NCBI GenBank assembly: GCA_012518845.1
Contig: JAAYRJ010000194.1
Location: forward strand, 1 to 37,431
Source of the DNA: Clostridiaceae bacterium
GTDB lineage: Bacteria; Bacillota; Clostridia; Saccharofermentanales; DTU023
DNA: 37,431 nt
Direction: 5' to 3'
A model generated the notes under the pieces. That model saw only the letters and a list, made by a program, of their open reading frames with translations, searched no databases and was not told where the DNA came from. The position numbers and the translations under genes were made by a program. Every line of letters starts with the position of its first letter. Position 1 is the stretch's first letter. Below are positions 1 through 37,431 of the stretch, in pieces.

Positions 1-817
1 GAAGAATCAAATTCATTCTGGCTAGATTGTAAGTTGAAGTATTCTTTTCTTGGCCATAATAATACAAATTTCTTTTACTTCGTTTATTCAATTTATTTCC
101 AACGGTCAATAGTAACGAACCTGATCCAACTGTGGGGTCATATATGGAAGAAATATCATGATTTTCAGTAATGATTTGAGCCATTACTTCAGACACTTGT
201 CTAGGAGTATAGAACTCTCCGGCTTTTTTTCCTGACTCCATCGCAAACATCCCAATCAGATACTCATATGCATCACCGAGAATATCGCTCTCTTGTAATC
301 TCACCATGTCAAGATCTGCAAAAAGCAAAATCAGACTTGTGATATTTTTTGATCGTTCATTTAAATTACTACCTAAAGCTGTATCCGAAAGATCCAAAGA
401 GGAGGTAGAAAATAGTCCTGAAAATTCTTTTGAATTAGCTTTTGATTCCATGGTTCTTTCAAAGTTACTAAAAGAATCTGTAACTTTTTGTACTTCGAAA
501 TTTCCAGAATTAATATCTCGAAGCCAACTGTGATATAAGTACTCAGGTTCTACTACATAACCGATATTTTGCAAAATAAGCTCAAGGATACCATCTCCTG
601 TTTCTATATATATTTCTTCATATTGCTCTAAAACTTCTTCATACGCGATGTCTTCTTGACCTAAAAGATGTTTAACTTCGTTAAGAGTTTTATCACTTAA
701 GAATTTATAAAACATTAAACCTAGCATGTAATCCTTGTAACGACTAGCGTCCATTGAACCGCGAAGTGTTTCAGCACCATTCCATAGCCTTCTCTTAACA
801 TCATCAGATGTAATCAT
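1..817 (-). CDS. hsdM: Type I restriction-modification system, N-6 adenine methyltransferase subunit (HsdM), N-terminal part; runs off the window edge
   Basis: Own translation of the minus strand from ATG at 817: MITSDDVKRRLWNGAETLRGSMDASRYKDYMLGLMFYKFLSDKT..., with GEFYTPRQVSEVMAQI and DPTVGSGSLLL motifs further on. No stop before position 1, so it is absent from the ORF track. Confidence 0.93.
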   Translation of the reverse strand, partial: MITSDDVKRRLWNGAETLRGSMDASRYKDYMLGLMFYKFLSDKTLNEVKHLLGQEDIAYEEVLEQYEEIYIETGDGILELILQNIGYVVEPEYLYHSWLRDINSGNFEVQKVTDSFSNFERTMESKANSKEFSGLFSTSSLDLSDTALGSNLNERSKNITSLILLFADLDMVRLQESDILGDAYEYLIGMFAMESGKKAGEFYTPRQVSEVMAQIITENHDISSIYDPTVGSGSLLLTVGNKLNKRSKRNLYYYGQEKNTSTYNLARMNLIL

Positions 818-1013
818 TTGTCACCTCTAAAAGATAAAATTATATAAAATTATTTTTCGTAATATTAATTATAGCTTATCGAGAAAAGATTTTGATAAGA
901 ATTCAAAAACATAATAGATTAAGAGATCAATTATCAACCGCCTTTAAAAAAATCCAAAACAAGATGAATATAGATAGTACTATTTTATCAGTGCCTCTAG
1001 CTCAACTATCTGT

Positions 1014-1505
1014 TTAATCTGCTAATAAATTGATAAGTCTACAGAACTCATCAAAATTGGAGGGATAAGCATTTGAACCATCAAAGTGGATTGTTGGTTG
1101 TTCATTAGAAAAATATAAATCTAAGCTCCAGCGAGTACCATCTAGAACAGAAAGATTGTCATAGCGTGATTTCCATTCACCTAGGTGCAAATTTTGAAGT
1201 TTTCGGATGAAGTTATCTCTAGTTTCTTTGTTTACAATAATCTCATCTTCAACATATTTAATTTGATACAGATCCTCTTTTTTGACTGTCATCTTATCTG
1301 CATAAAATGTAATAGTTATAATGGTGTTTTCCTCGAAATAATCACCTGTAGAAAAAACTAATTTTTTGATGAAGTAAAGGTCTTCGTTGAACTTTACAAC
1401 TGCTTGCTTTATGTCGGATTGACTATCAGTTTCGTTAGTCTTGGCTGCTGATTTATTATTAATTTCTGAGTTTATCTTGGCAGAATTTTTAGCTTTATAG
1501 TTCAT
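1014..1505 (-). CDS. Hypothetical protein (163 aa)
   Basis: Intact ORF, no family recognised. Confidence 0.6.
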   Translation of the reverse strand: MNYKAKNSAKINSEINNKSAAKTNETDSQSDIKQAVVKFNEDLYFIKKLVFSTGDYFEENTIITITFYADKMTVKKEDLYQIKYVEDEIIVNKETRDNFIRKLQNLHLGEWKSRYDNLSVLDGTRWSLDLYFSNEQPTIHFDGSNAYPSNFDEFCRLINLLAD

Positions 1506-1583
1506 AGAAGGTCCTTTGAAATAATTTATTATGACAATTATAACAAATTAATTTATACCGTACTTTTCTTAATTTCCCAAACC

Positions 1584-1623
1584 AAAAAAGGCATGCAGCT
1601 CACCAATGTTTGGTCTGCATACC
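1584..1623 (-). terminator. Rho-independent terminator of the fab operon
   Basis: Minus-strand stem GGTATGCAG...CTGCATGCC followed by TTTTTT, just downstream of fabZ. Confidence 0.8.
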
Positions 1624-1653
1624 CTTTGTTATTGCTTGTTTGATTTTTTGTTT

Positions 1654-2097
1654 TTATTGATTTTTATCTATGAGGGCAAAGGTTAGTTCTGCTTGACTGA
1701 CTTTTTGACCGTCTCTTTTTATTTCGGCTTTGGCAAAACCTAAACCTAGTTTTTGACCTGTAAATTCTGTTTTGATTGTGAGGCTATCGCCTGGTGATAC
1801 TGGTCTTGTAAATTTTGCATTTTTGACACCTGCAAAAACAGCAAGTTTATCTTGATTTTCTTCTTGAGCCATAAATGCAACAGCTCCAACTTGAGCCATC
1901 ATCTCTAATTGTAAAACCCCTGGCAAAATTGGTTGACCAGGAAAGTGCCCATCGAAATACCATTCGTTGCGACTTATTTGTTTAATACCTACTGCATATT
2001 CGCTAATTTCTCCCTCAATTATTTTATCTATTAAAAGAAAAGGATATCTATGAGGGATGATTTTTTCTATTTCATGACTTGCTAATTTTAATGACAT
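1654..2097 (-). CDS. fabZ: 3-hydroxyacyl-ACP dehydratase FabZ
   Basis: IEKIIPHRYPFLLID...HFPGQPILPGVLQLEMMAQ signature. Confidence 0.97.
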   Translation of the reverse strand: MSLKLASHEIEKIIPHRYPFLLIDKIIEGEISEYAVGIKQISRNEWYFDGHFPGQPILPGVLQLEMMAQVGAVAFMAQEENQDKLAVFAGVKNAKFTRPVSPGDSLTIKTEFTGQKLGLGFAKAEIKRDGQKVSQAELTFALIDKNQ

Positions 2098-2150
2098 TTC
2101 CTGCTCCTATTATCTTGTAATCATGTTCTTCACTTGCTTTTCATTTCAAA

Positions 2151-3389
2151 TTATTCTTGATATTGTGCAAAGGCTACTGTTGCGTTATGACCTCCAAAAC
2201 CTAACGAGTTACTAAGCGCTAGCTTAACTTGACTAGCAATTCCTTCGTTAGGTACATAATCTAAATCACATTCTGGATCAGGTTTTTGTAGTCCTGCAGT
2301 TGGGTGAATAAATTGATCACGGATTGTTAGAACTGTCATCGCAGCTTCGACACCACCACTCGCACCAAGTCCATGACCTAACATTGATTTAGTAGAAGAT
2401 ATTTTTATATCGTAAGCATGATCTCCGAGGACGTCTTTGATGACTTCGGTTTCAATTTTATCGTTGAGTGGAGTTGAGGTTCCATGGGCATTAATGTAAT
2501 CAACGTCTTCTGGTTTTTTACCTGAAAATTCAAGACATTCTCGCATTGCTCTTTTTGCTTGGGTTCCTTCTGGATCTGGGGCTGTCATATGGTAGCCATC
2601 ACAGGTTGACTGATAGCCAACAATTTCGGCAATAATATTAGCACCACGTGCCTTTGCATGTTCTAATGACTCTAAAACTAATACTCCACTTCCCTCGCCA
2701 GTAACAAATCCATCTCGTTCTTGATCGAAAGGAATTGAGGCACGTTTTGGATCTTCTGAAGTTGAAAGGGCTCTTAGTGCAGCAAAACCTCCAACACCAA
2801 GTTGATTAATTGTACTCTCTGCACCACCAGCTATTGCTAGATCGGAATAGCCGTGTAAGATGTTGCGATAGGCAATCCCAATCGCATCAGTTCCACCTGC
2901 ACAGGCTGTGATTGGAGCAAAAGCTTGACCATGTAAATCCATTTCCATCGCTACGGATGCAGCTGGCATATTGCCTATGCTCATAGGAATAAAGTAAGGC
3001 GATATTCTATTAAAACCTTTTTGTAAACCAGTAGTTTGGGTATCTTGTAAGGTGTTAAGTCCACCTATTCCTGTAGAAAGAATAATATCAAAACGATTAG
3101 AATCAAATTGTGATTGTTCTAATTCTGCCATATTATATGCTTCACGCGCTGCAATTACACCATATTGAGTAAGTGCGTCCATGCGGCGCGCATCACGTTT
3201 AGTAAAATGATCTTCGGGATCATAATTTTTTATTTCAGCTGCAACTTTAGCTCTAATATTTGGATCATCAAATTTGGTTATTTTATCAATTCCTACTTTA
3301 CCAGCTCTTACATTCGCCCATGTTTCTTCTACGGTATGACCAAGTGCAGTAAAAAGACCAATTCCTGTTATTACAATTCTTTTTTTCAT
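2151..3389 (-). CDS. fabF: Beta-ketoacyl-ACP synthase II FabF
   Basis: MKKRIVITGIGLFTALG..., ACAGGTDAIGIA, INAHGTSTPLND, GHGLGASGGVEA motifs. ORF extends to 3428 but the homologous N-terminus is the internal Met at 3389. Confidence 0.97.
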   Translation of the reverse strand: MKKRIVITGIGLFTALGHTVEETWANVRAGKVGIDKITKFDDPNIRAKVAAEIKNYDPEDHFTKRDARRMDALTQYGVIAAREAYNMAELEQSQFDSNRFDIILSTGIGGLNTLQDTQTTGLQKGFNRISPYFIPMSIGNMPAASVAMEMDLHGQAFAPITACAGGTDAIGIAYRNILHGYSDLAIAGGAESTINQLGVGGFAALRALSTSEDPKRASIPFDQERDGFVTGEGSGVLVLESLEHAKARGANIIAEIVGYQSTCDGYHMTAPDPEGTQAKRAMRECLEFSGKKPEDVDYINAHGTSTPLNDKIETEVIKDVLGDHAYDIKISSTKSMLGHGLGASGGVEAAMTVLTIRDQFIHPTAGLQKPDPECDLDYVPNEGIASQVKLALSNSLGFGGHNATVAFAQYQE

Positions 3390-3435
3390 TTTTATTTCCT
3401 TAAACGAGATATCTTGTTGTTTTTGCATCGTGAAA

Positions 3436-4173
3436 TTACATATTCATGCCACCATCAACAGAGAAACTTTGTCCTGTTATATAGTCTGCATCTGAACTTG
3501 CAAGAAATTTTGCCATTTTAGCAATATCAGATGGTTGACCAAATTCGCCCATTGGAATTTGTGCTCTAATTTTTTCCGTAATTTTTTCTGGGATTTGGTC
3601 AGTCATTTTTGTTTCGATAAATCCAGGAGCTATACAATTAACTGTGATATTTCTTGTCGCTAATTCTTTTGCTACCGTTTTACTCATAGCAAAAACTGCA
3701 GCCTTTGAGGCAGCATAATTAGTTTGACCAAAGTTGCCGTGTAAACCTACAACACTGATGATATTGATAATTTTACCAAATCGTTGACTCATCATTATCT
3801 TTGCTGCTTCTCGCATGAGAACAAAAACTGCTTTTTGATTAACTTGGATGACCTTGTCATACATTTCATCTGTCATCCTAACGAGCAATGCATCTTCAGT
3901 CACTCCAGCATTATTCACTAGGATATCTAAACGATCTGATTTTTCTTTTACAGTAGCAATGAGACCCGCCAACGCATCATCATCAGCCAAATCAGCTTGA
4001 ATAATTTCGCCTGAACCACCTGCCGCTTCAACTTTAGCTAAAGTCTCTTTGGCGCCATCAGCCGAACTACCATAATGTATATAAATATAGCGATCGTCTC
4101 TAGATAGTTCTTCGCAAATTGCTTGCCCAATGCCTGTTCCGCCACCCGTTACTAAAATAATTTGTTTTGTCAT
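3436..4173 (-). CDS. fabG: 3-oxoacyl-ACP reductase FabG
   Basis: SDR fold: TGGGTGIG, NNAGVT, YAASKAA. Confidence 0.96.
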   Translation of the reverse strand: MTKQIILVTGGGTGIGQAICEELSRDDRYIYIHYGSSADGAKETLAKVEAAGGSGEIIQADLADDDALAGLIATVKEKSDRLDILVNNAGVTEDALLVRMTDEMYDKVIQVNQKAVFVLMREAAKIMMSQRFGKIINIISVVGLHGNFGQTNYAASKAAVFAMSKTVAKELATRNITVNCIAPGFIETKMTDQIPEKITEKIRAQIPMGEFGQPSDIAKMAKFLASSDADYITGQSFSVDGGMNM

Positions 4174-4177
4174 TTTT

Positions 4178-5164
4178 TTACTCCCTAAAATTTTTTTCTG
4201 TCAAAAACTCTTGAACTGCTTTTGCAGAGTCTAATTTAACATGTTTTATTTTTCTTAGTTCTTTATGTATCAATGATGCTAAAACTGGCTTAGCTGAAAT
4301 CTCTACAACAAGATCAAATTCTTGTTCAAATGTTTTTTGCTGACATTGATAAAATTCAACAGGATTACACATCTGTTCAGCCATTACTTTTGATAATGTT
4401 TGTTTACCAGTTCCAGTCATATCTTCTTCTTGCTCATAAAGATCAGCTAAAGAAGTCGCACTGCGATTTAAGAATATAGATTTTCTAACTGGAATGTAAG
4501 CAGATTTGCTGTCTAGAACATTTCTAAACTGTTCAGCTTCTTTGGTAAAAATTGGTGTGTGGAAAGCTCCTTCTACTTTTAAAGGAACAATTCGTCTTGA
4601 GCCAGCTTCCTTAAGTTTTGGTTCAAGTTCCTCAAGTTCTGTTTTTGCACCTGCCAGAACTATTTGACGATCTGTATTGATATTAGAAATCCAAACGTTT
4701 TCGAATTCAGATTCTGATTCAAGCACAGCCTCGACCTGACTAAAATCCAGTCCAATAATTGCTGACATACCGTCTTCTTTACCAGATGTCTGTCGCATTT
4801 TTAACTTCTCTGCCATAAGGCTGCCACGTTTAATCGCCAGATCTAGCATATCTATTGCTGACCAAACTCCAAGCGAAGCTAAAGCTGGAAACTCACCGAT
4901 GCTAGATCCTAAAGCGGCATCCGGTTCTAGACCATGTTGCTTTAAAATCTCAGTCATCGCAGCTCCAAAAAGCGCAATTCCTGGCTGGGTGTATTTTGTT
5001 AAATTAATATCTTCTGATTCACTTTCCAGAACATCCATCAAATCTGGAATTTGCTCAGCCACATAGTCAAACAAGTATTGTGTTTCAGGAAAAGATTTTA
5101 TTAGATCTAAACCCATACCAGGCAACTGACTGCCTTGCCCACCAAATAAAAAGAGTGTTTTCAT
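4178..5164 (-). CDS. fabD: Malonyl-CoA:ACP transacylase FabD
   Basis: FGGQGSQLPGMG, LGSSIGEFPAL, GAFHTPIF. Confidence 0.95.
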   Translation of the reverse strand: MKTLFLFGGQGSQLPGMGLDLIKSFPETQYLFDYVAEQIPDLMDVLESESEDINLTKYTQPGIALFGAAMTEILKQHGLEPDAALGSSIGEFPALASLGVWSAIDMLDLAIKRGSLMAEKLKMRQTSGKEDGMSAIIGLDFSQVEAVLESESEFENVWISNINTDRQIVLAGAKTELEELEPKLKEAGSRRIVPLKVEGAFHTPIFTKEAEQFRNVLDSKSAYIPVRKSIFLNRSATSLADLYEQEEDMTGTGKQTLSKVMAEQMCNPVEFYQCQQKTFEQEFDLVVEISAKPVLASLIHKELRKIKHVKLDSAKAVQEFLTEKNFRE

Positions 5165-6105
5165 GCTAAAACATCCTCTGCTTTTATTTTTTGATATAGA
5201 TCCTCAGCTTCCTTGAATAGTTCTGCTAGGATATCGTCAAGTGGTTTTATCTCATCAATTAAAGCTGCGGTTAAGCCCATCATGAAGCAACCATCTTTTT
5301 TATCACCATCAAATACTGCTTTTTTCAAAGCTCCATTCATGATTTTTTCGTATTCTTCGGTAGGTGCATTCTTTCTTTCCAAAGATACATACTTACGAGC
5401 TAAAGGATTTTTCATAATCCTTGTAGGTAAACCGCCACCAGCACGTCCAACTACGGTAATGTGAGAATCCCTTGCTTTAATTACTTGTTCACGATATCCG
5501 TCATGAATCGGACATTCTTCAGCCGCTAAGAGTAAAGTTCCTAATTGAAAACCGTCTACTCCTAATACTCGTCCAGCTAGAATATGTTCACCTTTTGAAA
5601 TACCGCCTGCGCCAATAACTGGAATATCTAAGTTACGTGCAAGTAAGGGCCAGAGCACCATCGATGTATTTTCTCCAATATGTCCTCCTGCTTCTTGACC
5701 TTCTGCCACAACGGCATCTACTCCCATGGATTCCATTCTTTGAGCTTGGACTAGCGAAGCTACAACTGGAATAACTCTAACTCCATTAGCCTGCCATTCT
5801 TTTATATATTTACCTGGATTACCAGCCCCAGTTGTAACGACTGGAACTTCTTCTTCGATTATTACTTGAGCCACTTCATCTGAATAAGGATTCATGAGCA
5901 TTAGATTTACTCCAAAAGTTTTATCCGTCAAAGTTTTAGCTTTTCTAATTTCTGCTCTAACTTGGTCTGCTGTCCAGGCACCAGATCCAACCATTCCAAG
6001 TCCTCCACTATTACTAACAGCCGCTGCAAATTCTGCAGTTGAAATATTTGCCATTCCACCAGAGATAATTGGATATTTAAGTTCAAATTCTTGATTTAAC
6101 CACAT
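5161..6105 (-). CDS. fabK: FMN-dependent enoyl-ACP reductase II FabK
   Basis: NPD/2-nitropropane dioxygenase-like fold: YPIISGGMANIST, VAEGQEAGGHIG, VIGAGGISKG; located between fabH and fabD. Confidence 0.95.
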   Translation of the reverse strand: MWLNQEFELKYPIISGGMANISTAEFAAAVSNSGGLGMVGSGAWTADQVRAEIRKAKTLTDKTFGVNLMLMNPYSDEVAQVIIEEEVPVVTTGAGNPGKYIKEWQANGVRVIPVVASLVQAQRMESMGVDAVVAEGQEAGGHIGENTSMVLWPLLARNLDIPVIGAGGISKGEHILAGRVLGVDGFQLGTLLLAAEECPIHDGYREQVIKARDSHITVVGRAGGGLPTRIMKNPLARKYVSLERKNAPTEEYEKIMNGALKKAVFDGDKKDGCFMMGLTAALIDEIKPLDDILAELFKEAEDLYQKIKAEDVLA

Positions 6106-7051
6106 TGTTATTGTTTCCTTTCAGTAATACAGAGCCAATACTAAATCCTGCGCCAAAGCCAGAGATTAGAATATTATTAGCTTTTTCTAATAGACCTTCT
6201 GTCCAAAGTTGATCAATCAAAATCGGCACACTTGCAGCAGATGTATTACCTACTTCTGCAAAACGTACCGGAAAACGCTCTTGGTCTAAGCCAAGATGAC
6301 GACCAACACTTGTTATTATACGTTCATTTGCTTGATGTAGTAAAAATAAATCTATTTCCTCTATGTCTATTCCAGCTTTTTTTGTAAGATCTTCAATGCT
6401 GTTTGGCAAATTCTTGACAGCATATTTAAAGACATCTGCACCATCCATATGTACTTTTCCATTATCTTCCCTACGATACAATACTTCTGAATTGGTTATC
6501 GTTTGGCTAGAATAATAAGCTTCTACCTCATCTGAATATTCCCAGATTGTAGCCCCAGCTCCATCACCAAATAAAATACAAGTACTACGATCTGTATAAT
6601 CAACATAGGAAGAAAGTTTCTCACTACCAATAATTAAAGCTAGTTCGCCTTCTCGCAAAAAACGAATCACTGTAGATAGGGAATAAACAAAACCAGCACA
6701 GCCTGCACTAAGATCAAAAGCTAGTATATCTTCAGGTAAACCAAGTGGTTCAACTATCATTGAAGATACGTGAGGTACAACTCGAAGATTGCTTGAAGTT
6801 GCAACAATTAAAAGTTTAATCCGATTTTTATCTGCTTCCGAAATTTGAGTCAAACATTTCTTACCAGCTTCCAAAGCTAAGTCCCAAACTTCTTCTGAAT
6901 CGTCCGCAATTCTACGTGAAACAAGACCAGTCCGCTGACGAATCCATTCATCACTTGTCTCAACCATTTTTTCTAAGTCAAAATTGGTTAAGGTTTTTTC
7001 AGGTAAATAAGTTGCGGAGGCTATTAATTTAACTCCCATTTTTTTCTCCAT
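6083..7051 (-). CDS. fabH: Beta-ketoacyl-ACP synthase III FabH
   Basis: ATYLPEKTLTNFDLEKMVETSDEWIRQRTG, DLSAGCAGFVYSL, LHQANERI, GNTSAASVPI. Confidence 0.96.
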   Translation of the reverse strand: MEKKMGVKLIASATYLPEKTLTNFDLEKMVETSDEWIRQRTGLVSRRIADDSEEVWDLALEAGKKCLTQISEADKNRIKLLIVATSSNLRVVPHVSSMIVEPLGLPEDILAFDLSAGCAGFVYSLSTVIRFLREGELALIIGSEKLSSYVDYTDRSTCILFGDGAGATIWEYSDEVEAYYSSQTITNSEVLYRREDNGKVHMDGADVFKYAVKNLPNSIEDLTKKAGIDIEEIDLFLLHQANERIITSVGRHLGLDQERFPVRFAEVGNTSAASVPILIDQLWTEGLLEKANNILISGFGAGFSIGSVLLKGNNNNVVKSRI

Positions 7052-7079
7052 TTCTCCATCTAAAAAAGAAAATAAGTTC

Positions 7080-8720
7080 TTAGTTTGTTTTTCCTATCAG
7101 AATCTTACTAAATTCTTTGATTAAACATTCTTGTAAACCAGTCAGATCATCTTTAAAAATTTGATCACAAACTCCAAATTCGACCATATCAAAAGCAGTC
7201 AGTTTCATAACTTCCGCTGCTTCTTCAACTCGATCAACATCTTTCCAAAGAATTGTCGCAAAACCTTCTGGGGATAATATTGTATAAACTGCATTCTCTA
7301 ACATATAAACTCGATCAGCACACGCTAAAGCTAGTGCTCCACCACTTCCAGCTTCACCTGTTATCAAAGTAATAACTGGAGTAGAGAGTTGACTCATGAA
7401 ACGTAAGTTTTGAGCTATTGCCTCACCCTGACCACGATTTTCTGCTCCAATACCTGGATAAGCACCTGGGGTATCTATTACTGTGAGAATTGGTCTACCA
7501 AAAATTTCAGCTTGTTCCATCAATCTCTTTGCCTTACGATAACCTTCAGGGTGGGGCATGCCAAAATTGTTTTCAATTTGTCCTTGAAGACCATCACCTT
7601 TATCTGTGTAAATATATGTTATTGGCAGATTACCTAGATAAGCTAAACCACCTTTGATGGTTGGATCGTCTCCAAAATAACGATCACCTTTTAATTCAAA
7701 TAAATCATGACAAAGTGACTTTACTACTGCTGCTGGATAAATCCGCTCAGGATCTCTAGCAAGCTTGACTCGCTCAAATGCAGTCAAATCGTTCTTTTTA
7801 ATTTGTGGCAAATTAAGTTCTACTTTAGCTTGTTCTTCTAAATCGTTACGGCTGATTTTTTTATTATTATGAAATTTTAATAGTTGAAATAAACGTAATT
7901 TTAATTCTTTACGTTCAACTATTTCATCAATAAAACCTTTTTCTAAGAGATGTTCCGAACGTTGAAAGCCTTCTGGTAATTCTTCCTGGATTGTGTCTTT
8001 AATCACACGCGGACCAGCAAAACCAATTAGAGCTCTTGGTTCCGCTAAAATAATGTTGCCAAGTGATGCAAAACTTGCAGTGACTCCTCCAGTAGTTGGA
8101 TCTGTCATAACAGATATATAAAGTTGACCTGCTTTTTGAAATCTTCCAACCGCTGCCGAGACTTCTTTCATTTGCATCAAACTATGGATTGCCTCTTGCA
8201 TTCTGGCGCCACCACTTGCCGTAAAAATTATTACTGGCAGTTGTTTATTAGTCGCGTATTCGAATGCTGCAACAATCCGCTCACCCACGATTGTGCCCAT
8301 GGATCCCATTAAAAAGGAAGTATCCATGATTCCAACTACACAAGCTTGATCAAAAATTGAGCCTTCGACAAAAATAATAGCCTCATCCGAGTCGGAATTC
8401 TTTTTTGCTGCTAGCCATTTTTCTTCATACTCAGAATAATTAATTGGATTACGAAATTTAGCTGGAGCATCTATGCGTTTATAGCCTTCATCCATGATCA
8501 TCGCCAGACGATCAGCTGAACCTAATCTGACATGGTAACCACAATCAGGGCAACAAAAGAAAAAGTCTTCCCAAACTCGATTAGGAAACGAATGTCCACA
8601 GTCAGGGCAACCTGCAAACATATCTTCTGGGAAATCTTTCTTTTCTGCTGGCGCACGCATACGGGTTAATTTGTTAATCTTTTTTAGTTGTTCTCGCCTG
8701 AGATCAAATAAATTTTTCAT
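7080..8720 (-). CDS. accDA: Acetyl-CoA carboxylase carboxyltransferase, beta and alpha subunits fused in one ORF (AccD-AccA)
   Basis: N-terminal half has the AccD C4 zinc finger (CPDCGHSF...CCPDCGYH) and ASGGARMQEA; C-terminal half has AccA signatures (RIYPAAVVKSLCHDLFELKGDRYFGDD, IDTPGAYPGIGAENRGQGEAIA, GEAGSGGALA). Confidence 0.95.
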   Translation of the reverse strand: MKNLFDLRREQLKKINKLTRMRAPAEKKDFPEDMFAGCPDCGHSFPNRVWEDFFFCCPDCGYHVRLGSADRLAMIMDEGYKRIDAPAKFRNPINYSEYEEKWLAAKKNSDSDEAIIFVEGSIFDQACVVGIMDTSFLMGSMGTIVGERIVAAFEYATNKQLPVIIFTASGGARMQEAIHSLMQMKEVSAAVGRFQKAGQLYISVMTDPTTGGVTASFASLGNIILAEPRALIGFAGPRVIKDTIQEELPEGFQRSEHLLEKGFIDEIVERKELKLRLFQLLKFHNNKKISRNDLEEQAKVELNLPQIKKNDLTAFERVKLARDPERIYPAAVVKSLCHDLFELKGDRYFGDDPTIKGGLAYLGNLPITYIYTDKGDGLQGQIENNFGMPHPEGYRKAKRLMEQAEIFGRPILTVIDTPGAYPGIGAENRGQGEAIAQNLRFMSQLSTPVITLITGEAGSGGALALACADRVYMLENAVYTILSPEGFATILWKDVDRVEEAAEVMKLTAFDMVEFGVCDQIFKDDLTGLQECLIKEFSKILIGKTN

Positions 8721-8722
8721 AA

Positions 8723-10123
8723 TTAAAGTTTAATATTCCTTTGTTCATCATCTATTCTCATCATTGATTCGTAACCTAATAAATCATCTAAATTTTCTTC
8801 CATGGTTGAAGTTAAATAGTCACCTTTAATCATGCTAAGATCATAGAGTGAAACATAAAGCAGACCGACATTAGTCGATACACCTTCCACAATCAGTTCT
8901 TCTAAACAACGTCTCATACGTCTAAGAGCATCACCTCTGTTTTTTCCGTGGACAATAATTTTAGTCAACATTGAATCGTAATAGGGTGTGATCTCACAGC
9001 CAGGATAAACAGCAGAATCTATTCTAACTGATCTACCACCAGGCATGACAAAATTTGTAATCGTACCAGGTGAAGCCCTAAAGTTTTCTGAAGGAACTTC
9101 TGCATTGATTCGACACTCAATTGAATGACCAGAAAATTCAATTTCTTCTTGTTTAAACATCAAAGGTGTACCATTCGCAATCCGAATTTGTTCACGTACG
9201 ATATCAATACCTGTAATCATTTCAGTAGTTGGATGCTCAACCTGAATTCTAGTGTTGACTTCAATGAAATAATAATTACCTGCTTGATCCAAGATAAATT
9301 CCACTGTGCCTGCCCCTTCATAGTTAGCAGATTTAATGGCTTTAATTGCCATCTCACCCATTTCAGCACGGAGTTTCGGTGTCAAAGTGGTACAAGGAGT
9401 TTCCTCTATCATCTTTTGGCGTCGACGTTGCCATGAACAATCTCTATCCCCTAAATGAACTACACCACCTTGTCTATCTGCTAATATTTGGAATTCAATA
9501 TGTTTGGCATTTGTAATATATTTTTCAACATAAATTTCACCCGAACCGAAAGCTGATTCAGCCTCTGCTTGAGCTTCCAAAAACAACTTACGTAGATCGG
9601 CCTTATCCTCTATTAAACGCATCCCACGTCCACCGCCACCGGCAGATGCTTTAAGCAAAATTGGAAATCCTATTTTTTTGCCTATTTCTAGTGCTTCTTC
9701 TGCATTATCTACAGGACCATCTGAACCAGGAATTACGGGCACACCAGCTGCTTGCATCATTGAACGTGCATTAGCCTTATCGCCTAAGGCAGAGATTGTC
9801 TCAGCTTTTGGACCAATAAAAACTAAGCCCGATTCAGTAACTAAATGAGCGAAATCAGCTCTTTCAGATAACAAACCATAACCAGGATGGATAGCTTCAC
9901 AACCAGTCGCAAGCGCTATGGTCAAGATAGCTTGTTGATTAAGATAGGAGTCTTTGACCATTGGCCCACCTATACAATAAGCTTCGGTTGCCATTTGAAC
10001 ATGCAAGGCTTCTTTATCTGCTGTAGAATAGACTACTACAGTGTCAATTCCCATCTCGCGACAAGTTCGCATTATGCGAATTGCAATTTCGCCACGATTA
10101 GCAATTAATATTTTTTTAAACAT
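8723..10123 (-). CDS. accC: Acetyl-CoA carboxylase biotin carboxylase AccC
   Basis: MFKKILIANRGEIAIRIMRTCREMGI, GGGGRGMR, FIEVNTRIQVEHPTTEMITGID. Confidence 0.97.
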   Translation of the reverse strand: MFKKILIANRGEIAIRIMRTCREMGIDTVVVYSTADKEALHVQMATEAYCIGGPMVKDSYLNQQAILTIALATGCEAIHPGYGLLSERADFAHLVTESGLVFIGPKAETISALGDKANARSMMQAAGVPVIPGSDGPVDNAEEALEIGKKIGFPILLKASAGGGGRGMRLIEDKADLRKLFLEAQAEAESAFGSGEIYVEKYITNAKHIEFQILADRQGGVVHLGDRDCSWQRRRQKMIEETPCTTLTPKLRAEMGEMAIKAIKSANYEGAGTVEFILDQAGNYYFIEVNTRIQVEHPTTEMITGIDIVREQIRIANGTPLMFKQEEIEFSGHSIECRINAEVPSENFRASPGTITNFVMPGGRSVRIDSAVYPGCEITPYYDSMLTKIIVHGKNRGDALRRMRRCLEELIVEGVSTNVGLLYVSLYDLSMIKGDYLTSTMEENLDDLLGYESMMRIDDEQRNIKL

Positions 10124-10547
10124 AGTCTGTATCCAAAATCATTAAGATCGAATCATAACCTAGCAATTCACCATTTTCAGGAATAATTTCAACAATTTTC
10201 CCTTTAGCTGGTGCAGGAATTTCATTCATTGTTTTCATCGCTTCAACAATACATAAAGTTTGACCTTCTTCCACAATGTCACCAACTTGTACATAAGGGT
10301 CAGCATCTTCACCTGGAGCCACGTAAAATGTACCTACTAAAGGTGTTTTAATTTCCAAGATATTTTCAGCTGCTTTATCCTCTGCAGAACTAGCTTCAGT
10401 AGTTACTTGATTCTTGTACATCGTTTGCTCTACAAACTTTGTATCCTTTTTGAAATTTAATTCAAAATCTGCTTGCTTGAGCTGAAATTGTGACATCTTA
10501 CTTTGATCAAAATAATCCATCAAGTCTTTTATTTCTTGATTGTCCAT
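10116..10547 (-). CDS. accB: Biotin carboxyl carrier protein AccB
   Basis: C-terminal biotinyl domain with EAMKTMNEI. Confidence 0.95.
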   Translation of the reverse strand: MDNQEIKDLMDYFDQSKMSQFQLKQADFELNFKKDTKFVEQTMYKNQVTTEASSAEDKAAENILEIKTPLVGTFYVAPGEDADPYVQVGDIVEEGQTLCIVEAMKTMNEIPAPAKGKIVEIIPENGELLGYDSILMILDTDYV

Positions 10548-10620
10548 AAAATTTTCCTCATTTGTTAATTATTGCTAAAACCAATCTTATCTCTGCTGTT
10601 TTTAAATTAATGTTATTAAA

Positions 10621-10672
10621 TTAACTAAAACTTTCATTTTTAGTTAAAATTTTTTAACTATTTTCAAATAGT
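10621..10672. promoter_or_regulatory. Two adjacent perfect palindromes upstream of accB, candidate operator(s)
   Basis: TTAACTAAAA-7nt-TTTTAGTTAA (10621-10647) and ACTATTTTCAAATAGT (about 10657-10672). Confidence 0.4.
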
Positions 10673-10924
10673 AATTTTCTTAACAGAATCTGTCAAACTT
10701 GAGTTAGTTTTGTGCTATTTGCACTAAATAATAATTCTGATTTAATTTTTTCTTAGAATTATTAACATAAGATTTTAATAACTAATCTGCTTTTACTATT
10801 CCACTAGATTCTCAAAAACAAAAAATCTATTTATCATGTGGATTAATGAGGTAACATTTTCGATGACTTAATCTATTAACCTTTTCAAATTCTTAGGTAA
10901 ACTCAAATAAGAAAACACTAAATA

Positions 10925-10953
10925 TTGCCCCATTTAAAGCGGGATGATACAAT
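10925..10953 (+). promoter_or_regulatory. Sigma70-type promoter for the 10988 gene
   Basis: TTGCCC - 17 nt - TACAAT, with extended -10 TGaTACAAT. Confidence 0.65.
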
Positions 10954-10987
10954 CTACAAGAATATTTATTAGAAGGAAAAAGATATT

Positions 10988-11950
10988 ATGCTAGTAAAAT
11001 TACTTGAACCACTTAACGTTCCTGACTCTGTAATCGAAGAGTTAGCACAACCCATCCGTGATCTGGGCCATGAGTTTGTTTATTACAATCAAAAAACAAC
11101 AGATGCTGATGAACTGACAGAACGTAGTCAAGGTGCAGACGTTGTTATGATTGCCAATAATCCATATCCTACCCAGGCTATTGATGCCAATGACAATCTC
11201 AAATTGATCAACGTTGCCTTTACAGGATTTGATCATGTCGCATTAGCTGATGCTAAACGTTGTGATGAAATTCTGATGTCCAATGCAGCAGGCTATGCAA
11301 ATCAAGCAGTTGCTGAATTGGTAATTGGGCTAGTCTTAGATGTATATCGCAAAATTACCCAAGGCAATGAAGATATTCGTGCAAAAGATTTTCCTGGTCC
11401 TATTCAAGGTAGAGAAATTTTAGGCAAAACTGTAGGTATTGTTGGAACCGGTAAGATAGGAATGATGACCGCCCGCCTCTTCCATGCTTTTGGGGCAAAA
11501 TTAATCGGTTTTGATTCTGGTGTAAATCCAGAGGCAAAAGAAGTCGGTATGGAATACCGTACACTAGAAGAATTATTACAAGAAGCAGACATTGTATCTT
11601 TACACTTGCCTTTAAATGATTCTACACGTGGCATTATTGGTGAAAAAGAATTAGCGTTGATGAAAGATACAGCTGTATTAATTAACACAGCTCGTGGTCC
11701 GGTTGTAGACAATGTTGCATTAGCTAAAGCACTTGAAGATGGTGTTATCGCCGGTGCTGGTATCGACGTTTTTGATGGCGAACCACCACTTCCTGCTGAT
11801 TATCCATTATTGAGTGCACCAAATGCTGTCTTAACTCCACACGTTGCCTTCTTAACAGACGAATCTATGGTATTACGAGCCGGAATTGCCTTTGATAATA
11901 CAATTAATTTCTTAAAAGGAGAACCAACGAATATTGTTAATAGAAAATGA
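10988..11950 (+). CDS. D-2-hydroxyacid dehydrogenase family protein (NAD-binding)
   Basis: GKTVGIVGTGKIGMMTARLFHAFG Rossmann motif, LINTARGPVVDN, AGAGIDVFDGEPPLP. Confidence 0.93.
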   Translation: MLVKLLEPLNVPDSVIEELAQPIRDLGHEFVYYNQKTTDADELTERSQGADVVMIANNPYPTQAIDANDNLKLINVAFTGFDHVALADAKRCDEILMSNAAGYANQAVAELVIGLVLDVYRKITQGNEDIRAKDFPGPIQGREILGKTVGIVGTGKIGMMTARLFHAFGAKLIGFDSGVNPEAKEVGMEYRTLEELLQEADIVSLHLPLNDSTRGIIGEKELALMKDTAVLINTARGPVVDNVALAKALEDGVIAGAGIDVFDGEPPLPADYPLLSAPNAVLTPHVAFLTDESMVLRAGIAFDNTINFLKGEPTNIVNRK

Positions 11951-11976
11951 TAATTAATGAATAGGAGATAGCAGTC

Positions 11977-12372
11977 ATGAAAGAATTAGAATCTTTAAGT
12001 CGCGATGACTTTCCTACAAGGATCTTCCATATACCTGATATCCATAAATACTGCAATACAGAAGCTAAGAAAACTATCTTCTGTGAAACAGATTTTATAG
12101 CTTGTGCTGTTTGGTGTATGCATCCTGGGCAGGAGCTACCTATCCATTCACATAAAGCAGCAGATGATATTTGGGTTGTCTTAAAAGGTCAAGCTGATTA
12201 TTTTCCAGAAACTGGTAAGAAAGTTCTTATTAAAGCAGGAGACATTATCGTTGCTAGACCTGGCGAAAAACATGGTATGAAAAATAATTATGATGAAGAT
12301 TTTTTGATGCTTGGTTTTGCAGGACCTGTGCCCATTGGATTTATTCCTGAAAAATTATACGAAGATGAGTAA
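11977..12372 (+). CDS. Cupin domain-containing protein
   Basis: HPGQELPIHSHKAADDIWVVLKGQADYF...KAGDIIVARPGEKHGMKN. Confidence 0.85.
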   Translation: MKELESLSRDDFPTRIFHIPDIHKYCNTEAKKTIFCETDFIACAVWCMHPGQELPIHSHKAADDIWVVLKGQADYFPETGKKVLIKAGDIIVARPGEKHGMKNNYDEDFLMLGFAGPVPIGFIPEKLYEDE

Positions 12373-12404
12373 CTCTGCTTTTAATTATCTTCTTTTAATT
12401 TAAT

Positions 12405-12449
12405 AAAAAACTATGTTGTAGTGTTAAAGCTAGAACATAGTTTTTTTTT
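12405..12449. terminator. Bidirectional rho-independent terminator
   Basis: AAAAAACTATGTT ... AACATAGTTTTTTTTT between convergent cupin and lrgB genes. Confidence 0.9.
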
Positions 12450-12475
12450 GATTCTTTATTATCCAAATTATATTT

Positions 12476-13159
12476 TTAAACAAATAACGGAAAAATAAGT
12501 GCAGTCAAAATTCCAGCAACAACTAGAGATAAGCTACTTACAGCTCCCATGAGCTCAGAGATTTGTGCAGCTTTGCTCGTTCCAATAACATGTGCGGAAG
12601 TGCCATAGGCTACACCTGCTGAAATATCATCATTTAATCGGAAAATTTTGCAAAATATAGGGCCAAGCACACTACCCAAGATACCCGTTACAACAATAAT
12701 CATTGTTGTGATTGATGCTAAACCACCCATTTGCTCGCTTAAAACTACAGCCATTGCTGATGTAATGCTTTTTGGTAGCAATGAAACATATAAACTATGG
12801 TCTAGTTCCATTAACCAAGACATTAAAGCAATAAAACCCAAGCTAGAAACTGTTCCTGCCGCTACTCCTGCTATAATAGCTGGTATATTTTTCTTTAAAA
12901 TCTGCACCTCTTCATAAAGTGGTACTGCTAAACAAACCGTCGCTGGTGTTAGCATCCAAGAAAAAGTTTTAGCTCCTTCTTGATAAACACTATTATCTAC
13001 TCCTGTAATCAATAAAAAAACGATGATCATAATGGCAGAGGTAAGAATTGGATTTAAGACAGAAAGCTTTGTCTTTTTTTGTAACCAACGACCCAATTCA
13101 AAAGCACATAGAGTTAAAAATATAGCAAACAATGAAGTTTGACTTAAAATCTCATTCAT
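12476..13159 (-). CDS. lrgB: LrgB/CidB-family membrane protein
   Basis: Multi-TM protein with the LrgB-type LLPKSITSAMAVVLSEQMGG and SAHVIGTSKA motifs. Confidence 0.88.
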   Translation of the reverse strand: MNEILSQTSLFAIFLTLCAFELGRWLQKKTKLSVLNPILTSAIMIIVFLLITGVDNSVYQEGAKTFSWMLTPATVCLAVPLYEEVQILKKNIPAIIAGVAAGTVSSLGFIALMSWLMELDHSLYVSLLPKSITSAMAVVLSEQMGGLASITTMIIVVTGILGSVLGPIFCKIFRLNDDISAGVAYGTSAHVIGTSKAAQISELMGAVSSLSLVVAGILTALIFPLFV

Positions 13160-13559
13160 TTTTAGACTCCTTTCCTTTGAGCATTAACTTGGTTACATTA
13201 CCAGAAATTGCAAATACAATAATGGTAGATAAAACTACGATTACAATAATTTGGATGATGTTGTCTGCAACAATTTGCCATGAATCCATAAGATTGACAA
13301 CAGGAGCTACAAATAGAATAGACATGATAGAAATAAAAAAACCTGCCGTTTTCTTAACCTTTTTTACGGATACTAGTTTAAAATTAAGTGCTAAAAACAA
13401 AAGTAACAACCCATAGATAGCTGCGGGAATAGGGAGTGGCAACAAAACATGCAAAAGTTCACCCAAAAAAGTGAAGCCAAGTAAAATGGCAATAGAAAAA
13501 ATAAATTCCACAGATATTCTCCTTTGTATGAGATTTTGACTGATTTTAGTATAGCACAA
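13152..13559 (-). CDS. lrgA: LrgA/CidA-family holin-like protein (real start probably the internal GTG giving VEFIFSIAILLG)
   Basis: Short 4-TM protein directly upstream of and overlapping the lrgB-like gene; LLPLPIPAAIYGLLLLFLAL. Confidence 0.85.
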   Translation of the reverse strand: MCYTKISQNLIQRRISVEFIFSIAILLGFTFLGELLHVLLPLPIPAAIYGLLLLFLALNFKLVSVKKVKKTAGFFISIMSILFVAPVVNLMDSWQIVADNIIQIIVIVVLSTIIVFAISGNVTKLMLKGKESKNE

Positions 13560-13784
13560 AAGATATTTATATCTTTAGATTTTGATATGAAAACAAATTG
13601 TGTCGTATCATCCATGATTAGTTAGTTCTATCTAGAAAATTTTACTTGGTTCTAATTCTGGCGGGCTATTTATTGTGTAAAATATAGCAACTGTAAATAT
13701 TTATAGATTATTTTTCATCTCAACTCAAACTAAATAAGCAGTTTTGTTGTATTTGTTAACTTGATAAAAAAAGGAGATACACTA

Positions 13785-14909
13785 GTGCGCACAGTAGCAG
13801 TTAATCATAAATTTGCGAGAAAATATGGCAAAAATAATTATGCAAGTTATGGATTATTAATCCACATTAGTTTTTGGCTTATGTTCTTTTTTATTATCGC
13901 ACCTTTAGAAATTTATTTTAAAGAAAATAATTTGCTAGGACTACAAAGTTTTGATAATATTCTTCCTGCTCTAGCCATAGGTAATGTTGTTTTATTAATA
14001 TTTCTATTTGTCTTACGTCTTAAAACTAGGACAAAATCCATTTCTCAAGCTAATTTGTTGCAGGAAGTTAAAAATTCAAACTTAGATAATTTCTTAGTTT
14101 TTTCAACTAATGATAATATTTTGCAATGGTCTTTTTTTCAGTATCCGGATAAAATAAGCGATTCTATTTCATATCAAATAGAGTAAGAATTTGGAAAATT
14201 GGATAGATTGATCAGAAAGGGACCTCGTTTAAAGATTATAGAAAACAAAGAAGACTCTACATACACTCATAAATCCTATATTTCACTAAAACAAATCACA
14301 AATAAATACCCTCATTTTATTACTACCTTTTACAGAACCAATTTGTTTGTGCATGATAGGGCTCAAATTACTAACGTGAGTGAGGAAAAAAATCATTGGT
14401 TAGTAGATACCGACCGGGGACTTTTCAAAATAAACAAAGCATTTTTAGACCTATTCCCAAACACAAAAAAACCTAAATCGAAGTTTGTAAGTCAAATCAA
14501 GTTACTATTCATTTTTACAATTATTATGGGTCTACCTTTTATCAAAGATTTTGTGGTTGATCAAACTCCAGCTAGGCAACTTGAATTAAGAGAAAAGCTA
14601 GAGACAGGCATGGAGGAACTGACCAAGGAATGGGTAGAGTTTGGTTATGAAGTTGGGCATGACGGAAATCATCTATATATTGATAAAAAAGTAGTAAATA
14701 AAACATCCAGGATTGTTTACGTTTATGATACACAGACTAATATTAATCTCAAAGAATTTGAAATTTACATGGTTCCAGGCGATCAAAATAATCCTTTGCT
14801 GATCAAAAACATTCTCAAAAATTATAATAGCGACGTAACTAAAGATGAAGATTTCTTTGCTAGTATTGAAGCAAAAACTCCAGATCAGATTAAAGCAGGG
14901 ACGGCTTAG
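13785..14909 (+). pseudogene. Membrane protein with LytTR-like region, interrupted by one in-frame TAA at 14184-14186 (ORFs 13761-14186 and 14199-14909)
   Basis: Both ORFs are in the same frame, separated only by TAA plus four codons; RBS AAGGAG precedes GTG at 13785; YISLKQITNKYPHFITTFYRTNLFVHDRAQI resembles a LytTR DNA-binding domain. Could also be two genuine genes. Confidence 0.5.
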
Positions 14910-15052
14910 ACGCTTTACTGTAACTACCGTCAACGATCGAGCTAAATTAACAGAGCATCAGAGTCTGCTAGTTAATAGAGTTGATGATTTAATCTATGTT
15001 ACGTTGGATGATAATGAGTAAGAGCATTGATGAAGCCCAAACAGTCATAGTA

Positions 15053-15637
15053 TTAGCCCCAGCCATATTCCCCTATCATTTCAACAAACCGTACCTTTGC
15101 GAATTGCTGCTCCTCGACCTCGCCTTCACTATCTTTAGTGATTAAAACTAAATCTTGTAAGCTAGGGGTACCAACAGGAAAAATCATTCGCCCGTTTTTA
15201 GCCAGCTGGTTAATTAATTTTGTGGGTTTTGTACCTGCTGCCGCTGTAATAATTATGCGATCAAAAGGTGACGCCTCTGACCAACCTTCGCTACCATCAG
15301 AAATCCGGAAGAAAATATTATTGTAGCCTAGGTCACCAAGTCTTTTCTTAGCTTTCTTTGATAACGCTTCGATCACTTCTATCGTATAAACTTCGTTAGC
15401 AAACTCTGCCAGAAACGCTGTTTGATAGCCAGAGCCTGTCCCTATTTCCAAGACTTTAGAATCTTTTTGAGGAGAAAGAAGCTCCGTCATTTTATACACC
15501 AAACTTGGCTGAGAAATAGTTTGACCAAACCCAATAGGAAGCGGGCTATCAAGAGTTGCATGGTTTTTTACACTTCCGTCCAAAAATAAACTACGGTCAA
15601 GATTATCATAGAATGCCTTTAAAGCTTTTTTATCCAT
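15053..15637 (-). CDS. pcm: Protein-L-isoaspartate O-methyltransferase family protein
   Basis: PLPIGFGQTISQPSLVYKMTELL, VLEIGTGSGYQTAFLAE, RIIITAAAGTKPTKLINQL. Confidence 0.85.
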   Translation of the reverse strand: MDKKALKAFYDNLDRSLFLDGSVKNHATLDSPLPIGFGQTISQPSLVYKMTELLSPQKDSKVLEIGTGSGYQTAFLAEFANEVYTIEVIEALSKKAKKRLGDLGYNNIFFRISDGSEGWSEASPFDRIIITAAAGTKPTKLINQLAKNGRMIFPVGTPSLQDLVLITKDSEGEVEEQQFAKVRFVEMIGEYGWG

Positions 15638-15889
15638 TAGTGGTTCCTTTCTTTCCGAACATTATAATACATATTTGATAATTCCAGCATTAAGCTTTGT
15701 CGTGTCAAAACTGTTTTCTCAAAATTCTCAATCTTCAAAATTTTCATAAAAATACTTATTAAAATGGTTTTTTAAAAGACCTACACTATTACATAAAGAC
15801 ATAATCTTTATATTACATGTTTTTATTCATTTAGTTCCTAACCTACATAGTAGGGGTGTCTTTAATAAACAGAAAGCGTTATTGAAAAC

Positions 15890-16747
15890 ATGAACAAACT
15901 AACTCCAAACCAAAATGTTATAAGACCAAATATCAAAATCCAAGATTCTGCCTTTACTCATCTATTCAGAGATCCAGAATATGCACTTAAACTTTATCAA
16001 GATCTTCATCCTGAAACTGAGCAGATCTCAAAAGAACAAATTGAATATGTAAATCTAGAAAATGTTCTAGGGACACAGGGCTATAATGATCTGGGCTTTA
16101 TGGTTAAGGACAAACTACTTATTTTCGTAGAATCGCAGAACACTAGGTCAACTAATATCTTAATGCGAATGTTATTTTATATGGCTGAGACATTTGAAGT
16201 ACATCTAGAAAAAACAGGTCAAAATCTTGACAGTAAAAAACCAGTGAAGATTCCAAAACCTGAATTTTATCTTATTTATACTGGTGATAAAAAGGATGTA
16301 CCAAAAGAAATTAAATTCTCAGAGAAATATTTCCCTAATTCAAAAGCAATAATTGAGATCACAATCGATGTTTATTCCAGAGAATCGGCAAATGATGGTA
16401 TAATTTATGAATACATCAGATTTACTGAAATCTACAAAGAACAACTTAATATTCTAAAAGACCCGCTACTAGCAATAACAAAAACAATTGACATCTGCAC
16501 AAGAGAAAATATACTTGCAGAATACTTAACCAAACGAAGAGTTGAGGTGACTGACCTGATGATTACATTATATGACAACGACAAACTTTTAGCAGATCTT
16601 GTTCATGATACAAAACAAGAAGGAATTAAAGAAGGACTAAAAAACTCAGCTATAGCTTTCTATAAATCTGGTCTTACACTAGAAAAAATTTCTGAAGTAT
16701 TAGAGATTGATTTGGGAACACTTGAGAGTTGGATAAACAATTCTTAG
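15890..16747 (+). CDS. Rpn family recombination-promoting nuclease / PD-(D/E)XK nuclease-family transposase-like protein
   Basis: N-terminal IKIQDSAFTHLFRDPEYALKLYQDL, YNDLGFMVKDKLLIFVESQNTRSTNILMRMLFYMAE; C-terminal ALEKISEVLEI-type helix region. Confidence 0.75.
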   Translation: MNKLTPNQNVIRPNIKIQDSAFTHLFRDPEYALKLYQDLHPETEQISKEQIEYVNLENVLGTQGYNDLGFMVKDKLLIFVESQNTRSTNILMRMLFYMAETFEVHLEKTGQNLDSKKPVKIPKPEFYLIYTGDKKDVPKEIKFSEKYFPNSKAIIEITIDVYSRESANDGIIYEYIRFTEIYKEQLNILKDPLLAITKTIDICTRENILAEYLTKRRVEVTDLMITLYDNDKLLADLVHDTKQEGIKEGLKNSAIAFYKSGLTLEKISEVLEIDLGTLESWINNS

Positions 16748-16798
16748 GAGCCTTTAGCATACTTTTCTTTAATCTCATTTCATTTTAGTTTATTTTAT

Positions 16799-17224
16799 CT
16801 AATCTTTCTTTTCTCTGGGTTTGTCCAATGCCAAGAAAAACATGCCAATTCCTAACATTATAAATCCTGACGAAATGCTGAGTCCCTCTAGTATTGAGAG
16901 AACAATCACCGCAATTCCCATTGCCAATGGAATAGCTTTAAAGATGATTGAAATTGCTGTGTTAAAATCTTTTCTAATGCCAGACTCCTCTTCAATATTT
17001 TCTTCCTTATAATCATTACCTTCAATTTGTATTAGTTCTTCTACTCCCACCTCTAGAACTTCTGCCAATTTTGGAACCGTATTGATATCAGGGTATGACA
17101 ATTCTCTTTCCCATTTTGACACAGCCTTATCTGTAACATTCATTTGATCTGCTAATTGAAGTTGTGTCATATTTTTTTCTTTTCTTAACGTAGCTATTGT
17201 TTGTCCAAAATTTTCTTTATACAT
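16799..17224 (-). CDS. XRE-family HTH transcriptional regulator with C-terminal transmembrane segments
   Basis: IATLRKEKNMTQLQLADQMNVTDKAVSKWERELSYPDINTVPKLAEVLEV, then hydrophobic segments. Confidence 0.92.
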   Translation of the reverse strand: MYKENFGQTIATLRKEKNMTQLQLADQMNVTDKAVSKWERELSYPDINTVPKLAEVLEVGVEELIQIEGNDYKEENIEEESGIRKDFNTAISIIFKAIPLAMGIAVIVLSILEGLSISSGFIMLGIGMFFLALDKPREKKD

Positions 17225-17460
17225 AAATAAAACCTCTCATCTTTTTAAATCGTCTAATTATAAACACATCTATACGGTTAGATCCACATATTCGAAGTAG
17301 AATTCACTCTACTTTTAGTTTATCAGCAGTTGAATTAATAAAATTTGAATAAATCTTCATCTTTATTTTAATGAGAAGTAAATATTTTGAAATGAAAATA
17401 AGATAAATTAAGCGCTGATATTTAAATCACTTAAATCAATTTTTCTTAAAAAAGTATTCT

Positions 17461-18003
17461 TCAGCTATTAATCTGCTTGTATTCCCTAAAAACAACAATA
17501 ACAAAAATTATTTGAATAACACACATTCCAATTGATAAAACAAAAGTATTTGTTAAATTACCTAGGATTAGTGAAATAATTGGAATAATAACAGCAAAAA
17601 TTTTATATCCAAAAGACATATACAACCATGAATATGGTAATAAATGTGCCCCGTATACCATTGCATAGACCATAGTCATTTTTTCAGGAACAGCATTAAA
17701 TACCCACATTACAATTAATAGATAAAGCACCTGATTCATTGTAAATAAAAATCCAAGTTTACTTAATGGATTTTCACTCTTAAAAATATCAAATCCCCAT
17801 CTTTTACCAATAATCCATGCTATTGGTAGCATCGGCATAGAACATGCAAAAACCAAAATGTTGTTTAAATTATTTTGAAGACCCAATGAATTAACGATTG
17901 CAATTAAAAGCCATATTAAAATAGAAGCTATCAAAAAAGGTAAACCCTTTTTTAGTTCTGCTATAATATCTTTTCTCAATTTATCTAAACTCAACCCCTT
18001 CAC
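17461..18003 (-). CDS. Integral membrane protein, DUF7010-like
   Basis: About 5-6 hydrophobic segments, 180 aa; family assignment from overall look only. Confidence 0.6.
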   Translation of the reverse strand: MKGLSLDKLRKDIIAELKKGLPFLIASILIWLLIAIVNSLGLQNNLNNILVFACSMPMLPIAWIIGKRWGFDIFKSENPLSKLGFLFTMNQVLYLLIVMWVFNAVPEKMTMVYAMVYGAHLLPYSWLYMSFGYKIFAVIIPIISLILGNLTNTFVLSIGMCVIQIIFVIVVFREYKQINS

Positions 18004-18289
18004 CTCCTACCACAAAATTAAATATAGTATATCATTATGGTATTTCATTAATAAACTAAGATTGTTTGGTCTATGTAAATTAAGATTGTTTTTATAACAA
18101 GAGCTCCGTCATAAAGACTTGGGTTTTGGATATTTAGTTTATTTTGATAAATAATCTATATATTCTAATAACCACGTTATTGTCTCAGGATGAACATAGT
18201 ATTCTACTGCATTAGTAATAATTTCATATGCAAACTTCTAATAACGAAATAAGTGAGGTGAAGGAATCTTTTCAAATTCTCTTTTGTTA

Positions 18290-21200
18290 GGATCACCCCC
18301 CACTTACGTGGGAAAAAGAAATTTCTTCAAACTCTGGTACATTTTCTTTCAGGATCACCCCCACTTACGTGGGAAAAAGTTCGATAAAATGCGTTTCGCT
18401 TCCAATATAACGGGATCACCCCCACTTACGTGGGAAAAAGCTTGTATTGTACTTTGGTTTATCTGCCTAGGCGGGATCACCCCCACTTACGTGGGAAAAA
18501 GTCGTGTAGTTTTAATGCTTCAAAGGCAAATTCGGGATCACCCCCACTTACGTGGGAAAAAGCAACTGTGAATGAATATCACGTTACAAATTATAGGATC
18601 ACCCCCACTTACGTGGGAAAAAGTAGCTAAGATCATTGGGGTTTCGGAATCAGCTGGGATCACCCCCACTTACGTGGGAAAAAGACTCATAGCTACATTG
18701 GTTCCATCATGGCCATAGGATCACCCCCACTTACGTGGGAAAAAGGCCTTCATCAAATGTCTGCATACTGTTGATCCAGGATCACCCCCACTTACGTGGG
18801 AAAAAGGCCTTCATCAAATGTCTGCATACTGTTGATCCAGGATCACCCCCACTTACGTGGGAAAAAGAATAAAATCAGAAAACTCTAAATCGAAAGCTGA
18901 GGATCACCCCCACTTACGTGGGAAAAAGTGATATGCTTGTGTTGTCTGCGATCGTGAAGTGGGATCACCCCCACTTACGTGGGAAAAAGGGAAGCAAATT
19001 TCAGAACTTATTACTCAATCGGGGATCACCCCCCACTTACGTGGGAAAAAGTCAACGTTTGGTGCGTTTTTACCTTGTTCCCAGGGATCACCCCCACTTA
19101 CGTGGGAAAAAGACAAAATTCGTGAAGGTGTGTCTGATATAGCAGGGATCACCCCCACTTACGTGGGAAAAAGCCCCTTGATATACTTAAAGTAAAGGCA
19201 GTTATGGGATCACCCCCACTTACGTGGGAAAAAGACTCTAACGCTTACCTGCTTGTCGATCAGTGCAGGATCACCCCCACTTACGTGGGAAAAAGCAATC
19301 GTACACTGCATCAGCATATCTGCTAGCAGGATCACCCCCACTTACGTGGGAAAAAGAATCATTTCGTCCTACTCCTTGCTGGCATACTAGGATCACCCCC
19401 ACTTACGTGGGAAAAAGTGATGCAATACATCAGCTTATCTAACGCTTCAGGGATCACCCCCACTTACGTGGGAAAAAGCGATCTGGGGATCGAATGAATA
19501 TGCAATAGAGAGGATCACCCCCACTTACGTGGGAAAAAGCACAGCCGGTATATTTAGGTACAGATACATTGAGGATCACCCCCACTTACGTGGGAAAAAG
19601 CTATCTTTTGTATCGTCGATTGCAAATAATCCGGGATCACCCCCCACTTACGTGGGAAAAAGCGCTTGGTGCGCATTCCTTGCAGGTACGGTGTAGGATC
19701 ACCCCCACTTACGTGGGAAAAAGTAGCATGGCTAGTGCCACAGATAGCTCTACTAGGGATCACCCCCACTTACGTGGGAAAAAGCATATTCAGGAACGGT
19801 CATATCTTGATTTCTAAGGATCACCCCCACTTACGTGGGAAAAAGTGGGCTTTAGATAAATTGGGTATCATGAACCAAGGATCACCCCCACTTACGTGGG
19901 AAAAAGCTTCTGTTATGCTTTTGATATGCTTCAGTATCGGGATCACCCCCACTTACGTGGGAAAAAGGCAGAATTCAAGCGACTTTTATATAGTTGATCA
20001 GGATCACCCCCACTTACGTGGGAAAAAGTATTATACAAAGGCTTAGATTTTGATGGAGTTAGGATCACCCCCACTTACGTGGGAAAAAGTCAGAAGAGTG
20101 CTTGCTGATATTGGCTATCCCGGGATCACCCCCACTTACGTGGGAAAAAGTTAGGATTGACGGAACACACTTCAAGGCAACTGGGATCACCCCCACTTAC
20201 GTGGGAAAAAGTGCTATGCTCTTGGTGGAATGGCAATCAAAGTAGGATCACCCCCACTTACGTGGGAAAAAGGGTTACAGTGTATCGGCAACTGCTACTT
20301 GTGCAGGATCACCCCCACTTACGTGGGAAAAAGCTTTAGAATTGCATGAGCAAGGCAATGTCAACAGGATCACCCCCACTTACGTGGGAAAAAGCTTATT
20401 GGAACAAAGCAAACGTAATGAGCCACGGGATCACCCCCACTTACGTGGGAAAAAGATCGTCTCAGCATATTTACTCCACTCAATGCTGGGATCACCCCCA
20501 CTTACGTGGGAAAAAGTTAGACAAAGATTTGAAATGGTGCGAGGTTCAGGGATCACCCCCACTTACGTGGGAAAAAGCTATCCACTCATGCCACTCTAGC
20601 AGTGTGTAGTAGGATCACCCCCACTTACGTGGGAAAAAGTGAATCGCAGAGCAGAGGGAATGCCGGTAACGAGGATCACCCCCACTTACGTGGGAAAAAG
20701 CTTATCAGAATTAATAGACAAAATAGATAGTGAGGATCACCCCCACTTACGTGGGAAAAAGAAGATATTTTAGAAGCCTTAAAACCGTTATTGGGGATCA
20801 CCCCCACTTACGTGGGAAAAAGCCGCCTTGATCTTGTGTACGTGAAAGCCAGCTAGGATCACCCCCACTTACGTGGGAAAAAGTATCAGAAAAATTAAAA
20901 GAAATTGAGTACAACAGGATCACCCCCACTTACGTGGGAAAAAGTGCTCTTGCTAAGCTATCTTCTTCGACAACCTGGGATCACCCCCACTTACGTGGGA
21001 AAAAGGCTCCTACGATCAGCTCGATCAGATCGTTATTAGGATCACCCCCACTTACGTGGGAAAAAGTGGATCAAAGCAAGACATGAAGCTCGGAATGGAG
21101 GATCACCCCCACTTACGTGGGAAAAAGCAGAATTTCTATAAACAAAAATGAGTACCAAGAGGATCACCCCCACTTACGTGGGAAAAAGTTAGTGTGCCTG

Positions 21201-21738
21201 TCGCTATCCTTTCAATTAACAGGATCACCCCCACTTACGTGGGAAAAAGGCAGATAGGGCGGTTTGCGGCTACGCAAGTCCGGGATCACCCCCACTTACG
21301 TGGGAAAAAGTTCATAATTTGGTCTTCTTGACCCCAGCTCATAGGATCACCCCCACTTACGTGGGAAAAAGAACGTCCATGTCCATTATTTGCTGGTATA
21401 GTTGGGATCACCCCCACTTACGTGGGAAAAAGCTAGAAGCGACGGAACACGGTCTTCGATCGCTAGGATCACCCCCACTTACGTGGGAAAAAGTTGCTTG
21501 CTTCGTCTTTGCTCCATAATCCAACAGGATCACCCCCACTTACGTGGGAAAAAGACGGATTGTTTCTTCTTTGTCTCCAATGCCTTGTGGATCACCCCCA
21601 CTTACGTGGGAAAAAGATTAACTCTAATATATATGAATCAAACCAATTAGGATCACCCCCACTTACGTGGGAAAAAGAAATTACACGAAGAAAACAGGAT
21701 AAAAAAAGGAGGATCACCCCCACTTACGTGGGAAAAAG
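18290..21738 (-). CRISPR. Type I-E CRISPR array, 57 repeats / 56 spacers; transcribed on the minus strand
   Basis: Repeat on + strand GGATCACCCCCACTTACGTGGGAAAAAG (28 nt); transcribed form CTTTTTCCCACGTAAGTGGGGGTGATCC with a 5-bp stem CCCAC-GTAA-GTGGG and an 8-nt handle GGTGATCC. Spacers mostly 33 nt (61-bp period). Orientation from similarity to known I-E repeats ending GGTGATCC/GGTGAACC and from the adjacent cas2. Confidence 0.99.
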
Positions 21739-21761
21739 ACTTGTCAAAGCTTGATTTCAGG

Positions 21762-22670
21762 CTATTTCTTTTCGAGAATTTCATGAAATTTATTTACTTT
21801 GCCTGACAAGTCTAAGATTAATTTTGCATCCGCTAGAGCCCTATGTTCAACTTTACTATTAATTTCGTAAGATTTAACCACCGTTTCTAATTTATAATTA
21901 CTCAGCAACATTTTTTCTCTCTTAACTAGTTGCTGCAAATCGATAAGCTGATTGGTCAATGGCTCTTTATTTAATTGAACTAAAGTATAGTTGATAAATC
22001 TCATATCGAAATTAACGTTATAACCAACAATAATTTTCTCCCCTATGAAATCTTTAAGGTCCTCCAATACACTCAAAAGATCCTTACCCTCCTCTTGTAA
22101 AAGCTCGTCCGTAATACCTGTTAACTCCTTGATCTTATTTGGTAATTTTTGCTTATATTTTATTAATCTTTGAAATTCTTCTACGCCATTTTCAGTAATT
22201 TTAAGGGCTCCTATTTCAATAATGGAATTGTGCCTTGGGTCTAAACCATCTGTTTCAATATCGAGGATTACAAAGCTACTTTCTATTTGTTTTTTGGAGA
22301 TCCTTTTGGCAGAAAATTGTTTTTGTTTTCTGAATTTTGCTGCCTTGCTAAATCCAAACTTCGTATCATTGGACTTCGACTTTTGATTATTCCCCTTAGG
22401 GTAAATTACTAGAGGAATACCATCATAATCGATTACCTTCTGCTGTGTATTGTGGGTTTCAAATGCGTAGCCTATTTCATTTCGTGCAGCATAACTAAGA
22501 GTTGCTTCACCCTTACCCACACTTTCTATGACCCTAGACCAGAGATGTTCTCTTATTCGCGAATTAAAATTACCAACATACACTCCAGTTGCAATCTCTT
22601 GCATCCATTTGGATAAGTCACCTCTAAGAGAGGGAGTGGATTTTCTTAGAGTTATAACTGTTAAAGGCAT
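21762..22670 (-). CDS. cas2: Cas2 (type I-E) fused to a C-terminal DEDDh (DnaQ-like) 3'-5' exonuclease domain
   Basis: Cas2e N-terminus MPLTVITLRKSTPSLRGDLSKWMQEIATGVYVGNFNSRIREHLW; C-terminus DIETDG (DxE), NVNFDMRF (D), HRALADAK (HxxxxD). Confidence 0.95.
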   Translation of the reverse strand: MPLTVITLRKSTPSLRGDLSKWMQEIATGVYVGNFNSRIREHLWSRVIESVGKGEATLSYAARNEIGYAFETHNTQQKVIDYDGIPLVIYPKGNNQKSKSNDTKFGFSKAAKFRKQKQFSAKRISKKQIESSFVILDIETDGLDPRHNSIIEIGALKITENGVEEFQRLIKYKQKLPNKIKELTGITDELLQEEGKDLLSVLEDLKDFIGEKIIVGYNVNFDMRFINYTLVQLNKEPLTNQLIDLQQLVKREKMLLSNYKLETVVKSYEINSKVEHRALADAKLILDLSGKVNKFHEILEKK

Positions 22671-23627
<957 letters not shown>

Positions 23628-23654
23628 CTATGTCTCCTTTTAGCAAGCATTCTT

Positions 23655-24293
23655 CTATGCTTCCGGAATTACGGTCATCATACCAAACCCGTAGGCTTTC
23701 TTCTTACCAAATCCTTTAGTTAGAGTTTTTATAAAAATATCCTTATCAACAATTTGTAGAAGACCCTCGTAGGTCACCTTGTTAAGCCTTAGTAACTTAC
23801 CATTTGCTTGCTTATAGGGGACAAACTCTCGTTCTGTTATATGAAAGTTATCTTTTTGGAGTCTGAAACCATTTTTCTCACTTCTATCATACAAAAATTG
23901 CATTTGTTCTTCGACAGAAACTAGGGGCTTGATGCGTCCTCTTTGTTGACCTTTCACTTCAATTTTAGCAATGACCGGGTTGAGTGTAATCCTAAATCTA
24001 TAATTTTTATCTTCTTCTAATCCTTCCAGAAAGGAAGTATAGTCCTTAACTTGACCTGACTTTTCCACACCGTATTTTTCCAACTCAGGAATAGAGGGGG
24101 CTTGCTCGCTGACTATAAGTAGATAGTCCTTGCCCTGCAAGCGGTCTATCCGCCAAAGTTTTCGCCTTCTAATACCTTGGGATACTTCATTAGGAAATGA
24201 ACTTTCTACCCAATTGTGAAAGGCAGTCAGACGCGTTAAATCTTTTATTTTTCTTCTATTGCGTGTATCAATCTCTACTCTTGATAAATACAT
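23655..24293 (-). CDS. cas6e: Cas6e crRNA endonuclease
   Basis: MYLSRVEIDTRNRRKIKDLTRLTAFHNWVESSFP, C-terminal GFGKKKAYGFGMMTV glycine-rich loop. Confidence 0.95.
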   Translation of the reverse strand: MYLSRVEIDTRNRRKIKDLTRLTAFHNWVESSFPNEVSQGIRRRKLWRIDRLQGKDYLLIVSEQAPSIPELEKYGVEKSGQVKDYTSFLEGLEEDKNYRFRITLNPVIAKIEVKGQQRGRIKPLVSVEEQMQFLYDRSEKNGFRLQKDNFHITEREFVPYKQANGKLLRLNKVTYEGLLQIVDKDIFIKTLTKGFGKKKAYGFGMMTVIPEA

Positions 24294-24302
24294 ATAAGTC
24301 TC

Positions 24303-25046
24303 CTAGTTCTCTAGCGCTGCGAAAGCATCATGTTCTTCCTCTGACTTGGCTTGCTTATCGTTATCATGCTCAAGCTTGTCTATAACTAGCTTGTAAGCAG
24401 TCTCATTGCGATAGGCAAAAGTTCGAGCCTTTTGATCAAATGAAATAACATTATCTTTACGGTACTGAATAAAATCATTTTCTAGTAAATCAGCATCAAG
24501 ATAGACATCAAGCTCAATCTTTCCCTTATGCTTTTTTTGATACCAAGTACTTGCCTGCCAATCCGTCTTTTCGAGTGCCTCAGTAACCCCCTGCTCAACA
24601 ATTCCAAGATAAAAATCATAAGTTAAGGGAAGTGCCCTACGCCCCATAAATGTTTGAAAATATGGTTTTTGAACAGCTTTGGCTAATTCTTCAACAAAAT
24701 CATCATTCGCATGACCAAGAGCAACGACAAACACAAAATCTTCTAGATAGTACCTGTTTGTGACATAGTTTCTATCGAAGGTCCCATTCGGCTTGTATTT
24801 TGTGGCGACATGGTAGTCCCTCAAGAGATTACCTTTTTGATCAATCCTAACTGCGTAGTCTAAAGCTGCCAGGTCGCTTATTTTGTCATCATCCCCTCTC
24901 CTATAGCCTAAGCTAGCAGCTAGTAAGCCTACAAGGGCACTTTTTGAAGGATAAAGGTCAGAGTGCCTTACTTCAAAATTTGAATCCGTGCCCCAAGATT
25001 GTAAGGGACCAGAAAACTTTAATAGTATTGTTTTCATCCTAATCAC
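24303..25046 (-). CDS. cas5e: Cas5e
   Basis: LLKFSGPLQSWGTDSNFEVRHSDLYPSKSALVGLLAASLG. Confidence 0.96.
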   Translation of the reverse strand: MIRMKTILLKFSGPLQSWGTDSNFEVRHSDLYPSKSALVGLLAASLGYRRGDDDKISDLAALDYAVRIDQKGNLLRDYHVATKYKPNGTFDRNYVTNRYYLEDFVFVVALGHANDDFVEELAKAVQKPYFQTFMGRRALPLTYDFYLGIVEQGVTEALEKTDWQASTWYQKKHKGKIELDVYLDADLLENDFIQYRKDNVISFDQKARTFAYRNETAYKLVIDKLEHDNDKQAKSEEEHDAFAALEN

Positions 25047-26127
25047 CTAGTTCATCCATCATAGATGTCAAATCTCCTGCCACTTTATTAACTAGATCAG
25101 CTAAGCTTTCAGTCTCCGTACTAATGGCATCTATATGTTTTTGACCAGTTGCCAACAAGTAATAGCTGGCCTTGGCTGGGACAGCAAATCTTTGGACATC
25201 CTTTTCAGCTTCAAATATTTTGTCAATTGATTCTTTTGAAAAACCCTTATTTGACCTAACCGGCTCCTCAAAGACACTGACTAAGTTTATCGGCCTATCT
25301 TCACGTAAATGAACTAAGAGTAATTGAGGGAGGGTTTGATTAGCAAAGGTGTTTATTTTCCCTGTAGGCATGGAATTTGAAAAGGCCTCAATAAATAATT
25401 TAAGGGCATTAATTGTATTACTATTATCCCCAACTTGTTTGACAAATTCATGCACAGCAACATTAGCATACCTGTAGAGTGTAGATGAGTTATATTCCAC
25501 AGTCCCTAACATGCCAGCACCTGCATTATCTTCTGGCTGCAAATCATCAACAGCCGTAAAAAAATCAAATTCAGTCTGGACAGCGTGGGTCGAGATAGAA
25601 TGTGCAACTTGTGCCGAAGCATCTTCATTTAAGGAAGGATCATCAGCTACCATTCGACCAAACAAGGCAATATCGATAGATGGATTACTTCTTAAAATCG
25701 CCTGTAATTCTTTCTTTTCTTCGATTCCCTTGAGAGCTGCCTCCGCTAGCTTTTCGGCTTGCAAATCACCAAGGAAAAACAAGGCTCTTGCCTTATCATC
25801 TTTGAGCTTTAAATTCGCTTTTGTTAAAACATTCGAGGCCATTTTCAGGGCGTCTGCATCTTCAATTGAAGAATCTAGTTTCCTAATCTTGTCTTTGACA
25901 TAATCGGCAATATTGAGTGTCCTTACTCCGACATTTTGGCCTGGGCTGTTTGCATTAAAGTATTGCCTAATAGCTCTTTTCCAGGACTGGGAGGAAACAC
26001 GAGCCCGGCGGACACCTCCATATTGAGCCGTCTTGGGACTACCCGTGTCATCCCTGTTAATATTAGAGGGTGGAACGGCCTGGATAACATGTAAATCTAA
26101 ATACAATCGCTTATTCTTCATTTTCAA
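25039..26127 (-). CDS. cas7e: Cas7e (CasC/Cse4)
   Basis: LDLHVIQAVPPSNINRDDTGSPKTAQYGGVRRARVSSQSWKRAIRQYF. Confidence 0.97.
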   Translation of the reverse strand: MKMKNKRLYLDLHVIQAVPPSNINRDDTGSPKTAQYGGVRRARVSSQSWKRAIRQYFNANSPGQNVGVRTLNIADYVKDKIRKLDSSIEDADALKMASNVLTKANLKLKDDKARALFFLGDLQAEKLAEAALKGIEEKKELQAILRSNPSIDIALFGRMVADDPSLNEDASAQVAHSISTHAVQTEFDFFTAVDDLQPEDNAGAGMLGTVEYNSSTLYRYANVAVHEFVKQVGDNSNTINALKLFIEAFSNSMPTGKINTFANQTLPQLLLVHLREDRPINLVSVFEEPVRSNKGFSKESIDKIFEAEKDVQRFAVPAKASYYLLATGQKHIDAISTETESLADLVNKVAGDLTSMMDELGD

Positions 26128-26740
26128 CTCCTTCTTTCTCTGTGTTCTCTTGTTTTCTAAATCTATAATATTCTCTGGCCCAGCCTATCCTGATCCTGTC
26201 TTCATATCCCCTGATATACCAATAGAGATCTTCGCTAAGTTTGGCAAAATTGATTTTTACAGATCCCTTGGATTTGGATTTGAGCAGAGTTAGCATTTGC
26301 CTCAAATAATGTAGCAATTCTTCATAGGTTGAAGCCGTAATCATGGTATTAAAACGTCGATCAAGAGCTAATCTAGCCTCATCATTTCGCATTGTAGCAA
26401 GCCAAGTTCCCATATTGTCTTTCTTTTTTTGCTTGGCCTCCTCTGACGACATAAGAACACTTTCTGAATTGCCTTGCTGATAAAGAGCATAAAGCTGCAA
26501 GCTATGTAAAACAGCCCTTTCTTCAGCGGTGCTTTTACTTCCCACACCCAAAAATTCCTCTGGCATGTTCTCGAAAACTAGAGGCCAAACTTCTACCGTT
26601 TGACTTATATCTCTGCCAATAGAATTTCTGAGCTTAGCTAGAGTAGCCTTGCCTGAAGTTGTTTCTAGCGTATTGGATAGTAGAAACAAAATTCTGCCAG
26701 CCACTTGATAAATGCTTGCTTTGTTTTTTGTATGAGCCAT
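26111..26740 (-). CDS. cse2: Cas11e (Cse2)
   Basis: Size, position, and YEELLHYLRQMLTLLKSKSKGSVKINFAKLSEDLYWY. Confidence 0.93.
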   Translation of the reverse strand: MAHTKNKASIYQVAGRILFLLSNTLETTSGKATLAKLRNSIGRDISQTVEVWPLVFENMPEEFLGVGSKSTAEERAVLHSLQLYALYQQGNSESVLMSSEEAKQKKKDNMGTWLATMRNDEARLALDRRFNTMITASTYEELLHYLRQMLTLLKSKSKGSVKINFAKLSEDLYWYIRGYEDRIRIGWAREYYRFRKQENTEKEGVENEE

Positions 26741-26793
26741 ATCTTTTCCTTTCTAATGTTGCTGTTGATACTTATTTTTTGTTCTTGCTTTTG

Positions 26794-28491
26794 TTACTTG
26801 TTTTGAATTCCTTTGTTTAGGAAAAAAGTAAAACTGTTGTAAGCCGTTATGATATTAAAGCTCCTCTCGTCTTTGACAATACCTCTTAAATCCCTAGTAG
26901 TTGCATTGTCAATTAGTCTTTGCGCCTCTCCTTTGACGATTTTCTCAAGGATGTTGAGCCAGATTTGCATTTTTTTATCTTTTTCATCCTTGGGTTTAAT
27001 TCCCGCCAACCAAGCTCTAAAAGGCTCATCTATGGCAAAATACACAGCTTCTAGTTCCCTGTTAATAAAATCCTGACGAGCTTTCTCTTTAATATTTCTA
27101 ATTTCAGCTATGTCTGATAGAAAAGCTCGATAGGTGTGATTGATAACAACTCGGGTTTTTTCTACAAGATTAGTAATACGTGGAACCCAATGATTTTCCT
27201 GAACGTCTGTCAAAACATAGTTATTAATTTGCAAGGAGTCTACCAGTTCATCAGTTGGTACCCAAGATGGGGCATTGCCATCATCTTGCATGCTAACAGC
27301 TTGAACACCAATGGAGATATTTCCTATGGTATCCCTTATTTCTTCTAACCAGTTAATAAGTTCCGGCATGTGCTGCATATCTTTTTCCGAAGTTGATGAG
27401 GGCATGGCTAAGAGACCAAAAGACCGCCATAAGGCTTGATTGGCCCGGTGTTTTCGGGGCGTAAAATAACCCTTATGCTCACCCTGTTCATTAAAACGCC
27501 ACAAGGTCATAGCTTCAATAAATTGGTCTTGGTGGTTCATGTCTGGCAGTTTAACCACTTGCAAAGAAAAAGCCTTATCTAAATCAGTATCAGGGTCAAT
27601 GTAAACAGCCCTACTCCAAGTTGTATATAATTCTGCTAAATTGTCTGGATTATTGTTGCTGAAGTATTTCTCTAATAATTCCCCACTAGAATACTCCCAA
27701 CATGGCCTTTGTCTTTTAGCAGAAAATTCATCTCTGGGATGGACAAGTATTGTATTGAGCAAAAGAGTCTCAAAAAGATTAGTACCTTCTAGATATATTC
27801 CACCTAAATCATATAACCAGCCCTTGGAAGCTTTATATTTCTCTTTGCCAAAAATCGTCTTATCGGATAGGCCTGTGTAGCCTTGGTAGGTAATGAGCCA
27901 CCTAGCAACTTGATCCGCTCTGAGAACTTCCTTATTGTATTTAGCATTGTATTTTGGTGAAAACAAAGCTACCTTATTACCACTTTCTGAAACAGTCCGG
28001 TCTAAAAACTTACCGGATATAGCACTGGCCTTTTTCCTGCTGATTTTATCTGCAGATAAATCTCCAGCTAAAACTTGAAAAAATGGATATTCATCGTCAA
28101 ACAAATAAAAGCGGTCGTGCCATTTGGTCAAATAATCATTGACTGTAGAGGGAAAGTGTTTTTTCTTCCACAGGTTATCCCAGCAAGCGTCAAGATCGTT
28201 TATATAATAGGGCAGATCATCAAATTCGACCTCAGATTTTTCCTGAAATTTTTCATCTAAATCTAGGTATTCATAAGCATTTCCCTCAGCATCAAATCTA
28301 GAATAAACCGTATTTAAAATAGCCAAGAGTATTCTTAGAATTGCAAAATCCTGGGTTTTTGTGTCTCCTGCAATTCTCTGTATCTTATGAGCGTCCTCAA
28401 ACAAGGTCTTGAGAGAAACAAGTTTGTTCTCACTTTCATCCAGATAGATAACCCCTATCCAATTTTCGTCCAGCAAATTAAATCTACTCAT
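26794..28491 (-). CDS. cse1: Cas8e (Cse1)
   Basis: FNLLDENWIGVIYL, position between cas3 and cse2, 565 aa. Confidence 0.95.
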   Translation of the reverse strand: MSRFNLLDENWIGVIYLDESENKLVSLKTLFEDAHKIQRIAGDTKTQDFAILRILLAILNTVYSRFDAEGNAYEYLDLDEKFQEKSEVEFDDLPYYINDLDACWDNLWKKKHFPSTVNDYLTKWHDRFYLFDDEYPFFQVLAGDLSADKISRKKASAISGKFLDRTVSESGNKVALFSPKYNAKYNKEVLRADQVARWLITYQGYTGLSDKTIFGKEKYKASKGWLYDLGGIYLEGTNLFETLLLNTILVHPRDEFSAKRQRPCWEYSSGELLEKYFSNNNPDNLAELYTTWSRAVYIDPDTDLDKAFSLQVVKLPDMNHQDQFIEAMTLWRFNEQGEHKGYFTPRKHRANQALWRSFGLLAMPSSTSEKDMQHMPELINWLEEIRDTIGNISIGVQAVSMQDDGNAPSWVPTDELVDSLQINNYVLTDVQENHWVPRITNLVEKTRVVINHTYRAFLSDIAEIRNIKEKARQDFINRELEAVYFAIDEPFRAWLAGIKPKDEKDKKMQIWLNILEKIVKGEAQRLIDNATTRDLRGIVKDERSFNIITAYNSFTFFLNKGIQNK

Positions 28492-31330
28492 CTTTCTTCT
28501 CCATCTCTTCGTATGTTAAACCATATTTCATATCATAATGAAGTATTTTATTTCCCAACTGAAAATTTAAATTTTCATCAAAAATAATGCCTAATGTTCC
28601 CTTGAGCCAGCTTTGCTCTTGCCATTCTTTTAAATGTTTAACATTGTATGCTTCAAGTTCTTCGATTGTCTGGTCAACATTATTTTCGCCATACTGATAA
28701 GAAAAAACAGTAGGTAATCTCAAGCTTGAGGCTGCTATTTTCATGGCTACTTTTGGATTATCAATCTCGTTTGAAATATCTTGATTGTCATCAATAAAGC
28801 TGTAACCACTATCACATTTTTTTAATGCGATAACTTCTATCGTTTCTTGTATATCCCGTACTTGAGCGTAGCCGTATTCCTCTGACTGCTTGGGAGATAT
28901 GTCACCCAGCCAAGAAATTAATGAGATCGTTCTATTTCTACGTGCCACATATTGTGGTCCATTTAAACGATAGCTTTCTGCTCGCTCTTGCTGAGAAGTT
29001 CGTTGTTTTTTAAAATTTTTGAACATTTCTTGATATTTTTCTTGTTTATCATCAGCAAGTAAAATATCTTCCTTGCCATATACTTTTTGTACCAAGGGAG
29101 AAATGTCGCTTGGCAGTTTGAGCGTGTCTGGCAAATAATACTGAGTCCTTGCTAAAAGATAGCCTCCATAAACCGTCTCGGAACCTGCCTCAAATTCTAA
29201 ATTCGAACTTGTTCCAAGGAGATAGAGGACAGGCGTTTGAAAATGCTCAGGCCGCTTTATCTCATGCCTATGAAGTCGCCCAACTCTCTGTATTAGCAAG
29301 TCAACAGGGGCTAAGTCGCTAATTAATAAATCAAAATCAATGTCTAGTGATTGTTCAATCACTTGCGTGCCTATAATAATTTTATGTTTAGGTCGTTTTG
29401 CCTTTTTACCAATCAGAGCCAGCAATTCATTTTCTTTTTTCACTCTCTCTGTATCAATAAAATAAGAGTGAAGCAGGAAAACTCTATCTTCCCCATATTT
29501 CTCAGAACATTTTTTTGCCATGTCTTGAGTCCTATTGACTGTATTTAGGATTATCCCAACGTTGCCTCCTCTTGCTAGGACCTTATCCAAAATCGCCTCT
29601 ATGTCTGTGTCATCGATTCTCTTTATGGCAACAACGGTATCTTTCTCCTGGACAAATTCATCTTGCTGACAGATTTGCTTGCCATCTGTATAGGTAATTA
29701 AGGGATAGGCAGTGGTATTAAGATCGACTGACCTAACTATTTCAATTTCTTTATCCCGAAGACCTTTACCTTTGAGATAGGCTTTGACCAGTTCTTCTCT
29801 TGTGCTTGCAGCTAGTGTTGCAGACAATAAAATAACAGGTACATTATAGGCTCCAAGCCACTCCAGCACCCTGATTAAATACTGGTTCATGTAGGCATCG
29901 TAGGCGTGGACTTCATCAATGATAACAACTTTCCTACTGATGCCTAAATGACGTAAGGCCAAATGTTTTTGTTTTAAAGCGGCAAGTAAAATATGATCGA
30001 TTGTTCCCACAACAAAGTCATCAAGTATTGATGTTTTCCTACCAGAAAACCATTGGTTAACGGCGATAGAACCTTCTTCTTCAGAATTTTTATGGTAGCC
30101 ATCCTCTTCAAAATCAAAACCTTCATCTATGTTAATGTTTTTAGCCCTAGGCAGGTTAGCAAACTCTTTGTTTAAGGCAGATTTAGCATGAAGCAACTGA
30201 ACAGAATTCTTCTCGTCCAGAAATCCATCTAGCTTCTCCAGCCAAGTTTTAATCCGAGAAAACATGCTATTGGAAGTTGCTTGTGTCGGCAAAGCAAAAA
30301 AGATACCTCTTTGACCTAGTTTAGAGGCTAACTGCTCAGCTCCTACCAAGGCTGCTTCGGTTTTACCAAGTCCCATAGTCGCTTCAAATATAAAGAGCCC
30401 TGGATTTTGACAACTATCAATCGTTTCAAAAAATACTCTTTGGGCATTACGCGGATTAAATTTCTCACCAAATCGCTTCTTATAAATTGAGTTTATATCA
30501 AATACATAGTCTGGCTCTCTAGTACCAGGCTTGAACCATGCTTTCCAAGCCCGAGTTGATCTTTCCATTTGGTCTATGTTAACTTCTGCATAAACATTTA
30601 TAAGTGGAAAATAGGATTCGTTACTAGCAATCCAGTCAGCCATGATAAGGAGGCCTGATAGTAAAACTTGAGCTGTCTGCTTGACACTAGGAAGGTCTTC
30701 TACAGATTTATGGCCTGTAGTCTTAAGTGCCCAGTCAAAGATTGTTTGCTGTGTTTTACGCCACTTGCTAGCAAGCTTATCCTCAGGATCTTCTGAATCC
30801 CTTTGGATATAGTGGCTAAGATAGGATAAATGATTATTATAAAAATTTGGGTCATCGATTGGTTTGCCATGATGGCCACCGATAATTGATGATATATCAT
30901 CCTTGACAGCAAAGTGTCTTAATAGGACTTGGCCTGCCAGAGCATGGGACGTCCTAGCTTCCTTTGAATATAAGTGGGTACCTAAACCAGCAAAACCTGC
31001 TCTTTCCAGTTTTTCAATAAGGAAGGCATCTAAATCACTTGAGCCTGCGTAACTTTTTTGCTTTTGAAAAATTGGGGTTGCTTTTCCAAGGTCATGGATT
31101 GCCCCTAAAAACTGGACAAATCTTTTCCCGTCGTAGCTATCTTCATAGTTTAAGCCTTGTAAGATATGATGTTTTTGATTAGAACTCAGCCAGTGCTCCC
31201 ATAATAAGCCTATTATATTTTTTGTGTCTTCTAAGTGCTGGCTCAAAGGCAACCACATAAAGCCAAGCTTGGAATCTGACTTTTTTGCCCACAAGGGGTC
31301 ATTTTTAAACCATGAATACATATTTTCCAT
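28484..31330 (-). CDS. cas3: Cas3 helicase-nuclease
   Basis: HD domain LGAIHDLGKATPIFQ, Walker A EATMGLGKTEAAL, DEVHAYD, LLSATLA, QRVGRLHRH. ORF begins at GTG 31336, but ATG at 31330 is better spaced from AGAGGTG. Confidence 0.97.
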   Translation of the reverse strand: MENMYSWFKNDPLWAKKSDSKLGFMWLPLSQHLEDTKNIIGLLWEHWLSSNQKHHILQGLNYEDSYDGKRFVQFLGAIHDLGKATPIFQKQKSYAGSSDLDAFLIEKLERAGFAGLGTHLYSKEARTSHALAGQVLLRHFAVKDDISSIIGGHHGKPIDDPNFYNNHLSYLSHYIQRDSEDPEDKLASKWRKTQQTIFDWALKTTGHKSVEDLPSVKQTAQVLLSGLLIMADWIASNESYFPLINVYAEVNIDQMERSTRAWKAWFKPGTREPDYVFDINSIYKKRFGEKFNPRNAQRVFFETIDSCQNPGLFIFEATMGLGKTEAALVGAEQLASKLGQRGIFFALPTQATSNSMFSRIKTWLEKLDGFLDEKNSVQLLHAKSALNKEFANLPRAKNINIDEGFDFEEDGYHKNSEEEGSIAVNQWFSGRKTSILDDFVVGTIDHILLAALKQKHLALRHLGISRKVVIIDEVHAYDAYMNQYLIRVLEWLGAYNVPVILLSATLAASTREELVKAYLKGKGLRDKEIEIVRSVDLNTTAYPLITYTDGKQICQQDEFVQEKDTVVAIKRIDDTDIEAILDKVLARGGNVGIILNTVNRTQDMAKKCSEKYGEDRVFLLHSYFIDTERVKKENELLALIGKKAKRPKHKIIIGTQVIEQSLDIDFDLLISDLAPVDLLIQRVGRLHRHEIKRPEHFQTPVLYLLGTSSNLEFEAGSETVYGGYLLARTQYYLPDTLKLPSDISPLVQKVYGKEDILLADDKQEKYQEMFKNFKKQRTSQQERAESYRLNGPQYVARRNRTISLISWLGDISPKQSEEYGYAQVRDIQETIEVIALKKCDSGYSFIDDNQDISNEIDNPKVAMKIAASSLRLPTVFSYQYGENNVDQTIEELEAYNVKHLKEWQEQSWLKGTLGIIFDENLNFQLGNKILHYDMKYGLTYEEMEKKDE

Positions 31331-31358
31331 ATGCACCTCTTATTTTAGTGTTTTTAGG

Positions 31359-31390
31359 TTTTAGGGAGGTAGGAGATAACCTCCCTAAAA
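31359..31390. repeat. 12-bp perfect inverted repeat in the cas3 5'UTR
   Basis: TTTTAGGGAGGT - 8 nt - ACCTCCCTAAAA; no adjacent T-tract on either strand. Confidence 0.85.
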
Positions 31391-31394
31391 TCTT

Positions 31395-31472
31395 GTAAAA
31401 ACCCCGCTCTCGCAGGCAAGAGTTGAACTATCCAACCTTTATATGGATCACCCTTGCGGGATCGCAAGAATA
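31395..31472 (-). ncRNA. Putative Cas-regulating mini-CRISPR RNA (CreR/CreA-like): degenerate repeat 1 (31472-31445), 22-nt pseudo-spacer (31444-31423), degenerate repeat 2 (31422-31395)
   Basis: Minus strand TATTCTTGCGATCCCGCAAG|GGTGATCC / ATATAAAGGTTGGATAGTTCAA / CTCTTGCCTGCGAGAGCGGGGTTTTTAC. Repeat 1 keeps the exact 8-nt handle after a 6-bp hairpin; repeat 2 matches the true repeat at 17/28 positions with stem CCTGC-GAGA-GCGGG in register. Confidence 0.82.
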
Positions 31473-31477
31473 TTAAA

Positions 31478-31483
31478 ATTATA
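31478..31483 (-). promoter_or_regulatory. -10 box (TATAAT) for the mini-CRISPR/cas3 transcript
   Basis: Perfect TATAAT on the minus strand 6 nt upstream of degenerate repeat 1; no convincing -35 seen. Confidence 0.55.
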
Positions 31484-31571
31484 AAGGTTGTATAAATATT
31501 ATCATGGTGATTTCTAAAAAGCAAGCAAAAATAAATAAAAAAATGTATCTGTTAAATGAAAAAGGGTCCAA

Positions 31572-31611
31572 TGGGTATGCGGACAAAATCTTGGACTTAA
31601 ATATTAGCACC
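31572..31611. mobile_element. 40-bp IS end relic
   Basis: GGGTATGCGGACAAAATCTTGGACTTAAATATTAGCACCA matches 37261-37300 at 39/40 positions. Confidence 0.8.
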
Positions 31612-31969
31612 ACTAGTATTTAGATGTAAGTCAAGGCCGTGATGCTTTAATTTCGTTTAGATCTTTTAATCCCTCAAGCCACGCGGGATAATTAATTTAT
31701 GCAGTTGAGGGCGTCGACTTCTCTCCTTGAGGTTTTTCCTTTCATCAACTATGTGCTTCATCTTACTAAAACAAATATAAAATCTTTGTTAAGTTCGTTT
31801 ATGTTTTCTAAAACTCCTCTATAACAGAGAATTTGAAGACTATGTGAATCTCTTTTGCACTATTAATTGAAGGAAAGTTAGCTTAGGTTAACAAAGGTTA
31901 CAGACAGAGCAATATTTTTAAATTAGAATAATATGTAAATTTATTATTATCTATGGAGAAAGATTATTT

Positions 31970-33292
31970 ATGATAAATAAAAATAAGAATCCTCGAGCAG
32001 AATTGCTGAAATCTTATATCCACCGTCTCAACGAGGGCGAAAGTCTGGAAAGCGTTAGAAAAGACTTTGTTGAAGCCTTTGAGATGGTAGAAGCTTCCGA
32101 AATTGCTATAGCCGAACAAGAGATGATTCAAGACGGTATGCCTATTTCCGAAGTACAAAAATTATGCGATATTCACTCTGCCCTCTTCCATGGGGCTACA
32201 CGTGAAGAACAGATTGCCAATGCCGATAAAGCGGTTGCTGAGTCTTTTGCTAGACAAGCCGAAGCTGGTGTTTCTGGTCATGGACTTATCCATCAAATGG
32301 TTGCTGGTGAGGCCAATACTGCTCTTGCCCTTTCTAAAATTGAGGGACATCCTGTTCATGTTTTCACAAAAGACAATGAGAAAATACAAGATCTGTTAAA
32401 CTTTTTGAAAGAAGGACTGGAAAAAGAGGAAACAAAAGAAGAATTAATGCTTCGCTTAGAAAAAACCCAAGTCATTCATGATCACTATGCTAGAAAGGGT
32501 GACTTGATTTACCCGCTCTTAAGTGTTGGTTATGGCTTTTCTGGACCCTCTGATGTTATGTGGGGAGTTGATGGTGAAATTAGAGCAGAGTTTAGGATTT
32601 TAGCCCTGGGAAAAAGAAAACTGGACGACTATCATGAGCGACTAGAAGCGGCCATTGTTAGGGCAGAAGAAATGATTTACAAAGAAAATAACATTCTGTA
32701 TCCGTTGTGTGGTAAAAATTTTACAAAAGAAGAATGGATGCGAATTTATTACGATATGGCTGGCTACCCACCGCTCTTCGCTGATGAATACCCTATATGG
32801 GCAGAGGCTGAAGAACAGCGTGAAGACCTTAAAACAATTGGTGGCAAATTAGCTAAAGATAGTAAAGATGCTGAGGCTGATGATTTTATAAGCATCGGTT
32901 CTGGCCAGATGACCAGAGAGCAAATCGAATCTGTTTTAAATACCATTCCCATGGAATTGACCTTTGTTGACCATGAAGACATTAATCGCTATTTTAACGA
33001 TGACGGAAAAGAAAAATTCTTCAAGCGACCAGATATGGCAATCGGTAGAGACGTTCATACCTGCCACCCGCCCCATGTTCAAGCTATGGTTATGGGAATA
33101 ATTAATCGTTTCCGGGATGGGCTAGAAGATACTATTGAAATCTGGATGGAGAAAAAAGGTGAGCCTGTCCTAGTCCTCTATCTGGCAGTTAGAAATGCCC
33201 AAGGAGACTATTTAGGAACGCTTGAATGTGTACAAAAAATGGGCTTTGCCACAAAACACTTTGAACAACAAGCCAAACTGAAGAAAGATTAG
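31970..33292 (+). CDS. DUF438 domain-containing protein with hemerythrin-like and PAS regions
   Basis: N-terminal LLKSYIHRLNEGESLESVRKDF...LCDIHSALFHG; VIHDHYARKGDLIYPLL HHE-like; C-terminal PAS-like domain. Confidence 0.88.
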   Translation: MINKNKNPRAELLKSYIHRLNEGESLESVRKDFVEAFEMVEASEIAIAEQEMIQDGMPISEVQKLCDIHSALFHGATREEQIANADKAVAESFARQAEAGVSGHGLIHQMVAGEANTALALSKIEGHPVHVFTKDNEKIQDLLNFLKEGLEKEETKEELMLRLEKTQVIHDHYARKGDLIYPLLSVGYGFSGPSDVMWGVDGEIRAEFRILALGKRKLDDYHERLEAAIVRAEEMIYKENNILYPLCGKNFTKEEWMRIYYDMAGYPPLFADEYPIWAEAEEQREDLKTIGGKLAKDSKDAEADDFISIGSGQMTREQIESVLNTIPMELTFVDHEDINRYFNDDGKEKFFKRPDMAIGRDVHTCHPPHVQAMVMGIINRFRDGLEDTIEIWMEKKGEPVLVLYLAVRNAQGDYLGTLECVQKMGFATKHFEQQAKLKKD

Positions 33293-33335
33293 CTTATTAG
33301 TTTATAAGTCAGGTTTTCAAAAATCAAAATAAATA

Positions 33336-33383
33336 GACTAGGCCAAGAATCAAGCTGTGTGATTTTTTGACCTAGCCTTTTTT
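33336..33383 (+). terminator. Rho-independent terminator after the DUF438 gene
   Basis: CTAGG(C)CAA ... TTG(A)CCTAG followed by a T-rich tract (CCTTTTTT). Confidence 0.7.
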
Positions 33384-33477
33384 AGTAAGTAGCAATCAAA
33401 GCTAAATATTTAATTATAGGCATCTTGCTACACGATAGTCACATTAAAAATACTACTAGCACTCTTCGCTTACAAAA

Positions 33478-34380
33478 TTACTTGTCAAAATTGAAATCAA
33501 CAGAACCCATGCTAGTATTGACTATATAATGGGCTATAGAGTCACCATCAGATTTTAAATTATTTAATTTGACTTCATCTCCATTGACATTAAAATTTCC
33601 CATATCAACATCAATTTCATAAGTCACTGAGCTCTCAGGGAGAGGAATATCCAAATCGATGGACCCCATATCACAATCAATAATATGCTCACCTGTGAGC
33701 TTAGCACTAGACTCCATGCTGCCCATAGATACAGTATATTTACCACCAGCAATTTCACCGCCTGATAATTCAACAGAACCCATATCTAGCTTCATCTCAG
33801 CATAATCGGCTATTAGATTATCTATTTCTGCATTCCCCATATCGAGAACTAAATTCATATTTTCCAACTCGATATTTTCTACTTTTAGACTCCCAAGATC
33901 TAACGCGATATCTAGATTTGAAAGTTTGAAGTCTCTTGGCAAAACAAGAATATTATCTTTGTATAAATTAGAATTGAGATTTCCAATTCTTTTGGTGAAC
34001 TTTTGTTCTGCAAAATAGTCTGTTATTTTTAAAGTGGCATCATTAATTTCTGTTCTTACCTCATAAAATACACGATCATTCTGGATTAATTCGGTATATG
34101 TCAAAGTTGGATATTCAACATCACCAGTCATAATTTGAAAACCAGCTAGGCTTGTGTCTATGTCTATACTAGAGAATGTCTTGTCCACAAATTCAATTGT
34201 TCTTTGATTGCTCTTACCAGCAAAGGTTGGGAACAAGGAAGGAAAGCTAAAACTACTATTAGGAAGACTATTAACTCCTCCAACCAAAACAAAGATACCT
34301 AATAAGATTGCACCTATTAAAGTTAGGCTAATTCCAACAATGCTTAATTTGCTTAATTTCATATAAATCTCTCCTCTCAA
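33478..34380 (-). CDS. DUF4097-family beta-repeat protein with N-terminal TM segment
   Basis: Repeated DMGS/DMGN motifs; next to a DUF1700/PadR pair. Confidence 0.85.
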   Translation of the reverse strand: MRGEIYMKLSKLSIVGISLTLIGAILLGIFVLVGGVNSLPNSSFSFPSLFPTFAGKSNQRTIEFVDKTFSSIDIDTSLAGFQIMTGDVEYPTLTYTELIQNDRVFYEVRTEINDATLKITDYFAEQKFTKRIGNLNSNLYKDNILVLPRDFKLSNLDIALDLGSLKVENIELENMNLVLDMGNAEIDNLIADYAEMKLDMGSVELSGGEIAGGKYTVSMGSMESSAKLTGEHIIDCDMGSIDLDIPLPESSVTYEIDVDMGNFNVNGDEVKLNNLKSDGDSIAHYIVNTSMGSVDFNFDK

Positions 34381-35165
34381 TGGGTATCACTATTAGGGGT
34401 GATATTGTTATTATCCGTGTGCTTATTCCCTTTGCTGGGATTGTCGGGATTGTCATTTTCGGCTGTTTGGTAATTTCCTACTGGCTGATAATTGCCGGAA
34501 TTGTGATTGTAGACAGTTTGATAATTGCCTGCTGTCTGAGAATGATCAGCTAATTGATAATTTTCACTTTGATGACCTGGGTAACCTGTTTTATAAGGTG
34601 AATAGTAAGTATTTCGTTTCTTAGCTTCACTTTTGCGGCGAATTGACTCGGCAATTTTTCTGCCAATCCAACGAAAAAAACTAATGATTAGCAAAATAAT
34701 TCCAAGACTAAGTAAGGTACCACCGATAGTAAAGAGTAAAGCGCTCAAAGAAAAAGGCTTAGTAATTAGTAAACCAATATTGGCAAATAAACTAACTGCA
34801 AAAGTAATAACAATACCCATAATAATTGCTAGTACTGTCACAACGGCCGCAATTACAAGAGCAACTAGAGCAATTGCAAGTGGTAAGCCAATCGGTAAAG
34901 CTAAAATACTTAAAATAATAATCAGAATAATATTGGTCGTGCTCTTATCATTTATACTAGACTGTGCAATCTGAGCATCTCTCAAAATTTCATAGGCAAT
35001 TTGGCGTGGTTGCCCTATATCAGGAGGAACTTCTGCATTTCCATAAATCCCTCTGTCGTCAAACATTTCATTGTAATAAGCGATTATATCCAAGCGCTCT
35101 TGTGTTGGTGCTTTTCGCAAATGTTTATTTAGTTCAGCTATAAATTTATCCCTCGTCATGCTCAT
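34377..35165 (-). CDS. DUF1700-family membrane protein
   Basis: MTRDKFIAELNKHLRKAPTQERLDIIAYYNEMFDDRG; multi-TM; low-complexity C-terminal tail. Confidence 0.87.
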   Translation of the reverse strand: MSMTRDKFIAELNKHLRKAPTQERLDIIAYYNEMFDDRGIYGNAEVPPDIGQPRQIAYEILRDAQIAQSSINDKSTTNIILIIILSILALPIGLPLAIALVALVIAAVVTVLAIIMGIVITFAVSLFANIGLLITKPFSLSALLFTIGGTLLSLGIILLIISFFRWIGRKIAESIRRKSEAKKRNTYYSPYKTGYPGHQSENYQLADHSQTAGNYQTVYNHNSGNYQPVGNYQTAENDNPDNPSKGNKHTDNNNITPNSDTH

Positions 35166-35481
35166 CCCCTCCTTCTTCAGTTCTGACCAGATAATCTACC
35201 ATCTGTTTATGTTCTTCCCATTCTTTTGCAAAAATAGACAATTGTTTGATACCTTTATTTGTCACTCTGTAATATCTACGATTTCGTCCTTGAAAGGGTT
35301 GATCGTAGGTTTCTAAAAAATGTGCTTGCTGTAAGCGCCGAAGAACTGGGTACAAGGTCGATTCCGATATATTCATGACTGATTGAAGCCGTTGGGTTAT
35401 CGAATATCCATACTCATCCTTGCGTGCAATTATGGCCAAGACGCAATAGTCTAAAAGAGCTGCCGATATTGGAAATGCCAT
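35146..35481 (-). CDS. PadR-family transcriptional regulator
   Basis: LLDYCVLAIIARKDEYGYSITQRLQSVMNISESTLYPVLRRLQQAHFLE. Confidence 0.95.
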   Translation of the reverse strand: MAFPISAALLDYCVLAIIARKDEYGYSITQRLQSVMNISESTLYPVLRRLQQAHFLETYDQPFQGRNRRYYRVTNKGIKQLSIFAKEWEEHKQMVDYLVRTEEGGDEHDEG

Positions 35482-35637
35482 AGATGTCTCCTTTCTTGTT
35501 AGTTTGAAATTTCATCATTCGTTTATGTGATTTACTATATTATATTTAATATAATATGATAAATCAATACAATATTAGAATTTAATTTTATGTTTTGAAG
35601 ATTTAACAAAAATAGTGAAAAATTAAAACAAGAAAAT

Positions 35638-35691
35638 AGACTAGTTCTGAAATCTATCCTGATCCAAAAGGTTGGGATTTTTAACTAGTCT
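35638..35691 (-). terminator. Possible terminator downstream of the DUF1801-like gene
   Basis: AGACTAGTT...AACTAGTCT inverted repeat with a T-rich flank on the minus strand. Confidence 0.45.
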
Positions 35692-35804
35692 TCGAATTTT
35701 TCTATTATTCTTTGTTTTTATAGAAATAGTATTATTTTAGTATAGAAATATCTTTAAATTTATTCTCTAGGACTAGGCAAAATATATTTAGTCTTAAATC
35801 TCGC

Positions 35805-36212
35805 TTAGGCATGATGACCCGTCTCATAACACCATTTTGCAATCTCAGCTACAAGGTCTGCTTTTATTTTTCCATAAGGTATGCGAATAGTTCCTTTAGA
35901 AGTTTTATATTCTGTTAACTGATCCGAAAACTCCTCTATTGCTTGCGCTCCTGGATAAAAGCCTATGTGCTGCTTTGCTGCCACAAAATGACAAATATTA
36001 TGTTGTTTCCAAAAAGTTGGCATGCTCCAGGAGATACGTTCTTCCGCATCAGGAATTGCAGTCTTGATAACACGGTGCATCAAGCGAAGATCAGCTCTCT
36101 TATCTTCATCCTGAGCCTCAATATATTCATCAATTGTTTTAGGTTTTTCCCCGCAATAATGCCCTTGATTTGTATTCTTAAACTCTCTTCCACACTTAGG
36201 ACATTTCCACAT
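35805..36212 (-). CDS. DUF1801-like protein with N-terminal zinc-ribbon (start at MWKCPKC; the ORF-track start at 36377 is probably too long)
   Basis: MWKCPKCGREFKNTNQGHYC followed by RISWSMPTFWKQHNICHFVAAKQHIGFYPG. Confidence 0.8.
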   Translation of the reverse strand: MWKCPKCGREFKNTNQGHYCGEKPKTIDEYIEAQDEDKRADLRLMHRVIKTAIPDAEERISWSMPTFWKQHNICHFVAAKQHIGFYPGAQAIEEFSDQLTEYKTSKGTIRIPYGKIKADLVAEIAKWCYETGHHA

Positions 36213-36370
36213 TTTATTCTCCTTTTGTTTGTTTAAATTTTCTATTAGGTTGTCCTTGCAAGTTAATAGTGATATTTTTTTAATCGATTCTTTATGTAAA
36301 ATTTGACTAATAGATGGTCCTGATTTACCTTCCGTTACGTTTACTTTTTGACATTTATCATTGCAAAGCA

Positions 36371-36415
36371 AACGCAAAAGTGCAACGTAAAAAGTATACG
36401 TTGCACTTTTGCGTT
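36371..36415. repeat. 19-bp perfect inverted repeat with 7-nt loop
   Basis: AACGCAAAAGTGCAACGTA - AAAAGTA - TACGTTGCACTTTTGCGTT. Confidence 0.95.
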
Positions 36416-36618
36416 GTGTTGTAACGGTAGAATTATTGTTGATAAATTACAGTTCTAGTATATAAACTACTCCCACTTGATCTCTGGAAAATTACGATAG
36501 GTTCTAAAGGTTGATTTTAGGACGTTTCTTGTAGTTCGCACCCGAACTATCCGATACAAACCGTATTGTTTTTTTGAATATTTTACCCATCCCAGTCCCA
36601 GTTTCGGATTCAAAAAAA

Positions 36619-37260
36619 CTATTCTAAAAATTCAATCAATTTTAATATACTTTTTAAAACCTCTTGAAAACTTAATTCACCAACAAAATTATTCTTCTTT
36701 CTGTATGCTTCCCATCTGTCTAAGAATATAGGATTATCCAGTTGAGTTAATAATTTTTTCATTTTAACAAAATCAAGTTCAGTATTTCTATAAGAAAAAG
36801 TATTTGTTAAAGCTTCTTTTACGATATCTTTATTTAACTCTTTACTTTTCATCATCCATATTAAATATAAATCAAAATAATCCTTACTTCTGCTATTCAA
36901 AAAACCTCTTGAATATACTGTTTCTAGCTTTTCAGCAACCAGCGTTTCAATAGGGCAGGCATTAACTGAAATCAAGTTTTTATCAAAGACACTCTCATAT
37001 TGATAGTTAATAGGATGAGGCGTGATTACATCACCAGTTGCCACATCTATAGGTACATACTGTTTTAAATTCTCAAGTTTTGCTAATAACATTACTCTAA
37101 AACCACCATAAAAATCTGCTTCTTTGATTGGCTTTATGCTGGCAATACTATAATCAATATTTGAGTCATTTACACCTAAGATGTCCCTAATCATTTTCTC
37201 AATGTTAGCTTCAGATATATGTTTATTCTTAAGTTGAAAATCCATATCGACTGTCGCTCT
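36619..37260 (-). pseudogene. AbiEii/AbiGii-type nucleotidyltransferase toxin, 5' end removed by IS insertion
   Basis: Frame stays open upstream of the annotated ATG (...RATVDMDFQLKNKHIS), then joins IS sequence at 37261; PIETLVAEKLETVYSRGFLNSRSKDYFDLYLI is typical of the family. Confidence 0.75.
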
Positions 37261-37431
37261 GGGTATGCGGACAAAAACTTGGACTTAAATATTAGCACCA
37301 ATCGATTTTCTGTATTGTAATGGGCTTAACCCACCAAGTCCAATTTTTATCCTATCATTGACAAACCAATTTAAATAAAAATCAAGGGTATCTATAAATT
37401 CTTGAGTTGAAATACCATTCCATTTTCTGCC
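37261..37431 (-). mobile_element. IS3-family insertion sequence, terminal part; transposase C-terminus at 37285-37431
   Basis: Minus translation GRKWNGISTQEFIDTLDFYLNWFVNDRIKIGLGGLSPLQYRKSIGANI* resembles the C-terminus of IS3-family OrfB; runs off the window edge. Confidence 0.85.

Follow-up and report, generated by a model that had tools for sequence, protein, structure and literature searches.

A type I-E operon and the degenerate mini-CRISPR in front of it

The window, by which we mean the whole 37,431-nt stretch of DNA analysed here, carries a complete type I-E operon in the order cas3-cse1-cse2-cas7-cas5-cas6e-cas1-cas2, in which cas2 is fused to a DnaQ-like exonuclease, together with a long CRISPR array:

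28484-31336, minus strand: cas3 (HD nuclease and helicase); likely start ATG 31330, with AGAGG before it
21762-28491, minus strand: cse1, cse2, cas7, cas5, cas6e (23655-24293), cas1 and cas2, the remainder of the type I-E operon
18284-21740 (end approximate), minus strand: main CRISPR array of at least 57 units; repeat CTTTTTCCCACGTAAGTGGGGGTGATCC, 28 nt, period 61

One spacer of this array, GCCTTCATCAAATGTCTGCATACTGTTGATCC, occurs in two adjacent units (18711-18868), a duplicated unit. On the other side of the operon, a divergent gene beside the cas promoter (31970-33292, plus strand) encodes DUF438, hemerythrin and PAS domains, and is possibly a redox or gas sensor. A 50-nt sequence is found twice, at 31572-31621 and 37260-37309 (90% identity, 5.7 kb apart), the former copy lying ~100 nt 5' of the cas promoter, and a partial profile match to an AbiEii-type nucleotidyltransferase domain (type IV toxin-antitoxin) lies near the window end, at 36619-37245.

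Directly beside this operon, upstream of cas3, two degenerate repeats surround a pseudo-spacer:

31472-31445, minus strand: pseudo-repeat 1, stem CTTGCG-ATCC-CGCAAG, then GGTGATCC
31444-31423, minus strand: pseudo-spacer of 22 nt (true spacers have 33 nt); 31444 is the PAM-position base
31443-31433, minus strand: guide seed TATAAAGGTTG, starting one base 3' of GTGATCC
31422-31395, minus strand: pseudo-repeat 2, stem CCTGC-GAGA-GCGGG, then GTTTTTAC
31390-31359, minus strand: 12-bp perfect stem-loop TTTTAGGGAGGT / ACCTCCCTAAAA, directly 3' of pseudo-repeat 2

All of the sequence described in an initial annotation of this DNA was found to be present, and two of its comparisons with the true repeat were reproduced: the last 8 nt of pseudo-repeat 1 (GGTGATCC) are identical to those of the true repeat, and pseudo-repeat 2 agrees with it at 17/28 positions. 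By hand count, pseudo-repeat 1 agrees at 14/28. Its hairpin nevertheless stands at the true-repeat place, and whilst both sides of the stem have changed (CTTGCG/CGCAAG versus CCCAC/GTGGG in the true repeat), pairing is kept even though most bases differ, which implies selection on the hairpin. The element is thereby a repeat-spacer-repeat unit with a Cas6-type hairpin and handle, which Cas6e would be expected to cut between 31452 and 31451. The stem of pseudo-repeat 2 is in register with that of the true repeat and also resembles a terminator, with a stem at 31416-31403 followed by G-U5. The stem-loop that follows, between pseudo-repeat 2 and the cas3 start, has an 8-nt loop and a U-run on neither strand.

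Guide, target and PAM at the cas3 promoter

The sequence that the pseudo-spacer matches lies in the same leader, over the promoter that precedes it:

31480-31494, plus strand: target protospacer; guide positions 1-11 and 13-15 paired, 12 mismatched; overlaps TATAAT
31477-31479, plus strand: target PAM AAT, in agreement with the AAY predicted from the window's own array
31483-31478, minus strand: -10 box TATAAT of the best-scoring promoter; -35-like ATGATA at 31505-31500, spacer 16
31524-31496, minus strand: alternative promoter of the extended -10 type; TTGCTT 31524-31519, 17 nt, TGA-TAATAT 31501-31496

The guide reads TATAAAGGTTG-G-ATAG, and the plus strand target TATAAAGGTTG-T-ATAA with AAT directly 5' of it. 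In the type I-E system of E. coli, the first spacer base is counted within the PAM; with a 28-nt repeat, what the initial annotation had numbered as pseudo-spacer positions 2-12 are therefore guide positions 1-11. Its target coordinates (31480-31490, plus strand, covering the -10 box) hold as given, whilst the guide seed that it placed at 31432-31442 is off by one and runs from 31443 to 31433. Likewise, it had recognised an AA-type PAM correctly, but read it as AAA (31476-31478) when the PAM is AAT at 31477-31479. This correction of PAM and register strengthens the case for a guide. Among the 57 units of the window's own array, 34 spacers begin with T, 22 with C and one with A; with T or C first in 56/57 of them, the expected PAM is AAY. 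Such a PAM is readable from array spacers alone, without any protospacer match. Across all collected loci, T or C is the first spacer base in 348/359 GGGGTGATCC units, again implying AAY.

The seed of a CreR should match the cas promoter at positions 1-5 and 7-11 beside a correct PAM; here this match is 10/10, next to AAT and over TATAAT. When the 400-nt upstream region was dinucleotide-shuffled with the pseudo-spacer masked, a 10/10 seed with an AA PAM arose in 1/3000 shuffles. Tested on those 400 nt, the 57 ordinary array units scored 5-7, apart from one at 9. By pattern search, the combined PAM and seed motif AANTATAANGGTTG has a single occurrence in the 1.77-Mb assembly, on TATAAT. We considered whether the element could be a CreTA and rejected this identity: seed and PAM coincide only at the cas promoter, and only leader, with no toxin gene, lies between that promoter and cas3.

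Two promoters could serve this leader. The TATAAT promoter has a weak -35 (4/6); the alternative was read by eye from the sequence, was not listed by the promoter scan, and would start transcription near 31489. The two arms of the match are inverted and within 60 nt of one another, and an RNA begun upstream self-folds (-28.4 kcal/mol) in a manner that could hide the guide. Since a start near 31489 could let the 5' arm mask the guide in this way, guide function favours the TATAAT promoter, from which transcription would start near 31471. The promoter scan of the window listed no promoter-like site between pseudo-repeat 2 and cas3, so that the cas mRNA would be either a read-through product or a Cas6e-trimmed leader.

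Recurrence upstream of other cas3 genes

No homologue of the leader was found at the DNA level in six congeners, and a DNA search of the genus returned short chance matches only; the nearest Cas3 proteins are ~50-54% identical. We looked for the arrangement rather than the sequence, in 153 distinct cas3-upstream regions, by searching for a hairpin followed by a handle and then for the best seed match with an AA PAM inside the same region. The best seed scores peak at 6-7/10, with a separate group at 10. With spacers deduplicated on their first 20 bases, a 10/10 seed to the own region was found for 10/106 repeat-like units, as against 5/16,200 comparisons with foreign regions, an excess of ~300-fold, well above chance and spread over independent relatives.

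Ten elements were then examined position by position, nine from the screen and L059 added by hand, as its hairpin loop exceeded the limit of the first script (a later search detected it automatically). They comprise the window, L040 (Kallipyga), L041 (uncultured Clostridia), L055 (Lentilactobacillus rapi), L059 (Lentilactobacillus parafarraginis), L064 (Loigolactobacillus bifermentans), L115, L130, L141 and L177. All nine others share the window's handle, hairpin, AAY PAM and seed rule upstream of a type I-E cas3; at these independent loci, guide and target both differ from those of the window, yet still match each other, each spacer fitting its own cas3 promoter region. Every target PAM is AAC or AAT. 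Over positions 1-13 there are five mismatches at position 6, nine at position 12 and zero elsewhere. A match at 1-5 and 7-11 was a condition of the selection; 13 and 14 played no part in it, and match in 10/10 and 9/10 elements. It is at positions 6 and 12 that Cascade flips the bases out. For most of the ten, the target lies over or next to the top predicted promoter, the predictions at all loci being consensus matches only; this placement is least clear in L040 and L059.

Two further mini-arrays, L049 (-615) and L165 (-265), match their own cas3 upstream region with a 9/10 seed, and are possible CreRs with one weakened position. L069 was discarded, as its 10/10 score came from a 'spacer' that is a reverse-complement repeat. 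True arrays were also sought in ten relatives with a loose repeat pattern, which gave mostly chance matches.

The main rival to a guide is a structured 5' leader, in which the arms CAACCTTTATA and TATAAAGGTTG would form an RNA stem around the CTTGCG hairpin and serve attenuation or transcript stability, without guiding Cascade. The folds are strong (z = -7.06, far from random, for 31495-31340; z = -3.07 for 31489-31395), the upstream extended -10 promoter is plausible and would place both arms in the RNA, and the 31416-31403 stem with its G-U5 looks like a terminator. Yet a stem leaves unexplained why an arm should begin precisely one base beyond a GTGATCC handle that is identical to the repeat's, why an AAY PAM should adjoin the other, and why the arrangement should recur elsewhere. 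In 6/10 elements (L041, L055, L059, L064, L141 and L177) the guide is in direct orientation to its target, for which no stem is possible, and mismatches confined to 6 and 12 would not be expected of a stem; as they fit guide-target pairing instead, they argue for the CreR assignment. No Rfam family reached the gathering threshold in the window, known riboswitches and leader RNAs included. Taken together, we regard this explanation as improbable.

More improbable still is a protein operator. On this view the 11-bp inverted repeat at the cas promoter would serve a repressor or DNA looping, and what looks like a mini-CRISPR would be left over from a decayed array. Its arms are perfect and one of them sits over the -10, but they stand 47 bp apart, start to start, and no candidate regulator lies beside the operon, the divergent gene being the DUF438-hemerythrin-PAS one. 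The relatives keep the guide rule and neither operator sequence nor symmetry; for the class, the repetition of that rule at independent loci speaks against a plain RNA hairpin and a protein operator alike. Lastly, that this is the dead end of an ordinary array, as two degenerate repeats (14/28 and 17/28) and a short spacer might suggest, with its promoter match due to chance, is scarcely credible given the ~1 in 3000 odds for the region, the 300-fold own-region excess across the class and a repeat 1 stem that still pairs despite its changed bases.

A probable CreR within the leader of its own operon

We conclude that, with a probability of roughly 0.88, the minus-strand unit 31472-31395 is a CreR in the form of a degenerate mini-CRISPR, predicted to act on the type I-E operon behind it, and that its guide RNA very probably lets Cascade dim production of its own operon. 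The CreR-like reading proposed in the initial annotation passed the comparison across independent type I-E loci, with AAC or AAT as PAM and mismatches at 6 and 12 alone. CreRs are reported for types I-B, I-E and V-A (PMC13131331; also PMC12737573), and share with our element a mini-CRISPR beside cas genes, a guide partly complementary to a cas promoter and predicted autorepression by the Cas effector. The difference from CreRs as described there is one of layout: in the window, the mini-array lies inside the leader of the operon to be repressed, and the target is upstream of the guide, over the promoter that they share.

Other natural guides bear comparison. The CreA of CreTA likewise has two divergent, degenerate repeats and an 8-nt Cas6 5' handle, requires seed positions 1-5 and 7-11 with 6 and 12 irrelevant, and represses its own promoter (PMC8501985), as predicted for the window; it is, however, a type I-B system with a toxin gene, whereas ours is type I-E with a cas operon and no toxin between guide and promoter. 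Further afield, a Cas effector can be turned on its own operon by quite different means. In type II-A, the long-form tracrRNA (tracr-L) directs Cas9 to the cas promoter, and so has in common with the window a natural RNA guide, a short complementarity and a Cas effector as repressor of its own operon (the last predicted here), but it relies on Cas9 and tracrRNA chemistry, without a mini-array and without Cas6.

The window element is a new, well-supported and uncommonly compact example of CreR, and self-control by CreR is already known. Less usual are the single leader for guide, target and cas operon, a spacer 11-12 nt short and a terminator-like pseudo-repeat 2. We do not claim the own-leader layout as new: L041 has it, and the CreTA guide already represses its own promoter. 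Of the elements found, only the window and L041 combine guide and target in one leader with the target placed upstream; the other CreR-like elements have their target 3' of the mini-array, closer to cas3. What the window offers is a natural and strongly supported instance, from an uncultured lineage of Clostridia, of a CRISPR effector put to a second use as a brake on its own operon. It also yields a sequence rule, namely the handle, an AAY PAM and a seed match at 1-5/7-11 in which 6 and 12 are free; in type I-E loci of Clostridia, Peptoniphilaceae-type genomes and lactobacilli, this rule picks out CreR-like elements more often than chance would.

How might such a device work? We propose that the leader would be transcribed from the promoter at ~31505-31478, and that Cas6e would cleave pseudo-repeat 1 at the foot of the hairpin, yielding an RNA starting GUGAUCCA-UAUAAAGGUUGGAUAG, with a predicted Cas6e-dependent 5' end of GUGAUCCAUAUAAAGG / GUGAUCCAUAUAAAGGUUGG; its 3' end, at pseudo-repeat 2, could be made by Cas6e, by the terminator-like stem and U5, or by both. 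Loaded into Cascade, the short guide would pair with the cas3 promoter (seed 1-11, AAT PAM), and Cascade sitting over the -10 and start region would block RNA polymerase. With a short spacer and matching that ends near position 15, Cas3 would not be fired: by analogy with published type I-B work, partial matching would prevent cleavage, and a 22-nt pseudo-spacer fits the repress-only length in Haloarcula, where spacers of <=24 bp repress without interference or primed adaptation (PMC10989794). Canonical crRNAs would compete for Cas6e and Cascade, so that abundant crRNA, or an inactivated Cascade, would bring cas expression up.

More tentatively, and with rather more doubt than confidence, we posit a two-level feedback device in one transcript, in which the leader of the cas mRNA doubles as the CreR precursor. 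A single cut by Cas6e in pseudo-repeat 2, or termination at that repeat, would both free the guide and set the amount of cas mRNA, whose new 5' end might then be capped by the strong 12-bp stem at 31390-31359. Guide production would then depend entirely on activity of the very promoter that the guide targets, which would couple crRNA load, Cas6e level and cas transcription within a single RNA. The own-leader layout allows a direct test of whether one RNA can serve as both cas mRNA leader and guide, and of feedback from crRNA load or anti-CRISPRs on cas expression.

The relatives also differ in spacer length. From handle to repeat 2 stem core, the distance is ~39-41 nt in L040, L041, L064, L115, L130 and L141, and 27-28 nt in the window, L055, L059, L177 and L165, a difference of 11-12 nt, or two Cas7 footprints; these two classes, full and shortened, may point to selection for Cascade complexes that repress but do not recruit Cas3. 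A terminator-like repeat 2 is found in the window and in L141. Finally, pseudo-repeat 1 stems frequently have an inner T-A pair (e.g. CCTGC/GCAGG; L055, L115, L130, L141, L177 and the window) where ordinary repeats have C-G (CCCGC/GCGGG), which could lower Cas6e affinity or keep the element from recombining with the array.
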